From Pseudomonas abieticivorans (lineage in GTDB: Bacteria; Pseudomonadota; Gammaproteobacteria; Pseudomonadales; Pseudomonadaceae): DNA of 64,000 nucleotides. The notes under the pieces were generated by a model that was given only the letters and a program-made list of their open reading frames with translations, was not told where the DNA came from and searched no databases. Of this stretch, positions 1-64,000 are shown piece after piece (the stretch's first letter is position 1; each line of letters begins with the position of its first letter). The DNA lies in the NCBI RefSeq assembly GCF_023509015.1, contig NZ_CP094975.1, positions 6,193,501-6,257,500 of the forward strand, written 5' to 3'. A program made the translations under genes and the position numbers.

Positions 1-225
1 AACGATGTCGACCACGAACCGCGCAAGCTCCGTGCGCTCGGCCAGGCTCAAAAACTGCATTTCACTGGACTGGCACACGGCGAACAGCGCGTCGCAACCG
101 TGCTGCAGGTACCACTCGATCAAACGCTCGACGCCGCGATAGTCAATGGCGCCGCTGGCATCAAAGGGGGTCAGCATCACCGGGACAATGCCTTCGATAA
201 CAACCGGGGTAACTCGTGTACTCAT
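1..225 (-). CDS. DHDPS/KDG-aldolase family protein (partial, runs off left edge)
   Basis: Only the first 75 codons are inside the window; the gene continues leftward. The reading starts MSTRVTPVVIEGIVPVMLTP and goes on with FDASGAIDYRGVERLIEWYL, which is the N-terminal strand-helix of the dihydrodipicolinate synthase/N-acetylneuraminate lyase superfamily (G-x-x-x-x-x-x-T-P-F plus the first barrel helix). These class I aldolases or dehydratases form a Schiff base on a lysine that lies beyond the edge. The ATG is 22 bp after the stop of the MFS carrier gene on the same strand, so the two are probably co-transcribed and act on the same sugar acid or amino-acid derivative. The specific substrate cannot be told from this fragment. 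Confidence 0.8.
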   Translation of the reverse strand, partial: MSTRVTPVVIEGIVPVMLTPFDASGAIDYRGVERLIEWYLQHGCDALFAVCQSSEMQFLSLAERTELARFVVDIV

Positions 226-247
226 AAACGGGCCTCTGGGGCAGTGT

Positions 248-1591
248 TCAAACGTGGGAAACGGCGGGTGCGGCCACCACCGGCGCAGGCGTGGCCCGGG
301 CCTCGGGTATCGGTTTGCGCACCAGTAACAGGTAGGCCAGCGCACCCACCAACGCGATGCCGGCACCGGTCAACAGGGCCGGTTGGAAGCTCCAGGTCTG
401 GGCGATGTAGCCGGTCAGGATCGGTGCCAGGGCGCCGCCCAGGAAGCCGCCGAAGTTCTGGATCGAACCCAGCGACGCCACCCGGTTGGCGGGCGCCACG
501 GCGGTGGCCAACGACCAGGCGCAGGCCGAGGAGGCATTGGCCAGGAAGATCACGATGGAGATGCATGCCAGGGCGATGACGTTGCTGTCCACCAGCGCCG
601 CAGGCACGGTGAACACCACCATGCCGAGCATGGCGATGACCATCGAATTGCGCCGCCCCAGCACCGCCGAGCGGCTGCGTTTGGCGATGCGATCGGACAC
701 CCAGCCGGCCACCAGGGCGCCGACAAAGCCGCAGAAAAACGGCACGGCAGCCGCCGCCCCGGTCATTTCCAGGCTCATGTGCCGGGCCGTGCGCAGGTAG
801 CCGGGCAACCAGGTCAGGTACACCCAGTTCAGGTACACCGAACCCATGTAGCCGAGCAACATGCCCCAGGTGGTGCCATAGGAAAACAACGCGCGCCAAT
901 CGGCAAAGGTGACCTTGGGCGCGGCCGCCTTGGCGGGCGATTCATCGGCGTACAGGTAGAGGCGCTCGGCCTCGGTGAGGTCGGCCTTGACCGGGTCGCG
1001 ATAGACCACCAGCCAGATCACCGCCACCACCAGCCCGGCGGCGCCGGTGAGGTAGAACGCCCAGCGCCAGTCAAGGTTGGCGATCAGCACCGACAGGCAC
1101 AGCGGGGCCAGGGCGATGCCCAACGGCGAGGCCGAGTTGAAGATGCCGGTGGGCGTGCCGCGCGACCGTAGCGGGAACCAGTTGCTGACCACCCGGGCAG
1201 CGGACGGGAACTGCGGCGACTCGCCGATGCCCAGTATCACCCGCGCCAACACGAACCAGCCAAAGCTGGACACCAGGCCACCACTGGCCTGGGCCAGCGA
1301 CCACAGCACCAGGCCGCCGCCCAGCAACCAACGCGGCCCGATGCGGTCGACCAGCGCGCCGACGGGCAATTGGCACAGGGCATAACTCCAGGAAAACGCC
1401 GAGAGCAGGATGCCCATTTCCCCCAGGGACAAGTTCAAGTCGGCACGCACGAACTCGTTGGCCACCGCGAGCGTGCCGCGGTCCAGGTAGTTGATCACGC
1501 CGCTGATCATCAACAGCGTCAGGGCAATGGTTTGCTGGCGCCGAATGCGTGGGGGCACCAACAGGGCAGAGTGGGCTTCGTTCATGTTCAT
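248..1591 (-). CDS. MFS transporter, anion:cation symporter (sugar-acid) type
   Basis: About 447 residues with the usual twelve hydrophobic segments. The N-terminal NYLDRGTLAVANEFVRADLN and the loop-2 motif GALVDRIGPRW are typical of the ACS branch of the major facilitator family, which imports glucarate, galactonate, tartrate and similar organic anions. I place the start at the ATG at 1591; the ATG at 1585 is equally possible and has AAAGAGA about 8 bases upstream. An upstream in-frame extension to 1648 is rejected because it is basic and has no ribosome site. It is followed after 22 bp by a DHDPS-family gene and faces a divergent LacI regulator, a common sugar-acid catabolic arrangement. 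Confidence 0.85.
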   Translation of the reverse strand: MNMNEAHSALLVPPRIRRQQTIALTLLMISGVINYLDRGTLAVANEFVRADLNLSLGEMGILLSAFSWSYALCQLPVGALVDRIGPRWLLGGGLVLWSLAQASGGLVSSFGWFVLARVILGIGESPQFPSAARVVSNWFPLRSRGTPTGIFNSASPLGIALAPLCLSVLIANLDWRWAFYLTGAAGLVVAVIWLVVYRDPVKADLTEAERLYLYADESPAKAAAPKVTFADWRALFSYGTTWGMLLGYMGSVYLNWVYLTWLPGYLRTARHMSLEMTGAAAAVPFFCGFVGALVAGWVSDRIAKRSRSAVLGRRNSMVIAMLGMVVFTVPAALVDSNVIALACISIVIFLANASSACAWSLATAVAPANRVASLGSIQNFGGFLGGALAPILTGYIAQTWSFQPALLTGAGIALVGALAYLLLVRKPIPEARATPAPVVAAPAVSHV

Positions 1592-1824
1592 GTCTCTTTT
1601 AGTCTTATTTTTGGACAATGCGCCCCTGCCACGGCGGCCAGTGGGCATCGCTCGGAGGCAGGGTCAATGAAACGTCGTGACGGGCCAGAATGTAACCGCA
1701 CATCATAGTTGACGTAAACGTTGCTATCGAATCATGAACCAGTGCATACGTAACGATTCAGGTTTGAAAATAAGGCCCATTCGATATTTTGTCTAGCGCT
1801 TACATCCTAGAATTATCGCTTCGT

Positions 1825-1849
1825 CAAAGTCAATCGTGCGTTGACTTTG
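1825..1849. repeat. Perfect 9-bp inverted repeat overlapping -35 of the LacI gene
   Basis: CAAAGTCAA and TTGACTTTG are exact reverse complements separated by TCGTGCG. The right arm supplies TTGACT, a good -35 hexamer for the downstream LacI gene; a 17-bp spacer leads to TAGGTT. A protein bound here would block RNA polymerase. Confidence 0.55.
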
Positions 1850-1868
1850 CCACGACCCCCGCCTAGGT

Positions 1869-1883
1869 TAAGCGCACCGCTTA
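1869..1883. promoter_or_regulatory. Candidate LacI-family operator
   Basis: TAAGCG-CAC-CGCTTA is a perfect 15-bp interrupted palindrome 22 bp before the LacI start codon. Its half-site is shared with the TAGCGCTTA near-palindrome at 1794-1802, so the neighbouring LacI protein may bind both. No binding data are available to me. Confidence 0.4.
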
Positions 1884-1904
1884 CTTCGATGTTTACCCGC
1901 ACCC

Positions 1905-2987
1905 ATGACGGTTCCAGCAGACACCCCGCTTACCTCGCCCTCGCCTTTCAAAGACGCCAACGAACCGGTACTTGCCGACGTCGCCCGCATTGCAGGCGTC
2001 TCCACCGCCACCGTGTCGCGCTATTTGAATGAGCCGCAACGGGTCAGCGAAAAAACCCGCGCCAAAGTCCGCCACGCCATCGAGCAGTTGGACTGGGTGC
2101 CCAACGCGGCGGCGCGCTCGCTGGTGTCCCGGCGCTCCTACGCCATTGGCGTGATCATCCCGACCCTGGCCCACGAAAAATTCCACCAGCAACTGCAAGC
2201 CTTCCAGAGCCGCCTGGGCGAGCACGGCCTGGCGGTGTTCGTGGCGTGTTCTTCTTACGATCCAGATGAAGGCTATCGCCAGGCGCGCGGCATGCTTGCC
2301 CGCGGCGTCGATGCCTTGGCGCTGCTGGGCGATGATTACCCCGACGCATTGTTCGAACTGCTCAAGGCCAAGGGCGTGCCTTACATCGTGACCTTCGGCA
2401 AGCGCGTCGGCAGCCCCCACCCTTGCGTGGGTTTTGACCACGGGCGGGCCTATGTCGCCATCACCCGGCGCTTGCTGGAGCTGGGCCATACGCGCCTGGG
2501 GGTGATCTTCCAGTCGCCTGCTGGTAACAGCCGCGTGCAGGCCAGGCTTGAGGCCATCGATGCCACCTTGGCCGAACATGGCCTGGCGATGCGCCCCCCG
2601 CATAGGGCCATCATGGGCACGACTTCGGATGCCGGGCGGGTGCCGTTCGCTCGCGCCAGCTTGCAGCACATCATGGCCCAGCAGCCCGCCCCCACCGCCC
2701 TCATCTGCGGCAACGACATGCTGGCCCTGGGCGCGTTGCTTGAAGCTCAGGCGCTGGGTATCGAGGTACCAGGGGCGCTGTCGATCTGTGGTTTTGACGA
2801 CATAGAGATCGCGGCGCACACCCACCCGCCCCTGACCACGCTGCGGGTGCCTGACCAGGCAATCGGTGAGTTGGCCGCGCAGTATTTGATTGATCGCCTG
2901 GCAGGCTTGCCCTGTGAAGACCCGGCTATGCTGGAGGTGGTGCTGATTGAGCGCGCGTCGACCGCCCAGGCGCCTAACGCTGACTGA
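1905..2987 (+). CDS. LacI family transcriptional regulator
   Basis: 360 residues. The LacI helix-turn-helix is clear at about residues 21-66 (VLADVARIAGVSTATVSRYL, then the hinge NAAARSLVSRRSYAIGVIIP). The remainder is a periplasmic-binding-protein-like effector domain ending in the usual ICGFDDIEIA and TTLRVP motifs. The ATG at 1905 gives a 20-residue leader before the HTH, longer than usual; a shorter start cannot be excluded. It is divergent from the MFS/DHDPS genes and most likely represses them until a sugar-acid intermediate binds (inference). Its 3' end overlaps the next, convergent small gene by 14 bp. Confidence 0.9.
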   Translation: MTVPADTPLTSPSPFKDANEPVLADVARIAGVSTATVSRYLNEPQRVSEKTRAKVRHAIEQLDWVPNAAARSLVSRRSYAIGVIIPTLAHEKFHQQLQAFQSRLGEHGLAVFVACSSYDPDEGYRQARGMLARGVDALALLGDDYPDALFELLKAKGVPYIVTFGKRVGSPHPCVGFDHGRAYVAITRRLLELGHTRLGVIFQSPAGNSRVQARLEAIDATLAEHGLAMRPPHRAIMGTTSDAGRVPFARASLQHIMAQQPAPTALICGNDMLALGALLEAQALGIEVPGALSICGFDDIEIAAHTHPPLTTLRVPDQAIGELAAQYLIDRLAGLPCEDPAMLEVVLIERASTAQAPNAD

Positions 2988-3240
2988 GCAGCTCGTTGCG
3001 CCGGCGTTTGAGATTGGCCTGGCGCTTGGCAATGTCGGCGGCCAACTCGGCAAGTTTTTTCTCGCCCTCGGCCAAGGCGGCTTCACGCGAACCATACAGC
3101 TCGCACACCGGGTAATTGCGGCCATTTTCGGTGCGGTCGAACGCGTCGCTGGAAAACCCGCGGGCGACCAGCTCGATTTCTTGCAGCTGGAAGCTGCGGG
3201 TCAGCAACCAGGCGGTGTAGGGGTAGGTTCGCTGCAACAT
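2974..3240 (-). CDS. Conserved-looking hypothetical protein, 88 aa
   Basis: I do not recognise a family. The ATG at 3240 has AGGA about 10 bases upstream. The protein has no membrane segment or signal peptide. Its C-terminal half (REAALAEGEKKLAELAADIA onward) is charged and heptad-like, consistent with a short coiled coil, and ends KRRRNELLSQR. The N-terminal half is aromatic (TYPYTAWLLTRSFQLQEIEL). The gene is convergent with the LacI gene (14 bp overlap) and divergent from the bestrophin gene, so it shares the 3293-3320 palindrome and may belong to the same regulon (inference). Confidence 0.6.
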   Translation of the reverse strand: MLQRTYPYTAWLLTRSFQLQEIELVARGFSSDAFDRTENGRNYPVCELYGSREAALAEGEKKLAELAADIAKRQANLKRRRNELLSQR

Positions 3241-3292
3241 TCTGGCATTCCTGCGGCCGGCTCCCGGGGCCTATTATTAACAGGGCCCACTC

Positions 3293-3320
3293 ATCGCTAT
3301 ATAGTAAATCATATAGCGAT
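3293..3320. promoter_or_regulatory. Mo-box-like operator 1 (ModE-type palindrome)
   Basis: ATCGCTATAT and ATATAGCGAT are perfect 10-bp arms separated by 8 bases. The classical ModE operator has the form CGnTATAT...ATATAnCG with the same 8-base interval between these arms (established knowledge, from memory). It lies 43 bp before the bestrophin GTG start and 52 bp upstream of the divergent 88-aa gene. Two more copies with the same geometry occur at 4977-5004 and 6849-6876. Confidence 0.7.
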
Positions 3321-3362
3321 ACCCATCGCCTCAAAAAACCTGTTCCGGAGTGCTCAACGGCC

Positions 3363-4277
3363 GTGATTACCCGCCCGCAAAATCCCACCACGCTGACGTT
3401 GCTGTTTTCGCTCAAGGGTTCGATCATCCCCGCGATCTGGCGCAAGGTGCTGTTCACCGTGCTGATCAGCTCGGCCGTGGTGGCCATCCACGGCACCCTG
3501 TTGAGCTTCAAGTTCAGCCTGACCGCCACGCCCTTCACCTTATGGGGCCTGACCCTGGCGATCTTCCTGGGCTTTCGCAACACCGTGGCTTATCAGCGCT
3601 TTTGGGAGGCGCGCACCCTGTGGGGGGAAATGTTGATCGTGTGCCGTAACCTGACCCGCCAGACGCTCAGCCTGCTGCCCGCCTTGCCCCGCGAACAACG
3701 CCGGCCATTGGCCAATGGGCTGATCGGCTTTGCCTACCTACTCAAGCACCAACTACGCGGCACGGCCCCCGGGGCCGAGGTTGCGCCTTTTTTGGACGCC
3801 GACACGCAAGCGGCGCTCGGCAAGCAAAACCCGCCCAGCGCACTGCTCGGCCGGCTGGCCGAGCGCTACCTGGCCGCGGCAAGGCAATCGGGCGCCAGCG
3901 ACGTGGCGCAAATGAACATCGACCAACAGCTCACGCGGCTGTCTTACGTGTTGGGCGGCTGCGAGCGGATCAAGGGCACGCCCATCCCCTACCCTTATAT
4001 TTTGCTGCTGCACCGCACCGTGCACGTGTACTGTTTTTTGCTGCCGTTTTGCCTGGTGGACAGCATCGGCTGGTTCACCCCGCTGGCGGTGTGCATCCTG
4101 GCGTATACGTTTTTTGGGCTCGATGCCCTGGGCGACCAGATCTCCGACCCGTTCGACACCCAGCCCAACGACCTGCCGCTGGATGCCATGTGCCGGAACA
4201 TAGAGATTGCCGTGCTGGAGTTGCTGGACGAGCCAGCACCGGCGCCGTTGCAGCCGGTGGAGGGGGTGTTGCTTTAA
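3363..4277 (+). CDS. Bestrophin family anion channel-like membrane protein
   Basis: 304 residues beginning at a GTG (MITRPQNPTTLTLLFSLKGS) with GGAG 12 bases upstream. The order of features matches bacterial bestrophins (UPF0187): an N-terminal helix with SLKGSIIPAIWRK, a long hydrophobic helix, then LGFRNTVAYQRFWEAR-type sequence that follows the pore helix, and a C-terminal IPYPYILLLHRTVHVYCFLL helix plus DDLG-like DALGDQISDPFDTQPNDLPL. Family members form pentameric anion channels in the inner membrane. The palindrome at 3293-3320 is immediately upstream and recurs beside the molbindin, DipZ and TetR genes, suggesting shared control. The ion carried is unknown. Confidence 0.85.
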   Translation: MITRPQNPTTLTLLFSLKGSIIPAIWRKVLFTVLISSAVVAIHGTLLSFKFSLTATPFTLWGLTLAIFLGFRNTVAYQRFWEARTLWGEMLIVCRNLTRQTLSLLPALPREQRRPLANGLIGFAYLLKHQLRGTAPGAEVAPFLDADTQAALGKQNPPSALLGRLAERYLAAARQSGASDVAQMNIDQQLTRLSYVLGGCERIKGTPIPYPYILLLHRTVHVYCFLLPFCLVDSIGWFTPLAVCILAYTFFGLDALGDQISDPFDTQPNDLPLDAMCRNIEIAVLELLDEPAPAPLQPVEGVLL

Positions 4278-4298
4278 GCGGGGGATTGCGGCGACCGG

Positions 4299-4383
4299 TT
4301 CGCGGATTTAACCGCGAAGCGGGCGCCTTGGCACAGCTGATACACCGCGTCGTTCTTTTCGCGGATAAATCCGCTCCTACGGG
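4299..4383. repeat. REP-type repeat pair
   Basis: TTCGCGG-ATTTAA-CCGCGAA (4299-4318) is followed by TTCGCGGATAAATCCGCTCC (from about 4358) in the same family as the elements at 14546, 47180 and 57476. It sits between the convergent bestrophin and molbindin genes and may serve as a transcription barrier. Confidence 0.7.
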
Positions 4384-4413
4384 GTCACGCCTGCCTGAAT
4401 GATTCGGCCACGG

Positions 4414-4842
4414 TTACTTGGGCACGCCCAAAATGATGTGCGAGGCCTTGATCACCGCCGTGGCGCTCACGCCCACTGCCAAACCCAGCTCCTGGACGGC
4501 GTGGCGGGTGACGATCGAATACACCTGCGCCCCACCCGGCAGCTCCAGCACCACTTCGGCGTTGACCGCGCCGTCGGTGACGCTGACCACCTTACCTTCC
4601 AGGCAGTTGCGCGCCGACAGCCGGAAATCATCGGCTTCGGTCATCAGCATCACCCAAGGGGCCTTCACCAACGCCACCGCAGCGGCACCGGCCACCAGCC
4701 CCAGGGACTTGACGCTGGCCAGCGTCACCACTGCCACCAACGACTCGCCGCCCGGCAGCGCCAGCACCACCTCGGCATTGACCGAGCCTTCCTGAACCTG
4801 GCTGACGGTACCTTTGAACACGTTGCGGGCACTGACTTTCAT
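4414..4842 (-). CDS. Twin-Mop-domain molybdate-binding protein (molbindin)
   Basis: 142 residues made of two tandem Mop/TOBE domains of about 70 residues: MKVSARNVFKGTVSQVQEGS at residue 1 and the matching RLSARNCLEGKVVSVTDGAV at about 74. Each has the G-x-V-x-x-V-x-x-G-x-V-N-A-E-V signature and a conserved SVKSLGL or AVQELGL helix. Such di-Mop proteins bind molybdate or tungstate oxyanions at subunit interfaces and store or buffer them in the cytoplasm. AAGGA is 8 bases before the ATG. The gene is divergent from dipZ with an 8-base-spaced ModE-like palindrome at 4977-5004 between them. No modABC transporter or modE gene is in the window. Confidence 0.92.
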   Translation of the reverse strand: MKVSARNVFKGTVSQVQEGSVNAEVVLALPGGESLVAVVTLASVKSLGLVAGAAAVALVKAPWVMLMTEADDFRLSARNCLEGKVVSVTDGAVNAEVVLELPGGAQVYSIVTRHAVQELGLAVGVSATAVIKASHIILGVPK

Positions 4843-4976
4843 GGTGTAGATCCTTTTTTATGGGCAGTTGCAAATATCCCCCATCATCAACAAACACGTT
4901 ATGTCATTTCAACCATAGCGAAGGGTCAGGCCTGCAAGTCTTCATAGAAGGGTTTTCTTCTGTTTTCATGGGGGTA

Positions 4977-5004
4977 TTCGCTATATCTTTTACTATATAG
5001 CGAC
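4977..5004. promoter_or_regulatory. Mo-box-like operator 2
   Basis: Arms TCGCTATAT (4978-4986) and ATATAGCGA (4995-5003) are exact reverse complements around an 8-base spacer. It lies between the divergent molbindin and dipZ genes, 135 bp and 105 bp from their respective starts, so it can influence either. Confidence 0.7.
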
Positions 5005-5108
5005 TACTCCGGCGCAGGTATCACAATTTGTTTAAGTGACCGTGAGGATTCGGGGAATCGCACTGCGCCAAGCTCCACACTACTCACTCTGCTCAGGCCG
5101 ATACGACC

Positions 5109-6842
5109 ATGCTGCTACTTATCCTCGCCTACCTCGGCGGGGTGCTGACTATCGTCAGCCCCTGCATCCTGCCGGTTTTACCGTTTGTATTCGCCCGCAC
5201 CGGGCAACCGTTCGTGCGCAGCGGCCTGCCGTTGCTGGTGGGCATGGCCATGACCTTTGCCCTGGTGGCTACCCTGGCCGCCGTGGGCGGTGCCTGGGTG
5301 GTGCAACTCAACCAGTACGGGCGGTGGTTGGCCTTGGTGTTCGTCGCATTGTTCGGCTTGACCTTACTATTTCCCACGCTGGCCGACCGCCTGACCCGGC
5401 CCCTGGTCGCCGCTGGCAGCCGGCTCTCGGAAGCCGCCGGGCATGACAGCCGGCCCCGCCCGGGTGCCTCGTTTTTGATCGGCATCGCCACCGGCCTGCT
5501 CTGGGCCCCGTGCGCCGGGCCGATCCTGGGCCTGGTGCTGACCGGCGCCGCGCTGCAAGGCGCCAGCGTAGGCAGTACGTTGCTGTTGCTGGCTTACGCC
5601 GCAGGCGCCGCCACCTCGCTTGCCGTCGCGCTGTTGCTGGGCGGCAAGGTGTTCGCCGCCATGAAGCGCTCCATCGGTGCCGGTGAATGGGTACGCCGTG
5701 GCTTGGGCGCGGCCATGTTGCTGGGTGTGGTGGCGATTGCCTCGGGCCTGGACACCGGACTGCTGTCGCAGGTGTCCACCGCGTCCACCGGGTCGCTGGA
5801 ACAGGGCCTGGTCGATCGCCTGGCCAACCGGCAAGGCCAAGCAATGAAAGTGGCCAACAAGCCCGACGCCGTGCTGCCGATCGAAGGCGACCTGCCGGCG
5901 CTGGACGGCGCCGTGCAATGGCTCAACTCGCCGCCCCTGAGCGCGCAGGCGCTGCGCGGCAAGGTGGTGCTGATCGATTTCTGGACCTACTCGTGCATCA
6001 ACTGCCTGCGCACCCTGCCCTACGTCAAGGCCTGGGCCGACAAGTACCGCGACCAGGGCCTGGTAGTGATCGGCGTGCACTCGCCGGAGTTCGCCTTCGA
6101 GCAGAACGTGGGCAACGTCACCCAGGCCATGAAAAAACTGGGTATCACCTACCCCGTGGCCATCGACAACGACTTCAAGATCTGGCGCGCCTTCGACAAC
6201 CAGTACTGGCCCGCCCACTACTTTGTCGACGCCAACGGGCATATCCGCTACCACCACTTTGGCGAAGGCGCCTACGAGGAATCCGAGCGAGTGATCCAGA
6301 GCCTGCTGCGCGAAGCCGGGCACAGCGGCGTGGCCAATGACAGGGTATCGGCCCAGGCTGGCGGCGTGGAGCAAGGCTCGGACAAGGCCGACGTGGCCTC
6401 GCCGGAGACATATGTCGGTTACCGGCGCTCGGAGCACTTTGCCTCCACCCCCGACATCGCCGCCGATACCGCGGCCGCCTACCGCCTGCCCGCCCAACCC
6501 AGCTTGAACCAATGGGGGCTGGAAGGCCGTTGGATGATCGGTTCTGAAAACGCTTCGCTGCAAGGCCCCACCGGCAAGATCGCCTACCGCTTCCATGCCC
6601 GCGACCTGCACCTGGTGCTGGGGCCGGGGGCGGATGGCAAGCCGGTACGCTTTCGCGTGATGATCGATGGCAAGGCGCCCGACGATGCCCATGGCAGCGA
6701 TGTGGGTGCAGACGGCAGCGGCATGGTCACGGAGCAACGCCTGTATCAGCTGCTGCGCCAACCGGGAGCGATCACCGACCATACCTTCAGCATCGAGTTT
6801 ATGGACCCCGGGGTCTCGGCTTACGCGTTTACCTTTGGTTAA
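5109..6842 (+). CDS. DipZ-like protein: DsbD/CcdA membrane domain fused to thioredoxin-like domain
   Basis: 577 residues. Residues 1-215 form six hydrophobic helices with the two CcdA redox cysteines in SPCILPVLP (Cys19) and WAPCAGP (Cys135). Residues about 265-400 form a TlpA/thioredoxin-like domain with the active-site CINC at 296-299 (FWTYSCINCLRTLPYVKAWA). The C-terminal ~170 residues match the beta-rich extension of DipZ proteins. These proteins move reducing power from the cytoplasm across the inner membrane to extracytoplasmic thiols. It is flanked by ModE-like palindromes on both sides, which would place thiol redox under molybdate control (inference). No cytochrome c maturation genes are adjacent. 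Confidence 0.9.
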   Translation: MLLLILAYLGGVLTIVSPCILPVLPFVFARTGQPFVRSGLPLLVGMAMTFALVATLAAVGGAWVVQLNQYGRWLALVFVALFGLTLLFPTLADRLTRPLVAAGSRLSEAAGHDSRPRPGASFLIGIATGLLWAPCAGPILGLVLTGAALQGASVGSTLLLLAYAAGAATSLAVALLLGGKVFAAMKRSIGAGEWVRRGLGAAMLLGVVAIASGLDTGLLSQVSTASTGSLEQGLVDRLANRQGQAMKVANKPDAVLPIEGDLPALDGAVQWLNSPPLSAQALRGKVVLIDFWTYSCINCLRTLPYVKAWADKYRDQGLVVIGVHSPEFAFEQNVGNVTQAMKKLGITYPVAIDNDFKIWRAFDNQYWPAHYFVDANGHIRYHHFGEGAYEESERVIQSLLREAGHSGVANDRVSAQAGGVEQGSDKADVASPETYVGYRRSEHFASTPDIAADTAAAYRLPAQPSLNQWGLEGRWMIGSENASLQGPTGKIAYRFHARDLHLVLGPGADGKPVRFRVMIDGKAPDDAHGSDVGADGSGMVTEQRLYQLLRQPGAITDHTFSIEFMDPGVSAYAFTFG

Positions 6843-6848
6843 TCCGCT

Positions 6849-6876
6849 ATCGCTATATAGTTTTGTATATTACGAT
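6849..6876. promoter_or_regulatory. Mo-box-like operator 3
   Basis: Left arm ATCGCTATAT matches operator 1 exactly; the right arm ATATTACGAT matches at 8 of 10 positions; the spacer is again 8 bases. It lies 46 bp before the TetR start codon and 6 bp after the dipZ stop, so it would control tetR separately from dipZ. Confidence 0.6.
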
Positions 6877-6922
6877 TCTCCTCACCGGCGCCTCGAGCGC
6901 CGGGCTTAATAAGGAATTCGCG

Positions 6923-7603
6923 ATGTACATCATGCCGTTCGACCCACAGTTCGACGTCAACCCCGCGCCGAACGAGCCGAGCGAACACCCGGAGCCGGTG
7001 CGCGAACTGATCATCAAGGCAGCCGGCGAGGCCTTCGCTCGCGAGGGCTACGCGGCCACCACGGTCGCCAGCATCGCCCTGATGGCCGGGCTGCCCAAGT
7101 CCAACGTGCTGTACTACTTCAAATCCAAGGACAACCTCTACGCCCAGGTGCTGGAAGACATCGCGCCGCCCTACCTGAACGCTTGCATGCCGCTCAAGGC
7201 CGACGACGAGCCATTCGCGGCCCTGACTGGCATGGTGACCGCGATGATCAGCCTGTTCGAGCGTCAGCCGTTCGCCGCCAAGGTGTTCATGATCGAACTC
7301 AAGGAGGGCGCCCGGCGGCTGCCCGGCGAAACCTTCGAGCGCTGGTCGGTCCAGGCCCAGAAAAGCGTCGCCAGCCTGCGCCAGTGGATCGACCGCGGGT
7401 TGCTGGCACCGGTCGACCCGGAGCATGTGCTGCTTTCGCTGTGGGCCATTGCGCAGTCGTGTGTGAGCCTGGGTTGGCAGATCCCCAGCGTGCGCGGCCA
7501 GGGCATTGATTACCAGGCTGCCGCCAGCACGGCGACACGGTTGCTGCTCAGTGGCCTGACGCCGGCATCGCCGGCGCTGATGCGGCGTGCCGTTCACGGA
7601 TAA
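6923..7603 (+). CDS. TetR/AcrR family regulator, RutR-like C-terminal domain
   Basis: 226 residues starting at the ATG at 6923, which has AAGGA 7 bases upstream; the longer reading frame from 6863 runs through the operator and is rejected. The TetR helix-turn-helix is at about residues 25-70 (IIKAAGEAFAREGYAATTVA then AGLPKSNVLYYFKSKDNLYA). The C-terminal part (FAAKVFMIELKEGARRLP and PVDPEHVLLSLWAIAQSC) resembles RutR/YcdC. The ligand is unknown. It may autoregulate or control the bestrophin-molbindin-dipZ genes; the flanking palindromes could be its own sites instead of ModE sites. Confidence 0.88.
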   Translation: MYIMPFDPQFDVNPAPNEPSEHPEPVRELIIKAAGEAFAREGYAATTVASIALMAGLPKSNVLYYFKSKDNLYAQVLEDIAPPYLNACMPLKADDEPFAALTGMVTAMISLFERQPFAAKVFMIELKEGARRLPGETFERWSVQAQKSVASLRQWIDRGLLAPVDPEHVLLSLWAIAQSCVSLGWQIPSVRGQGIDYQAAASTATRLLLSGLTPASPALMRRAVHG

Positions 7604-7637
7604 ATCCGCGCCTGGCCACGAAAGCGCCGCCATGCTC

Positions 7638-8564
7638 TTAATCGCCGCTTGCGCCCTGAAGCGCACCCAGGCGCGCCATGCGGTCGCGCATGTCCCCAAG
7701 CGCCAGCAAGGCTGCGCGCGACAATTGGCGGTGCGGCGCCACGCAGATCGACAGCACCGGGTGGCTGACATGAATGCCCGTCAGCGGCACAAAAGCCAGG
7801 GACTTTTGCGCCACCTCGCTGGCCACGTCCAGCCACGACAGCATGCCAATGCCCACGCCCTGGCGGATCAGTGAGCGCATCATGCGCAGGTCGTTGCAGG
7901 CCACCCGTTGGCGCACGTCCAGGTGCAGTTGGTCGTGCAGCGTGCGCACGTGCGTGTGCACCACCAGGGGCTCTGCAGGGAAGATCACCGTTTCGCCTTG
8001 GGTCTCGCTTAGCCGCAGGCTTTTTTTGCCGGCCAAGCGGTGCGTCACCGGCATGGCGATGCCCATCTTGATCTCGGTGCTGGCGTTGATGCTCAACTGC
8101 GCGCTGTTGCCGGCATCGAGCATGAAGCCGAAATCCACTTCGGCACTGCTGATCATCTGCGCGACTTTCTGGTTGTCGGCCACCTTCATGCCGAACGTCA
8201 GCCCCGGGTACTGCGCCATCAACGCGGCCACCGCCTCTGCCACCAGGCCTTCACTGAGCGCATCGATCAAGCCGATGTCCACGTGGCCGCGGCGCAAGCC
8301 CTGCATCTCGTCGATCTGCTCGCGGGTGCGGGCGTAGTCCTTTTGCCATTGCCGGGCGTTGGCCAACACCAGCTCCCCGGCCGAGGTCAGCCGCAGGCCG
8401 CCGGGCAGGCGCTCGAACAGCGGCACGCCCAGCTCTTGTTCGACCGTGAGGATCTGCCGGTCGATGGCCGAAGCCGAGACGTGCAGCACCTCGGCGGCCT
8501 GGCGAATGCTGCGGTGCCGGGCCACTTCCAGGAAATAGCGAGTGAAGCGCGAGAAGGGGAACAT
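7638..8564 (-). CDS. LysR family transcriptional regulator
   Basis: 308 residues from the ATG at 8564 (MFPFSRFTRYFLEVARHRSI) with AAAGG about 8 bases before it. The winged HTH is at residues 1-65 (RQAAEVLHVSASAIDRQILT) and the rest is a LysR substrate-binding fold with HVDIGLIDALSEGLVAEAVA as its first strand. It is divergent from the Rieske oxygenase gene with 112 bp between the starts, the standard layout for a LysR activator of an adjacent catabolic gene (inference). The longer frame up to 8816 overlaps the oxygenase promoter and is rejected. Confidence 0.9.
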   Translation of the reverse strand: MFPFSRFTRYFLEVARHRSIRQAAEVLHVSASAIDRQILTVEQELGVPLFERLPGGLRLTSAGELVLANARQWQKDYARTREQIDEMQGLRRGHVDIGLIDALSEGLVAEAVAALMAQYPGLTFGMKVADNQKVAQMISSAEVDFGFMLDAGNSAQLSINASTEIKMGIAMPVTHRLAGKKSLRLSETQGETVIFPAEPLVVHTHVRTLHDQLHLDVRQRVACNDLRMMRSLIRQGVGIGMLSWLDVASEVAQKSLAFVPLTGIHVSHPVLSICVAPHRQLSRAALLALGDMRDRMARLGALQGASGD

Positions 8565-8676
8565 GTGTTGCCTTTTTTGCAACGCGATGGTGAAAAAACG
8601 ATGCTGGAGTTCATCACGTCGCCCCCCTAAAGTCCATCCCAAAGCGCCCTGCAGAGCGCCTCGCCGCCCAGACCCG

Positions 8677-9723
8677 ATGAGTGAACCGCCCATGATCAAA
8701 GACCGCTCCCTACCGCTGCACTGCACCTTCATCGAAAGTGACTGGCGCATTCTGGCGGCCCATTGGTACCCCATCGCGCAGTCGGCTGCCGTGGGCCAGG
8801 CACCGATCAAGGCCATGCTGCTGGACGAACCCCTGGTGCTCTACCGCCTGGGTGACGAACTGGTGGTAGCGCGGGACGTGTGCCCGCACCGTGGAGTGCC
8901 GCTAAGCATGGGCAAAAGCGACGGCCAAGGCGTGGTGTGCGCCTACCACGGCTTGCGCTTTGGCCACGGCGGGCGCTGCAACAAAATACCCGCCAGCCCC
9001 AACGGGACGATCCCGGCGCGCATGGCCCTGTTCACCTACCCTGCGATCGAACGCTACGGCCTGGTGTGGACCTGCCTGGACCCACAGGACAACGGCGTCG
9101 ACATCCCGACCATGCCCCATTGGGAAGACCCGCAGTTCCAGCAGATCATTTGTCCCACCGTCGACATCCAGGCCTTTGCCGGCCGTCAACTGGAGGGCTT
9201 TCTGGACGTCGCACACTTCGGCTTCGTGCACACCGACACGTTCGGCGACCCCGACAACACCCAGATCCCGCCCTACCGCCCCGTGGAAACCGGCAAGGGC
9301 TTTGAAGTGCACTACAACAGCTCGGTGGGCAACTACCCCATCGGCATCGATGGCAAGGTGTGCGATGACTTCAATTGGCTGCGGCACTTCCAGGTGCACT
9401 TGCCCTTCACCGCCACCCTGACCGTGCACTTTCCCAACGAGGGTCGGCTGGTGATCATGAACGCGGCGTCGCCGGTATCGTCAAAAGTTACCCGGCTGTT
9501 CGCACCCATCGCGCGCAATTTCGACAAGGACCTGCCGGTGGAAGACTGCCATGCCTTCAACCTGAAGGTGTTCGAGGAGGACCGGCTGATCGTCGAATCG
9601 CAAAGGCCCGAACGCCTGCCGCTGGACCCGATGCTGGAGGTGCACATCCCGGCGGACATGAGTTCGATCGCCTACCGCAAGGGGCTGCGCAACCAGGGTT
9701 TGAGCCAATTTTTCCTCTACTGA
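8677..9723 (+). CDS. Rieske non-heme iron oxygenase, alpha subunit
   Basis: 348 residues from ATG 8677 (ATG 8692 is an alternative; neither has a strong ribosome site). The Rieske [2Fe-2S] site is complete: CPH at Cys69/His71 and CAYH at Cys88/His91. The mononuclear iron site shows DVAHFGFVH with His180 and His185 plus Asp177 nearby. Such enzymes hydroxylate or O/N-demethylate aromatic acids using electrons from a separate reductase. No reductase or ferredoxin gene is adjacent, so it must borrow one from elsewhere. Relatives in my memory include vanillate demethylase and toluenesulfonate monooxygenase oxygenase components; the substrate is unknown. The divergent LysR gene is the likely regulator. 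Confidence 0.88.
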   Translation: MSEPPMIKDRSLPLHCTFIESDWRILAAHWYPIAQSAAVGQAPIKAMLLDEPLVLYRLGDELVVARDVCPHRGVPLSMGKSDGQGVVCAYHGLRFGHGGRCNKIPASPNGTIPARMALFTYPAIERYGLVWTCLDPQDNGVDIPTMPHWEDPQFQQIICPTVDIQAFAGRQLEGFLDVAHFGFVHTDTFGDPDNTQIPPYRPVETGKGFEVHYNSSVGNYPIGIDGKVCDDFNWLRHFQVHLPFTATLTVHFPNEGRLVIMNAASPVSSKVTRLFAPIARNFDKDLPVEDCHAFNLKVFEEDRLIVESQRPERLPLDPMLEVHIPADMSSIAYRKGLRNQGLSQFFLY

Positions 9724-9809
9724 GCCGCGCAAACTTCCCTGGCCGGCGCTGGAAACCGCCCCCCCTGCCACCCCAGCCCTTCGCGAAAAAGGGCCGGGGC
9801 CAGGTTGCC

Positions 9810-10439
9810 TTACTTGGCTGTCAGCGCGGTGTAGCTGTTCATCAGATTGCGGTAGTTGGGAATACGCTGCGACAGCAGGTTACCCAGCCCTTCGATGTCG
9901 TTGCGCCAGTCGCGGTGCAGCTCGCAGGCCACCGCGAACCAGTTCATCAGTTGCGCGCCAGCCGCGCTCATGCGTGCCCAGGCCGCCTGTTGCACGGTGG
10001 TGTTGAAGGTGCCGGAGGCGTCGGTGACCACGAACACATCAAAGCCTTCGGCCAAGGCGCACAGGGTGGGGAACGCCACGCACACGTCGGTCACCACGCC
10101 TGCGATGATCAATTGCTTGCGGCCGGTGGCCTTGATGGCCTTGACGAAATCTTCGTTGTCCCAGGCGTTGATCTGCCCTGGGCGCGGGATGTAGGGGGCG
10201 TCCGGGAACATTTCCTTGAGCTCGGGCACCAGCGGGCCGTTGGGGCCGTTTTCAAAACTGGTGGTGAGGATGGTCGGCAGGTTGAAGAACTTGGCGCAGT
10301 CGGCCAAGGCCAACACGTTGTTCTTGAACTCGTTGGGGGTGAAATCCTGAACCAGCGAGATCAAACCGGTCTGGTGGTCGACCAGCAACACCACGGCATC
10401 GTCTTTGTTCAGGCGTTTGTAACCGTCTACTTGGCTCAT
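9810..10439 (-). CDS. ycaC: YcaC-like cysteine hydrolase (isochorismatase family)
   Basis: 209 residues, close to E. coli YcaC over the whole length as I remember it (VVLLVDHQTGLISLV, TSFENGPNGPLVPELK, NAWDNEDFVKAIKATG, AGVVTDVCVAFPTLCA). The isochorismatase-type triad is visible with Asp21 and Cys120. YcaC proteins are octameric to higher-order rings with an unassigned hydrolase substrate. It is the last gene of a likely DoxX-amidohydrolase-YcaC operon, 36 bp after the amidohydrolase stop, so it may act on a product of the amidohydrolase (inference). Confidence 0.9.
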   Translation of the reverse strand: MSQVDGYKRLNKDDAVVLLVDHQTGLISLVQDFTPNEFKNNVLALADCAKFFNLPTILTTSFENGPNGPLVPELKEMFPDAPYIPRPGQINAWDNEDFVKAIKATGRKQLIIAGVVTDVCVAFPTLCALAEGFDVFVVTDASGTFNTTVQQAAWARMSAAGAQLMNWFAVACELHRDWRNDIEGLGNLLSQRIPNYRNLMNSYTALTAK

Positions 10440-10475
10440 CTCTGACTCCTTGGTAAGGGATAGGTTATTGCAGCA

Positions 10476-12314
10476 TCAAAAGGCAAAACACGAGCACCCG
10501 AAGGCGCCCCAAAAGCCTTGGAAATCACTGACTGGCACATTCGACAGGCGCGCCCGTTCATGGGTGTGGGCATGTACGCCGCATGGCCCGCTGCACTGGT
10601 GCACTTGCGCTTGCAGGGGTTGGCTGGCCCGCCAATGCCCGGACACCTTGACCACCGGCGACCAGTCCGGCAGCACCGGTACCTGGGGCGGCGACAGCGC
10701 TTGGAAATCGCCGTCGGCATACACGACCTGACCGTTTACCACGGTCAATACCGACTCGATCCACTTGATCGCTTCTTCATCGACCGTGAAATAGTCCGCG
10801 CTCAAGGCCACCACGTCGGCCAGTTGGCCCACCTTGACCTGGCCCTTCTTGCCTTGTTCGGACGAGAACCAGGCACTGCCATGGGTGTACAACTCCAGCG
10901 CCACCTCGCGCGACAGACCTTCGGGGTGCAGCGCCAGGCCGCCCACCGTCTTGCCGCTGACCATCCAATACAACGAGGTCCAGGGATTGTAGCTGGACAC
11001 CCGGGTGGCGTCGGAGCCGGCGCCCACCGGTACGCCCTCGGCCAGCATGCGCTTGATCGGTGGCGTGGCCTCGGCCGCCTTGGCGCCGTAGCGGTCGACA
11101 AAGTATTCGCCCTGGAAGGCCATTCGGTCCTGGATGGCGATGCCACCGTTGAGCGCCCTCACCCGCTCGATGTTTTTCGGCGTGATGGTTTCGCAGTGGT
11201 CGAAGAACCACGGCAGGCCGTTGAACGGCACGTCGCGGTTGACCTTCTCGAACACGTCGAGCATGCGGCTGATCGATTCGTCGTAGGTGGCGTGCAAGCG
11301 GAATGGCCAACGATGCTCGACCAGGTGGCGCACCACCGGTTCCAGTTCCTGCTCCATGGTGTGTGGCAAGTCTGGACGAGGCTCCAGGAAGTCCTCGAAG
11401 TCGGCCGCCGAGAACACCAGCATCTCGCCGGCGCCGTTGTGGCGCAGAAAGTCATCGCCCTGATGCAGGGTGACGCTGTGGGTCCAGTTCTTGAAGTCTG
11501 CCAGCTCTTCCTTGGGTTTTTGGGTGAACAGGTTGTAGGCGATGCGCACGGTGAGCTGTTGCGCCTTGGCCAACTGCTCGATCACTTGATAGTCGTCCGG
11601 GTAATTCTGGAAACCGCCGCCGGCGTCGATCACGCTGGTCAGGCCCAGGCGATTGAGTTCGCGCATGAACTGGCGCGTGGAGTTTACCTGGTATTCCAGC
11701 GGCAGCTTGGGGCCCTTGGCCAGGGTGGCGTAGAGGATCATCGCGTTGGGCCGCGCCACCAGCATGCCGGTGGGGTCGCCGTTGCTGTCGCGCACGATCT
11801 CGCCGCCTGGCGGGTTGGGTGTGTCGCGGGTGTAGCCGGCCACGCGCAGGGCGGCGCGGTTGAGCAAGGCGCGGTCGTACAGGTGCAGCACGAATACCGG
11901 CGTGTCGGGGGCCGCGGCGTTCAATTCTTGCAGGGTGGGCATGCGTTTTTCGGCGAACTGGAATTCATTCCAGCCGCCCACCACCCGCACCCATTGCGGC
12001 GTGGGGGTGCGGTCGGCCTGGTCCTTGAGCATGCGCAGGGCGTCGGCCAGCGACGGCACGCCTTCCCAGCGCAGTTCCAGGTTGTAGTTCAAGCCACCGC
12101 GGATCAGGTGCAGGTGGGAGTCGTTAAGCCCGGGGATGACCGTGCGGCCCTTGAGGTCAATGACCTGGGTGCCGGTGTCGCGGTAAGCCATGGCGTGGGC
12201 ATCGGTGCCCACGGCGATGAACCTGCCGTCCTTGATCGCCACGGCGCTGGCCTTGGGCTTTTCACGGTCAACGGTATGGAATTGTCCATTGAAAAGAATC
12301 AGATCGGCGTTCAT
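10476..12314 (-). CDS. YtcJ-like metal-dependent amidohydrolase
   Basis: About 612 residues from the ATG at 12314, which has AAGGA 6 bases upstream. The amidohydrolase superfamily pattern is present: N-terminal beta sandwich (ADLILFNGQFHTVDREKPKA), metal motif GLNDSHLHLIRGG, later HATYDE, FDHCETI and GAGSDATRVSSYNPW, and the closing QLADVVALSADYF sandwich. The C-terminal ~70 residues after VVYADGDF are an extension with CSGPCGVHAHTHERA and a terminal GCSCFAF, rich in Cys and His. Substrate not known. It sits between DoxX and YcaC genes in one operon under a likely LysR regulator. Confidence 0.87.
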   Translation of the reverse strand: MNADLILFNGQFHTVDREKPKASAVAIKDGRFIAVGTDAHAMAYRDTGTQVIDLKGRTVIPGLNDSHLHLIRGGLNYNLELRWEGVPSLADALRMLKDQADRTPTPQWVRVVGGWNEFQFAEKRMPTLQELNAAAPDTPVFVLHLYDRALLNRAALRVAGYTRDTPNPPGGEIVRDSNGDPTGMLVARPNAMILYATLAKGPKLPLEYQVNSTRQFMRELNRLGLTSVIDAGGGFQNYPDDYQVIEQLAKAQQLTVRIAYNLFTQKPKEELADFKNWTHSVTLHQGDDFLRHNGAGEMLVFSAADFEDFLEPRPDLPHTMEQELEPVVRHLVEHRWPFRLHATYDESISRMLDVFEKVNRDVPFNGLPWFFDHCETITPKNIERVRALNGGIAIQDRMAFQGEYFVDRYGAKAAEATPPIKRMLAEGVPVGAGSDATRVSSYNPWTSLYWMVSGKTVGGLALHPEGLSREVALELYTHGSAWFSSEQGKKGQVKVGQLADVVALSADYFTVDEEAIKWIESVLTVVNGQVVYADGDFQALSPPQVPVLPDWSPVVKVSGHWRASQPLQAQVHQCSGPCGVHAHTHERARLSNVPVSDFQGFWGAFGCSCFAF

Positions 12315-12362
12315 TGGGGTTCCTTCACTGTAGGGGAGCGTGGACAAAGGGCCTGCCGCACC

Positions 12363-12788
12363 TCAGGCAAACCGCAGGGGCCCAGGCAGCCGTATGCCCA
12401 GGGCGAACGGCCCGGGGCCTGCGATCAAAATCGTGGTGAACAGCAGCAACAACAGCCAGGCGAATTGACCCTCGGCCACACTCCACTGCGGGTGCACGAA
12501 GATCAGGGCAATCAACAGCACCGCGAGGATGGGCAAGCAGGCCAACCGGGTGAACACCCCGGCGATGATCAATAGCGGGCACAGCACCTCGGCGAAAATC
12601 GCCAGGCACAGGGTGGGCGCGGCGCCGAGGTGGAACGGGTCTTCGATGAGCTGCAACTGGCGGGTGTAGTTCGCAAGCTTAGGCAGGCCATGCACCCACA
12701 ACAGCAACACCGAGGCGCCGAGGCGCAGCCACAGCAGGGCAACGCTTTGGGCGGTGTTGTCGACATGGCAGGCGTTATCGGGGCTCAT
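12363..12788 (-). CDS. DoxX family membrane protein
   Basis: 141 residues from ATG 12788 with AAGGA 9 bases upstream. Four hydrophobic helices: ALLWLRLGASVLLLWVHGLP, APTLCLAIFAEVLCPLLIIA, LACLPILAVLLIALIFVHP and FAWLLLLLFTTILIAG, matching DoxX/SURF4-type quinone-associated membrane proteins. It is the first gene of the operon with the amidohydrolase (48 bp gap). Its role here is unknown; DoxX relatives are often placed in redox or oxidative-stress operons. Confidence 0.85.
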   Translation of the reverse strand: MSPDNACHVDNTAQSVALLWLRLGASVLLLWVHGLPKLANYTRQLQLIEDPFHLGAAPTLCLAIFAEVLCPLLIIAGVFTRLACLPILAVLLIALIFVHPQWSVAEGQFAWLLLLLFTTILIAGPGPFALGIRLPGPLRFA

Positions 12789-12916
12789 CGTGTTGGGTCC
12801 TTGGCAAGCGCGCCCCGGGGTTGGGCGGCACACACAGGCCTACAGGATGAAGGGTAACGGCTGGCGGCGATTGCACCGGCGTGCTGCCTTTGTCACGCAC
12901 GTGCGCCCGTTGCGGC

Positions 12917-13834
12917 TCAGGCCAGCGGCAAGGCTTGCGACATGAAGCAACCGATGTGCGAACGCAACCAGCGCTCGGCCGGGTCGTTGTCGTGCACCCC
13001 GCTCCACACCATCGACAGCTCCGCCGGCACGATCGGCACCGGTGGCTCTTCGGCACGCAGGCCGCCGTCGTCCACCAGGGCGCAGGCGGCGTAATCGGGC
13101 ACCGTGGCGATCAGGTCGGTGCCCTTGAGCAACGAGCGCAGCCCGCTGAATTGCGGCACGCCCAGCACCACCCGGCGCGTGCGGCCGACGCGCGCCAGGT
13201 CCAGGTCGATGTTGCCGCTCAGGTCACCGGAGAACGAGACCATCGCGTGGGGGCGCTCGCAGTATTCATCCAGGCTCATGGGGCCTGGGCGCGAATCGCC
13301 GCGCAGCACCTTGACGCCGATGTCGCGCAGCTTCTTGCGCTTGGCGTTGGCCGGCAGCTCAGTGGTGTAGCTGACCCCCACCGAGATTTCGCCCGAGGCC
13401 AGCATCGCCGGCATCAGCAGGTAATTGGTGCGGCGCACCACGATGATGATGCCGGGCGCTTCTTCGCGCAGTGCGTTCAACAGCGGTGGGAACAGGCCGA
13501 ACTCGGCATCGTCCGACAGGCCGATGCGGAAGGTGTCGCAGGCATTGGCGGGGTCGAAGTCCTTGGCCCGGCTGACGGCGCCAGAGATGGTGTCCAACGC
13601 CGGTTGCAGTTCGCCCAGGATTGCCAGGGCGCGGGGCGTGGGGTCCATGTTGCGGCCGTTGCGAATCAGCAGCGGGTCATCGAACAGGTCACGCAAGCGC
13701 GCCAATGCGGCGCTGACGGCGGGCTGGCCCATGAAATGCTTTTCGGCGACGCGGGTCAGGTTGCGCTCGAACATCAGCGCCTCGAAAATCACCAGCAGGT
13801 TCATGTCCACGCGGCGCAGGTCATTGCGGTTCAT
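12917..13834 (-). CDS. LysR family transcriptional regulator (NodD/LeuO-like)
   Basis: 305 residues. The N-terminus RRVDMNLLVIFEALMFERNL and the HTH RVAEKHFMGQPAVSAALARL are typical of the NodD/LeuO/PcpR branch. The effector domain follows (TFRIGLSDDAEFGLFPPLLN). It is encoded upstream of, and on the same strand as, the DoxX-amidohydrolase-YcaC genes, 128 bp away, and may be co-transcribed with or act on them. ATG 13834 is used; an internal ATG at 13804 is possible. Confidence 0.88.
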   Translation of the reverse strand: MNRNDLRRVDMNLLVIFEALMFERNLTRVAEKHFMGQPAVSAALARLRDLFDDPLLIRNGRNMDPTPRALAILGELQPALDTISGAVSRAKDFDPANACDTFRIGLSDDAEFGLFPPLLNALREEAPGIIIVVRRTNYLLMPAMLASGEISVGVSYTTELPANAKRKKLRDIGVKVLRGDSRPGPMSLDEYCERPHAMVSFSGDLSGNIDLDLARVGRTRRVVLGVPQFSGLRSLLKGTDLIATVPDYAACALVDDGGLRAEEPPVPIVPAELSMVWSGVHDNDPAERWLRSHIGCFMSQALPLA

Positions 13835-13929
13835 AGGTCGGTCCAGGCATCAGGGGTACGTAGGGGGCTTTTGCCAGTCAAGCATAAAAGCGTGGGCAGG
13901 CGGTCGTTGGCCGTTAAATAGATGCCCCT

Positions 13930-14445
13930 TCAGGCCGAGCGCCGCCAGGTGAAGGGCGTCTTGCCGGTGGCGCGGGCAAACACCCGGGTGAAGTGCGACT
14001 GGTCGGCAAAGCCGCAGTCCAGGCTGATCTGCGACAGGCTCGCGGTGCTTTCGCTCAACAACGCCTTGGCCTTGTCCAGCCGCGCCTGCACCAGCCAGTC
14101 GCGCGGGGCAAGGCCGGTGGTTTGCTTGAACGCGCGGGAGAAGTGGCTGCGCGACAGTGAACAGGTACGGGCCACCTGGGCGATCGACAGGCCGTTGCCC
14201 AGGTGCTCAAGCATGGTCTGCTTGGCCAGGCGCTCTTGCCAGGGTGACAAGGCGACGCGCTGCGGCGTTGCCATCGGTGGCTCGCCCACGTGTGCCAGCA
14301 AGTGCACGCACAGGGCTTGAGAGGCATGGTACAGGGCCTGCTGGCCGCAGGTTTCGGCATTGGCCAAGGCGCAGCTCAAGGCCCGCACCAACTCAAAGGC
14401 GGCGGTGTCCAGCGTTAGCGTGGCGGGATGGGTCAAGGCGTTCAT
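13930..14445 (-). CDS. Short AraC family transcriptional regulator
   Basis: 171 residues from ATG 14445 with AAGGAG upstream. The two AraC HTH motifs fill residues ~70-168 (GLSIAQVARTCSLSRSHFSR and LSQISLDCGFADQSHFTRVF). The N-terminal ~65 residues are too short for a cupin or other full effector domain, so it resembles the one-domain AraC proteins that respond through abundance. Target unknown; its neighbours are the LysR/DoxX module downstream and the signalling operon upstream. Confidence 0.87.
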   Translation of the reverse strand: MNALTHPATLTLDTAAFELVRALSCALANAETCGQQALYHASQALCVHLLAHVGEPPMATPQRVALSPWQERLAKQTMLEHLGNGLSIAQVARTCSLSRSHFSRAFKQTTGLAPRDWLVQARLDKAKALLSESTASLSQISLDCGFADQSHFTRVFARATGKTPFTWRRSA

Positions 14446-14545
14446 GGCTGACGCTCCTTGTGGAAACCAGATAACCCCTCAAGTCTGCGACAGCGCCATG
14501 GCGCACGTACTTTGCAAAATATTAAATGTTCTGAAAAAGACCGCA

Positions 14546-14630
14546 CAGGAGCGGATTTATCCGCGAAAGAAGCTCGGTTTACCTGCGGGCCACCGCACAT
14601 TCGCCACCGATAAACCCGCGCCTACGCGCA
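14546..14630. repeat. REP-type repeat
   Basis: AGGAGCGGATTTATCCGCGA (14548-14567) is followed by a diverged inverted partner (CACCGATAAACCCGCGCCTA, from about 14605). The second arm runs to the stop codon of the large kinase gene. It belongs to the same family as the elements at 4299, 47180 and 57476. Confidence 0.65.
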
Positions 14631-17600
14631 GGGTAAGGTGAAGACAAACAGCGTCTCGCCCGAACGCCCCCTGAGCACGTTCAAGGTGCCGCCCTGGGCG
14701 TTCATGATCGATCGGCAGATCGCCAGGCCCATGCCCATGCCGCTGGGCTTGGTGGTGTAGAAGGCGTTGAAGATCTTCTCGCTGTCGGCCTCGCTCACCC
14801 CGGGCCCGGTGTCTTCGATCATCACCACCACCTGATCGGCGCACGGCGCGCTGGAGCTGATGTTCAACACCCGCTCTGCCGGGGGCTGGGCCAGCATCGC
14901 GTCCAGCCCGTTGACGATCAGGTTGAGCACCACCTGCTGCATCTGGATGCAGTCCACGTTCACCCGGTGGCTGGCGGTGTCCAGGTGGGTGCGCACCGTC
15001 ACCTGCTTGTGCTCGATTTCCACCGCGGCGAGCAACAGCACCTGGCGGATCACATCGTCCAGGAACACCCACCGACGGTTGGCGGCCTTTTGCTTGGCCA
15101 GGGACTGCAGTGCATGAATGATATCGGCGGCGCGCTTGCCGTCATGGGCGATGTCACGCAAGCCCTCCAGGGCTTCCTGAACGTCCGGTACCTGCCGTTG
15201 CAGCCAGCGCACGCTGGCGCTGGCATTGGACACGATCGACACCAGCGGCTGGTTGATCTCGTGGGCGATCGACGCCGCCAGTTCGCCCAGCACCGTGGTA
15301 TGGCTGACCCGCGCCAGTTCCGCGCGGGCATTGCGCAGCGCGACTTCGGTGGTGCGCCGCTCGCTGATGTCGGAGATCACGCCCATGAACACGCCGTCCT
15401 CGGCAGGTTCGGCGAGCATTTCCAAGTGCTTGATGGCACCGTCGGTGGCGCCCACCCTGAACGCGTGACGAAAACCCAGGCGCGTGCGCCGGGCACGGTC
15501 CAGTTCGGCCTCGAAACGCTGGCGGTCATCCGGGTGCAGCAACGCCACCAATGTTTCCAGGCTGGGTGGCTGCTCGGTACGCGCCACGCCCCACACGGCA
15601 AACAGTTCGTCGGACCAGAACGCCTGGTCGGTGGCCGAATCCCAACGGAAGGCCCCCGAGTGAATGATCTTCTGCCCGATCGCCAGCAGCGCCTGGCTGG
15701 TGCGCAACTGCGACTCGGTCTCGCGCCGGCGCTGGTTTTCCTCGAGCAGTTCGGCGTACAGCCGGGAGGTTTCCAGGGAAATCGCCGCCTGCGCCGCCAA
15801 CAGTTCGATCATGGCGACGCGGCCGTGGCTGAACACGCCACCGGCCAGGGCGTTCTCCAGGTACAGCACGCCGATCACCTCGCCTTGCTTGAGCAGCGGC
15901 AAACACAACACCGAACCGCCGGGGTGGCTTTTGAAGAACACGTCACTGCTGAACTGCTCGTCAAGCTCGGCACGCTCCAGCGCCACGGTCTGGCCGGTGC
16001 GCATCACCGTGTAGAGGATCGACAGTGGCAACAGCCCGGGGTTGAGTGGGGTCGCGTCCAGGGTCACCTTGATGCCGTGATCGCCTGTCTGCCCGGTGGC
16101 CACCAACTGTGGCTCGCCAGCGCGGATCAGCACCATCAGCCCGCGCTGGGCGCCGGCATGCACCAGGGTGTTGGCCAGCAACAGGTCGATCAGCCGTTCG
16201 AATATTATCTCCCGGGATAACGCCTGGGAGGCCTTGGTCACCGAAATCAGGTCCAGGTACTGCTGCCCTTCCAGCAGGTCGATGGAGGAACGCGAATCCA
16301 GCAACGTGTTGTTCAGGTAGCGGTGGCCCGCCTCCAAATGCCTGACCTTGCTCAGGGCACCCCAGCGCTGATAGTTCTCGCGGGCATGGTAGCGATGGCT
16401 GCGGGCAGCGGTCAGCAGCCCCAGCGACTGGTTGCAACCGGCCGCCAACTCATGGGCCAAGGCCTGTACCTGGACAAACCCACCGGCGGCGGCCTGGCCG
16501 ATCGCCGACTCGTACAACCCCAGTGCGCGCAAACTGTCGCCCTCCAACTGCGCCACGCGAGCCTCCACGATCAACAGTTTGTCGAGAAACACCTGCGGGT
16601 TCAGGTCAGCCCAGCGGCGCAGTTGCCGCAACTGCGGCGCGATGGCCGCCAGCGTTTGCGCTGCATCGCCGAGAGCGGCCTGGTTGAGGGCGCTGAACAT
16701 CGCCAGCTCCATCAGGTGAATGTGCGATGGCATGCTCCACTTCAACGCTTGCGCCTGGCCCAGGCACTCATGCGCCTGGCCATGATCCTCGTGCAGGAAG
16801 GCGACGATGCCCTTGAGCAGCCAGAAACAGAAGCGCGCCGGCGCCATGACACTGTTCTGCGCCTGGCGCTGCAAGTGCAACAACGCTTGCGGGTCGATGA
16901 GTTCGCCCCGCAGGGTACACACGAACCATTTTTGCGCGTCGAGGATCAATTGGCAGTCACGAAAGTCGATCTGCCCGGCCAGCGCCCTGCCCTCCTCGAT
17001 GCAGTCCTGAACCTGCGCTAGCGGCGCGCCCATTACCAACAGGCTGTTGACGATGTGATGGCTGGCGTAGCAACTGACACTGGGCCGGCCTTCGTGGCGC
17101 CCGGCGGCAAAGGCTTTTTCACCGCACTCCAGGGAAAACCCCAGCGAGCGAATCCACACGCTGACACGGCCCAGCGCCAGCAGGGTGGAGGCATCGGTGT
17201 CTGCCAGGCCCTTGGCCGCCGCCAGGCGAATGGCAAGGTCGGTGTAGCGCAGGCCGTCCTCGAACGCCTCGAACCGATCGGCCAGCACCACGCCAAACCA
17301 GGCCAGGCCGCGCACCGAGGCGGGGCTGACGCCATGGCGCACGGTCAATTCGGTCATTCGACACAACAGCAGGAACGACAGGTTGCGCTGGGTGAACAGC
17401 ACCGGCACCATCATCGCCGCCATCAGGTTGAGCGCCGCCGCCATGAACGTGTTGTCCAGGTCCGCGTGGCGCAACAGGGAGAAAATCGAGCGCTCGCCCA
17501 ACGCTTGCTGCAAGGCCCCATAGGCCGTATGCAGGTGGGCGTCATCCTCGCCTGCGGCAAACTCGATGCCGAACATCAGCAGGCCGGTAAGCCCGCTACT

Positions 17601-20144
17601 CACCGCACCAGCGTAGTCGCCTGCCAGCGACAGGGACTCGACCTTGAGCACATACAGCGCCGACAACTGCGATAACGAGGTCACCCGCGCCAGCAGCGGG
17701 TCGATGCAGGCGTAGGCGCGCTCATAGTCGCCGGTGTGCACCAGACATTGCGCGTACAAGTAGTCCACGGCATGGCTTTGCGCGGGTGCCAGCGCCCAGC
17801 GCTGCTCGCCCCCCAGGGCCTGGGCCAGCTGCAGGTATTGCAGGGCAAACGGCAAGGCCGAGGTTTCCCGGGCACGGCGAGCGGCGCCCAGCAACGCATC
17901 GATGAACGAGCACCTGTCCTGGGCGTGCAACCGTGTGTGGTCGGCCTGCTGGATATGCAGGGCAATGCGAAACAGTTGGGTGTGCCCTTGCTGCGGGTCC
18001 AGCCCCTTGATCAGCGCCCGCGCCAGGCGTGTATGCTCGCGGGCCCGGCGTTGCGCGGGGATCAGGTGATAGGCGGCTTCGCGGACCCGATCGTGGCTGA
18101 ACGATAAGCCGGTGCGATCCTCCAGCAGCAGCCCGGCCTGCACCGCAGGTTCTAGAAAGCGCCGGATGCTGTGCGCCCGCCACTCGCTGAAACGGGCGAT
18201 TTCCTCGCAGTCGGCGCGGTGCCCCAGCAAGGCCAGCAAGCCCAACAAGTATTGGCTGCGCCGGGGCAGTCGGGCGATCCGGGCCACCATCAACTCGACC
18301 ACGTTGTCGGCCATCGGCAGCGTGTCCATGCGTTCGCGATCCCAGGTCCAGCCGTAATCGCCGCGCACCAGCAGCCGCTCTTCGAGCAGCGTGCGCATGA
18401 TTTGCTGGACGAAAAACGGATTACCGTCGCTCTTCTCGTAAATCGCCCGGCTCAGCGGCCACAACGCGGCATCTTCCCAGCCCAGCAACGCCGAGACGGC
18501 CTGGTGCACGCCTGCTTGATCGAGCGGTGCCAGGGTTATTTCAGTGAGGTGGCCAGGGTGTTCGCGCGCCGCGCGAACAAAGGCCTGGAACGCCGGCGCG
18601 GCATCTTGCGTCGCCCCACGCGCCGCCCCCATCAGCACCAGGTGGGCCTGGCGCGACTGCACCAAGGCTTGCAGGATGCCCAGGGTGTCGCTGCCCAACC
18701 CTTGCACGTCATCGAAAAACAGGATGAGTGGCGTGCCCGGCTGAGCGAACGCGCAGACCAGGTTACCAAGTGCCTCGTCCAGCCCCTTGCGCGAACCCAA
18801 GGGCGCCACGTCGCGAACCTCGGGCAAGGGCCCGGTGATCAGGGCCAACTCCGGCAACAAGGGCAATACTAATGCCCCCTCGGCACCCACCGCCGCCGTC
18901 AGCCGCTCGCGCCACTGCGCCAGCACGCGCGGGTGTTCGCCCAGTGCGCGGCGCAGCAACGAGCGCAGCGCCAACACCAGCGCGGCATAGGGCAGCGTCT
19001 TGTTCGAGGCGTCAAACTTGCCCAAGGCAAACAACGTGCGGCCACTGACCAGGTCTTGATGCAACTGGCGCACCAGCGCGCTCTTGCCAATGCCGGCCGG
19101 GCCCTGCAGCAGGATGATTTCGCCTTCGCCGCTGGCCGTGCAGCACGCGACACGCTCATGCAGCAGCGCCAACTCCAGCTCACGGCCAACCAGCACCGAT
19201 GTCGACAGGTTCTGCCCACGCGCATGCGTGGCGCCGGGTTCAAACCCGCGAATGTGCTGAAATTCGTTCCACTGCACCAGGCACGAGCGCAGGTCGGCGT
19301 GCAACGCTGCGGCGCTGGCGTAGCGGCCTGCCGGCTCTTTGGCCAACAACTTGAGCACCAGGGCCCGCAACGGCGCCGGCACCTGCGCGCGCAGTTGCTC
19401 GATGGGCATCGGTGCTTGCGCCAGGTGCTGGTGCAACCACTCCACCGGGTCATTGCCCTCGAAGGGCAGTCGGCCGGTGAGCATTTCGTACAGGCACACG
19501 CCCAGGGCGTACAGGTCGCTGCGCTCATCGGCCCGCTGGCTGCCGTGGGCCTGTTCAGGCGCCAGGTACGCCAGGCTGCCGCTGATGGCCGCGGTGTCAG
19601 TGCCCGGCGCCAGTGCCGGGTGGCTGCTCAGGGAAAACGCGGTGAGCCGCACCTGGCCATCCCGGCCCTCGATCAGGTTCCCAGGCTTGATGTCGCGGTG
19701 CAGCACGCCTGCCGCATGGGCCTGCGCCAACGCCTGTGCGGCGCCCATGGCCAGGCGCAGGAAGCGCGCGATCGACAAGGCCTGGCCGAGCACTTCGTGG
19801 GCGCAGCGCCCGCCCGTTTCATCCAGCACCAGAAACGGCCCGTCCACGGTGCTGATCAAGGCCACCGGCACCACCGCCCAGGCCGGGTCCAGGAACTGGC
19901 GAAACTCATACTCATGATGGATGCGCCGGAACACGTGTTCGGACGGTAACGCCGCGGGCCGCACGATCAGCCAGTCACGTTGCGAATGCACGGACTTGAC
20001 CCGGTATCGGGCCACCTCGCCGTCCACCTGCAACAGGTCCCATGCCAGTTGCTGCAGCCATTGGTCGTTGAAGCCTGCCACCTCGCGGCGCGGTGCGGCC
20101 AATTCCCCAGCCACGGGTTCGGGCACCGCTGGCGTGAGGGTCAT
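14622..20144 (-). CDS. Giant kinase-like / AAA ATPase / GAF-PAS sensor histidine kinase
   Basis: 1840 residues. Order: Ser/Thr-kinase-like domain ~25-290 with HRDIKPGN (149-156) and APEQ (195-198); AAA/STAND ATPase ~315-600 with Walker A GPAGIGKS (348-355) and a FFDDVQG-type Walker B; a long helical TPR-like region; GAF ~1260-1430; PAS ~1460-1590; HisKA with AHEINQPL (His1628) and HATPase with NGLDAM, DTGPG and GMGMGLAI. The kinase domain looks degenerate: the DFG motif is replaced by AFS (Ala169), and I see no glycine loop or clear catalytic lysine. Similar architecture is annotated elsewhere as trifunctional kinase/ATP-binding/histidine kinase. Its ATG overlaps the stop of the receiver gene (ATGA), so the partners are co-translated. 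Likely cytosolic; no membrane segment seen. Confidence 0.9.
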   Translation of the reverse strand: MTLTPAVPEPVAGELAAPRREVAGFNDQWLQQLAWDLLQVDGEVARYRVKSVHSQRDWLIVRPAALPSEHVFRRIHHEYEFRQFLDPAWAVVPVALISTVDGPFLVLDETGGRCAHEVLGQALSIARFLRLAMGAAQALAQAHAAGVLHRDIKPGNLIEGRDGQVRLTAFSLSSHPALAPGTDTAAISGSLAYLAPEQAHGSQRADERSDLYALGVCLYEMLTGRLPFEGNDPVEWLHQHLAQAPMPIEQLRAQVPAPLRALVLKLLAKEPAGRYASAAALHADLRSCLVQWNEFQHIRGFEPGATHARGQNLSTSVLVGRELELALLHERVACCTASGEGEIILLQGPAGIGKSALVRQLHQDLVSGRTLFALGKFDASNKTLPYAALVLALRSLLRRALGEHPRVLAQWRERLTAAVGAEGALVLPLLPELALITGPLPEVRDVAPLGSRKGLDEALGNLVCAFAQPGTPLILFFDDVQGLGSDTLGILQALVQSRQAHLVLMGAARGATQDAAPAFQAFVRAAREHPGHLTEITLAPLDQAGVHQAVSALLGWEDAALWPLSRAIYEKSDGNPFFVQQIMRTLLEERLLVRGDYGWTWDRERMDTLPMADNVVELMVARIARLPRRSQYLLGLLALLGHRADCEEIARFSEWRAHSIRRFLEPAVQAGLLLEDRTGLSFSHDRVREAAYHLIPAQRRAREHTRLARALIKGLDPQQGHTQLFRIALHIQQADHTRLHAQDRCSFIDALLGAARRARETSALPFALQYLQLAQALGGEQRWALAPAQSHAVDYLYAQCLVHTGDYERAYACIDPLLARVTSLSQLSALYVLKVESLSLAGDYAGAVSSGLTGLLMFGIEFAAGEDDAHLHTAYGALQQALGERSIFSLLRHADLDNTFMAAALNLMAAMMVPVLFTQRNLSFLLLCRMTELTVRHGVSPASVRGLAWFGVVLADRFEAFEDGLRYTDLAIRLAAAKGLADTDASTLLALGRVSVWIRSLGFSLECGEKAFAAGRHEGRPSVSCYASHHIVNSLLVMGAPLAQVQDCIEEGRALAGQIDFRDCQLILDAQKWFVCTLRGELIDPQALLHLQRQAQNSVMAPARFCFWLLKGIVAFLHEDHGQAHECLGQAQALKWSMPSHIHLMELAMFSALNQAALGDAAQTLAAIAPQLRQLRRWADLNPQVFLDKLLIVEARVAQLEGDSLRALGLYESAIGQAAAGGFVQVQALAHELAAGCNQSLGLLTAARSHRYHARENYQRWGALSKVRHLEAGHRYLNNTLLDSRSSIDLLEGQQYLDLISVTKASQALSREIIFERLIDLLLANTLVHAGAQRGLMVLIRAGEPQLVATGQTGDHGIKVTLDATPLNPGLLPLSILYTVMRTGQTVALERAELDEQFSSDVFFKSHPGGSVLCLPLLKQGEVIGVLYLENALAGGVFSHGRVAMIELLAAQAAISLETSRLYAELLEENQRRRETESQLRTSQALLAIGQKIIHSGAFRWDSATDQAFWSDELFAVWGVARTEQPPSLETLVALLHPDDRQRFEAELDRARRTRLGFRHAFRVGATDGAIKHLEMLAEPAEDGVFMGVISDISERRTTEVALRNARAELARVSHTTVLGELAASIAHEINQPLVSIVSNASASVRWLQRQVPDVQEALEGLRDIAHDGKRAADIIHALQSLAKQKAANRRWVFLDDVIRQVLLLAAVEIEHKQVTVRTHLDTASHRVNVDCIQMQQVVLNLIVNGLDAMLAQPPAERVLNISSSAPCADQVVVMIEDTGPGVSEADSEKIFNAFYTTKPSGMGMGLAICRSIMNAQGGTLNVLRGRSGETLFVFTLPCA

Positions 20145-20530
20145 GCGCGCGGGCCTGCCAGGGACGCGATGGCCGCCAGCAGGGCATCCTCGGTGAAGGG
20201 TTTGCGCAGAAAGCCACGGGCGCCGGCCTGCAAGACCTTGGCGACTGCCGCCTCATCGTCATGCGCCGACATGCCGATCACCGCGATCGGTTTGCCGGCC
20301 GCCGTCAACAGGCGTTGCACTTCGAGCCCCTGCAGGCCCTCCATGCGCATGTCCAGCAACACGCAGGCCGCCTGGTCCAGGGCACTGGAGGCCAGGAACG
20401 CCTCGCCACTGGCAAACGCCCAGGTCTGGTAGCCGGCAGACTTGAGCAGGTTGGCCAGGCTTTTGCGCACCGAGGCGTCGTCGTCGACGATGCACACCTG
20501 GGCCGCGGCCTCTTTCTGGCTGGCGCGCAT
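20141..20530 (-). CDS. Stand-alone response-regulator receiver protein
   Basis: 129 residues from the ATG at 20530, which overlaps the upstream stop codon as TGATG. CheY-like fold with acidic pocket Asp16-18 (VCIVDDDASVRKSL), phospho-acceptor Asp60 (VLLDMRMEGLQG) and Lys in FLRKPFTEDALLAAI. There is no output domain, so it may act as a phosphate sink or relay between the histidine kinase downstream and the two-DNA-binding-domain regulator upstream (inference). The longer frame from 20581 lies inside the upstream gene and is rejected. Confidence 0.88.
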   Translation of the reverse strand: MRASQKEAAAQVCIVDDDASVRKSLANLLKSAGYQTWAFASGEAFLASSALDQAACVLLDMRMEGLQGLEVQRLLTAAGKPIAVIGMSAHDDEAAVAKVLQAGARGFLRKPFTEDALLAAIASLAGPRA

Positions 20531-21621
20531 CAACTGAACGACGGCCGAGCCAGCAACGGCCCCACGCCGATCGACTCGCACAGGCGCACCAACTCGATCA
20601 GGCTGCCGGCCTTCATTTTGCTCATGACGTGTTTTTTGTGCACCTTGGCGGTAATTTCCCGTGTGCCCAAGGCGGCGGCGACCTGTTTGTTGACCTTGCC
20701 GTCGATCAGCAGCATCAACACTTCACGCTCACGCGCGGTCAGGCTGTCGAAACGCCCGCGCACATCGCGCGCCAGCGAACGGCTGGCCCAGGTACGGCGC
20801 GCGTGAGCCAGCGCACTGTCGATGGCCGCCAGCAACTGCCCTTCGTCGAACGGCTTGGTCAGGAACTCCTGTGCACCGGCCTTGATCGCCTTGACCGACA
20901 GGGGGATGGTGCCGTAGCCGGTCATGAAAATAATCGGCAGCGGGCAGCCCATCTGCTGCAACGTCTGCTGCAAATCGAAACCGCTGCCGGCCTGCAGGTT
21001 CACGTCCAGCACCAGGCAGGCCAGGCGCTCGGCAAACGGTTCGCGCAGGAAGTCCTCGGCGCACGCGAAGGTCTGCGTGGCGATGCCGGCCGAGCGCAGC
21101 AGCCGCGACAATGCCGTGCGCACCGAAGGCTCGTCGTCGACGATATAAACGATCGGGTCCAATGGGCACTGCGGCAAGTTCAAGGGCTCACTCGTCTCGG
21201 CAAAGGAACGGGTTGGCAGCGGCGCAACGCGCTTGGCAGGGCCATCGACGCGCTGCCTGTCGTGCAGCTCAAGGCGCTCAAGCAGCTCGATCAGCAGGCT
21301 ATCACGCTCCAGCGCCTGAGGGGCCGCGCTTGGCGCTTCGCGGATCAACCGGTAGCCGCGCCCAGGCACCGTGCGAATGATATCGCGATCGGCCCCCAGC
21401 ACCTTGCGCAGGGTCGATACGTGCACCTGCAGGTTGTTCTCCTCCACCACCGCGTTGGGCCACACCCGCGTCAACAATTCGTCCTTGCTGACCATCTGGC
21501 CGTTGGCAGCGAGCAGCACTTCAAGAATGTCGAACGCGCGGCTGCCCAGCTTTACGACCTGGTCACCGTCCAGCACCTCGCGCCGCGCCAGCGAGACCGC
21601 TACCTTTCCAATCCGGATCAT
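20530..21621 (-). CDS. Response regulator with two DNA-binding domains (wHTH-receiver-LuxR HTH)
   Basis: 363 residues in an unusual order. Residues 1-95 are an OmpR/CadC-type winged helix (KLGSRAFDILEVLLAANGQM, then VSTLRKVLGADRDIIRTVPG and RGYRLIRE). Residues ~157-272 are a receiver with Asp162/163, phospho-acceptor Asp206 (LVLDVNLQAGSG), Thr234 and Lys256 (FLTKPF). Residues ~292-355 are a FixJ/LuxR HTH (LTAREREVLMLLIDGKVNKQ then EITAKVHKKHVMSKM). The TFxAGEDFL-like segment FACAEDFL and MTGYGTIPLSVKAIKAGA are FixJ-like. It heads the three-gene operon and probably receives phosphate from the giant histidine kinase. The fusion could join two promoters or regulate by competition. Confidence 0.88.
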   Translation of the reverse strand: MIRIGKVAVSLARREVLDGDQVVKLGSRAFDILEVLLAANGQMVSKDELLTRVWPNAVVEENNLQVHVSTLRKVLGADRDIIRTVPGRGYRLIREAPSAAPQALERDSLLIELLERLELHDRQRVDGPAKRVAPLPTRSFAETSEPLNLPQCPLDPIVYIVDDEPSVRTALSRLLRSAGIATQTFACAEDFLREPFAERLACLVLDVNLQAGSGFDLQQTLQQMGCPLPIIFMTGYGTIPLSVKAIKAGAQEFLTKPFDEGQLLAAIDSALAHARRTWASRSLARDVRGRFDSLTAREREVLMLLIDGKVNKQVAAALGTREITAKVHKKHVMSKMKAGSLIELVRLCESIGVGPLLARPSFS

Positions 21622-21842
21622 GGGCGTCGTGCCTTAGGTGGGTGAAGGTCAAGGTTATCGGCTAGAGGGTAAAGCGCTTTAGCGGGGGGCACAATTATCC
21701 ACATAGATAGTTTGGCTGCTTTATTGTCAATCCAGATGAGACAGTATTCCGCCTTTCAGCTACTTTTTGCTCCATACAGTTACCTTTAATCTTCTCCCCA
21801 TCGCAGCGCCAAACGGCCTGCCCCCCTGATCTGGAGAAGCAC
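21622..21842. promoter_or_regulatory. Divergent control region of the signalling operon and pirin gene
   Basis: 221 bp, AT-richer than the flanking genes (for example ATAGATAGTTTGGCTGCTTT region around 21703). I see no unambiguous sigma-70 promoter or clean palindrome. Divergent promoters for the double-output regulator and pirin must lie here. Confidence 0.4.
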
Positions 21843-22565
21843 ATGCTGACTATTCGCAAAGCATCCGAACGCGGCCTGGCCAACCACGGTTGGTTGAAGT
21901 CGCACCACACCTTCTCGTTCGGCCACTATCGCAACCCTCGCGAGCAGGGCTTTTCTGACCTGCTGGTGATCAACGACGACCGCGTCAGCGCCGGCAAGGG
22001 TTTCGGCCAGCATCCGCACCGCGACATGGAGATATTTTCCTACGTGCTGGAAGGCGCGCTGGAACACAAGGACACCCTGGGCACAGGCTCAGTGATCCGC
22101 CCTGGCGATGTGCAGTTGATGAGCGCCGGCAGTGGTGTGGCCCACAGCGAGTACAACCACAGCGCCAAAGAGCCGGTGCACTTCCTGCAAATCTGGATCG
22201 TGCCGGACGTGGCCGGGGCCAAGCCGCGCTACCAGCAGGAGCATTTCACCCCGGCACAGAAACGCGGGCGCCTGCAGTTGATCATCTCGCCCGATGGCGC
22301 CAAAGGCTCCTTGACCGTACGCCAGGACGCACGGGTATACGCCGGGCTGTTCGATGAGGGCGAGGAAGCGACGCTGGCCGTCGGCCAAGGGCGCTACGCC
22401 TACGTTCACGTGGCCTGCGGCACCGTGGAACTCAATGGCCAACGCTTGAACGAAGGCGACGGGGTGCGCGTGCGTGAAGAGGCGGCCATCCACCTGGCGC
22501 GAGGGATTGATGCCGAGGTGCTGGTGTTCGACCTGCGGCCCAACGAGTTGCCTGAGATGCCGTGA
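21843..22565 (+). CDS. Pirin family cupin protein (YhhW-like)
   Basis: 240 residues with two cupin domains. The N-terminal metal site is seen as GFGQHPHRDMEIFSYVLEG plus the later HSEYNHS. Length and sequence fit the YhhW subgroup, shown to have quercetin 2,3-dioxygenase activity in vitro; the physiological role in Pseudomonas is unsettled. GGAG lies 6-7 bases before the ATG. The gene is divergent from the signalling operon and followed by a REPIN-type repeat, so it is probably monocistronic. Confidence 0.92.
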   Translation: MLTIRKASERGLANHGWLKSHHTFSFGHYRNPREQGFSDLLVINDDRVSAGKGFGQHPHRDMEIFSYVLEGALEHKDTLGTGSVIRPGDVQLMSAGSGVAHSEYNHSAKEPVHFLQIWIVPDVAGAKPRYQQEHFTPAQKRGRLQLIISPDGAKGSLTVRQDARVYAGLFDEGEEATLAVGQGRYAYVHVACGTVELNGQRLNEGDGVRVREEAAIHLARGIDAEVLVFDLRPNELPEMP

Positions 22566-22575
22566 TAGGTGACCG

Positions 22576-22695
22576 TTCGCGACCAAGGTCGCTCCCACCT
22601 GTTTTCGCCGTAGTTGTGCCAGTGAGGCAAAGCGGACCGCTTTGCCTACCTGATCAACTGCCGCGAAAACAGGTGGGAGCGACCTTGGTCGCGAA
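22576..22695. repeat. REPIN-type inverted repeat with nested palindrome
   Basis: A 33-bp arm (22576-22608) is exactly reverse-complementary to 22663-22695. Both carry the Pseudomonas REP core GTGGGAGCGACCTTGGTCGC. Between them lies a second perfect hairpin, GGCAAAGCGG-A-CCGCTTTGCC (22626-22646). It separates pirin from the TonB-receptor operon and may end transcription. Confidence 0.85.
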
Positions 22696-22776
22696 TCGTA
22701 CGACCGGCACACCTATCAAAGCCCCCCCAAAAAACCCAACAAAAATACTCAAACCTAATCTTATAAAAACAAGACA

Positions 22777-22804
22777 TGCATAATTATCATAATTAGCTTA
22801 TGCA
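22777..22804. promoter_or_regulatory. AT-rich inverted repeat upstream of TonB receptor
   Basis: TGCATAA and TTATGCA are perfect 7-bp arms around 14 bases within an AT-rich stretch (about 22720-22850), 108 bp before the receptor start. It may be an operator for a sulfur-starvation or iron regulator, but I cannot match it to a known consensus. Confidence 0.35.
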
Positions 22805-22911
22805 AAAATAGCCTTTCACAACCCGTTCATATGCCCTTAATTTCTCACCCAAGGACCGACCCTACTCTGCGGAGGCGCCCACCCTGCCCCGTTCAGCCTT
22901 GAGGTCCGTCC

Positions 22912-25365
22912 ATGCTTTCTCGCCGCAATGCATTGCTCTGCACCACCACCCTGGGCCTGATGGCCGGCAGCACGCCGGTGCTCGCCGCAAGCACCGAAAC
23001 CGCCCTGGACACCGTGGTGGTCACCGGCAACCGTGGCCAGGCCCGCACCGTGGCCGACAGCCCCTCGCCCATCGATGTGATCAGCGCCGCGCAATTGCAG
23101 GCCACCGGCAAGGTGGGCCTCAAGGAAGTGCTCAGCCGCCTGCTGCCCTCCTTCAACCTGCCGGCGATCAACGGCGGGGGCACCTCATGGTCGGTGCGCG
23201 GGGTGACCATGCGCGGTCTGTCGGGCGATCAGGTACTGGTGCTGGTGAACGGCAAGCGTCGGCACAACACCGCGCTGATCAACAACCTGGCGCGCATCGG
23301 CACGGCCGCCGTGCCGGTCAACCTGGACCTGATCCCAGTGTCGGCCATCGACCACATCGAAGTGCTGCGCGACGGCGCTTCGGCGCAATACGGCTCGGAT
23401 GCGATCGCCGGCGTCATCAACATCATCCTCAAGGAAAACGACAGCGGCGGCTCGGCCGAAACCAGCTTCGGGCGCTACGGCAGCGGCGATGGCGACACCG
23501 TGCACCAAACCTTCAACTATGGCCTGGCCCTGCCCAACGACGGCTTCGCCAACCTGTCCCTGGACAGCAAGGAGCAAGAACCCTTCGACCGCACCGGTAG
23601 CGCCACTGGCAACCTCTACGGCACCGCTGCCCGGCCCGATGCGCGCGACCAGACCGTCAATCGCCACGGCTGGAACCCAAGCTATGGCCTGGGCCGCGAG
23701 AAGGTCACCAACACCAGCTACAACCTGGAGATGCCGCTGAACGAGGACCTCAAGTTTTACTCGTTTTCCACCTTCAGCTACATGGAAACCACCAAGGTCA
23801 CCGGCAACTACCGGCCCAACGATATCTACTCGCTGTCGGGCGTGGCCGACACGCCCTACCCCGACGGCATCCATGCGCAGCGCCGCAACCGCACCACCGA
23901 CTACCAAGTGGCCGCGGGGGTGAAGGGCGACGCCGGCGCCTGGGCCTATGACTTAAGCTCCACCTACGGCCAAGACCACTCGGTGCTCAACGCCGCCAAC
24001 ACCTTGAACCCCTCCCTTGGGCCCACCAGCCCCACCTCGTTCAACCTGGCCACCCAGGTGTTCGACCAGTGGACCAACAACCTGGATTTCAACCGCAACA
24101 TCGAGATCGGCCTGCCGCACCCACTGCAAACCTCGGTGGGCTTTGAATGGCGCCGCGAACGCTATCGCATCGAGCCGGGCGACTATGCCAGCTACACCCC
24201 CGGCGACTACGTGATCCCCACCGGGCCCTACGCCGGGCAGACTCCATTGCCGGGCCTGGCTTCGTACAACGGCACCAGCCCCGACGACGCCGGCAGCATG
24301 ACCCGCGACAACGTCGCCAGCTACCTGGACCTGGGCCTGGACCTCACCGACAAATGGTACGTGGGCGCCGCCGCGCGTTACGAGCACTACGACCAGGACA
24401 TCGGCAGCACCTGGAGCGGCAAGTTCTCCACGCGCTACGAGATCCTGCCGGGGCTGGCCTTGCGTGGCACGGTCAACAACGGCTTTCGCGCGCCGTCCCT
24501 GGCGCAAACGATCTATGCCTCGTCCACCTTCACTTCCGGCGGGGTGGTCAATGGCGAGCAAGTCTCGGTGCCGGTCAAGGTGTTGCCGGTGGACAGCGTC
24601 GAGGCCCAGGCCCTGGGCGCAGAAAAACTCAAGCCCGAGAAGTCGCTGAACTACAGCGCAGGCTTTACCTTCGAGCCTTCGCCCAACTACCGCCTGACCA
24701 CCGACTTCTACCAGATCAGCATCCGCGATCGCATCGTGCCCACCAGCCTGCTGGGCGGCCCGGCGGTGTCGCAGATCCTCGCCGCCAACGGCCTGTCGCC
24801 CTCGTTGTACGCCCAGTACTACACCAACGCGGTGGACACCCGCACCCGTGGCGTGGACGTGGTCAATGAGTGGCGCCAAGACCTGGCCCGCTATGGCCAG
24901 GTGCGCTGGAGCGCCGCCTGGAACTGGAACCAGACCAAGATCGAAAAACTGCAAGCCACCCCCGCCAAGCTCGCAAGCCTGGGTGCCAACTACCAGTTGT
25001 TCGACCGCCGCCTGCAAAAAGACCTGACCGTGGCCACGCCCAGCACGAAGCTGATCCTGGGCAACAGCTGGGACATCGCCGCGTTCAAGGTAAACACCAC
25101 CCTGACCCGCTTCGGCAGCTACGTGGAGGCCGACAACAACCCCATCAACGACCGTAAATTCGGCGCCAAGTGGATCACCGACCTGGACGTGGCCTACGCC
25201 CTGAGCAAAAGCCTGACCGTGGCCCTGGGCGCCAACAACCTGTTCAACGTGTACCCCGACAAGAACGGCATCAAGGACTGGGCCGGTGGCTATGAGTACG
25301 GCTCGTTTTCACCGTTCGGCCTGGGCGGCGCCTATTACTACACCCGCCTGGCCTACAACTTCTAA
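22912..25365 (+). CDS. TonB-dependent outer-membrane receptor
   Basis: 817 residues. A signal peptide (MLSRRNALLCTTTLGLMAGS, cleaved near VLAA) precedes a TonB-box-like LDTVVVTG, the plug domain (VSAIDHIEVLRDGASAQYGS, AIAGVINIILK) and a 22-strand barrel ending in the canonical aromatic F (RLAYNF). It imports an unknown large substrate through the outer membrane. The next two genes, a CPAC peroxiredoxin-like protein (18 bp gap) and a TauD-family dioxygenase (15 bp gap), form an operon with it, which suggests uptake of a sulfonate, sulfate ester or similar compound (inference). GAGG precedes the ATG. Confidence 0.92.
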   Translation: MLSRRNALLCTTTLGLMAGSTPVLAASTETALDTVVVTGNRGQARTVADSPSPIDVISAAQLQATGKVGLKEVLSRLLPSFNLPAINGGGTSWSVRGVTMRGLSGDQVLVLVNGKRRHNTALINNLARIGTAAVPVNLDLIPVSAIDHIEVLRDGASAQYGSDAIAGVINIILKENDSGGSAETSFGRYGSGDGDTVHQTFNYGLALPNDGFANLSLDSKEQEPFDRTGSATGNLYGTAARPDARDQTVNRHGWNPSYGLGREKVTNTSYNLEMPLNEDLKFYSFSTFSYMETTKVTGNYRPNDIYSLSGVADTPYPDGIHAQRRNRTTDYQVAAGVKGDAGAWAYDLSSTYGQDHSVLNAANTLNPSLGPTSPTSFNLATQVFDQWTNNLDFNRNIEIGLPHPLQTSVGFEWRRERYRIEPGDYASYTPGDYVIPTGPYAGQTPLPGLASYNGTSPDDAGSMTRDNVASYLDLGLDLTDKWYVGAAARYEHYDQDIGSTWSGKFSTRYEILPGLALRGTVNNGFRAPSLAQTIYASSTFTSGGVVNGEQVSVPVKVLPVDSVEAQALGAEKLKPEKSLNYSAGFTFEPSPNYRLTTDFYQISIRDRIVPTSLLGGPAVSQILAANGLSPSLYAQYYTNAVDTRTRGVDVVNEWRQDLARYGQVRWSAAWNWNQTKIEKLQATPAKLASLGANYQLFDRRLQKDLTVATPSTKLILGNSWDIAAFKVNTTLTRFGSYVEADNNPINDRKFGAKWITDLDVAYALSKSLTVALGANNLFNVYPDKNGIKDWAGGYEYGSFSPFGLGGAYYYTRLAYNF

Positions 25366-25383
25366 CCCGCAAGGAGCAACGCC

Positions 25384-26070
25384 ATGAGTGAGTCACTGAA
25401 CCAACTGCTGGCCGACCTGCATGCCGAACGCGTGCGCAGCTGGGACCCAGCCCCCTTGAACGTCAACATCGAGCAACGCCAACGCCTGGTGGATGAAGCG
25501 CCGCGCCGCCGCTTCGTGCAGGCTGGCGACACGCTCAACCCCTTTACCCTGCTTGACGTCGAGGGTGGCGAGCTGCACCTGGACCACTTGGTCAGCCAGG
25601 GCCCGGCCGTGCTGGTGTTTTTCCGTTTTGCCGGCTGCCCGGCCTGCAACATCGCCATCCCCTATTACGAACGCAACCTGCAACCGCAACTGTTGGCCCG
25701 GGGCGTACCGCTGGTGGCCGTCAGCCCGCAAGTGCCCGAGCGCTTGATCGAGATCAAGCACAAGCATGGCCTGACCCTGTACGTGGCCAGCGACCCGAAC
25801 AACGACCTGGGCCGGCGCCTGGGCATCCTTTACCAATTCGACGAAGCCTCGCGCCAGGCCGCACAGGCCAAGGGCTCGAGCATAGGCGCAACGACGGGCA
25901 CCGGCACCTGGGAGCTGCCGCAACCCACGGTGCTGGTGATCGGCCGTGATCGTCGCGTGCACTTTGCCAGCGTCAGCCCCGACTGGCTGGTGCGCACCGA
26001 GGCCCAACCCATATTGGACGCCGTCGATGCCTTGCTCGTCCAACCTTTACCTAACCGCGCCACCGCCTGA
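25384..26070 (+). CDS. AhpC/TSA-family peroxiredoxin-like protein
   Basis: 228 residues, thioredoxin fold. The active region reads VLVFFRFAGCPACNIAIPYY with Cys85 and Cys88 (CPAC), followed by GVPLVAVSPQVPERLIEIKH and LYVASDPNNDLGRRLGILYQ, which match the AhpC/TSA or bacterioferritin-comigratory type. The CxxC pair could support disulfide or peroxide reduction. Encoded between a TonB receptor and a TauD-type oxygenase with AAGGAG at the start; perhaps it protects the oxygenase product step or handles sulfite or peroxide (inference). Confidence 0.85.
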   Translation: MSESLNQLLADLHAERVRSWDPAPLNVNIEQRQRLVDEAPRRRFVQAGDTLNPFTLLDVEGGELHLDHLVSQGPAVLVFFRFAGCPACNIAIPYYERNLQPQLLARGVPLVAVSPQVPERLIEIKHKHGLTLYVASDPNNDLGRRLGILYQFDEASRQAAQAKGSSIGATTGTGTWELPQPTVLVIGRDRRVHFASVSPDWLVRTEAQPILDAVDALLVQPLPNRATA

Positions 26071-26085
26071 ACAGGAGCACCGCTA

Positions 26086-26937
26086 ATGACTGCCGACAAC
26101 CTCGCTTACCTGAACGACACACTGCAGGTCACGCCCCTGGAGCCCACCCTGGGCGCCGAGATCAGCGGCATCCGCCTGGACCGGCCACTGAGCCCCGCGC
26201 AGCGCGACCAGGTCCGCCAGTTGCTGCTCAAACACAAAGTGATTTTTTTCCGCGACCAGCACATCACCAGCGAACAACAGGTGGCTTTTGCCCGCCAGTT
26301 CGGCGAACTGTACGTGCACCCCACCACCGAGCAAAAAGACCGCACCCGCCCCGAAGCGCACCTGATCCAGGCCGAAGACGCGAAAGTTGCCTATGGCGAT
26401 GCGCGCAAAGGCCGTTGGCACACCGACACCAGTTGGCTGCTCAAGCCCACCTTCGGCGCGGTGCTGCGCGCGGTCGACCTGCCGCCCGTGGGCGGCGACA
26501 CCGTGTGGGCCGACAGCGGCCTGGTCTATCGCGGCCTGCCGCAGGCCGTGCGCGAGCGCATCGACAACGCCTTCGTCACCCACAACTTCAAATCGTCGCT
26601 GGACCGGGTGGGCTATGACTACCCCATCCTCGCCCACCCGCTGGTGCGCACCCATCCGGAGACCGGTGAAAACGCGCTGTTCATCAACTTTTCCATGAGC
26701 CCGCAGATCGTCGGCTGGTCGCTGGAAGAAAGCCGCGAACTGGTGGCCTTGCTGCTCAAGGAATACAACAACGCCGAGTACCAGATCCGCTTCAAATGGA
26801 GCGAAGGCACTGTCGCCTTCTGGGACAACCGCGCGCTGCTGCACTACCCGGTGTACAACTACGGGGATTTTCCAAGGGTGATGGAGCGGGTATTGATTGC
26901 CGATGACGATATTCCGCATCGGCTGCGGGAGGGTTGA
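26086..26937 (+). CDS. TauD/TfdA family 2-oxoglutarate-dependent dioxygenase
   Basis: 283 residues. The iron facial triad is visible as His112 and Asp114 (RWHTDTSW) and His253 (ALLHYPVYNYGDFPRVMERV), with Arg264/Arg268 positioned for 2-oxoglutarate. The N-terminus LQVTPLEPTLGAEISGIRLD is family-typical. Relatives cleave taurine, alkyl sulfates (AtsK) or phenoxyacetates. The TonB receptor upstream suggests alkyl-sulfate or sulfonate desulfurization, but the substrate is not fixed by the sequence. AGGAG lies 9 bases before the ATG. Confidence 0.9.
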   Translation: MTADNLAYLNDTLQVTPLEPTLGAEISGIRLDRPLSPAQRDQVRQLLLKHKVIFFRDQHITSEQQVAFARQFGELYVHPTTEQKDRTRPEAHLIQAEDAKVAYGDARKGRWHTDTSWLLKPTFGAVLRAVDLPPVGGDTVWADSGLVYRGLPQAVRERIDNAFVTHNFKSSLDRVGYDYPILAHPLVRTHPETGENALFINFSMSPQIVGWSLEESRELVALLLKEYNNAEYQIRFKWSEGTVAFWDNRALLHYPVYNYGDFPRVMERVLIADDDIPHRLREG

Positions 26938-27058
26938 AACACCTCTCCCCAGTGAAAGCGGCCAATCGTAGGCACTGTCACTCACTTGGCAGCCTGAGGC
27001 GCCTCGTTGTGACAGGTTCTCGCCAGAGACCGAGAGGCCGATCTGACAACCCTATTTT

Positions 27059-28285
27059 TTAATTTCCGGCTTCTTGGTCAGCCTCAAGCGTCAAGCTCGG
27101 GAATGAGCTGCGAGCCTTAGCGAACCACCACAGAGCAAATGCCCCAAGAATGGTAGTTAACACGGCCAAAATCAGGATTACATTCTGGGTGCCCAAGGGC
27201 GCGGCTAACACAGCCACCAGTAATCCTGCCAGAGGCTGGGACATGTTGTTCAGCAGCGTAATCACGCCTACCGTCTTGCCGAAGTCCTGAGGCGGTATCA
27301 CCTGCTGCCGGACAGTGCGCATGTAGACGTTGAACATTTTGTCAAAACCTGTGATCAACAGGAAACCCAGCACATAGCCGAGCAGATTCGGACTCAGGGC
27401 GCTGATGAATGCCCCCGTTGCGATCATTGAATATCCGACACCCCCGAGGACCCGCAGAGGCAGCACAATCCGAGCGAGAAGAAACAGGATCACGATCGTT
27501 GTCACCGCACCCGCCGCTTGCAGCGCTGCATAGCTATCCTTGCCGGCGCTGTACTGGCCGATGACCATGGCCGCCGAAGTAGCCAAGGTGACACCGACGA
27601 TCAGATTGACCCCTACCGCCAGCGTGATGATTTTTTTCAATTGCGCCAGGCTACGGATATGCCCAAAAGCGATCCTCAAGGGCTGCAGCCAGATGTCTTG
27701 ATGTTGCTCGAACACCTCTAGCGTAATACGGCTAAAACGTTGCCACGCCACCATGCTCATGTCTGCCAGCAGGAACAATCCGGCGATCCAAAGCACCACC
27801 CAATGCCAAGCCCATAGTTCGAGCATCAGTGCCGCCACCAGAGGCCCGAGTACCAGCCCGGTCTGGTCGGCGATCTGGGAGTAGGACAAGGTTTTGGTGT
27901 AGCTGTAGTGTTGAAAGATATGCGGCAGCAGCACTTCGCGAGCCATGATGCCTTGCGTGGTCAGCACCCCGCACAATGCCGACAGGACCACCACCCAGCC
28001 GATGCCACCGAAGATTTCGTATAACACCATCGCCAGCACACAGAGCAATGCCCTGTAGACCTGACTGATATGCAGGATCTTGATAGGCGAGTACTTGTCG
28101 CACAGAGCGCCGCACAACGGGAACGCAAGAAATCGTGGCAGCGATTCGACGAAAAACGCTAGCCCTGCCCATGAAGCGCTGTTGGTCGTCTGGAACACCA
28201 CCAGCGGCACAAGAAACAACAGAATCTGATCCGCCAGCCTCGATAAAAAGAGCGAGATAAAAAAGGCGAGGTAATCCTTACGCAT
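27059..28285 (-). CDS. MFS transporter, low-GC, EntS/MFS_3-like
   Basis: 408 residues with about twelve hydrophobic segments (FFISLFLSRLADQILLFLVP at the start; FPLCGALCDKYSPIKILHIS as the loop-2 motif). The pattern fits the MFS_3 group that includes siderophore exporters such as EntS. AAAGGAG lies 7 bases before the ATG. The gene is compositionally odd: 27061-27120 and 27301-27360 are 55% and 48% GC, while 29401-29460 in glcD is 73%. It has no partner gene; its own intergenic flanks are short. It may be a recent acquisition (inference); the substrate is unknown. Confidence 0.8.
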   Translation of the reverse strand: MRKDYLAFFISLFLSRLADQILLFLVPLVVFQTTNSASWAGLAFFVESLPRFLAFPLCGALCDKYSPIKILHISQVYRALLCVLAMVLYEIFGGIGWVVVLSALCGVLTTQGIMAREVLLPHIFQHYSYTKTLSYSQIADQTGLVLGPLVAALMLELWAWHWVVLWIAGLFLLADMSMVAWQRFSRITLEVFEQHQDIWLQPLRIAFGHIRSLAQLKKIITLAVGVNLIVGVTLATSAAMVIGQYSAGKDSYAALQAAGAVTTIVILFLLARIVLPLRVLGGVGYSMIATGAFISALSPNLLGYVLGFLLITGFDKMFNVYMRTVRQQVIPPQDFGKTVGVITLLNNMSQPLAGLLVAVLAAPLGTQNVILILAVLTTILGAFALWWFAKARSSFPSLTLEADQEAGN

Positions 28286-28422
28286 TGGGAACTCCTTTGT
28301 GTAAGCGACGTGGCGTAGCGATCACAAGAAACATCAGTAAGCCGATCCCGAACGGTCATTGAGATTATGTCGCTCATCACCACGCAGTGGCGGATTGCTG
28401 CACCAGAGTGAGGGTTGAAACC

Positions 28423-29187
28423 CTACACCCACCCCTGCAACCGCAACGTCGCCCGATCCAGCCGCTGCTCCTGCAACTCGATCTCGCGAAAGCCATCGCG
28501 CAACGACTGGATATGCTCGCGCGCCGCGCGCTGGGCCACCGCGGGCAAACGCTGGATCACCGCGTGGTACACCCGCGCATGCTGGCGCTGGATCAGCTTC
28601 AGTTGTTCTGGCCGGTGGTAGAGGTTGTTCACCGAGGCATACACACTGCTTAGCATCAGTTCGTTGAGTGACTGCAAGGTGTGCACCAGCACGGGGTTAT
28701 GCGACGCTTCAACGATCGCTAGGTGAAAGGCATGGTCGCGTTGCGCGTGGTCCTGGTGGCCCACGCTGGCCATCTGCGCATGGGCGGCCAGCATGTCCTG
28801 GTAGCGCCGGCCCAGCAGCACGAAATCGGCCTCGGTGCCGCGTTCGGCGGCCAGGCGCGCTGCTTCGCCTTCGAGCAGGGCGCGCACCTCCAGTAAGTCA
28901 TACAGGGTGCGCGGCTGCGCGGCGAACAGGTGCATCAGGGGGCTGGCGTCTGCCGCAGGCGTAAGGCTGGCCACGGTGGAGCCGCTGCCGTGGCGGGTGT
29001 CGATGATGCCGCGTGCGCGCAACAGTTGCAGGCCTTCGCGCAGGGCCGAGCGCGAGACGCCGAGCTTTTCGCACATGCGCCGCTCCGACGGCAGGGTTTG
29101 CCCGACCTTGAGCACCCCATCCACCACCAACTGCTCGATCTGCTCGGCCACCACATCGGCCACTTGGCGCACGACTGTAGGTTTCAC
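28423..29187 (-). CDS. glcC: GlcC, FadR-subfamily GntR regulator of glycolate genes
   Basis: 254 residues from a GTG at 29187 with GAGGG 7 bases upstream. The GntR winged HTH is at residues 10-75 (TLPSERRMCEKLGVSRSALR, ARGIIDTRHGSGS). The FadR-type all-helical effector domain follows (DHAFHLAIVEASHNPVLVHT). It is divergent from glcDEFG, and two TGGTAGGACCA boxes lie between. GlcC activates the glycolate oxidase genes in response to glycolate in E. coli; the same is inferred here. Confidence 0.9.
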   Translation of the reverse strand: MKPTVVRQVADVVAEQIEQLVVDGVLKVGQTLPSERRMCEKLGVSRSALREGLQLLRARGIIDTRHGSGSTVASLTPAADASPLMHLFAAQPRTLYDLLEVRALLEGEAARLAAERGTEADFVLLGRRYQDMLAAHAQMASVGHQDHAQRDHAFHLAIVEASHNPVLVHTLQSLNELMLSSVYASVNNLYHRPEQLKLIQRQHARVYHAVIQRLPAVAQRAAREHIQSLRDGFREIELQEQRLDRATLRLQGWV

Positions 29188-29198
29188 GGGTATCCCTC

Positions 29199-29213
29199 AC
29201 TGGTAGGACCACT
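29199..29213. promoter_or_regulatory. GlcC box 1 (TGGT-N3-ACCA)
   Basis: ACTGGTAGGACCACT contains TGGTAGGACCA, which fits the TGGTnnnACCA pattern bound by FadR-subfamily GntR regulators. It starts 12 bp upstream of the glcC GTG, so it could mediate autorepression. Confidence 0.7.
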
Positions 29214-29290
29214 TGTTGTTTTTCTTTTCGACCTTACCCAACCCAGTCTAGCCGGGCCTTGTAGCGGTGCGCGCGCCTGGCTGCGAAAAA

Positions 29291-29305
29291 ACTGGTAGGA
29301 CCAGT
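29291..29305. promoter_or_regulatory. GlcC box 2 (TGGT-N3-ACCA)
   Basis: ACTGGTAGGACCAGT is a perfect 6-bp inverted repeat with a 3-base spacer, 71 bp before the glcD ATG. The core 11 bases are identical to box 1, with centres 92 bp apart, a spacing that would allow looping between the two dimers. Confidence 0.72.
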
Positions 29306-29376
29306 GTTCAAGCCGCTGGACGGGCGCCGCAGGCGGGATAACTATCCAGGCATCACAAAAACAAGAAGCCTTGCCG

Positions 29377-30876
29377 ATGAACATCCTCCATGACGAGCGA
29401 CTCGACGGCGCTTTGCCCGACGTCGACAAGGCCGGACTGCTTGCGGCCCTGCGCAGCGCCCTGCCCGACCTTGACCTGCTGCACCGCAGCGAAGACCTCA
29501 AGCCCTACGAATGCGACGGCCTGTCGGCGTACCGCACCACACCGTTGCTGGTGGCCTTGCCGCGGCACCTGGAAGAGGTGCACACCCTGCTGCGTATTTG
29601 CCACGAACGCCGGGTGCCGGTCATCCCCCGTGGTGCGGGTACCGGTTTGTCGGGCGGCGCCCTGCCCCTGGCCCAGGGCGTGCTGCTGGTGCTGGCGCGC
29701 TTCAACCAGATCCTGCAAATCGACCCCAAGGCCCGGGTGGCGCGCGTGCAACCGGGCGTGCGCAACCTGGCAATCTCCCAGGCGGCGGCGCCCCATGGGC
29801 TGTATTACGCCCCCGACCCCTCCTCGCAGATCGCCTGTTCGATTGGCGGCAATGTCGCCGAAAACGCCGGTGGCGTGCACTGCCTCAAGTACGGCCTGAC
29901 CGTGCATAACCTGGTCAAACTGGACATTCTGACGGTCGAGGGCGAGCCGCTGACCCTGGGCAGCGACGCCTTGGACAGCCCAGGCTTGGACCTGATGGCC
30001 TTGTTCACGGGCTCCGAAGGCATGCTCGGCGTGGTGACCGAGGTTACAGTCAAACTGCTGCCCAAACCGCACGTCGCCAAGGTGCTGCTGGCGGCCTTCG
30101 ACTCGGTGCAAAAAGCCGGCCGCGCAGTGGCCGACATCATCGCCGCCGGCATCATCCCCGGCGGCCTTGAGATGATGGACAACCTGGCGATCCGCGCCGC
30201 CGAAGACTTCATCCACGCCGGTTACCCGGTGGATGCCGAAGCGATCCTGCTGTGCGAGCTCGATGGCGTGGAAGCCGACGTGCATGAGGATTGCCTGCGC
30301 GTGCGCCGGGTGCTGGAGGCCGCCGGTGCCACCCAAGTGCGCCAGGCGGTGGACGAAGCCGAACGCGTGCGCTTCTGGGCTGGGCGCAAAAACGCCTTCC
30401 CGGCCGTGGGGCGGATCTCGCCGGACTACTACTGCATGGACGGCACCATCCCGCGCCGGGCCTTGCCGGGGGTGCTCAAGGGCATCGCCGCACTGTCGGC
30501 CGAGTACCAGTTGCGGGTGGCCAACGTGTTCCATGCCGGTGACGGCAACATGCACCCGCTGATCCTCTTCGATGCCAACACCGAAGGCGAGCTGGCACGC
30601 GCCGAAGCCCTGGGCGGCAAGATCCTGGAGATGTGCGTGGCGGTTGGCGGCAGCATCACCGGCGAGCACGGCGTGGGCCGCGAGAAGATCAACCAGATGT
30701 GCGCGCAGTTCAACAGCGACGAGTTGACGGTGTTTCATGCCATCAAGGCCGCCTTCGACCCCAGCGGCCTGCTCAACCCGGGCAAGAACATCCCCACCTT
30801 GCACCGCTGCGCAGAATTCGGCGCCATGCACATCCATCACGGCCAGGTTCCTTTTCCCGAACTGGAGCGCTTTTGA
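29377..30876 (+). CDS. glcD: Glycolate oxidase subunit GlcD
   Basis: 499 residues. FAD_binding_4 domain with PRHLEEVHTLLRICHERRVP, VIPRGAGTGLSGGALPLAQG and ACSIGGNVAENAGGVHCLKYG; C-terminal FAD-oxidase domain with ANVFHAGDGNMHPLILFD and GGSITGEHGVGREKI. It is the catalytic flavin subunit that oxidises glycolate to glyoxylate with GlcE and GlcF, passing electrons to the respiratory chain at the inner membrane. The ATG at 29377 is preferred over a TTG at 29371. Its stop overlaps the glcE ATG (TGATG). Confidence 0.95.
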   Translation: MNILHDERLDGALPDVDKAGLLAALRSALPDLDLLHRSEDLKPYECDGLSAYRTTPLLVALPRHLEEVHTLLRICHERRVPVIPRGAGTGLSGGALPLAQGVLLVLARFNQILQIDPKARVARVQPGVRNLAISQAAAPHGLYYAPDPSSQIACSIGGNVAENAGGVHCLKYGLTVHNLVKLDILTVEGEPLTLGSDALDSPGLDLMALFTGSEGMLGVVTEVTVKLLPKPHVAKVLLAAFDSVQKAGRAVADIIAAGIIPGGLEMMDNLAIRAAEDFIHAGYPVDAEAILLCELDGVEADVHEDCLRVRRVLEAAGATQVRQAVDEAERVRFWAGRKNAFPAVGRISPDYYCMDGTIPRRALPGVLKGIAALSAEYQLRVANVFHAGDGNMHPLILFDANTEGELARAEALGGKILEMCVAVGGSITGEHGVGREKINQMCAQFNSDELTVFHAIKAAFDPSGLLNPGKNIPTLHRCAEFGAMHIHHGQVPFPELERF

Positions 30877-31919
30877 TGAGCCTCGATACGCTGCTGGACG
30901 GCGTCAACCAGGCCATCGCCCAGCGCACCCCACTGGTGATTCAAGGGGGCAACAGCAAGGCGTTTCTCGGCCGCCCCACCACGGGCATTGTTTTGGACAC
31001 CCGCGACCATGCCGGCATCGTCAGCTACGACCCCACGGAGCTTGTAGTCAGCGTGCGCGCCGGCACCTTGCTCAGCGAGCTCAATGCCGCGCTGGACGCC
31101 GCCGGGCAGATGCTGGCGTGCGAGCCGCCCACCTTCGATGGCCGCGCCACGGTCGGCGGCATGGTCGCCGCCGGGCTGTCGGGGCCGCGTCGGCCGTGGA
31201 GCGGTTCGGTGCGTGATTTCGTGCTGGGCACGCGCGTCATCACAGGCCTGGGCAAACACCTGCGCTTTGGCGGCCAAGTGATGAAAAACGTCGCCGGCTA
31301 CGACCTGTCGCGGCTGCTGGCCGCAAGCTTCGGCAGCCTGGGGCTGATCACCGAAGTGTCGCTCAAGGTGCTGCCCAAGCCGCGCTGTTGCGCCAGTTTG
31401 AACATGGCCATCAGCAGCGACGAGGCCTTGCGCAAGCTCACCGAATGGGGCCAACAGTCGTTGCCCATCAGCGGCGCCTGCCATGACGGCAACGTGCTGC
31501 ACCTGCGCCTGGAAGGCGGCGAAGGCTCGGTGGCAGCGGCACGTGACCGGCTGGGCTGCAGCGCGGCCGACGCGACATTCTGGGAAGACCTGCGCGAACA
31601 GCGCCTGGCATTTTTCAACGACCCACGCCCGCTGTGGCGCCTGTCCCTGCCCTTCAACATCGCCCCCCTGGACGTGCCCGGCACGCAACTGCTGGACTGG
31701 GCCGGCGCCCAGCGTTGGCTGAAAAGTGACAGCGATGCCGACGACATTCGCCGCCACGCCCAGCAGGCCGGTGGCCACGCCACCTGCTACACCCAAGGCC
31801 ACTGCGACCTGCCCTTCCAGCCATTGCCCGCCGCGCTGTTGCGCTACCACCGACAGCTGAAAACGCAACTGGACCCCCACGGGTTGTTCAACCCTGGCCG
31901 CCTGTACCCGGAGCTCTGA
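30876..31919 (+). CDS. glcE: Glycolate oxidase subunit GlcE
   Basis: 347 residues. FAD-binding N-terminal half: PLVIQGGNSKAFLGRPTTGI, VVSVRAGTLLSELNAALDAA, TVGGMVAAGLSGPRRPWSGS and GGQVMKNVAGYDLSRLLAAS. GlcE is the second flavin subunit of the GlcDEF complex. Translation start at 30876 overlaps the glcD stop; the glcF ATG begins 3 bases after its stop, so the three subunits are tightly coupled. Confidence 0.95.
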   Translation: MSLDTLLDGVNQAIAQRTPLVIQGGNSKAFLGRPTTGIVLDTRDHAGIVSYDPTELVVSVRAGTLLSELNAALDAAGQMLACEPPTFDGRATVGGMVAAGLSGPRRPWSGSVRDFVLGTRVITGLGKHLRFGGQVMKNVAGYDLSRLLAASFGSLGLITEVSLKVLPKPRCCASLNMAISSDEALRKLTEWGQQSLPISGACHDGNVLHLRLEGGEGSVAAARDRLGCSAADATFWEDLREQRLAFFNDPRPLWRLSLPFNIAPLDVPGTQLLDWAGAQRWLKSDSDADDIRRHAQQAGGHATCYTQGHCDLPFQPLPAALLRYHRQLKTQLDPHGLFNPGRLYPEL

Positions 31920-31921
31920 CC

Positions 31922-33169
31922 ATGCAAACCCACCTCAGCGAACAGGCCCGCCAACTACCCCGTGCCCTCGAAGCCGAAACGGTGCTGCGCGCCTGCGTGC
32001 ACTGCGGCTTCTGCAACGCCACCTGCCCCACCTACCAACTGCTGGGCGATGAACTGGACGGCCCACGCGGGCGTATCTACCTGATGAAGGAAATGCTCGA
32101 AGGCGCGCCCATCACTGCCGCCACGCAAACCCACCTGGACCGCTGCCTGAGTTGCCGCAATTGCGAAAGCACCTGCCCCTCGGGGGTCGAGTACCACACG
32201 CTGCTGGACATCGGCCGCGACTTCATCGAGCAACAGGTGCCGCGCACCCTGGGCAACCGCCTACTGCGCAGTGGCTTGCGCGCCGTGGTGCCACACCCGG
32301 CGCTGTTCAAGGCCTTGACCCGCACCGGCCAGTTGTTCCGGCCGCTGCTGCCGGGCAGCCTGCAAGCCAAGCTGCCGCGCCAGGCGCGGCCAGCCGGTAT
32401 TCGCCCGAGCACGAAACATGCGCGGCGCATGCTGATCCTGGAAGGCTGCGTGCAGCCGGGCTTTTCCCCCAACACGAACGCCGCCACCGCCCGCGTGCTG
32501 GACCGCCTGGGCATCAGCCTGATCCCGGTGGCGCAAGCTGGCTGTTGCGGCGCGGTCGACTTTCACATGAACGCCCAGGCCCGAGGCCTCGACCGGGCGC
32601 GGCGCAACATCGACGCCTGGTGGCCGGCCATCGAAGGCGGCGCCCAGGCCATTGTGCAAACCGCCAGTGGCTGCGGTGCCTTTGTCAAAGAATACGGGGT
32701 GATGCTCAAGCACGACCCGCGCTACGCAGCCAAGGCGCAGCGCATCAGCGCTTTGGCCCTGGACCTGGTGGAAGTCCTGCGCGCCGAGCCACTGGCGAAT
32801 TTGCACGTGCACAGCGACCTGCGCCTGGCGTTCCATTGCCCGTGCACCCTGCAACACGCGCAAAAACTCGGTGGCGCCGTGGAAGCGCTGCTGACAACGC
32901 TGGGCTTGAACCTGACCGCCGTGCCCGACGGTCACTTGTGCTGCGGCTCGGCCGGCACCTACTCACTGACCCAGCCTGTGCTGTCGCGGCAACTGCGCGA
33001 CAACAAGCTCAACGCCCTGGAAAGTGGCCAGCCGCAAGTGATCGTCACCGCTAACATCGGCTGCCAAACCCACCTGGACGGCGCCGGGCGCACGCCCGTG
33101 CGCCACTGGATCGAAATCATCGACGAGGCCCTGGCCTCAGCCAAGGAGCAACCCCATGCGCAGTCGTAA
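31922..33169 (+). CDS. glcF: Glycolate oxidase iron-sulfur subunit GlcF
   Basis: 415 residues. Two 4Fe-4S motifs are clear: CVHCGFCNATCP (near residue 25) and CLSCRNCESTCP (near residue 78). The C-terminal half has the two CCG-domain signatures AGCCGAVDFHM and HLCCGSAGTYS. It transfers electrons from the GlcD/GlcE flavins to quinone. The 3' end overlaps glcG by 14 bp. Confidence 0.95.
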   Translation: MQTHLSEQARQLPRALEAETVLRACVHCGFCNATCPTYQLLGDELDGPRGRIYLMKEMLEGAPITAATQTHLDRCLSCRNCESTCPSGVEYHTLLDIGRDFIEQQVPRTLGNRLLRSGLRAVVPHPALFKALTRTGQLFRPLLPGSLQAKLPRQARPAGIRPSTKHARRMLILEGCVQPGFSPNTNAATARVLDRLGISLIPVAQAGCCGAVDFHMNAQARGLDRARRNIDAWWPAIEGGAQAIVQTASGCGAFVKEYGVMLKHDPRYAAKAQRISALALDLVEVLRAEPLANLHVHSDLRLAFHCPCTLQHAQKLGGAVEALLTTLGLNLTAVPDGHLCCGSAGTYSLTQPVLSRQLRDNKLNALESGQPQVIVTANIGCQTHLDGAGRTPVRHWIEIIDEALASAKEQPHAQS

Positions 33170-33563
33170 TATTCTCGGCCTGGCCGAACTCGAACTCATC
33201 CTGGCGGCCACCCGTACGCAGGCCGAGCAACAGGGCTGGGCGGTGTCCATCAGCGTGGTCGACGAAGGCGGCCACCCTTTGGCCCTGCTCCGATTGGACG
33301 GAGCCTCGCCCATCAGCGCCTACATCGCCGGCGAGAAAGCCCGTACCGCGGCCTTGGGCCGGCGTGAAAGCAAAGGCTATGAAGACATGGTCAACGGCGG
33401 GCGCACGGCTTTTTTGAGCGCGCCTCTGTTGACCTCCTTGGAAGGCGGCGTGCCCATCGTGGTAGGGGGCGAAGTGATTGGCGCGGTGGGGGTGTCGGGG
33501 GTCAAGGCCGAGCAGGATGCGCAGGTGGCGCGGGCGGGGGTTGGGGCGGTGGTTGCGGGGTGA
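33156..33563 (+). CDS. glcG: GlcG/HbpS family protein
   Basis: 135 residues with the HbpS-like fold signature (AEQQGWAVSISVVDEGGHPL, FLSAPLLTSLEGGVPIVVGG, IGAVGVSGVKAEQDAQVARA). It accompanies glcDEF in many Pseudomonas. Related HbpS binds heme; the function of GlcG is unproven. It overlaps the end of glcF by 14 bp and is the last gene of the operon. Confidence 0.9.
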   Translation: MRSRNILGLAELELILAATRTQAEQQGWAVSISVVDEGGHPLALLRLDGASPISAYIAGEKARTAALGRRESKGYEDMVNGGRTAFLSAPLLTSLEGGVPIVVGGEVIGAVGVSGVKAEQDAQVARAGVGAVVAG

Positions 33564-33834
33564 GGGTCTGGGTAGAGCCTGTTGGATCTCGTAATGATGC
33601 CCACTCTGCTGAACACGCCCAGAAATAAAATCCCCAGAAATATCCTAGGAAAAATCCTACAACGTCTGCGATAATTGAATAACGAGCTTACATTTTCGCT
33701 CTTGCGTCTGAAAATATCAGTGTCTAATCTCCCTCCGCCGCTGACAAAGCTGCGGCCGGGTTTGGTCACCCGAGATACCCAGGCGCATCTGCGTCGCCAT
33801 ATTTGTGCTCGCATTTAGCTTGCATGATGCTTTA

Positions 33835-33911
33835 TGGCAGCTATGCGCGGGGCATCCTCGGATGCGCCGGGTTCCTGGTGTCCCGGTTGACCAACCCACG
33901 TATAGCTGCCA
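33835..33911. ncRNA. Candidate structured RNA, three-way-junction fold
   Basis: A closing stem pairs 33835-33847 with 33899-33911 (TGGCAGCTATGCG against CGTATAGCTGCCA), 13 pairs with a single G-U. Inside are a hairpin GCATC-CTCG-GATGC (33852-33865) and a second GGGTT...AACCC stem (33869-33897) with inner GGT/ACC. The cloverleaf-like shape and integrase-like neighbour recall C4-type phage immunity RNAs, but I cannot confirm family membership or the transcribed strand. Confidence 0.4.
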
Positions 33912-34077
33912 CCCATTTGTTTGGTCACACCTGCGTTCGGCCAGCGTGGTTTAACGGGGCGCCTAAGATCAAGACCAAAACAGATCAAAAGCAAAAGCAC
34001 AGCGGCCTACAGGCCGGCTTGAGTGTGGTGAAGCAAAGGCAACATCAAGATCAGAATCTACAGCGGGCACGGTCAAG

Positions 34078-34164
34078 TGTGGGAGCTGGCTTGCCTGCGA
34101 CGGCATCACCTCGGTGTGCCTGGAAGACCGAGTTGCCTGCATCGCAGGCAAGCCAGCTCCCACA
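34078..34164. repeat. REPIN-type perfect 23-bp inverted repeat
   Basis: TGTGGGAGCTGGCTTGCCTG plus CGA (34078-34100) is exactly reverse-complementary to 34142-34164. This is the GTGGGAGCTGGCTTGCC family common between Pseudomonas genes, distinct in sequence from the GGAGCGGATTTATCCGC family elsewhere in the window. Confidence 0.85.
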
Positions 34165-34185
34165 GAAATGCAGAGCTGCGTAATT

Positions 34186-34290
34186 GGCTAATGATTGAAC
34201 TGCTCTTGGAGACCGGCATCCGTCGCGCAGAGCTTCTGAAGCTCTACACCACAGGATGGCTGACGAAAATCATCACCCCCGATAACTGAC
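34186..34290 (+). pseudogene. Tyrosine recombinase (integrase) fragment
   Basis: A reading with LMIELLLETGIRRAELLKLY resembles the catalytic-Arg-I box of phage-type integrases (LLxTGxRxxELLxL), with the catalytic Arg in TGIRRAEL. Only about 25 residues match before TTGWLTKIITPDN and a stop. There is no start codon or upstream core domain, so it is a remnant at best. Short length keeps confidence moderate. Confidence 0.4.
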
Positions 34291-34619
34291 TCAAGCATAT
34301 CCAAAGCGGCTGGACACCAGACCCGCTGTCACTCCCGCCATGATATTCAGAACAACTGGGCCTACTGGTTTGAAGAATTCGTACAGATCCAGGTTCCATA
34401 CTGTTCCCATAAAACCACCCCGAGACGGCAATGCACGCAGAAATGCTAATCTCCAATAGAGTGTGTGAAACGCAAGGTTTTCATAGCAACCGATGGATGG
34501 CGAAGGTGAGCAACCACCCAGGTGATCTCCTGCGACAGTTTGAATTCACAAGCGACGGACCGCCGCCGTTACCCAAATAACGAGGCTGTGCGCTTCATCT
34601 GTCGCCTTGGGTCCCGCCC

Positions 34620-36146
34620 TTACGGCACAGATACCCCACTGCGCTCCCCCCGCATCAACACAAACACCAACACCAATGCCACCCCCATCACCAACGCCCC
34701 GGCAAACAAACTATTGCCAATCGCCACGCGATACAGCCCGCTCAAGCGCGCCAGATCACCCGGCGAAACCGTGGCTGTGGCCAACCCTTCGATCAGGTTC
34801 AGCGACCGCAACGCCTCAGGCAACTGCTCAAGCTCGTGGCCCAAGGTGTAGCTCATGATGCCACCCGACACCGCCACGCCCAGCGCGCCACCCAGCGACC
34901 GGCAGAACGACATGCTGGCCGTTGCCGCGCCCAACACCGATAAGGGCACGGCGTTCTGCACGATCACTGTGGCATTGGGCATGCCGATGCCCATGCCGGC
35001 CCCCAGCAACGCCATGGTCATGAAAAAGTACGGCGCCGGCATCTGCAAGTGGGCGAACACCAACAGCAGCAACAACCCCAGGCACTCCAGCGCCACGCCC
35101 ACCAACAGCAAACCCACGAAGTTCTGCTTGCGCGCCGAGATCGCGCCGCCCCCTAACGAGCTGACCAGCATCATCGCCACCTGGGGCAAGGTCATGAACC
35201 CGGACTCGGTGGGGGTTTGGTGCAACACCGCCTGGAAGTACAACGGCATGAACACCAGCGAACCCATCATGGCAAAGGCCATGGCCGCGGTCGCGCTGAT
35301 GGCGACCGCATAACGCCGGTTGGCAAACAGCACCAGGTCGATGATCGGCTCCGGTGCCTTGCGTTCGATGCGGTACAACAGCCCAAAGCCGACAAACGCG
35401 ACCAGCCCCAACAACAGGCTACTCAACAGCCCTGCGCCCTGCCCCAACGAGAACGAATGGGTGAGCAGCAACAGCGCCGAGGTGGCCACGCACAACACCA
35501 GGGCGCCACGGTAATCGATGACCACCTTCGCCTTGCGCGCAAGGCTTGGCAGGGTCAGCAGCAACCCGGTGGTGGCCAGGATGCCCAGCGGAATATTGAT
35601 CAGGAAGATCCAGCGCCAACTGAAATGCGAGGTGATGAAGCCCCCCAGCAACGGCCCCGCCGCCGCGCTGACCGCGAACGCTCCCGAGAACAGACTTTGG
35701 TAACGGCCGCGCTTGGCAGGCTCCACCACGCCGCCGATCACCGTTTGCGACAGGGTCATCAGGCCACCGGCCCCCAGCCCCTGCAGCCCGCGAAAGGCAA
35801 TCAACTGGCCCATGCTGGTGGCCAGCCCGCACAGCAACGAAGCGGCGACGAATACGCCGATGCTCAGCAGAAACAGCGGCCGTTGCCCGTACAGGTCCGA
35901 CAGCTTGCCGTACAGCGGCGCGCTGATGGTGGAGGTCAACATGAACAGGGTGACCACCCAACTCATGCCCTCGATGCCCTTCATCTCGCTGGCAATCGAT
36001 GGCAACGCCGTGGCCACGATGCTTTGGTCCAAGGCGGCGAGCACCATGGCCACCAGCAAAGACGCCATCAGCCAGAAGCGCTGGCGCGGATGTTTGAACA
36101 GCACGGTGGGCGCAGCCGGGCTCGTGACTGTAGCGGAGTTAGACAT
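34620..36146 (-). CDS. DHA2-type MFS multidrug exporter (14 TMS)
   Basis: 508 residues from ATG 36146 with TAGGA 6 bases upstream (ATG 36152 also possible). Drug:H+ antiporter-2 signatures: LDQSIVATALPSIASEM in helix 1, GKLSDLYGQRPLFLLSIGVF as motif A, and FRGLQGLGAGGLMTLSQTVI. About 14 hydrophobic segments end near ALVLVFVLMRG. Likely inner-membrane drug exporter without adaptor or outer-membrane partner nearby. It is divergent from the membrane-protein/two-component operon. Confidence 0.88.
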   Translation of the reverse strand: MSNSATVTSPAAPTVLFKHPRQRFWLMASLLVAMVLAALDQSIVATALPSIASEMKGIEGMSWVVTLFMLTSTISAPLYGKLSDLYGQRPLFLLSIGVFVAASLLCGLATSMGQLIAFRGLQGLGAGGLMTLSQTVIGGVVEPAKRGRYQSLFSGAFAVSAAAGPLLGGFITSHFSWRWIFLINIPLGILATTGLLLTLPSLARKAKVVIDYRGALVLCVATSALLLLTHSFSLGQGAGLLSSLLLGLVAFVGFGLLYRIERKAPEPIIDLVLFANRRYAVAISATAAMAFAMMGSLVFMPLYFQAVLHQTPTESGFMTLPQVAMMLVSSLGGGAISARKQNFVGLLLVGVALECLGLLLLLVFAHLQMPAPYFFMTMALLGAGMGIGMPNATVIVQNAVPLSVLGAATASMSFCRSLGGALGVAVSGGIMSYTLGHELEQLPEALRSLNLIEGLATATVSPGDLARLSGLYRVAIGNSLFAGALVMGVALVLVFVLMRGERSGVSVP

Positions 36147-36324
36147 GGGCATCCTAGGCTGCCAAGCGGGGGCTTATTCAACCCCAGGGCGCCATGGCTG
36201 GCAATGCCCAAGGCGTATCAACAAGGGTACATCGCTGACGATCACACGCCCTCAGTTCCCGCTAAGTTTCGCGGCGTAGCCTCCCCTTGCGCAAACTGGC
36301 GCACGGCCCTGGAGAGCCCCCCAC

Positions 36325-37092
36325 ATGAAACCCCTGACACGCGACCACTGGTTGAACAAAGTTCCGCAGGTAACACTGGCGTTCTGGATCATCAAGATTT
36401 TATCCACGACGGTAGGCGAAACCGGCGCGGACTTCCTGGCCGTCGACGCCGGCCTCGGGCAGAGCGTGACCACGCTCGGCATGGCCGTGCTGCTGGGGCT
36501 GGCGCTGTTCGGCCAATTGCGCACGAAGGCCTATAGCCCTTGGATCTACTGGCTGACCGTGGTGCTGGTGAGCATTGTCGGCACACAGATCACCGACGTG
36601 CTCACTGACGGGCTGGGCGTCAGCCTGTATGTGAGCACAGCGGTCTTTGCCACGTTACTGGCGATCAATTTCATGATTTGGTATGCGGTGGAACGCAACC
36701 TGTCCATCGAGGAAATCGTCACCCCCCGCCGCGAAGCCTTCTACTGGCTAACCGTGCTGTTGACCTTCGCCCTGGGCACCGCCGCTGGCGACCTTGCCAC
36801 CGAGGCGCTGGGCCTGGGCTTTACCCTGGGGGCCGTGATCTTCGGCGCCTTGATCGGCCTCGCATTTGCTGCCTGGCGCCTGGGGGCCAACCCCGTGCTG
36901 ACCTTCTGGGTCGGCTACATCCTGACCCGCCCTTTCGGCGCCTCCCTGGGTGACCTGTTGACCCAGGCCAAGACCTACGGTGGCCTGGGCATGGGCGCGG
37001 CATGGACCAGCGCGCTGTTCCTCAACGTCATCGTGATGCTGGTCGCCGTCGCGCAGTTCAGCGTGGGCCAACGCAAAACCATCGTTCTATAA
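36325..37092 (+). CDS. COG4705/DUF347-type integral membrane protein
   Basis: 255 residues, nearly all hydrophobic, with about eight helices in two similar halves. The opening [20 protein letters not shown] and GETGADFLA, later [18 protein letters not shown], are the repeating DUF347 signature (KxxxxTxGExxxD). Function is not established. GGAGAG is upstream of the ATG. It heads a likely operon with a lipoprotein (25 bp gap) and a two-component system, whose sensor may monitor what this protein transports (inference). Confidence 0.85.
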
Positions 37093-37117
37093 CCTGTCTG
37101 ATAACCAAGGAATTCTC

Positions 37118-37543
37118 ATGACTTCTGTGCACGCCCTGATTCGCAAAGCTGCCATTCTGTCTGCCATCGCCCTGTTGGGCTTGGCCACGGCTTGCTCCAA
37201 ACCCGCCGAGCCAGCCAAGGCCGGCGCCCAGGCCGATACCCACCAACAGGCAGCCTCCAAGTTGGGCGACCTGTCGGCCTTCCAAGGCATCGCCGTCGAG
37301 GTCGCAGGCCTGGTCGACAACAACGACCTGGCGGGCGCAAAACGCCGGATTAAAGACCTGGAGCTGGCCTGGGATTCGGCCGAGGCAGGCCTCAAACCGC
37401 GCGCCGCCAGTGACTGGCATCGACTGGACAACGCCATCGACCGTGCCTTGGCAGCCCTTCGTGCCAGTGCCCCAAGCCAGAGTGATTGCCAGGCCGCCAT
37501 GACCGATCTGCTGAAAAACTTCAACACCCTGGGTACGGCATGA
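37118..37543 (+). CDS. Small lipoprotein
   Basis: 141 residues. Lipoprotein signal peptide with lipobox LATAC, modified Cys26, followed by a Pro/Ala-rich linker and a helical domain ([40 protein letters not shown]). No named family recognised. AAGGA precedes the ATG. It lies between the DUF347-type membrane protein and the two-component pair, so it may act as a periplasmic accessory to the sensor. Confidence 0.82.
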
Positions 37544-37650
37544 CCTGCACAAAACCCTTTGGTAAACGCCCGGGCAAATGATTCAATGCACATGCCCCAG
37601 GCCCTTGGATCACATCGTCCCTGGGGCATCGATTGCGGCCGGAGGGCGCC

Positions 37651-38316
37651 ATGCGAGTACTGTTGATCGAAGACGACAGCATGATCGGTGAGGCGATCGA
37701 AGGCGCGCTGAATGACGCCGGCTATGCCGTCGACTGGGTCCGGGACGGCCTGAGTGCGCTGGCCACCCTTCAGGCGCAGCACTACGACCTGCTGTTGCTC
37801 GACCTTGGCCTGCCCGGCAAGGATGGCTTGCAGGTACTGGACAGCATTCGCGCCAGCCACAACCCAGTGCCGCTGCTGATCATCACCGCCCGCGACAGCC
37901 TGGACGACCGCCTGCGTGGCCTGGACGGTGGCGCCGACGACTACCTGCTCAAACCCTTCGAGCTGGCCGAGTTGCTGGCGCGCATGCGCGCCGTGCTGCG
38001 GCGCAAGGGCGGCAGCGCCCTGCCGTTGCTGAGCAACGGTGCCGTGTCGCTGGACCCCATCACCAAAGAGGCCAGCACCCCAGCGGGTGCGCCGGTGCTG
38101 TTGTCCAACCGGGAGTTCAGCTTGTTGCAGGCATTGTTGATCAGGCCAGGGGCGATACTTTCGCGCAGCGACCTTGAAGACCGCATTTATGGCTGGGGCA
38201 ATGAAGTGGAAAGCAACGCGGTGGAGTTTCTGATCCATGCCCTGCGGCGCAAACTGGGCAGCGAGGTGATCAAGAATGTCAGGGGGCTGGGATGGATGGT
38301 TTCAAAAGGCACTTGA
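37651..38316 (+). CDS. OmpR/QseB-type response regulator
   Basis: 221 residues from ATG 37651 with GGAGGG upstream (ATGCGAGTACTGTTGATC encodes MRVLLIEDDS). Receiver with Glu8-Asp10 pocket, phospho-acceptor Asp51 (LLLLDLGLPGKDG) and Lys in YLLKPF; C-terminal winged helix with LLSNREFSLLQALLIRPGAI and VIKNVRGLGWMV. It resembles QseB/PmrA/TctD. Its 3' end overlaps the histidine kinase start by 25 bp. Confidence 0.92.
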   Translation: MRVLLIEDDSMIGEAIEGALNDAGYAVDWVRDGLSALATLQAQHYDLLLLDLGLPGKDGLQVLDSIRASHNPVPLLIITARDSLDDRLRGLDGGADDYLLKPFELAELLARMRAVLRRKGGSALPLLSNGAVSLDPITKEASTPAGAPVLLSNREFSLLQALLIRPGAILSRSDLEDRIYGWGNEVESNAVEFLIHALRRKLGSEVIKNVRGLGWMVSKGT

Positions 38317-39644
38317 AAGACTCGCTTCAGGTCAGGTTGTCCGTATCGCTGTCGCTGGCCATTGTGCTGGTCGCAGTGCTCGCCGGCGTCTTTGCCTTTG
38401 TTTCGGCACTCGATGAAGCACACGAACTGCAGGACAACACCCTGCGCCAGGTCGCCGTGCTGTTCGAGCGCCAACAGATGACCCTGGCCTACCCACGCAA
38501 CCTCCCCCCCATTGCAAACGATGATGAAGAATCCAGGGTGGTGGTGCAGTACCTTGCAGACGGCAACCAGGCGATTGGCGGCGACGATAACGCGATGCCC
38601 CTGCCGCTGGCCACCACCTTGGGGGATGGCCTGCACTCGCTGTTGGTGGCTGGCGAGCCGTTTCGCGTGCTGGTGCGCACCATCGCCGGCGGCAAGCGCA
38701 TTGCCGTGGCCCAGGAAACCGGCGGGCGCGACAAACAGGCCCGGCAAAGCGCCCTGCGCAGCTTGCTGCCCTTCCTGGTGCTGTTCCCCGTGCTGTTGTT
38801 GGTGGTGAGCGACCTGGTGCGCAAGCTGTTGCGCCCCATCGCCGAACGGGCAGCGGAAATCGACCAGCGTGACGAGCAAGCCCTGCACCCCATCGATGAG
38901 CGCCACCTGCCCAGTGAAATTCGCCCGTTCGTGGTGGCCATCAATCGCCTGCTCGCGCGCGTGGAGCAGGCCATGGAAACCCAGCGGCGTTTCGTCGCCG
39001 ACGCCGCCCATGAGTTGCGCTCGCCCCTGACCGCGCTGTCGCTGCAAGCCGAACGCCTGGCTGCAGCGCCGATGTCACCCGTGGCCCATGAACGCCTGTT
39101 GCCCTTGCGCCGGGGCATCGAGCGCGGTCGCAAGCTGATCGACCAACTGTTGAGCCTGGCGCGGGCGCAGGCCACTGCACCCGCGCCAGGCGCTGGCGTG
39201 TGCGTTCACGCGGTGTTTCGTCGAGTGTTGGAAGACCTGTTGCCGCTGGCCGAGGCCAAGGCCATCGATATCGGCGTGGATGGCCAAGTGGACGTGCAGG
39301 TGCCATTCAGCGAGCTCGACCTGTACACACTGCTGCGCAACCTGGTCGACAACGCCATCCGCTACACCCCTCACGGGGGCCGGGTCGACCTGTGCGTGCG
39401 GATCGAACCTAAGTGCGTTGTGCTGCAGGTCATCGACACCGGGCCGGGCATCGCTGCCGCAGACAAAGCGCGGGTGTTCGACCCCTTTTATCGCACCCTG
39501 GGCGCTGACGACGTGGGCTCGGGCCTGGGGCTGTCCATCGTCAAGACGATTGCCGAGCGCTACGGCGCCAGCCTCAGCCTGGACGACGGCGACCCGCAAA
39601 GCCACCGGGGCCTGAGCGTGTGTGTTCGGTTGGCGCGCGGCTGA
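38292..39644 (+). CDS. QseC-type sensor histidine kinase
   Basis: 450 residues. TM1 at ~17-40, periplasmic domain ~41-155, TM2 at ~159-180 (LLPFLVLFPVLLLVVSDLV), HAMP-like linker, HisKA with RRFVADAAHELRSPLTALSL (His near residue 241), HATPase with NLVDNAIRYTPHGG, DTGPG and GSGLGLSIVKTIAE. It is the partner of the overlapping response regulator. Its stop abuts the stop of the convergent GNAT gene with no gap. Confidence 0.92.
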   Translation: MDGFKRHLKDSLQVRLSVSLSLAIVLVAVLAGVFAFVSALDEAHELQDNTLRQVAVLFERQQMTLAYPRNLPPIANDDEESRVVVQYLADGNQAIGGDDNAMPLPLATTLGDGLHSLLVAGEPFRVLVRTIAGGKRIAVAQETGGRDKQARQSALRSLLPFLVLFPVLLLVVSDLVRKLLRPIAERAAEIDQRDEQALHPIDERHLPSEIRPFVVAINRLLARVEQAMETQRRFVADAAHELRSPLTALSLQAERLAAAPMSPVAHERLLPLRRGIERGRKLIDQLLSLARAQATAPAPGAGVCVHAVFRRVLEDLLPLAEAKAIDIGVDGQVDVQVPFSELDLYTLLRNLVDNAIRYTPHGGRVDLCVRIEPKCVVLQVIDTGPGIAAADKARVFDPFYRTLGADDVGSGLGLSIVKTIAERYGASLSLDDGDPQSHRGLSVCVRLARG

Positions 39645-40340
39645 TCAGGGGGCGGGCGGCGACTGCAAGCGCTCCCACGCAAACGCCTGCGCCTGGCGGC
39701 TCAGTTGGTCCAGTTGCCGGTCACGCTGTTTTTCGGCATCCGTCATCGCGCGCTTGCCATGCTGCTTGAGTAGGTAGGCATGAATCTGCCGCACCTCCAC
39801 CGAGCTGTAGATGGGCGCGGTATCCAGCACGGCGGTCAGGCCGTCACTGCCGTGGTCGCGGGTGTTCATCAACACCTGCGGCCCACGTGCGCCGAGCACT
39901 TGAAAGCCCAGTGCCTCGAAATACGGCACCCTGGCCACCACGCAACCGAGTTCGGCATGAGGGTAACGCTGGGTCATCTGCGCGAGCATCGCCCGCGCCA
40001 CGCCTTGGCGTCGGTAGGCGTTGGCAACGGCCAGGTAGGCCACCGCGCACGCCTCGGGATCACCCTGGGTGGGCAGGTATAACAGGAAGCCTGCGACGAT
40101 GGCTGGGTCTTCGTCGTCCAACGCCACGATCAGTTCCACTTCCACGCCCTGGCCGCCCTTCATGGCCTCCAGGTACAGGTGCACCTCAAAGCCCACCGCG
40201 TACTGGTACAGGTTGTACAGCGGGTTGCTCGGGGTCAGGGCCACCGCGCTGATGTCGGTCAGGTAGTCGACCACCATTTGCAGGATCTGGCTCTTGAGCG
40301 ATTCGGGGGGCGTGGTGGGCAGGCGGGTGATACTGGGCAT
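39645..40340 (-). CDS. GNAT family N-acetyltransferase
   Basis: 231 residues from ATG 40340 (a longer frame begins with TTG at 40364). GNAT core: VELIVALDDEDPAIVAGFLL, then the acetyl-CoA motif A in AVAYLAVANAYRRQGVARAM and the strand LGCVVARVPYFEALGFQVLG. The N-terminal ~70 and C-terminal ~60 residues are helical extensions. Substrate unknown. It is convergent with the QseC-like gene, the two stop codons forming TGATCA. Confidence 0.8.
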   Translation of the reverse strand: MPSITRLPTTPPESLKSQILQMVVDYLTDISAVALTPSNPLYNLYQYAVGFEVHLYLEAMKGGQGVEVELIVALDDEDPAIVAGFLLYLPTQGDPEACAVAYLAVANAYRRQGVARAMLAQMTQRYPHAELGCVVARVPYFEALGFQVLGARGPQVLMNTRDHGSDGLTAVLDTAPIYSSVEVRQIHAYLLKQHGKRAMTDAEKQRDRQLDQLSRQAQAFAWERLQSPPAP

Positions 40341-40404
40341 CGCGAAACAGGCTCCGGGGTTCAAGGCAGGCTCGGATTGTGCCGAGCCGCCCTATCATAA
40401 CCCG

Positions 40405-41751
40405 TCAGGCGCAGTTCGCGTCCTGCTCGCGTGCATAACGACTGATCGGCCGCGCCAGCCCCAGGTGCTCGCGCAGGGTGCTGCCCTGGTAGTCCCGGCG
40501 GAACAGGCCGCGCTGCTGGAGGATCGGCACCACGCCGTCGACAAAGTCATCCAGGCCTTCAGGCAAAAACGGCGGCATGATATTGAAGCCATCACCCCCC
40601 TGCCCCACGAACCATTGCTCCAGGGTGTCGGCCACGGTGTGCGGGGTGCCGATCACCGTATGGTGCCCACGGGCCCCGGCCACCTTCAGGTACAGCTGGC
40701 GGATGCTGAGGTTTTCCCGCCGCGCCAGGTCAATGAACAAGGCCTGGCGGCTTTGCATGGCGTTGCTCACCGGCAACTCCGGCAGCGGCCCATCCAGGTC
40801 GTAACCGGACAGGTCGAAACCACCGGCCATGCCCGCCAGCAGGCCCAGCCCCACACGCGGGTCGAGCAGGTCTTGCAACTGCGCGTACTTGTCCTCGGCT
40901 TCGGCCTGGGTGCGGCCGATCACCGGCGAGATCCCCGGCATGATTTTCAGGTCCTGTGGCTGGCGACCGTAGGCTGCCAGCCGCCCTTTCACATCGGCGT
41001 AAAACGCCTGGGCATTGCCCAGGGTTTGCTGCGCGGTAAAAATCACCTCGGCGGTGCGCGCCGCCAACGCCTTGCCAGGCTCCGAGGAGCCTGCCTGGAT
41101 CAGCACCGGATGGCCCTGAGGCGTGCGCGGGATGTTCAGCGGCCCGCGCACCCGGTAGTGCTCGCCCTGGTGGCCCAGCACATGCAACTTGTCGGGCTGG
41201 AAGTACACGCCGCTGGCCTTGTCGTGCAAGAAGGCATCATCTTCGAAGCTGTCCCACAGGCCCGTGACCACGTCGATGAATTCTTCGGCGAGCTGGTAGC
41301 GGTCGCCGTGCTCGAAATGCTGCTCACGACCAAAATTCAGCGCCTCAAGGTCAGTGGCCGACGTCACCAGGTTCCAGCCACTGCGCCCGCCGCTCAAGTG
41401 GTCCAGGGAGGCAAACTTGCGCGCCAGCAGGTACGGCGCGTTGTAACTGGTGGACACCGTGGACACCAGGCCAATGCGCTCGGTCACCGCCGCCAGCCCC
41501 GACAGCAGCACCAGGGGGTCGTACACGTCGCCCGCCGTGGTGTACTGGCCTAACTCCGGCGAGCCCATCAGGGCCAGGTTGTCGGCAAAAAAGATCGCGT
41601 CGAACTTGCCGCGCTCGGCGGTCTGGGCCAGTCGCTTGAAGTGCTGGAAGTCCAGCCCACCGCCGGCCCAGGCCCGTGGGTGGCGCCAGGCGGCCACGTG
41701 GTGGCCGCTGCCCATGAGGAATGCCCCAAGGTTCATCTGCTTGTTGTTCAT
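40405..41751 (-). CDS. NtaA/SnaA/DszA-type FMN-dependent monooxygenase
   Basis: 448 residues from ATG 41751 with GAGG about 6 bases upstream, inside the end of the TonB-receptor gene. Luciferase-like barrel with MNLGAFLMGSGHHVAAWRHP, FDAIFFADNLALM, LVSTVSTSYNAPYLLARKFA, SGWNLVTSATD and VLIQAGSSEPGKALAARTAE, all features of the nitrilotriacetate/dibenzothiophene-sulfone monooxygenase group. These use reduced FMN from a separate reductase to cleave C-S or C-N bonds. It is the last gene of the sulfonate-type operon; no flavin reductase is in the window. Confidence 0.92.
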   Translation of the reverse strand: MNNKQMNLGAFLMGSGHHVAAWRHPRAWAGGGLDFQHFKRLAQTAERGKFDAIFFADNLALMGSPELGQYTTAGDVYDPLVLLSGLAAVTERIGLVSTVSTSYNAPYLLARKFASLDHLSGGRSGWNLVTSATDLEALNFGREQHFEHGDRYQLAEEFIDVVTGLWDSFEDDAFLHDKASGVYFQPDKLHVLGHQGEHYRVRGPLNIPRTPQGHPVLIQAGSSEPGKALAARTAEVIFTAQQTLGNAQAFYADVKGRLAAYGRQPQDLKIMPGISPVIGRTQAEAEDKYAQLQDLLDPRVGLGLLAGMAGGFDLSGYDLDGPLPELPVSNAMQSRQALFIDLARRENLSIRQLYLKVAGARGHHTVIGTPHTVADTLEQWFVGQGGDGFNIMPPFLPEGLDDFVDGVVPILQQRGLFRRDYQGSTLREHLGLARPISRYAREQDANCA

Positions 41752-41758
41752 GTCCACC

Positions 41759-44110
41759 TCAGAAGTCATAGCGAAGGGTGATGCCTGCGGTACGCGGCTG
41801 GCCTGGGGAGGCGGTGTACAGCCCGTTGGAGCCAGTGCCCACGGCCAGGTAATACTCGCGGTCGAAGGCGTTCTTGACCCACAGCGAGGCGTCGACCAAG
41901 CCGTCGCCATAGCCCATCCGCGCACCCACCGAGAAGTTCGCCAGGCCGTAGCCGTCGATTTTCGCAAGCTCGGAGTTGTCCAGCGTGCCTTCGCTGCCCG
42001 AGCGGTAGGCGTAGCTGGCCGTGGCGTAAGGCTCGATGCCGTTGCTGCGCGGCCACTTGTATTCGCCGTTGACGTTGCCGATCCAGCGCGACGACCCGGC
42101 CACCCGCTGGCCACTCAGGTCGCAGGTGGCCGCGCCGGTGGATTCGGCCGGGCATGGCGCGTCCTTGAACGACAGGTAGGTCACGTCGTTGAACGAGCCG
42201 TTGACGTTCAGCGTCAGCCCGCGCACCGGCACGGCGGTAGCCTCGAACTCGACGCCGCGCGAACGCACGGTGCCGGCGTTGGTCAGCAACTGGTAGCCGG
42301 TCAGCATGCCCGGCGGCTGGTAGTAGGTGGTGGCCTGGTAGCCGTTCACGCCGGTCCAGAACACGTTGGCGTTAAGCTGTAGGCGATGGTCGAACAACTG
42401 GCTCTTGACCCCCAGTTCCGCATCATTGGCCCGCTCCGGCCCCACCAGCAAGGACTCGGCCCCGGCACTGGGTGCAGACCCTACCGCCAAATTCACCCCG
42501 CCGGATTTCTCGCCGTGGGACAGCGAGGTATAGCCCAACACGTCATCGGTAAATTGATAGCTCAAGCTTGCCAGGAACGACGGCGCGGCGTTGTGCAGGT
42601 GCAAATCGCCAGTGTCGTAGGCGCCCACTTGGCCTGCGCGTATGGCGTTGCCATCCACCACGCCGGGGATCACCACTGCCGTGCCGCCGCCGGTGGGGGC
42701 GAAGCGTTGCACGTTGGCGTCTTTTTCTTCGTAGGTGCCGCGCATGCCCGCGCTGAAGTCCAGGCGATCGGTCAGGTGCCAGGTGCCCTGGGCGAACAGT
42801 GCATAGCTTTCGGTATCGACCTTGCCGTTGACCTTGCTGTTGATGTTGTTCAGCACATTGAGGTTGGCGCCGATCAGGTTCAAATCCGCCAGGGGGCCGA
42901 AGTCGGTGAAGATGCGGTTACCCAGGTTTTGCTTGAAGGCGTAGGCGCCCACCACGTAGTCGAAGAACTCACCCTTGGGCGAAGCCAGGCGTATTTCCTG
43001 GGAAAACTGGCGGTCGTGCACCTCGTAGCCGTAGTCGCTGATCACCGGCACGTCCAACTGATCGGCGTCGTTGGCCGGGTTGAAGTGCCAGTAGCGGTAG
43101 GCGCTGATGGAGGTCAGCGTGTAGCCGCCTGCCAGGTTCCAGTTGGCTTCCACGGAACTGGCGTTCTGGTGCACGCTGACATTCTGCCGGCCGTCGATGT
43201 TGCTATGGCCGATGCTCGGGTTGGCGCCCACCAGGCTCGCGCGCTGCCAAAACAGCGGCCCTGCGCCATAGACCACGCTGCTGCCGCTGCTGGAGTTCTC
43301 GGTGTTGTATTCGTTGATCCAGCGCAGGCTGAAGTCATCGTTGGGCTTGAACAGCAACTGCCCACGCAAGCCCTCGCGCTCACCGCCAAGCAGGGTGCGG
43401 TTGTCGTGCTTGTTGTCCAGGTAGCCATCGTCGCGGGTGCGGTAGAACGACAGGCGCCCGGCCAGGGTCTCGGTCAACGGGCCCGACACGGTGCCCTTGC
43501 CCTGGAAGTAACCGTCCTGCCCGCCCGACACTTCCAGGCTGCGCTCCGGGGTGAAGGTGGGCCCGCGGGTGGTGATGTTCAGCACGCCGGCGGTGGTGTT
43601 CTTGCCAAACAGCGTGCCTTGCGGCCCGCGCAGCAGTTCGATCTGATCGACGTCAAGCATGTCGAAGGCAGCCATGCCAGGGCGGCCCAGGTAGACGTTG
43701 TCCAGGTAAATGCCGGCGCTGCCTTCCAGGCCATCGCTGGCCGGATTGTTGCCAATGCCACGCACCGCGAAACTCGACACCCGGGCATGCACGTACGCCA
43801 CGTTGACGCTGGGCAGCGCTTGCTGCAAGTCCTGGATCTTGTAGATGCGCTGGGTTTCAAGGTTGGCACCGCTCAACGTGGTGATCGGCGTGGGCACTTC
43901 CTGGGACGCTTCGGCGCGGCGCCGGGCGGTGACCGTCACTGGTTCCAGCCGCGGGCCTGTCGAGTCGGCCGCAGGCTCGACGTGAGCGGCGGCGGTCTCG
44001 TCGGCAGCGTGCCCTGGGGTGGCCAACAGCACCCCGGGCATTGCCAGCGCAAGGGACAAGCTCAGCGGTTTGAGGCGGTGGGCCGTGGTGGCCGAGTAAC
44101 GTAACAGCAT
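41759..44110 (-). CDS. TonB-dependent receptor (organosulfur operon)
   Basis: 783 residues from ATG 44110 with AGGAG 9 bases upstream. Signal peptide, then a TonB-box-like LEPVTVTARRRAEASQEVPT, plug (VDQIELLRGPQGTLFGKNTT, AGVLNITTRGP) and a barrel ending in TLRYDF. The plug is the FyuA/pesticin-type group. It lies between the AraC regulator (129 bp) and the monooxygenase (7 bp), so it probably imports the monooxygenase substrate, perhaps a large sulfonate or sulfate ester (inference). Confidence 0.92.
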   Translation of the reverse strand: MLLRYSATTAHRLKPLSLSLALAMPGVLLATPGHAADETAAAHVEPAADSTGPRLEPVTVTARRRAEASQEVPTPITTLSGANLETQRIYKIQDLQQALPSVNVAYVHARVSSFAVRGIGNNPASDGLEGSAGIYLDNVYLGRPGMAAFDMLDVDQIELLRGPQGTLFGKNTTAGVLNITTRGPTFTPERSLEVSGGQDGYFQGKGTVSGPLTETLAGRLSFYRTRDDGYLDNKHDNRTLLGGEREGLRGQLLFKPNDDFSLRWINEYNTENSSSGSSVVYGAGPLFWQRASLVGANPSIGHSNIDGRQNVSVHQNASSVEANWNLAGGYTLTSISAYRYWHFNPANDADQLDVPVISDYGYEVHDRQFSQEIRLASPKGEFFDYVVGAYAFKQNLGNRIFTDFGPLADLNLIGANLNVLNNINSKVNGKVDTESYALFAQGTWHLTDRLDFSAGMRGTYEEKDANVQRFAPTGGGTAVVIPGVVDGNAIRAGQVGAYDTGDLHLHNAAPSFLASLSYQFTDDVLGYTSLSHGEKSGGVNLAVGSAPSAGAESLLVGPERANDAELGVKSQLFDHRLQLNANVFWTGVNGYQATTYYQPPGMLTGYQLLTNAGTVRSRGVEFEATAVPVRGLTLNVNGSFNDVTYLSFKDAPCPAESTGAATCDLSGQRVAGSSRWIGNVNGEYKWPRSNGIEPYATASYAYRSGSEGTLDNSELAKIDGYGLANFSVGARMGYGDGLVDASLWVKNAFDREYYLAVGTGSNGLYTASPGQPRTAGITLRYDF

Positions 44111-44239
44111 GGGCAATGGCTCCTGGTTTTGCGTGCGGCGACATAGGCCAATGCACGATCAGGGTTGCCATGCTAGGGAATGCAGCGGGCTGAAAAGGGG
44201 CCTGGGCGGACAACATGTGGTCCGCCGCGGACACCTTGC

Positions 44240-45286
44240 CTACACCGCGATGCTGAAGGCCTGCTCCGGGGCGCTGCAAGGTTCGCCCTGATCAACGCGG
44301 CGCCACTGGCCGGGGCTGACACCGGTCCAGCGGCGGAACGCGCGGTTGAAACTGCTCGGCTCGTTGAACCCCAACCGGTAGCAGATTTCGTTGATCGAAC
44401 AATCGGTTTGGCGCAGGTAACCAAAGGCCTGTTGCCGGCGACAGTCGTCGAGCAAGGCCTTGAAACTGGTGGCGTGCTTGAGCAGGTGCCGATGCAGGTT
44501 GCGCACGCTCATCCCCAAGTCGTCGGCCACCCGGCTTTGCTGCACGTCGCCCAGCGGCAAATAGCGCACGATGGCGCCCCGCACCCGTTGCGGCAGGTCA
44601 AGCCGGCGCTGGCGTTGCAGGTAGTCATTGAGCACGCTGTCCAACCCCTGCGCGACCGCCTGGTTGGCGGTGCCCAAGGGCGTTTCCAGCCAGCGATTGG
44701 CGTAGTCGATGGCGTTTTCCGCGGCATCGAACTGCACCGGGCAACCCAGCAGGCGGGCCCAACGCTGCGGATCGCTGGGCGTCGGCCGGGCGAAGCGCAC
44801 GCCTTGCACGATCGCCAGGTGGCCCCAGGTTTGCCGGGCAAAACGCACGGCGCAGGCGATCGATGCCTCGGTGGCTACCTGCTCGACATGCGCCCCCGGC
44901 GCCACGCCATAGATCAGGCGTGCCACATGGGGCCCACGCACCAGTTGCATCTTGGCCGCCGTGGTAATGACCGGCGCATAGCGCACCCCGCGCTCCAAGG
45001 CTTGGAGGAAGGTCGCGCTGCTTTGCACGGCAAAATACAGCCCGTGAAAGTCGGTGGGGTACGCCCATTTCGCCACGTGCAGGCCGAAACATTCATCGTC
45101 GCTGACGCGCCGCGCGGCCCGCCAGAACGCACTCATGGCCGCAAGCTCGATGCGCTGGTCGGGGTCGTGCAGGTTGCAGGGGGCGATGCCCGCTTCGTGC
45201 AGCAGTGGGCCACTGGCAATGCCCTGCCCCTCCAGCGTGCGGGCGATGACCTGGGCCCAGGTGGCGATGGTGTCGATGGTCGGCAT
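44240..45286 (-). CDS. AraC family regulator (OruR/ArgR-type)
   Basis: 348 residues from ATG 45286 with AGGAG upstream. N-terminal Arabinose_bd-like domain (IARTLEGQGIASGPLLHEAG, RIELAAMSAFWRAARRVSDD, FGLHVA) and C-terminal AraC HTHs (DVQQSRVADDLGMSVRNLHR and CSINEICYRLGFNEPSSFNR). It is embedded between the GST and TonB genes, 15 bp after the GST stop, and likely senses the imported compound. Confidence 0.88.
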   Translation of the reverse strand: MPTIDTIATWAQVIARTLEGQGIASGPLLHEAGIAPCNLHDPDQRIELAAMSAFWRAARRVSDDECFGLHVAKWAYPTDFHGLYFAVQSSATFLQALERGVRYAPVITTAAKMQLVRGPHVARLIYGVAPGAHVEQVATEASIACAVRFARQTWGHLAIVQGVRFARPTPSDPQRWARLLGCPVQFDAAENAIDYANRWLETPLGTANQAVAQGLDSVLNDYLQRQRRLDLPQRVRGAIVRYLPLGDVQQSRVADDLGMSVRNLHRHLLKHATSFKALLDDCRRQQAFGYLRQTDCSINEICYRLGFNEPSSFNRAFRRWTGVSPGQWRRVDQGEPCSAPEQAFSIAV

Positions 45287-45301
45287 GGCATCTCCTAGGC
45301 T

Positions 45302-45913
45302 CTAAGCTTCCACCGCCAGCGTGCGGACCACCGACTCGCGCGCGCGGTATCGGGCTAAAAACGCCTGCAACGCCGCAAAGTCCTCCAGCAAGGTCCCGAC
45401 CCGGGCGCTCCAGCCGACGAACACACCCAGGTAGGCGTCGGCCAAGGTAAAGCGGTTGCCCACCAGGTAGTCCTGCGACGCCAGCCGCGCCTCCAGTGGT
45501 TTCAGCGCATCGGCCAATCGTTGCACGCCCTTGCTGCGAATGCCGACAAACGCCGATTCGTCCGGGCTGAAGCGCTCGGGGCGGTTGATGCTGCGAAACG
45601 CCCCCACGTGCACTTCGGTGGCCAGGTGGCCCAGCCACCCCTGGATCTGCGCGCGCTCCACCGAGCCTACCGGGGCGAACAGCGGCGTACCGGGCTTGAG
45701 GTCGGCCAGGTACGGCAGGATCGCGGTGTTTTCCGTCAGCAGCGTCTGGTCATCCAGGCGCAAGGCCGGAATGCGCCCGGTGGGGTTGATCTGGCGATAG
45801 GGCGAATCCGCGGCGAATTGCACTTTTTCGACGTCGATCGGCAGTTGCAGTTCGTTGATCACGACGTGGGCGGCAAACGAGCAGGCATTCGGAAAAATGA
45901 ACAGGGTGGTCAT
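45302..45913 (-). CDS. Glutathione S-transferase family protein
   Basis: 203 residues. Thioredoxin-like N-domain with FIFPNACSFAAHVVINELQL, INPTGRIPAL (cis-Pro) and LLTENTAILPYLAD (the glutathione-contact Glu-Asn motif, as ENT); all-helical C-domain with YLVGNRFTLADAYLGVFVGW. AAGGA precedes the ATG. In this operon it may conjugate or cleave a thiol-linked intermediate of organosulfur breakdown (inference). Confidence 0.9.
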   Translation of the reverse strand: MTTLFIFPNACSFAAHVVINELQLPIDVEKVQFAADSPYRQINPTGRIPALRLDDQTLLTENTAILPYLADLKPGTPLFAPVGSVERAQIQGWLGHLATEVHVGAFRSINRPERFSPDESAFVGIRSKGVQRLADALKPLEARLASQDYLVGNRFTLADAYLGVFVGWSARVGTLLEDFAALQAFLARYRARESVVRTLAVEA

Positions 45914-45928
45914 GGCGTTTCCTTGTTA

Positions 45929-46984
45929 TCAGCGGCTGGCTTGGGGGGCGTTGTCGGTGGACTGCAAGGCGGCATCCAGGAAGCGCGGTTCAGCCCAGGT
46001 CTTCACATCGACGGCCTTGCGGATCAACTTGGCCTGCAGGGCCTGGTCAGCGCTGCGCTGCAAGTTGCTGACGAAGCTGGCGTCGAGCCTTGGGTCAAAA
46101 CCACTGGCAAAGGACTGGTCCGCCGCGTCAGAGGCGAAGATCACCGAAGGATAGCCGGCCAGGCGCGACACCAGGTCGATATAGGCCTGCTTGTTGGCCT
46201 CGTTGCGCAACCAGGTGACTGCCGGTTGTTGCGCCTTGAGCAGGCGCGCCACCAGCTCCGGGTGTTGGTCGACGAACGCGCCGCTGCCCACCAGCACGGT
46301 TTGCACACTGCCGGCACCGCCCAGGTCGGCTGTGCTCACCGGCACGTCTGCCAAGCCGCGGGCTTTCAAGGCGAACACCCCGGCGCCGGACCAGGTGGCA
46401 TCGATCTGCTTGGCGGCCAGGGCAGCATTGGCAGCGTTGTAATCCAGGTTGATGACCTTGAAGTCGCTCTCCTTGAAGCCTTTGCTGGCCAGCGCCGAGA
46501 CAAACGACAACTGCGTGGCGGTACCACGGAAGATCGCCACGCGCTTGCCCTTCAGGGTTTCCAGCGAGGTGATGCCACTGCCCGGCTGCACCGCCAGGTA
46601 CAGCTTGATGTCGCGTTGCGTGGCACTGAGCAGGCGGGTGTCCAGGCCATTGGCCTTGCCGACGATGGCCGCCAGGTCGCCCAGGTAGGCGAAATCTTCC
46701 TGGCCGTTGGCCAAGGCTTCATTGATGGCCGGCCCGGCGCCCTTGAAATAGTCCCAACGGATTTTGATACCGTCCTTTTCGAACTCTTTCTCGAATAGCT
46801 TCTGCTCGTGCAACACGTCCATCACCCCGGCGCCGCTGGGGGTGGTGCCAGCGCCGATGTCCGGCACGGCAATGCGGATCTCCTTCACCGCACCCGCCCA
46901 GGCTGGCTCGGACACCAGCATCGCGGCCAGGGACAACGCGAACAACGGACGGTAGAAACGGGACAACAATGCCGCTCGGGCCAT
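45929..46984 (-). CDS. Periplasmic substrate-binding protein, SsuA/sulfonate type
   Basis: 351 residues with a signal peptide ending near AWA-GA. NMT1/SsuA-like fold: EIRIAVPDIGAGTTPSGAGV, YFKGAGPAINEALANGQEDF, LETLKGKRVAIFRGTATQLS and the distal RFLDAALQS. This family delivers sulfonates, taurine or nitrate to ABC transporters, yet no permease or ATPase gene follows. It leads a five-gene run on the minus strand (binding protein, GST, AraC, TonB, monooxygenase). AGGAG lies 8 bases before the ATG. Confidence 0.88.
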   Translation of the reverse strand: MARAALLSRFYRPLFALSLAAMLVSEPAWAGAVKEIRIAVPDIGAGTTPSGAGVMDVLHEQKLFEKEFEKDGIKIRWDYFKGAGPAINEALANGQEDFAYLGDLAAIVGKANGLDTRLLSATQRDIKLYLAVQPGSGITSLETLKGKRVAIFRGTATQLSFVSALASKGFKESDFKVINLDYNAANAALAAKQIDATWSGAGVFALKARGLADVPVSTADLGGAGSVQTVLVGSGAFVDQHPELVARLLKAQQPAVTWLRNEANKQAYIDLVSRLAGYPSVIFASDAADQSFASGFDPRLDASFVSNLQRSADQALQAKLIRKAVDVKTWAEPRFLDAALQSTDNAPQASR

Positions 46985-47404
46985 GGGGAAGCTCCTGCAA
47001 GTGCTAGCGAAATGCTAAAAGTGACGGCACCATAGAATCGAGCGTGATCAAAAATAAAATACTAAAAAATAGAGTGCTTAGTTCGTTAGGGCATAAACCA
47101 CGCCGCATAAGCCGTCGCCGCTTCATGCTTTGGCGGCATAAAATATATGCACCGTTGAAAGCCTCGGCGCAATTCAGACTGTAGGAGCGGATTTATCCGC
47201 GAAAAGGACACCGCGGTGTGCCTGATGCACCGCGCGGTGTTCTTCGCGGATAAATCCGCTCCTACACGGCGCGATCCTGTGTTCCCTGGCGCACCAGCCC
47301 ACACGACACGCGAACCGTAAACCCTGCAAATTCCCATGTGCTCCGTTCGTCCTTTCGTACGTCGCAGTGTTCACTTCCTGTTCCGTACGTCTGGAGTTTT
47401 CTCG
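46985..47404. promoter_or_regulatory. Divergent control region of the organosulfur operon and TonB receptor
   Basis: 420 bp. The part near the binding-protein gene is AT-rich (about 47047-47075) and has a small inverted repeat TAGC-GAAAT-GCTA at about 47005-47017 upstream of its start. The middle carries a REP pair (47180-47266). The last 60 bp lead to the TonB receptor with a GGAG ribosome site. I cannot assign promoter hexamers with confidence. Confidence 0.4.
47180..47266. repeat. REPIN-type perfect 24-bp inverted repeat
   Basis: TGTAGGAGCGGATTTATCCG plus CGAA (47180-47203) is exactly reverse-complementary to 47243-47266. It belongs to the GGAGCGGATTTATCCGC family also seen at 4299, 14546 and 57476. 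Confidence 0.85.
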
Positions 47405-49531
47405 ATGCGCTCGCCCAAAAACCTTTCCACTGCCCTGCTGGGCCTGGCCCTCGTTTGCCCTGCGGTGGCCGAGGCCCAGGACGTGGAGCTTGGGCAGGTG
47501 CTGATTCGTGACGAACAGCAGGGCAGCGACGACCCCACCGTGCAAGAGGCCAAGGCGCGGCTGGCCGAAGTGCCCGGTGGCAGCAACGTGGTGGACATGC
47601 GCCAGCCGTTGCAAGGCCGGGTGGCCAGCAACCAGGACGTGCTGGCCTATCAGCCAGGGGTGTATGCGCAGTCGGCGGGCAACGAAGGGGTGAAGATTTC
47701 CATTCGCGGCTCGGGCATCAACCGTGCACCCGGCGCCCATGCCTCGGGCCTGTACGCGATGCTCGACGGCTTGCCCCTGACCGGCCCCGGCGGCACGCCT
47801 TATGAATTGCTGGAGCCGCTGTGGCTCGACCACGTGGAGGTGCTGCGCGGCGCCAACGGTTTTGACCGTGGCGCCTTGGCCTTGGGCGGCGCCATCGACT
47901 ACGTCAGCCACACCGGGTTCGATGCGCCGCTGTTGCAAGTGCGCTACGCCATGGGCAGCCATGGTTACCGCCAGCGCCAGGTCAGCTCCGGCCAGGTGCT
48001 GGGCGACCTGGATTATTACGTGGCGCTGACCGATGCAAAATCCGACGGTTACCAGGACCACACCGCCAGCACCAGCCAGGGCGTGATTGCTAACGTCGGC
48101 TACCGCTTCAATCCCAACCTGCAAACGCGCTTTTACCTGCGCTACCGCGAGACCGACAACGACCTGGCCGGGCGCGTGACCAAACAATCCATCGAGCACG
48201 ATCCGCGGGCGGCCAACCCCACCTACCAGGCCCGCGATTATCGCCGCGACGAGCCAGGCAGCACCTTTTTCGGCAACAAGACCACCTATTACATCGACGA
48301 CGACTCGAGCATCCAGACGGGCCTGGTGTACCACGACTACCCCATGGACCTGCGCGAAGGCCCCAACCGCCTGAAGGTAGCCTACAGCGACGTCAGCGGC
48401 ACCTTCGACTACAAGCGCCGCGACACCCTGTGGGGCCTGGAAAGCCATAGCACCGCTGGCCTGCGCGTGACCAAGCACCTGCCCAACGATGGCGCCAGCG
48501 AGTTCGTGCGCATCCCCACCGGCAACACCGCAGGCTACGCGCCGGGCACGCGCATCCGCGATTTCACCTACCAGGGTTCAGACACGGTGCTGCACCTGGG
48601 CAACGACCTGGAAATCGCCGATGACCTGTGGCTGACCACTGGCATCGCGGCCATCTACACCCGCCGCGAAAGCGCCGTCACCTACCCCGAAAGCGGTGGC
48701 AAGACCAGCCTGCATGATTGGGATTACGCCCCGCGCCTGGGCCTGCGCTATCAGTTGAGCCCCGCCGTGCAACTGTTCGGCAACCTCAGCCGCTCGGTCG
48801 AGGGGCCGCACCCCTGGTCGCTGATCTATAGCTCCAACCAGCTGTTCCCCGCCGGCAGCGGCGTGGCCACCGGCGCCCAGCGCGACCCGATCAAACTGCA
48901 AAACCAGACCGCCACCACCCTGGAACTCGGCGGGCGCGGCGACAGCGCCCTGGGTGAGTGGACCCTTGCCTGGTACTACGCCCAAGTGCGCCACGAACTG
49001 CTCTCGGTGCTGCCAAACGCCAACGCCGTCACACCCTACGAACTCAATGCCAGCCCCACCGTGCATCAAGGGGTGGAAGCCAGCTTGAACAGCACCTTGT
49101 GGTCGCAACCAGGAGTGGGCGCGCTGAGCCTGCGCCAGGCTTACACCTTCAGCGACTTCCACTACCGTGACGACGAGCGCTTTGGCGACAACCGCCTGCC
49201 TGGCCTGCCGATGCACTACTACCAGGGGGAGTTGCGCTACGACTGGCCACAGGGTTTCTTCGCCGGCGCGAACCTGCAACTGGCCTCGAAGGTGGCCGTG
49301 GACTACGCCAACAGCTACTACGCCGATCCCTATGCGTTGCTGGGCGCGACCCTGGGCTACAACGCCGCCAAAAACGACTGGCAGACCTGGGTGGATGTGC
49401 GCAACCTGACCAACACCCATTACGCCGCCACGGTCACCCCTGGGTATGACGACAAGGGGTTGGACGCGGCGCGTTCGACGCCGGGTGAAGGGTTGGGGGT
49501 GTATTGGGGCGTTTCCTGGAGCTTGCGCTAG
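47405..49531 (+). CDS. TonB-dependent receptor
   Basis: 708 residues from ATG 47405, with GGAG 9 bases upstream; the frame from 47336 adds an arginine-rich stretch without ribosome site. Signal peptide MRSPKNLSTALLGLALVCPA, plug with VKISIRGSGINRAPGAHASG and LDHVEVLRGANGFDRGALAL, barrel ending VSWSLR. It is oriented away from the organosulfur operon and has no co-directional partner before the tRNA; a bidirectional terminator lies at 49603-49630. Substrate unknown; siderophore or organosulfur uptake are both possible. Confidence 0.9.
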   Translation: MRSPKNLSTALLGLALVCPAVAEAQDVELGQVLIRDEQQGSDDPTVQEAKARLAEVPGGSNVVDMRQPLQGRVASNQDVLAYQPGVYAQSAGNEGVKISIRGSGINRAPGAHASGLYAMLDGLPLTGPGGTPYELLEPLWLDHVEVLRGANGFDRGALALGGAIDYVSHTGFDAPLLQVRYAMGSHGYRQRQVSSGQVLGDLDYYVALTDAKSDGYQDHTASTSQGVIANVGYRFNPNLQTRFYLRYRETDNDLAGRVTKQSIEHDPRAANPTYQARDYRRDEPGSTFFGNKTTYYIDDDSSIQTGLVYHDYPMDLREGPNRLKVAYSDVSGTFDYKRRDTLWGLESHSTAGLRVTKHLPNDGASEFVRIPTGNTAGYAPGTRIRDFTYQGSDTVLHLGNDLEIADDLWLTTGIAAIYTRRESAVTYPESGGKTSLHDWDYAPRLGLRYQLSPAVQLFGNLSRSVEGPHPWSLIYSSNQLFPAGSGVATGAQRDPIKLQNQTATTLELGGRGDSALGEWTLAWYYAQVRHELLSVLPNANAVTPYELNASPTVHQGVEASLNSTLWSQPGVGALSLRQAYTFSDFHYRDDERFGDNRLPGLPMHYYQGELRYDWPQGFFAGANLQLASKVAVDYANSYYADPYALLGATLGYNAAKNDWQTWVDVRNLTNTHYAATVTPGYDDKGLDAARSTPGEGLGVYWGVSWSLR

Positions 49532-49602
49532 GTTGAGGCATCACGGGATACGGGATTGCGATCATTGCGCCTTTCATCGATGGTGATGAAATCGCAGACA
49601 AC

Positions 49603-49630
49603 AAAAAACCGGCACAATGGCCGGTTTTTT
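49603..49630. terminator. Bidirectional Rho-independent terminator
   Basis: AAAAAACCGGC (49603-49613) pairs with GCCGGTTTTTT (49620-49630) around a 6-base loop. The A-run and T-run make it work on both strands, ending the TonB receptor from the left and the tRNA-Phe from the right. Confidence 0.85.
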
Positions 49631-49670
49631 GGGCTTTCAAATGGTGTTGGCGCCACTTGAAATAAATCAA

Positions 49671-49746
49671 TGGTGCCCAGAGACGGAATCGAACCGCCGA
49701 CACGGGGATTTTCAATCCCCTGCTCTACCGACTGAGCTATCTGGGC
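49671..49746 (-). tRNA. tRNA-Phe (GAA)
   Basis: The minus strand reads GCCCAGATAGCTCAGTCGGT at the 5' end, an anticodon loop TTGAAAA with anticodon GAA (plus-strand 49711-49713), T-arm GGTTCGATTC and an encoded CCA end (49671-49673). All arms pair; 76 nt. It has a good minus-strand promoter at 49756-49784 and ends in the terminator at 49603-49630. Nothing else overlaps it. Confidence 0.97.
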
Positions 49747-49755
49747 CGCGGCGCA

Positions 49756-49784
49756 ATTAAACGTTCTTGGCGCCTTGGCGTCAA
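49756..49784 (-). promoter_or_regulatory. Sigma-70 promoter of tRNA-Phe
   Basis: On the minus strand TTGACG (49779-49784) and TTTAAT (49756-49761) are separated by exactly 17 bp and are followed by a GC-rich discriminator (GCGCCGCG) typical of stringently controlled stable-RNA promoters. Confidence 0.75.
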
Positions 49785-50009
49785 GCGCAAAATCAAAAAA
49801 GTGCAATTAATACCGCCGCTTACGTAGCCCCTGCGGCCCCTCGCCGGCCCATGCCGCACGCCCGCCTGCTCGACAACCGCAGCGCCAGCGCCGAGAATGC
49901 ACGAGGCGCCCAAGGCCAATCGGCGGCGTCCCTCCAGATGCTCATTAGGCCCCCCTCCCGTGAAGACCAAACACCACTGCCTTCCGCCCACAACACCGGA
50001 CCGTGCCTG

Positions 50010-51548
50010 ATGCGCCACGTTCGCAGGCTGTGCCTGGTACTGGGCGACCAGCTGTCCTTGGACCTGGCCTCGCTCGCAGGCCTTGAGCCTGAGCAGGACA
50101 CGGTGCTGCTGGCCGAGGTCATGGAGGAAGCCAGCCACGTGCCCCATCACCCGCAAAAAATCACCTTGATTTTCAGCGCCATGCGCCATTTTGCCGAGGC
50201 GTTGCGCCAACGCGGTTTTGCCGTGCAGTACGTCACGCTGGATGATCCAGACAACAGCGGTTCGCTGCCGGGCGAATTGCTGCGCTGGCAGGCGTTGCTC
50301 AAGCCCGATGAGTTGCACCTCACAGAGTGCGGGGACTGGCGCCTGGAACAGTCGCTCAAAGACAGCGGGCTGCCTATCCAGTGGCATGCCGACGGGCGAT
50401 TTTTCTGCAGCCGTGCCCAGTTCGCCCGTTGGGCCGACGGCAAGCAACAGCTGCGCATGGAGTTCTTTTACCGCGAAATGCGCCGCACGCATTCGGTACT
50501 GCTCAACGGCGATGGCAGCCCGGTGGGCGGTGCCTGGAACTTTGATGAAGAAAACCGCAAGGCCCTGCCCAAAGGCACCGCGGCCCCTTACCCAAAGGGC
50601 TTTTCAACCGACGTGATCACCCGCGAGGTGCTCACGCTGGTCGCCGAACGCTTCAGCACCCACTATGGCGCGCTGGACACCTTCGATTACCCGGTGACCC
50701 ATGGCGACGCCCAGGCGTTATGGGAGTATTTCCTGGACTTCGGGCTGCCCGCGTTCGGCGACTACCAGGACGCCATGGCCAGCGACGAGCCGTACCTGTT
50801 CCATGCGCGCATCAGCGCGGCGCTCAATATTGGCCTGCTGGATGTGCGCACGCTGTGCAGCGACGTCGAGTCGGCATATTGGGCTGGCCGGATCCCAATC
50901 AACGCCGCCGAGGGTTTTATCCGGCAATTGCTGGGCTGGCGCGAATACGTGCGCGGTGTGTATTGGCTGAAAATGCCCGGCTACGCCGATGGCAATGTAT
51001 TCGCCAACAGCCGGCCGCTGCCCGAGTTCTACTGGACCGCACGCACCCGGATGAACTGCATGCGCCAGGCGATCGGTCAAAGCCTCAAGCACGCCTATGC
51101 CCATCACATCCAGCGGCTGATGGTGACGGGCAACTTCGCCCTGCTGGCTGGCATCGCGCCAAGCCAGATCTGCGACTGGTACCTGGCCATCTACATGGAC
51201 GCCTTCGACTGGGTCGAACTGCCCAATACCCTGGGCATGGTGATGCATGCCGATGGCGGCTACCTGGGGTCCAAACCCTACTGCGCCAGCGGCCAGTACA
51301 TCAAGCGCATGTCTGACTACTGCCGCGGCTGTGCCTACAAGGTGAGCGAAAGCACCACCGAGGATGCCTGCCCCTTCAACGCGCTGTATTGGCATTTCGT
51401 GATGCGCCACGGCGACCTGCTGCGCGGCAATCAACGCATGGGCATGATCTACAAGAACCTTGAGCGCATGCCAGCGGCCAAACAGCAGGCGCTGTGGCAG
51501 CGCGGCCAGGCACTGCTGGCCAAGCTGGACGCCGGGGAATCGCTTTGA
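50010..51548 (+). CDS. Iron-sulfur bacterial cryptochrome/photolyase (FeS-BCP, PhrB-like)
   Basis: 512 residues from ATG 50010 (longer frame lacks homology). Opens [15 protein letters not shown]. The four [4Fe-4S] cysteines fall at Cys350, Cys438, Cys441 and Cys454 ([23 protein letters not shown]), matching the numbering I recall for Agrobacterium PhrB. FAD-binding region includes [20 protein letters not shown] and [20 protein letters not shown]. Such proteins repair (6-4) photoproducts with blue light, using FAD and a lumazine antenna. It is followed, with a 4-base overlap, by the DUF2256 gene that commonly accompanies photolyases. Confidence 0.93.
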
Positions 51549-51706
51549 AAAAAAACGCGCTGGCGGTCAAGACCTGCCTGACCTGCGGACTACCCTTCAG
51601 CTGGCGCAAGAAGTGGGCGCGGTGCTGGGAGCAGGTGCGTTATTGCTCCGAGCGCTGCCGCCGGCACAAAGGCGGCAATCAGGCCAGCCCCACCTGCAAG
51701 AAATAG
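51545..51706 (+). CDS. DUF2256 small zinc-finger-like protein
   Basis: 53 residues starting at TTG 51545, which overlaps the photolyase stop (TTGA). Sequence shows [20 protein letters not shown] and [10 protein letters not shown], giving CxxC and CxxxC-type pairs likely to bind zinc. DUF2256 genes often sit next to photolyase/cryptochrome genes; the role is unknown. Translational coupling with the photolyase is expected. Its end overlaps the convergent FAD monooxygenase by 28 bp. Confidence 0.85.
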
Positions 51707-53169
51707 TCTTCCAGGCGCCAGCCCTCGTCGGCCCCGACAATCGCGCCGATATAGCCATCGGGCCGTACCAGCACCCACTCGCCCAACTGCGGTGCGTACG
51801 CTGCAGCCAAGTGCCCGTGATCGTCCAGCCAATCACCCTGCGGCCCGAAGCGGTGGATGTGCAGCCCAGGCCGCGGCGGCAGGCTGCCCCGCTCTCCGCC
51901 CTGGCCGAGCAGTGTCCAGTGCGTGCCGCGGTAAAGGCTGAACAGACGCGATGCCTGTCCGGCCGCGCCGCGGATCGGTGCGTCGGGTGCGCGATCACCC
52001 GCGCACAGCCCACTGCGCTCGGGCGACTCAAGCGCCAGCGGAGAGCCGGGGTAGCCGATGTCGAGTTGATGCACCTCGCGGCCGCGACGCATCTCGCCGC
52101 GTTTTTGCGCCTCCAGCAAACGGGTGGCCAGGCCCAGCATCGAGGCCGCCACGGGCCGGCGTTCCAGTTCATAACTGTCGAGCAAGGCATCGGGGGCGCC
52201 TTGCAGCACCGCCGCCAGCTTCCAGCCCAGGTTGTAGGCGTCCTGTACGCTGGTGTTGAGGCCCTGGCCGCCAGTGGGGGGATGGATGTGCGCCGCATCG
52301 CCTACCAGGAACACCCGGCCCACCCGATACTGGTCGGCCAGCCGCGCATTCATCGTGTAGGCCGAGGACCAGTGAACGGCCTGTACCTGAATATCGTCAC
52401 GGCCCGTGCGTTGCGCCACCCAGCGTGTCAGCCCTGCGGCGCCCAGGTCGACTTCGCCCTCCAACGGGATCGGCCCCTGTATCTGGAACAACTCGGTGCC
52501 GGCCAGCGGGCACAGCGAAATCTGCCGCGTCATGTCCCCTGCGCCGAAGCGGTGCCAGCGGTCGCGCGCCAACCCCGTCAGTTGCACATCGGCCACCACC
52601 GCGCGCACCCCCAGGGTCTTGCCAGGGAAACCGACGCCCAGCACATGGCGCACGGCGCTGCGGCCACCATCGGCCCCTACCAGCCAACGCACGCGCAGTG
52701 ATTGTTCGCCATCGGCGGTGGCGATGCGAGCGGTAATGCCCTGCGGGTCCTGCTCGAAATCGAGCAAAGCGCAGGCAAACGCCGGCCGGTGGCCAAGCTC
52801 CAACAGGCGTTCGCGCATCACCTGTTCGGTCAGGTATTGCGGCACCATCAGCGGCAAGTGATGGGGCTCTGCAGGTGTCGGGGTGGTTTGCTCGATGATC
52901 GCGGCATCGGTGAAGCTGCCGTCGTCGCGGTAGTGGCGCTCCAACGGGTAGGTGCCCCCTGCGGCGACCACTCGGTCGAGAATGCCCAGGTCTTCGAAGA
53001 CTTCCTGGGTTCGGGGCTGGATACCCTTGCCGCGCGACCCTTGGAACGGTTGTGGCGCTTTCTCGATCAGGCGAAAGGACACGCCCCGTCGCGCCAACTC
53101 GATGGCCAGAGTCAAACCGGCCGCACCGGCCCCGCAAATCAACACGTCGACTGCAAATTGCTCTTTCAT
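51679..53169 (-). CDS. FAD-dependent aromatic monooxygenase (PheA/TfdB type)
   Basis: About 496 residues from ATG 53169 (GTG 53178 possible; AGG 8 bases upstream of the ATG). FAD motifs: GxGxxG in [20 protein letters not shown], the DG motif [13 protein letters not shown] and the GD motif [20 protein letters not shown]. The C-terminal ~110 residues fit the thioredoxin-like tail of phenol hydroxylase-like single-component flavoenzymes. Substrate unknown; aromatic hydroxylation or antibiotic inactivation are possible. Divergent from a MarR regulator with two operator-like repeats between and in its start. Confidence 0.9.
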
Positions 53170-53180
53170 CCCGGCCACCT

Positions 53181-53201
53181 ATATGTGCAATATACACATA
53201 T
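53181..53201. promoter_or_regulatory. MarR operator 1
   Basis: ATATGTG-CAATATA-CACATAT is a perfect 7-bp inverted repeat located 12 bp before the FAD monooxygenase ATG and 19 bp before the marR GTG. It overlaps the place where a repressor would block both genes. Confidence 0.7.
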
Positions 53202-53219
53202 TGGAATGAGGGCAAATCC

Positions 53220-53717
53220 GTGTCAAGAATTAATGTGCAAAATACACATATATACGCACAGCTTCGCGATCTGCACGGCTCGCTGCTGGAAATCGTCGGG
53301 GTGATGAACCAGCCCCAACGCGACGAAGTGATGGTCCGCGAAGCCGGCATCGCCCTGGACCGAGCGCTGTTCCCGCTACTGGTATTGGTGGAGCGCCTGG
53401 GCCCCATCGGCGTGGTGGAGTTGGCCGACCGCGTGGGGCGCGACTACACCACTGTCAGCCGCCAGGTAGCGAAGCTGGAAAGCCTGGGGTTGATTGTGCG
53501 CCAGGGCAGCCCCCGCGATAAGCGCGTGCGAGAGTCAGTCATCACGCCCCAGGGCAAAGCCATGACCGACCGCATCGACGAGGCGCGCGCACGAATCGGG
53601 CTGCAGATTTTTGAAAGCTGGGAGCCAGAGGATGTGGAGCACCTGGTGCGGTTGATGCGCAAGTTTGCCGAGGGCATCAAGCAAGAGCCCCTGCCCCCGG
53701 CGGCAACTGCGGAGTGA
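53220..53717 (+). CDS. MarR family transcriptional regulator
   Basis: 165 residues from GTG 53220 (GAGGG 7 bases upstream). The longer frame from 53052 would run through the divergent promoter and is rejected. Winged HTH at ~60-110: VVELADRVGRDYTTVSRQVA, KLESLGLIVRQGSPRDKRVR. It faces the FAD monooxygenase and has two ATGTG-N7-CACAT operators at 53181-53201 and 53233-53249; the second lies inside its own coding start. It most likely represses both genes until a phenolic ligand binds (inference). Confidence 0.9.
   Translation: MSRINVQNTHIYAQLRDLHGSLLEIVGVMNQPQRDEVMVREAGIALDRALFPLLVLVERLGPIGVVELADRVGRDYTTVSRQVAKLESLGLIVRQGSPRDKRVRESVITPQGKAMTDRIDEARARIGLQIFESWEPEDVEHLVRLMRKFAEGIKQEPLPPAATAE
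53233..53249. promoter_or_regulatory. MarR operator 2, inside the marR 5' coding end
   Basis: ATGTG-CAAAATA-CACAT repeats the geometry and core of operator 1 with a 50-bp centre-to-centre distance (about five helical turns), so two dimers would bind on one face. It lies in codons 5-10 of marR. Confidence 0.65.
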
Positions 53718-53741
53718 GCCGCCGCCGGGCGCCGATCAGTA

Positions 53742-54605
53742 TTACGTGCGGCCCACCGAACCGCTTACCGGCAGGTTACCCAACAAGTTCAGACCAGTCG
53801 TCTTGACGAAGGTCTGATAGTCCATCGGGCGCTGGATCGCGGTCTCGGCGTTGGGCAACACATAGGCCCAGGCGCGCTTGGACGCGGCGTCGTACACCAG
53901 CTTGAACAGGCGAGTAGGCACCCAGACCTTGTTGTCGCCGATGGTGGAGTGGCCTGAGTCAAAGATCGGCCCGGTAAACACGAACACGTTGCCGTCGGCA
54001 CGCTTGGCGAACTTGCGCACGTCCGACTCGACCTTGCTCCAGATCTTACGGTTGTTGGTGGGGTCTTGCGGCACCATGTTCGACAGCGCGAAGGTCTGGG
54101 CCATCGCGTTGGGGTTGGGTGCGTCGGCAGCCGGGGATTGATGGCCACGGTCCACCGCCGGGTGCTGGCCACGGTAGTCGCTCAACTCTGCCCGCCCCCC
54201 CTTGGGGATGCGCGGGTCGGGGTAGAACTGGTTGGTGCGCTCCTCTCCTTTGGCGTCCTTGAGTTGCGCCGCGTTCAGGCGCTCCACCACCACCAGCGGG
54301 GTTTTGCTGGTTTGCGAGTACAGCACCGCGAAGTTGTCGGAGCACAGCGCCAGGGGTTTCATGGTGGCCGGCACGGTGGCCGTGTTGATGGGTTTGGCGC
54401 CTGGGAACAGTTGCGCACAACTGTCGAACGAGGGCTGTTGCTGTTGGCTGGAATACAGTTGCAGGGCCGAGCTGGCGCTGGCCGAGCCGGCATGGCTGGC
54501 GTGTGGCCCGGGTACATTGATGAGGTCCAGCAGACCGCGGGCTTGCGCGCCGGTCGAGAGCAAAACAAGGGCCGAAAGCCCAACTGCAATTTTGCGTAGG
54601 TGCAT
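53742..54605 (-). CDS. Secreted DNA/RNA non-specific endonuclease (NUC1 family)
   Basis: 287 residues. Signal peptide MHLRKIAVGLSALVLLSTGA, then a NUC domain with the catalytic DRGH motif (VDRGHQSPAADA) and the metal-binding Asn region (LSNMVPQDPTNNRKIWSKVE), followed by VFVFTGPIFDSG. Family members cut DNA and RNA using one metal ion and a general-base His. The start has no strong ribosome site. Flanks are MarR (convergent) and LysR (same strand); no immunity gene is apparent, consistent with an exported nutritional nuclease. Confidence 0.9.
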   Translation of the reverse strand: MHLRKIAVGLSALVLLSTGAQARGLLDLINVPGPHASHAGSASASSALQLYSSQQQQPSFDSCAQLFPGAKPINTATVPATMKPLALCSDNFAVLYSQTSKTPLVVVERLNAAQLKDAKGEERTNQFYPDPRIPKGGRAELSDYRGQHPAVDRGHQSPAADAPNPNAMAQTFALSNMVPQDPTNNRKIWSKVESDVRKFAKRADGNVFVFTGPIFDSGHSTIGDNKVWVPTRLFKLVYDAASKRAWAYVLPNAETAIQRPMDYQTFVKTTGLNLLGNLPVSGSVGRT

Positions 54606-54744
54606 GCGTTGGCAACTTCAATTGGAAAAGGATGTGAACAAGCGGCGAGTGCCGCCGGTGCGCGGTGATTGACCCTCAAAAGTCACATAAGTGCCTGCCC
54701 GCGTTGATTTTTTAATCGCCAGCCCGGTGGCGCCTGGCCTGCCC

Positions 54745-55635
54745 CTACCCTCGCGCAAATACATGCTCGCTCAGGTAGTCCACCAACACCCGAATCTTCG
54801 GCGAAGGGTGCTTGCTGGCCGGCCACAGCACATAGAACACGTTGGTCTCATCCACCCAGTCCGCCAACACCGGTTGCAAGCGGCCGTCGGCCAGCGGCTG
54901 CTTGATCGCGAAGTCCGGCAGGTAGGCGATCCCCAACCCTCGCAGCGCGAAGCTCACCCGCGTTTCGATGTTGTTGCAAATCATCGCGACAGGCAGTTGC
55001 AGCTCCGGCTCCCCTGGCGCGAGGTTCAAGGCCCAACGCTCCAACTTGCCGGTACTGGGGTTGCGGTAATGCAAGCAGCGGTGGTGCAGCAGGTCGGCCG
55101 GCACCTGGGGCGTTCCATGCCGCTGCAGGTAGGCCGGCGCTGCGACCGGCAACAGGCGGAAGGTGCCCAGCTTGCGCGCCGAGAGCCTGGAGTCTTTTGG
55201 CTCGCCGGTACGGATGACCGCATCAAACCCATCCTCGATGACGTCGACCAGGCGATCGGTAAAATCCAGGTCCAGTTCGATCTGCGGGTAGTCGGCCATG
55301 AACTGGCCCAGCACCGGCAGCATCAACGGGCTCACCAAGGGCAGGCTGATACGCAGGCGGCCACGGGGCACACCGGCCGCTTGCGTGAGTTCCTGCTGGG
55401 CTGCTTCGATCTCTGCGAGGATGCGCCGGCTGCGCGCCAAAAACATCGCGCCCTCGGCCGTGAGCGTGACGCTGCGGGTGCTGCGATGAAAAAGCCGTAC
55501 TCCCAACTTTTCTTCCAGGCGCACCACGCTCTTGCCCACCGCCGACGCGGACACCCCCAGCAAGCGCCCTGCCGCGACGAAGCTGCGGGCTTCGGCCACC
55601 TGAACAAACACCACAAAGCCGTTGAGGCTGTCCAT
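54745..55635 (-). CDS. LysR family regulator
   Basis: 296 residues from ATG 55635 (GTG 55644 possible). HTH: FVQVAEARSFVAAGRLLGVS and AVGKSVVRLEEKLGVRLFHR; effector domain with LRISLPLVSPLMLPVLGQFM. It belongs to the CrgA/DhcR-like LysR group. Divergent from an MFS exporter gene with 113 bp between the starts, its likely target. Confidence 0.9.
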   Translation of the reverse strand: MDSLNGFVVFVQVAEARSFVAAGRLLGVSASAVGKSVVRLEEKLGVRLFHRSTRSVTLTAEGAMFLARSRRILAEIEAAQQELTQAAGVPRGRLRISLPLVSPLMLPVLGQFMADYPQIELDLDFTDRLVDVIEDGFDAVIRTGEPKDSRLSARKLGTFRLLPVAAPAYLQRHGTPQVPADLLHHRCLHYRNPSTGKLERWALNLAPGEPELQLPVAMICNNIETRVSFALRGLGIAYLPDFAIKQPLADGRLQPVLADWVDETNVFYVLWPASKHPSPKIRVLVDYLSEHVFARG

Positions 55636-55748
55636 TGCACCCACCCATTGCGGAACTGATTGTCCGTAGAGCGAGGAACATTACCCTACTTTTTCCACAG
55701 TCGCAGAGTTTCTAAGGTACTCGCAAACCGAATACAAGGAACGTTGCG

Positions 55749-56942
55749 ATGCCCGCTGTTACTCTTACCCCGCCTACGGACAGTGCCCAGCGCCTGCCGC
55801 TGGCCGCCCTGCTGGCGCTGGCCATGGCGGGGTTCATCACGATCCTGACCGAAGCACTACCGGCAGGCCTGCTGCCACAGATCGCCGCAGGCATGCAGGT
55901 ACCGCAAGCCTGGATCGGGCAGATGGTGACGGTGTACGCCATCGGCTCGCTGTTGGCGGCGATCCCCTTGATGGCCGCGACCCAAGGCGTGCGGCGCAGG
56001 ACCTTGCTGCTCAGCGCCATCGCAGGCTTCGCCGTGGCCAACACCCTCACGGCGCTGTCGACCCACTTCAGCCTGACCTTGCTCGCGCGCTTTTTGGCAG
56101 GCGTGTCGGCGGGGTTGCTCTGGGCGTTGCTGGCAGGCTACGCCGCACGCATGGTGCCCGAGGCGCAAAAAGGCCGTGCGATCGCGGTGGCCATGGTCGG
56201 CACCCCGCTGGCCCTGTCGCTGGGGGTGCCCGCCGGCACCCTGCTCGGCAACCTGGTGGGCTGGCGCCTGTGCTTTGGCCTGATCAGCCTGCTAACACTG
56301 TTACTGATTGCCTGGGTGCGTTGGCGCGTGCCTGATTTTGCCGGCAGCCCGGCGGGCAAACGCGTGTCTGCCAGGCAAGTACTGCTGATACCCGGCGTGC
56401 GCCCGGTGCTGTTGGTGGTGCTGGCGTTCGTGCTCGCGCACAACATCCTCTACACCTACATCGCCCCCTACCTGGCCAGCGCCCGGCTGGAATCACGCAC
56501 CGACCTGGTGCTGTTGGTGTTCGGCCTGACGTCGTTGCTGAGCATCTGGATAACCGGCGTGTTGATCGACCGCCACCTGCGCCTGCTGACCTTGGCCAGT
56601 ACCGCGCTGTTCGGCGGTGCGGCCTTAGTCATGGGCGTGGCCGCCAGCGAACCTATCGCCGTGTACGCGGCCATTGGCTGCTGGGGCCTGGCGTTCGGGG
56701 GGGCCGCGACGCTGTTCCAGACGGCGCTGGCCAACACCGCTGGCAACGCCATCGACGTGGCGCAGTCCATGCTGGTGACCGCTTGGAACCTGGCCATTGC
56801 CGGTGGGGGGATCGTGGGTGGGTTACTGCTGGGCCAATTCGGCACGGGCGCCTTTTCGCCGGCCGTGCTGTTGTTGCTGGTGGCAACACTGGCGGTAGTG
56901 TGGTCGGCCAAGCGAAATGGCTTTGCCCAGGCGACAGAGTAG
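55749..56942 (+). CDS. DHA1-type MFS transporter
   Basis: 397 residues with twelve hydrophobic segments. Motif TEALPAGLLPQIAAGMQVPQ and the loop GVRRRTLLLSAIAGFAVANT resemble sugar-efflux/AraJ-like exporters of the DHA1 family; FGGAATLFQTALANTAGNAI is typical of this group. AAGGA is 8 bases before the ATG. Regulated presumably by the divergent LysR gene. Confidence 0.88.
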   Translation: MPAVTLTPPTDSAQRLPLAALLALAMAGFITILTEALPAGLLPQIAAGMQVPQAWIGQMVTVYAIGSLLAAIPLMAATQGVRRRTLLLSAIAGFAVANTLTALSTHFSLTLLARFLAGVSAGLLWALLAGYAARMVPEAQKGRAIAVAMVGTPLALSLGVPAGTLLGNLVGWRLCFGLISLLTLLLIAWVRWRVPDFAGSPAGKRVSARQVLLIPGVRPVLLVVLAFVLAHNILYTYIAPYLASARLESRTDLVLLVFGLTSLLSIWITGVLIDRHLRLLTLASTALFGGAALVMGVAASEPIAVYAAIGCWGLAFGGAATLFQTALANTAGNAIDVAQSMLVTAWNLAIAGGGIVGGLLLGQFGTGAFSPAVLLLLVATLAVVWSAKRNGFAQATE

Positions 56943-57017
56943 GCGCGGATCGATCAGCGGAACGCACGCTGCGGTCTGCCAGAAATTACCGTGCTGGGCG
57001 TTCGCGGCTCTATCCGT

Positions 57018-57383
57018 TTACACGCCGTCGAAATCCGACATCTCGTACAGCGGCCGGATTTCGATCTCGCTCGGGCCTGGCATGGGGTTGGGGCAACGTT
57101 TTACCCAGGCCACGGCCTCGTCCATGTCCTTGACCTCCCACAGCCAAAAGCCGGCCACCAGTTCGCCGGTGGCCGCGAAAGGCCCGTCGACGACCGTGCG
57201 GCCGGGGCCATCGAACGCCACGCGCTTGCCCTGCGAGGAGGGTTTGAGGCCGTCGGCGTTACGCAGGATGCCGGCGCCGAGCAACTCCTCGTTGAACCGG
57301 CCCATTTGCTCGAGCAATTGAGCGCTGGGCAGCGTGCCCTTTTCACTGTCCTGGGTTGCTTTAACAAACACCATGACGCGCAT
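57018..57383 (-). CDS. YciI-like DGPF-domain protein
   Basis: 121 residues from ATG 57383 with GGGAG 8 bases upstream. YCII/DGPF features: MRVMVFVKATQDSEKGTLPS, RVAFDGPGRTVVDGPFAATG and ELVAGFWLWEVKDMDEAVAW. Members are ferredoxin-like-fold proteins often linked to ECF sigma factors, but no sigma gene is adjacent. Function unknown. It sits alone between the MFS exporter and a REP element. Confidence 0.85.
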   Translation of the reverse strand: MRVMVFVKATQDSEKGTLPSAQLLEQMGRFNEELLGAGILRNADGLKPSSQGKRVAFDGPGRTVVDGPFAATGELVAGFWLWEVKDMDEAVAWVKRCPNPMPGPSEIEIRPLYEMSDFDGV

Positions 57384-57475
57384 TGTCTGTCTCCCGTTGG
57401 CACTGGGTGGGTGTGGCGATTGCACGGTTAACTATAGAGCACAACGCGGTGCATCAGACACACCGCAGTGCGCTC

Positions 57476-57538
57476 TTCGCGGATGAGTCCGCTCCTACGG
57501 AAGTACACACCCGTAGCAGCGGATTTATCCGCGAAAAG
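57476..57538. repeat. REP-type repeat pair
   Basis: TTCGCGGATGAGTCCGCTCC (from 57476) is inversely oriented to CGTAGCAGCGGATTTATCCG (from 57512). A third degenerate copy (TTCGCGCCTACACGCGG) follows at 57553, reaching the stop codon of the aldehyde dehydrogenase. Same family as 47180. Confidence 0.75.
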
Positions 57539-57559
57539 ACCACCACGGTGAGTTCGCGC

Positions 57560-59023
57560 CTACACGCGGTCCACGCCCCCCAGGCACACGTATTTGATCT
57601 CCAGGTAATCATCGATGCCATAGTGGGAACCTTCACGGCCCAATCCGGATTGCTTGACCCCGCCAAACGGCGCCATTTCGTTGGCGATCGCGGCGGTGTT
57701 GACGCCGACCATGCCGTATTCCAAATCCTCGCTCACTCGCAGTACCCGGCCCACATCACGGGAATAGAAGTAACTGGCCAGGCCGAACTCGGTGGCATTG
57801 GCCTGCTCGACCACTTCTTGCTCAGTGCTGAAGCGAAACAAGGGCGCCAGTGGCCCGAAGGTTTCCTCATGGGCGACCTTCATGTCGGCGGTCACCTCGG
57901 TCAGTACCGTCGGCTCGAAGAAGCTGCCGCCCAGGGCGTGCCGCTGCCCACCGGTGAGCAACCGGGCGCCCTTCTCCAACGCATCGGCAATGTGCTCCTG
58001 CACCTTGCGTACCGCCGCCTCATCGATCATCGGCCCTTGGGTCACGCCAGGGTGCGTGCCGTCACCCAGCACCAGCTTTTGCGCCGCGGCTGCAAGCTTG
58101 CTGGCGAACTGCTCGTAGACGTTGTCTTGCACATAGATACGGTTGGCACAGACGCACGTCTGCCCGGCATTGCGAAACTTCGACAGCATGGCGCCCTCCA
58201 CCGCCTGGTCCAGGTCGGCATCGTCAAAGACGATAAACGGCGCGTTGCCCCCCAGTTCCATGGAGACCTTCTTGACCGTGTCGGCGCACTGGCCGATCAA
58301 TAGGCGCCCCACCGGCGTGGAGCCGGTAAAACTGAACTTGCGCACCAGGGCGTGGCGGGTCAGCACGCCGCCGATCTGCGTGGCGCTGCCGGTGACCACG
58401 CTGAACACCCCGGCCGGGATGCCGGCGCGCTCGGCCAGTACCGCAAGCGCCAAGGCCGACAGCGGCGTTTGGCTGGCCGGGCGCAGTACCATGGCGCAAC
58501 CGGCCGCCAGCGCTGGTGCCACCTTGCGGGTGATCATGGCGTGGGGGAAGTTCCACGGTGTAATGGCTGCGGCCACGCCGATCGGCTCCTTGGTGACGAT
58601 GATGCGTTTGTCGGCCGAGGGCTGGGGGATGGTGTCGCCGTAGATGCGCTTGGCCTCTTCGGCGAACCACTGCACGAACGAAGTGCCATTGGCCAACTCA
58701 CCCAAGGCTTCGGCCAGCGGCTTGCCCTGTTCGGCGGTCAGGATGTGGGCCAGGTCGTCCAGGTTGGCCTGCATCAATGCGTACCAGGCCTGCAACAACT
58801 CGGCGCGTTGCTTGGCGGTCTTGCGCTTCCATTGCTTGAACGCCTTGTGCGCGGCCACCACCGCGCGCTCGGCTTCGGCCTCGCCCATTTGCGGGACCTG
58901 GGCGATGACTTCGCCCGTGGCCGGGTTGGTGACGTCGAAGGTGGCCCCGCTGTCGGCCCCCACCCATTGGCCGTCGATATAGGCCAACTGTTTGAACAGC
59001 GATGGATCCTTGAGGCTGAGCAT
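57560..59023 (-). CDS. Aldehyde dehydrogenase, succinate-semialdehyde dehydrogenase type
   Basis: 487 residues from ATG 59023 (AGGAG 9 bases upstream). ALDH features: TPWNFPHAMITRKVAPALAA, FTGSTPVGRLLIGQCA, the general-base Glu in VSMELGGNAPFIVFDDADLD and the nucleophile Cys in FRNAGQTCVCANRIYV. Closest to GabD/DavD-type NADP enzymes, but placed in a sugar-acid cluster after the IlvD/Edd dehydratase (42 bp), so it may oxidise the aldehyde made by the aldolase, for example glycolaldehyde or lactaldehyde, or 2-oxoglutarate semialdehyde (inference). Confidence 0.9.
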   Translation of the reverse strand: MLSLKDPSLFKQLAYIDGQWVGADSGATFDVTNPATGEVIAQVPQMGEAEAERAVVAAHKAFKQWKRKTAKQRAELLQAWYALMQANLDDLAHILTAEQGKPLAEALGELANGTSFVQWFAEEAKRIYGDTIPQPSADKRIIVTKEPIGVAAAITPWNFPHAMITRKVAPALAAGCAMVLRPASQTPLSALALAVLAERAGIPAGVFSVVTGSATQIGGVLTRHALVRKFSFTGSTPVGRLLIGQCADTVKKVSMELGGNAPFIVFDDADLDQAVEGAMLSKFRNAGQTCVCANRIYVQDNVYEQFASKLAAAAQKLVLGDGTHPGVTQGPMIDEAAVRKVQEHIADALEKGARLLTGGQRHALGGSFFEPTVLTEVTADMKVAHEETFGPLAPLFRFSTEQEVVEQANATEFGLASYFYSRDVGRVLRVSEDLEYGMVGVNTAAIANEMAPFGGVKQSGLGREGSHYGIDDYLEIKYVCLGGVDRV

Positions 59024-59065
59024 CGGTTGCAACTCCTGTGAAGGTGATCGAGAAAGGCGCGCGTA

Positions 59066-60805
59066 TCAGTGGATCTGCGGTTCGGGCACGGCTTCGCCGG
59101 CCTGCAAAAAGTCGAAATCGCAGCCTTCGTTGGCCTGGGTCACGTGTTGTTGGTACAGGGCGGCAAACGACCGGCCGTACCGGCGGTGCACGGGCACGTG
59201 TTCGGCACGCCGGCGCGCAAGCTCGGCGTCACTGACGCGCATGTTCAAGGTGCCCGCCGCGATGTCCAGGTCGATGATGTCGCCTGTGCGCACCAGGCAC
59301 AGTGGCCCACCGACGGCCGCTTCAGGGGCCACGTGGAGCACGCAACTGCCGTAGTGGGTACCGCTCATGCGTGAGTCGGAGATGCGCAGCATGTCGCGCA
59401 CACCCGCCTCCAGCAATTTCTTGGGAATGGGCAGGTTGCCCCACTCCGGCATGCCCGGCGCGCCCACCGGCCCGGCGTTGCGCAACACCAGAACGGTGTC
59501 GGCGGTAATGTCCAGCGACGGGTCGTCGATCATCCGGCTCAAGGTCTCGTGGTCATCGAACACCAGGGCCGGGCCCGAGTGCTGGCGCAGGCTGGGGCTG
59601 GCGGCAGAACTCTTCATCACCGCGCCGTCGGGGCACAGGTTGCCGCGCAGCAAGGCCAGGGTGGCGCCCTGTTCAAGGCCTACGACCGGGTTGTCCAGGC
59701 TGCGGATAATGTCGCTGTCGTAACAGGGCGCATCCGCCAACAACGCGTCCCAGGTCTGCCCGGTGGCACCAGCGCATTCTAACGACAGGAACGGCGCGAT
59801 CTCGCGCATCAACGCCCGCAGGCCGCCCGCGAAGTGATAGTCCTCCATCAAGGCGTTGCCCGAGGGGAACAAATTGAGCAGCACCGGAATCTTCGCCGCC
59901 GTCAGCGCCAGTTGGTCCAAGGTCAGGTCGACACCGGCGCGGCGGGCAATGGCAATCAGGTGGATGGCCGCGTTGGTGGAGCCGCCCATGGCCATGTACA
60001 CCGCCACCCCATTGGCAAAGTGCGCAGGGGTCAGCCAGGTGGACGGGCGCCGGTCGCGCCACACCAGGTCCACGATCGTCTGGCCGCACTGCGAGGCCAT
60101 GCGCGGGTGCGCAGCGTCGGCGGCCGGGATGCTGGAGGCGCCGGGCAAGGTGAAGCCAATGGCGTCGGCGATACTGGTCATGGTCGACGCCGTGCCCACG
60201 GTGTTGCAGGTGCCGATGGAACGGGTCATGGCCCCTTCCAGTTCCTCCCACGCCACGGTGTCGATCAGCCCCAGGCGGCGCTCGTCCCAGTACTTCTTGG
60301 TGTGCGTGCCGGCACCGGTCTTGACCCCGCGCCACTGGCCGTTGGACATCGGCCCGGCCGGGCAGTAGATGATCGGCAGGTCCATGCTCAGCGCGCCCAT
60401 CAGCAGCCCCGGGGTGGACTTGTCGCAACCGCCCAGCAGAACCGCACCGTCGATGGGCAGCGAGCGCAGCAATTCCTCGGTTTCCATGGCCAGCAGGTTG
60501 CGGTAAAGCATGGTGGTGGGCTTGACCATCACCTCGCCCACCGACTGCACGGGCAGCTCTACCGGAAAGCCGCCCGCCGCCCACACACCGCGCTTGACCG
60601 CCTCGGCGCGCTCGCGCAGGTGCGAGTGGCAGGGCGACATTTCGCTCCAGGTGTTGAGGATGGCAATCACCGGCTTACCCATGAACTCTTCACGGCGCAG
60701 GCCGATCTGTTGCAGGCGCTGGCGGTGGGCGAAGGCGCGGATGGTATCCGGGGCGAACCAGCGCTGGCTGCGCAGGGCTTCAAGTTTGACTCGGTGATCA
60801 GGCAT
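59066..60805 (-). CDS. IlvD/Edd family sugar-acid dehydratase
   Basis: 579 residues from ATG 60805. ILVD_EDD features: KPVIAILNTWSEMSPCHSHL, VLLGGCDKSTPGLLMGALSM, GTCNTVGTASTMTSIADAIG (iron-sulfur Cys ligands) and VLRNAGPVGAPGMPEWGNLP near the end, then SDSRMSGTHYG. This branch, like L-arabonate or D-xylonate dehydratases, removes water from aldonic acids to give 2-keto-3-deoxy acids. The actual sugar acid is not clear. Encoded after a TSUP carrier (63 bp) and before the aldehyde dehydrogenase. Confidence 0.9.
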   Translation of the reverse strand: MPDHRVKLEALRSQRWFAPDTIRAFAHRQRLQQIGLRREEFMGKPVIAILNTWSEMSPCHSHLRERAEAVKRGVWAAGGFPVELPVQSVGEVMVKPTTMLYRNLLAMETEELLRSLPIDGAVLLGGCDKSTPGLLMGALSMDLPIIYCPAGPMSNGQWRGVKTGAGTHTKKYWDERRLGLIDTVAWEELEGAMTRSIGTCNTVGTASTMTSIADAIGFTLPGASSIPAADAAHPRMASQCGQTIVDLVWRDRRPSTWLTPAHFANGVAVYMAMGGSTNAAIHLIAIARRAGVDLTLDQLALTAAKIPVLLNLFPSGNALMEDYHFAGGLRALMREIAPFLSLECAGATGQTWDALLADAPCYDSDIIRSLDNPVVGLEQGATLALLRGNLCPDGAVMKSSAASPSLRQHSGPALVFDDHETLSRMIDDPSLDITADTVLVLRNAGPVGAPGMPEWGNLPIPKKLLEAGVRDMLRISDSRMSGTHYGSCVLHVAPEAAVGGPLCLVRTGDIIDLDIAAGTLNMRVSDAELARRRAEHVPVHRRYGRSFAALYQQHVTQANEGCDFDFLQAGEAVPEPQIH

Positions 60806-60868
60806 ATGATGGTTTCCGCACAATTCAAAAGACTGTTCAAAGGTTGGCTGCACAGCACATCTGCAGCG

Positions 60869-61621
60869 CTACACGCTATTGATGGCCTGAACCATCAGGC
60901 TTGCCCCCGCCAACAGCAGCAGGGCAAACACCCCCAGGCGCAGGGCTTTGGGCGCGATGGCCGGTGGGTGGCGACGCATGTACCAGGTCAGCCCGAACAC
61001 CACGGGCAGCGCTTCGAGCGCCAGGTAGCCGGCCTGCAGGTCGAAGCGCTGGGTGCAAGCCATCAGCGTCAAGCGCAGCAAGGCGTTCACCGCGAACACC
61101 ACGATCAAGGTGTCGCGCACCACTTGGGTCGCCAGCGGTTGGCGGTACAGCTGGTAGACCAGCGGCGGCCCGGCGCTGGAAAACAACCCGCCCATGACCC
61201 CGGAGAGCCCGGCAAAACAGGAAAACCCCAAGCCACCCGACAACTGCGCCAGCGGGCGCGAACGCACCACCAGCAGCAAGCTGCACACCACGATGGTGAC
61301 GCCCAGCAACAGTTGCAGCAGGTCACGCTCATGGGTACCCAGCAGGCCCAACAACTCCACACCCACCCCTACCCCCGCCAGGCTGCACACCAAAATCAGT
61401 GCCATCAGCCGGGGCGCCAACTGGGGGCGATTGCGCAGCAGCACGAAGGCGTTGATCAGGGTCAATACCGAACTGACGTTGGCCACGGTTTCCACCGGGG
61501 CCAGTTGCAGCAAACCGGTAAGCCCCAGCAGCAACAGCCCGAAGGCAAAACCGGTGGTGTTCTGGGCGAACGTGGCCAGGGCCACGCATAGCAAAAAACC
61601 ACCGTGGGCCCAGAGCGCCAT
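60869..61621 (-). CDS. TSUP (TauE/SafE) family membrane transporter
   Basis: 250 residues with about eight hydrophobic helices (GGFLLCVALATFAQNTTGFA; GGLGFSCFAGLSGVMGGLFS; AGPPLVYQLYR). TSUP proteins export or import organic or sulfur anions. Its ATG at 61621 overlaps the aldolase stop (TGATG), so it is translationally coupled and may carry the substrate or product of this pathway (inference). Confidence 0.85.
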   Translation of the reverse strand: MALWAHGGFLLCVALATFAQNTTGFAFGLLLLGLTGLLQLAPVETVANVSSVLTLINAFVLLRNRPQLAPRLMALILVCSLAGVGVGVELLGLLGTHERDLLQLLLGVTIVVCSLLLVVRSRPLAQLSGGLGFSCFAGLSGVMGGLFSSAGPPLVYQLYRQPLATQVVRDTLIVVFAVNALLRLTLMACTQRFDLQAGYLALEALPVVFGLTWYMRRHPPAIAPKALRLGVFALLLLAGASLMVQAINSV

Positions 61622-62424
61622 CAATAAGGGGTCGCGACGGCGGCCGGGGCCTGGTTCGCCTTGAGCGCGGTCAAAAATTCATTCGCTTTTTTCATCATCA
61701 TGGCCATGTCCGAGGCCACGGCGGCGAAGGCATAGCCCTGCTCCAGGTAGCTGTGCACCAGCTCCGGGGTGCCACCGACGATGCCCATGGGCATGCCGAT
61801 TTTTTTCGCCCGCACGATGGCGTCGCTGATCATCGCCTGAACGTCCCGGTGCCCCGGGTTGCCGATGTGCCCGCACGCGGCCGAAAGGTCGCCAGGGCCC
61901 AAAAACAGCGCATCGACGCCGGGTATGGCGGCAATCGCCTCAAGGTTGTTCAGCGCGTTGGGCGTTTCGATCTGCAGGATGCACGTCACCGCGTCGTTGG
62001 CTTCGCGACCATAGTTGGCCCAGGTGCCATAGCGGCTGGCACGGTGCACGGCGGCAAAACCACGGGTGCCCAAGGGCGGGTATTTCACCGCGTTGACCGC
62101 CGCCTGCGCCTGCTCGGCGTTTTCCACGAATGGCACCATGACGTTGAATGCGCCCAGGTCCAGGGCCCGCTTGAGCAGCACCGGGTCGTTGCCGGCCAGC
62201 CGCACGATGGGCTGCGCGCCGGTGCACTGAATGGCCTGCAAAATGTGCCACAGGTCGCGGTATTCGATCGGCACGTGCTCCATGTCGACCAGCAGCCAGT
62301 CGAAACCTGCATAGCCCAGCGCCTCGGCCGTGCTGGCCGAGCCCGACATCAGCCAGGTGCCGATGGGCGCGCCGGGAGCTTTCAGGCAGCTTGCGAAGGT
62401 CTGGAGTGGGTGTTGGCCGGGCAT
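61621..62424 (-). CDS. HpcH/HpaI family class II aldolase
   Basis: 267 residues; AGAGG 7 bases before the ATG. Features: GTWLMSGSASTAEALGYAGF, DWLLVDMEHVPIEYRDL, VRLAGNDPVLLKRALDLGAF (catalytic Arg), ILQIETPNALNNLEAIAAIP and DALFLGPGDLSAACG (metal Glu and Asp). The family cleaves 2-keto-3-deoxy acids into pyruvate and an aldehyde. First gene of the sugar-acid operon; its promoter carries repeated CAGCGCT boxes. Confidence 0.92.
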   Translation of the reverse strand: MPGQHPLQTFASCLKAPGAPIGTWLMSGSASTAEALGYAGFDWLLVDMEHVPIEYRDLWHILQAIQCTGAQPIVRLAGNDPVLLKRALDLGAFNVMVPFVENAEQAQAAVNAVKYPPLGTRGFAAVHRASRYGTWANYGREANDAVTCILQIETPNALNNLEAIAAIPGVDALFLGPGDLSAACGHIGNPGHRDVQAMISDAIVRAKKIGMPMGIVGGTPELVHSYLEQGYAFAAVASDMAMMMKKANEFLTALKANQAPAAVATPY

Positions 62425-62470
62425 GGAATACCTCTTATCAAAAGGGAATGAGCAGTGCTCAGTGAGTTCC

Positions 62471-62543
62471 CAGCGCTGAAACGATCAAAATTCGCAGCGC
62501 TGCAATTTCAACAAAAGCATATTCCAGAAATAATCGCAGCGCT
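62471..62543. promoter_or_regulatory. Three CAGCGCT repeats in the aldolase/AraC control region
   Basis: CAGCGCT occurs at 62471-62477, 62495-62501 and 62537-62543, at 24 and 42 bp intervals. Two copies extend to CGCAGCGCTGCAATTT and CGCAGCGCTACGATTTT, and one is part of the perfect palindrome GCAGCGCTGC. Another copy is at 60864-60870 at the TSUP/dehydratase junction. They are candidate binding sites for the PAS-AraC regulator whose gene lies just upstream. Confidence 0.5.
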
Positions 62544-62599
62544 ACGATTTTAACGTTTGATTTTTTCTTTGCCGTCTTGAGGGGCGCTCTGTCAGTGGC

Positions 62600-63373
62600 T
62601 TACTGCTGGGTTGCCTGACGATATTGCCGGGGCGTAAACCCCGTCAGCGTCTTGAACTGACGGGTAAACGCACTGTGGTCGGTGTAACCGCACTGCATGG
62701 CCACCTCGGTGATGGGCATGGCGCTGTGCAGCAGGCGGTGCGCATGCTCCAGGCGCACCTTGTGGATCATCTGCCGAGGGGTCAGGTGGAACACCCGCTT
62801 GCAGTAGCGCTCCAGTTGGGCCACGGAGATGCCGGCGATGCGGGTCAGTTCGGCCATGCTGACCGGGCGGCTGAAATGGGCGCGGATGTGCGCGTCCACC
62901 GCTGCCAGGCGCTGGTACGCCGGGTGGCTGTCGCTGGCCGACTGCAGGTCCACGGAAATGCCCACCAGGCCGATGATCTGGTCGCCTCGGTTGTGGATCG
63001 CACGCTTGTGGGTCAGGCACCAGCCAGGTTCACGGCTGCCATACAAGTGCAGTTCCAGTTGGTCTTCCAGTACCAGCCCTTGCTCAAGCACACGACGGTC
63101 TTGCTCGGTGTACCCAGGCCCCAACTGCGCGGGAAACACCTGTGCGCTGGTCTTGCCCAGCAGCGGCTGCAAGCGCTTGAAGCCGCAGCGCTGGACCAAC
63201 GTGCGGTTGGCCAGCACATAGCGTGCTTGCAGGTCTTTGATGAAGATCACCGCGTTAGGGATGACGTCCAGCATCGGCAACAGGGGGGCCACGTTGCAGA
63301 GCATGTCATCCAGGGTTTCGGGGCGCTGCTGGGCGCTACCCTGGCCCAGCATCGTCAGTGGACTCTGCAACAT
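62600..63373 (-). CDS. PAS-AraC transcriptional regulator
   Basis: 257 residues from ATG 63373. N-terminal PAS-like domain (~30-145: VIPNAVIFIKDLQARYVLAN, LELHLYGSREPGWCLTHKRA) and C-terminal AraC double HTH (MAELTRIAGISVAQLERYCK; ITEVAMQCGYTDHSAFTRQF). This architecture is common near hydroxyproline and amino-acid catabolic genes. It precedes the aldolase operon on the same strand and is divergent from the 4-hydroxyproline epimerase, so it could control either (inference). Confidence 0.88.
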   Translation of the reverse strand: MLQSPLTMLGQGSAQQRPETLDDMLCNVAPLLPMLDVIPNAVIFIKDLQARYVLANRTLVQRCGFKRLQPLLGKTSAQVFPAQLGPGYTEQDRRVLEQGLVLEDQLELHLYGSREPGWCLTHKRAIHNRGDQIIGLVGISVDLQSASDSHPAYQRLAAVDAHIRAHFSRPVSMAELTRIAGISVAQLERYCKRVFHLTPRQMIHKVRLEHAHRLLHSAMPITEVAMQCGYTDHSAFTRQFKTLTGFTPRQYRQATQQ

Positions 63374-63559
63374 CAATCACCCCCGCTGAACGGGCCAGCC
63401 CGTGCGGCCAGCTTGCCCCAGCCCCTGCCAGGTGTCCAGCGGCCTGCGGCAGGTCGCTGAACTGTGCCGATTTCGTCATCACCCATGGCGAAAACCATCA
63501 AGCGCCTGATGGCCCTCTGCGGCCACTCTTGTGTCACCGCTCTCACACGGATTTGAACC

Positions 63560-64000
63560 ATGCACAAGGTCAAGGTCATCGACTCCCACACTGGCGGCGA
63601 GCCCACTCGCCTGGTGATGCAAGGCTTTCCTCAACTGGCCGGCGACACCATGGCCCAAAAGCGCGATGCCCTGCGTGACCAGCATGACCGCTGGCGCCGC
63701 GCCTGCCTGCTGGAGCCGCGGGGCAACGACGTGCTGGTGGGGGCCCTGTACTGCGAACCGGTATCTCCAAATGCCACCTGCGGGGTGATCTTCTTCAACA
63801 ATGCCGGTTACCTGGGCATGTGCGGCCACGGCACCATCGGCCTGGTCGCCTCCTTGCAGCACCTGGGTTTGATCAGCCCTGGCGAACACCTGATCGATAC
63901 CCCCGTGGGCCAGGTCAGCGCCACCCTGCACACAGACGGCGCGGTCACCGTGGGCAACGTCCCGGCTTACCGGTATCAACGGCAGGTGCCGGTCGAGGTG
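63560..64000 (+). CDS. 4-hydroxyproline 2-epimerase (partial, runs off right edge)
   Basis: 147 codons are visible: [20 protein letters not shown], then [20 protein letters not shown] with the catalytic Cys88 in MCGHGTIG and [11 protein letters not shown]. This is the proline racemase superfamily; the MCGHGTIG context is that of 4-hydroxyproline 2-epimerases, which interconvert trans-4-hydroxy-L-proline and cis-4-hydroxy-D-proline. The second catalytic Cys lies beyond the window. It is divergent from the PAS-AraC gene, with 186 bp between the starts. The ribosome site is weak. Confidence 0.9.

Follow-up and report, generated by a model that had tools for sequence, protein, structure and literature searches.

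Three palindromes resembling ModE operators among bestrophin, molbindin and TetR genes of Pseudomonas abieticivorans

The window (64,000 nt of P. abieticivorans contig NZ_CP094975.1) carries genes for a bestrophin, a molbindin, a DipZ-like protein and a TetR regulator, with three palindromes in the adjoining intergenic gaps (boxes 1–3; Table 1). A sequence-only reading had described four genes as bracketed by these palindromes; the four named genes are there, but an 88-aa gene divergent from bestrophin across box 1 had been overlooked. The bestrophin gene product is a predicted membrane channel of the bacterial bestrophin type, residues 1–298 matching solved structure 4wd7 (presumably Klebsiella KpBest) over the full length (E 5.3e-64); unlike KpBest, it lies under predicted ModE control. 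Residues 1–141 of the molbindin align over the full length (E 1.3e-47) with the molybdenum-binding protein of structure 1h9j, which we take to be the Azotobacter vinelandii ModG-type molbindin, although here the gene lies opposite dipZ across a ModE box, while an M24 gene often precedes it in relatives. The nearest solved structures to TetR are of RutR (about 1e-23), but for the RutR equivalog, whose cut-off is 368 bits, it scores 113.6 and is RutR-like only. The orphan gene has six homologs besides itself. The predicted fold of its protein reaches pLDDT 89.7 in one model and about 60 in the remaining four; nothing in the PDB matches it at E≤0.001, weak Tudor/SH3-like barrels coming closest (E 0.36 and above). 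No Rfam element reached gathering score in window positions 1–12000.

Table 1 Features around the three palindromes (window coordinates).
Feature	Position	Strand	Details
88-aa orphan gene	2974..3240	-	No Pfam or NCBIfam match; divergent from bestrophin
Predicted sigma-70 promoter of bestrophin	3277..3305	+	TTAACA-17-TATAGT, 10/12; -10 hexamer inside box 1
Box 1	3293..3320	.	Predicted ModE operator between divergent orphan gene and bestrophin; 0 mismatches; 40.1 bits
Bestrophin	3363..4277	+	Bestrophin_2, PF25539, 343.9 bits
Molbindin, two Mop/TOBE domains	4414..4842	-	TIGR00638, 154.6 bits; no HTH domain
Possible relic of M24 gene end	4926..4949	-	Between box 2 and molbindin; five residues identical to M24 end
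Box 2	4977..5004	.	Predicted ModE operator between molbindin and dipZ; 2 mismatches; 39.8 bits
DipZ-like thioredoxin protein	5109..6842	+	Pfam; DsbD_TM match just below Pfam cut-off; probably bystander of box 2
Box 3	6849..6876	.	Predicted ModE operator before tetR; 2 mismatches; 34.7 bits
TetR regulator, RutR-like	6923..7603	+	PF00440 and PF08362
Neighbouring Rieske oxygenase	8677..9723	+	Without own box; 52% identical gene has ModE box in two relatives

All three palindromes were confirmed at the positions first claimed, and recounting gave the same arm pairs (10/10, 9/10 and 8/10 for boxes 1, 2 and 3). The pattern ATCGCTATAT-N8-ATATAGCGAT, with up to three mismatches allowed, has exactly three matches in the window (mismatch counts in Table 1 refer to this pattern) and none in 100 dinucleotide shuffles. 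Compared with the E. coli ModE consensus given in the available part of PMC545781, ATCGNTATATA-[N6]-TATATANCGAT, boxes 1, 2 and 3 agree at 19, 17 and 19 of 20 fixed positions (1, 3 and 1 mismatches). They score 34.7–40.1 bits with a matrix whose training set consisted solely of 34 modA upstream boxes from other genomes; no other site in the window exceeds 6.4, and in E. coli the same matrix found one site each before modA, moaA and dmsA. The proposed identity with the classical ModE operator is borne out by these agreements, and all sequence evidence gathered strongly supports the three palindromes being ModE operators.

The 26-bp core (≤3 mismatches) occurs at six places in the complete 6.7-Mb genome (reversed-pattern control, 0). 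The three outside the cluster precede modABC (3 mismatches, 27.0 bits, below all three window boxes), modE (18.4 bits, weak) and an operon encoding a TonB receptor and a FecBCD-type importer. ModA, ModB and ModC each exceed an NCBIfam cut-off, and the encoded ModE (102.5 bits, cut-off 98.5) has HTH_1 and two TOBE stretches and aligns over its full length with the E. coli regulator (1.3e-37). Because the genome has ModE and boxes before modABC and modE, the counter-evidence named in the first reading, a modABC operon without such a box, is not what the genome shows. With no further match at ≤3 mismatches in the genome, there is none of this quality at molybdenum cofactor or molybdoenzyme genes. 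The idea of a compact molybdate-responsive regulon is supported as regards ModE, but the boxes reach beyond the cluster, since modABC, modE and the TonB/FecBCD-type operon also have them.

In the genus, the 26-bp box was present in 105 of 149 genomes (3 with the reversed control), including two of the six in which ModE was not detected. Among 210 protein-selected loci, 56 boxes of at least 15 bits were found, 54 of them within 260 bp upstream of a reference gene. Box 1 is common to bestrophin and the divergent orphan gene, the latter being the better conserved partner: a box lies upstream in 5/5 full-length matches of the orphan gene (own included), but before bestrophin in only three of ten genus genomes with a bestrophin of at least 68% identity (own included), and 55 of 61 named loci lack any box of 12 bits. 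The predicted bestrophin promoter is the better of two sites found in 2950–7000 (shuffles give 0.4).

Box 2 lies between molbindin and dipZ, as originally described, but dipZ is probably a bystander. dipZ ortholog loci have a box in 3/30 cases, all of them with M24 or molbindin next to dipZ (27/30 have none), and the idea that box 2 chiefly controls dipZ was rejected on this count. With no box at the majority of dipZ orthologs, molbindin is the likeliest target of box 2; of its ortholog loci, 11/30 have any box, 10/30 have one upstream directly or through M24, and 19/30 have none; the M24 gene accompanying molbindin is preceded by a box in 29/30 loci. The candidate M24 relic has a stop in the same register as the M24 end but is weak (E = 1.3). 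The M24 subfamily was not found at E≤1e-50 in 369 genomes of the class, which shows little because the set includes no genome known to hold it. Upstream of tetR, the described box is conserved in all six loci of close orthologs (own included), as against 0/24 loci of another TetR subfamily.

Intergenic palindromic repeats are known from Pseudomonas genomes, and three similar palindromes in one cluster might be such a dispersed element or a product of chance. Shuffles, the few places in the genome, the matrix scores and the upstream placement of the boxes contradict this, and the position of the boxes before genes is conserved among relatives while flanks differ; we regard this origin as barely conceivable. 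A local autoregulated circuit, in which the boxes are operators of the neighbouring TetR with no link to ModE, would fit the 46 bp between box 3 and tetR and the retention of the box in close orthologs. However, the other TetR subfamily has no box, and boxes precede the genome's own modA and modE and three E. coli ModE targets. Many genomes that lack a close ortholog of this TetR also have a box before modA, so the local TetR is unnecessary to explain the boxes; operators of TetR alone were rejected and are very improbable.

The palindromes are very probably ModE operators, so that the cluster would share one Pseudomonas regulon, repressed by molybdate-loaded ModE, with modABC, modE and the TonB-receptor/FecBCD-type operon. 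Operator identity, the presence of ModE and box conservation before several cluster genes can be read from the sequences; that ModE binds there, that it represses and does not activate, and that the proteins matter when molybdenum is short is what we infer. With ample cytoplasmic molybdate, molybdate-bound ModE would occupy the boxes and block transcription of the orphan gene and bestrophin (box 1, where bound ModE would overlap the predicted -10), molbindin (box 2) and tetR (box 3). As loaded ModE would repress these promoters, they would switch on in molybdenum shortage, when ModE would leave. Against this reading, one would sooner look for a storage protein like molbindin under ample molybdate. 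Also against it are the confinement of the bestrophin box to few relatives, the lack of a box at most dipZ and molbindin loci, the weakness of the genome's own modE box, the score of its modA box below those of the cluster, and the boxes in two genomes where ModE was not detected.

ModE might instead bind the boxes but activate some of the genes at ample molybdate; molbindin could then store molybdate and bestrophin act as an overflow channel, for example. The E. coli record names ModE a dual regulator, moaA and dmsA of E. coli are activated by it, molbindin is predicted by homology to bind molybdate, and box 2 lies 134 bp from the molbindin gene. The predicted -10 of bestrophin inside box 1 argues against activation, and so does the spacing between box and gene, which for TetR, M24 and bestrophin is similar to that of modA. 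In Rhodobacter capsulatus, moreover, according to PMC6925177, the level of Mop protein rises when molybdenum is absent (161 vs 3.0 fmol). We consider activation unlikely and repression the better reading.

Most of what is known of ModE concerns the uptake of molybdate, the synthesis of the cofactor, and certain molybdoenzymes or nitrogenases. The E. coli regulon (modABC, moaA, dmsA) shares with that proposed here the regulator, the operator and modABC as a target, but the Pseudomonas targets include bestrophin, molbindin, TetR, the orphan gene and the TonB/FecBCD-type operon, and molybdenum cofactor and molybdoenzyme genes lack boxes of up to three mismatches. Studholme and Pau (2003) reportedly surveyed ModE elements, and some of these targets may have been predicted before. 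Among the titles and abstract openings listed in literature searches, none described ModE control of a bestrophin, an M24 peptidase or a TetR, and for bestrophin with molybdate one paper, on CysZ, was listed. The available portion of PMC5343134 contains nothing on ModE. Comparable, too, are the ModE-type regulators MopA and MopB of R. capsulatus, which repress with molybdate at Mo-boxes beyond modABC (morAB, anfA) and where the molbindin Mop responds to molybdenum (PMC6925177, in the part available); the extra targets there serve nitrogen fixation, whereas no nitrogen-fixation genes were met at boxes here.

If a channel, a protein that binds molybdate, a regulator and a small orphan protein are indeed under its control, the known reach of ModE would widen. 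The operators also mark genes of unknown role (bestrophin channel, orphan protein, M24 protein, TonB receptors), for each of which molybdenum status becomes a physiological signal that can be tested, and hint at ways in which Pseudomonas might obtain molybdenum or manage in its absence. In relatives, M24 peptidase and TonB-receptor genes are preceded by boxes, as is the gene for an NdmA-like Rieske oxygenase in two genomes. A speculative and rather improbable extension is that ModE of this Pseudomonas group acts as a molybdenum-sparing switch, shortage derepressing uptake (through modABC and through a TonB receptor that, with its FecBCD-type importer, would bring in a molybdenum chelate) together with bestrophin, the M24 metallohydrolase, the orphan protein and, in relatives, the NdmA-related molybdenum-free Rieske oxygenase. 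If so, the oxygenase would do the work of a molybdenum hydroxylase, for instance xanthine dehydrogenase. NdmA itself is a methylxanthine demethylase.

The pattern ATCGCTATAT-N8-ATATAGCGAT matches the 64-kb window at only three places with up to three mismatches (boxes 1 to 3; see table), while 100 dinucleotide shuffles of the window contained no match at the same tolerance. The sequence-only reading had described these palindromes as ModE-like operators; their positions and paired arm bases (10, 9 and 8 of 10) were confirmed by pattern search and recount, and its names for the surrounding genes agree with the annotation. It had overlooked an 88-aa reading frame (the orphan gene), which diverges from the bestrophin gene with box 1 in between. 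No Pfam or NCBIfam family was found for the orphan protein, and any names among its six homologs (itself excluded) are 'hypothetical'.

Features in the window (plain coordinates) and in fetched loci (L-numbers; L012 is this genome outside the window).
Feature	Location	Strand
Orphan gene, 88 aa	2974-3240	-
Box 1	3293-3320	
Bestrophin gene	3363-4277	+
Molbindin gene	4414-4842	-
Putative M24 end relic (five residues and stop, in register; E 1.3)	4926-4949	-
Box 2	4977-5004	
dipZ	5109-6842	+
Box 3	6849-6876	
tetR	6923-7603	+
Gene group adjoining tetR	7638-12320	
Window Rieske oxygenase gene	8677-9723	
TonB receptor, FecBCD-type permease, ATPase and binding protein, behind 36.6-bit box	L012:2769-7620	
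Boxed Rieske oxygenase, M47T1	L113:3820-4966	
Boxed Rieske oxygenase, T1-3-2	L114:9984-11126	
ModE-like site within Methylobacillus caricis bestrophin coding region	L161:7397-7424	
OprD-family porin gene	L060:2619-3980	-
ModE box adjoining porin gene	L060:4034-4061	

Scanning the single 6,715,763-base contig (window at 6193501-6257500) with the 26-bp core of the box (up to three mismatches) located six places, three of them inside the window, and none with the reversed pattern. The other three precede modABC, modE and an operon encoding a FecCD-type permease, an ATPase, a TonB receptor and a periplasmic binding protein, so that the genome-wide search suggested in the sequence-only reading does find a box upstream of modABC. 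ModA, ModB and ModC each exceed an NCBIfam cut-off, and the genome encodes ModE (TIGR00637, 102.5 bits; cut-off 98.5), with an HTH and two TOBE stretches, which aligns almost full-length with E. coli ModE (1o7l, 1.3e-37). Across the genus, the box (up to two mismatches) was present in at least 105 of 149 genomes and the reversed control in at least three; ModE was detected in 143 (E ≤ 1e-15), and comparison of the two tables places the box in at least 103 of these and in at least two of the six without detected ModE. A large share of the boxes in the loci viewed (30 sites among the matches listed plus 40 further regions, partly around the same sites) stand upstream of modA. A 28-bp matrix built from 34 distinct modA boxes, none contributed by this genome, scored boxes 1 to 3 at 40.1, 39.8 and 34.7 bits, with 6.4 for the next-best window site and a maximum of 6.5 on five 400-kb order-2 Markov sequences; elsewhere in the genome, the boxes at the TonB operon, modA and modE scored 36.6, 27.0 and 18.4. 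At a threshold of -2 bits it found one site per E. coli K-12 stretch, before modA (20.0), moaA (30.7) and dmsA (27.4). The ModE consensus is quoted in PMC545781.

Ownership of the boxes was surveyed in the same 149 genomes, searched by protein rather than by box (up to 30 loci per search; boxes of at least 12 bits). Among the 30 TetR loci listed, the box lies upstream of all six close orthologs (our own and others at 55-68% identity) and of none of 24 in another subfamily (44-47%); boxes also occur at more distant TetRs (36-44%), beside M24 genes or elsewhere, and the split therefore follows gene lineage, not identity alone. The orphan gene has an upstream box in 5/5 full-length matches, our own included; one fragment match lacks it. 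Bestrophins of at least 68% identity occur in ten genus genomes (own included), three with a box, and among 61 named bestrophin loci six have one (one locus only a partial match); M47T1 and T1-3-2 (G086 and G051) count in both sets. The box precedes bestrophin in Pseudomonas sp. M47T1, gamma proteobacterium L18 and Pseudomonas sp. T1-3-2, and M24 at the P. typographi bestrophin locus; in P. alcaligenes MRY13-0052 a weak box (12.3 bits) separates M24 from bestrophin. A 25.0-bit site in Methylobacillus caricis falls within the bestrophin coding region and may be chance.

Box 2 lies between molbindin and dipZ. Among the 30 loci listed for each, dipZ has a box in three (own included), only where M24 or molbindin adjoins it, and in G051 dipZ adjoins molbindin without a box; molbindin loci have a box in 11, upstream of molbindin in ten (seven directly, three through M24). 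On these counts molbindin, not dipZ, is the most likely owner of box 2. The recurrent gene behind the box in relatives encodes a ~220-aa M24 metallopeptidase-fold protein (PF00557), with the box upstream in 29 of 30 ortholog loci listed; the exception, L209, has a 9.0-bit site in the expected position. Seven of the 30 genes were first found through a box, and once these are set aside 22 of 23 remain as independent cases. dipZ in M47T1 faces the opposite way to the box, M24 and molbindin; G023 has M24-box-dipZ and then box-TetR, the window order but with M24 replacing molbindin. Our genome has no M24 match (E ≤ 1e-40); the putative relic beside box 2, resembling the M24 end, is only a hint that the gene may have been deleted.

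The better of two promoter-like sites found between 2950 and 7000 lies at bestrophin and has its -10 within box 1. Median distances from box end to matched frame are 61 bp for modA (n = 39), 33 for M24 (n = 32), 54 for TetR (n = 17) and 48.5 for bestrophin (n = 4), and placement therefore resembles that at modA, the classical repressed ModE target in E. coli. Because of this placement and the -10 inside box 1, we favour a model in which molybdate-loaded ModE would repress promoters at the boxes and molybdenum shortage would induce the boxed genes. As precedent we take Rhodobacter capsulatus (PMC6925177), where MopA and MopB repress modABC, morAB and also anfA, whose product activates the molybdenum-free nitrogenase; levels of Mop protein there rise without molybdenum. 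Bestrophin, the orphan protein, TetR and M24 share one predicted signal. ModE regulons reaching past modABC are already known; as far as our searches reached, a scope outside which RegPrecise and the 2003 ModE-element survey lie, this target set is new.

Across 210 loci selected by protein (1.65 Mb including overlaps, without our own copies), 56 distinct boxes reach at least 15 bits. Of these, 54 lie no more than 260 bp upstream of a gene in the reference set, two of them at the Rieske gene, which entered that set after its boxes had been seen; the others lie inside the Methylobacillus bestrophin gene and before a LysR-type gene (L223). Our TonB receptor occurs in seven genomes, five with a box: in four, ours among them, it precedes the operon that the permease gene heads, and in G146 it directly precedes the receptor. 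The system may take up molybdenum as a chelate. Boxes also stand upstream of a second type of TonB receptor, at L016, L026, L046 and L058, two each in three of these; the next gene in L046 encodes a solute-binding protein.

M47T1 and T1-3-2 have a separate box (34.5 and 34.2 bits, respectively) upstream of a Rieske oxygenase gene that adjoins the orphan gene. The two proteins are hardly independent, being 95% identical; the enzyme is possibly a molybdenum-free substitute. The window's Rieske oxygenase, whose gene lacks a box of its own, shares 52% identity with that of M47T1; the closest solved structures are the methylxanthine demethylase NdmA (1.2e-44) for the window protein, and SxtDIOX and SxtT, then NdmA, for the M47T1 protein. 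In P. typographi, M24 and a box of 17.8 bits neighbour LysR and Rieske genes that share 81-82% identity with those of the window. In the window, genes for LysR, the NdmA-like Rieske oxygenase, a YcaC-type hydrolase and a large amidohydrolase adjoin tetR and look like a small catabolic group. In L060, a 31.7-bit box adjoins the OprD-family porin gene.
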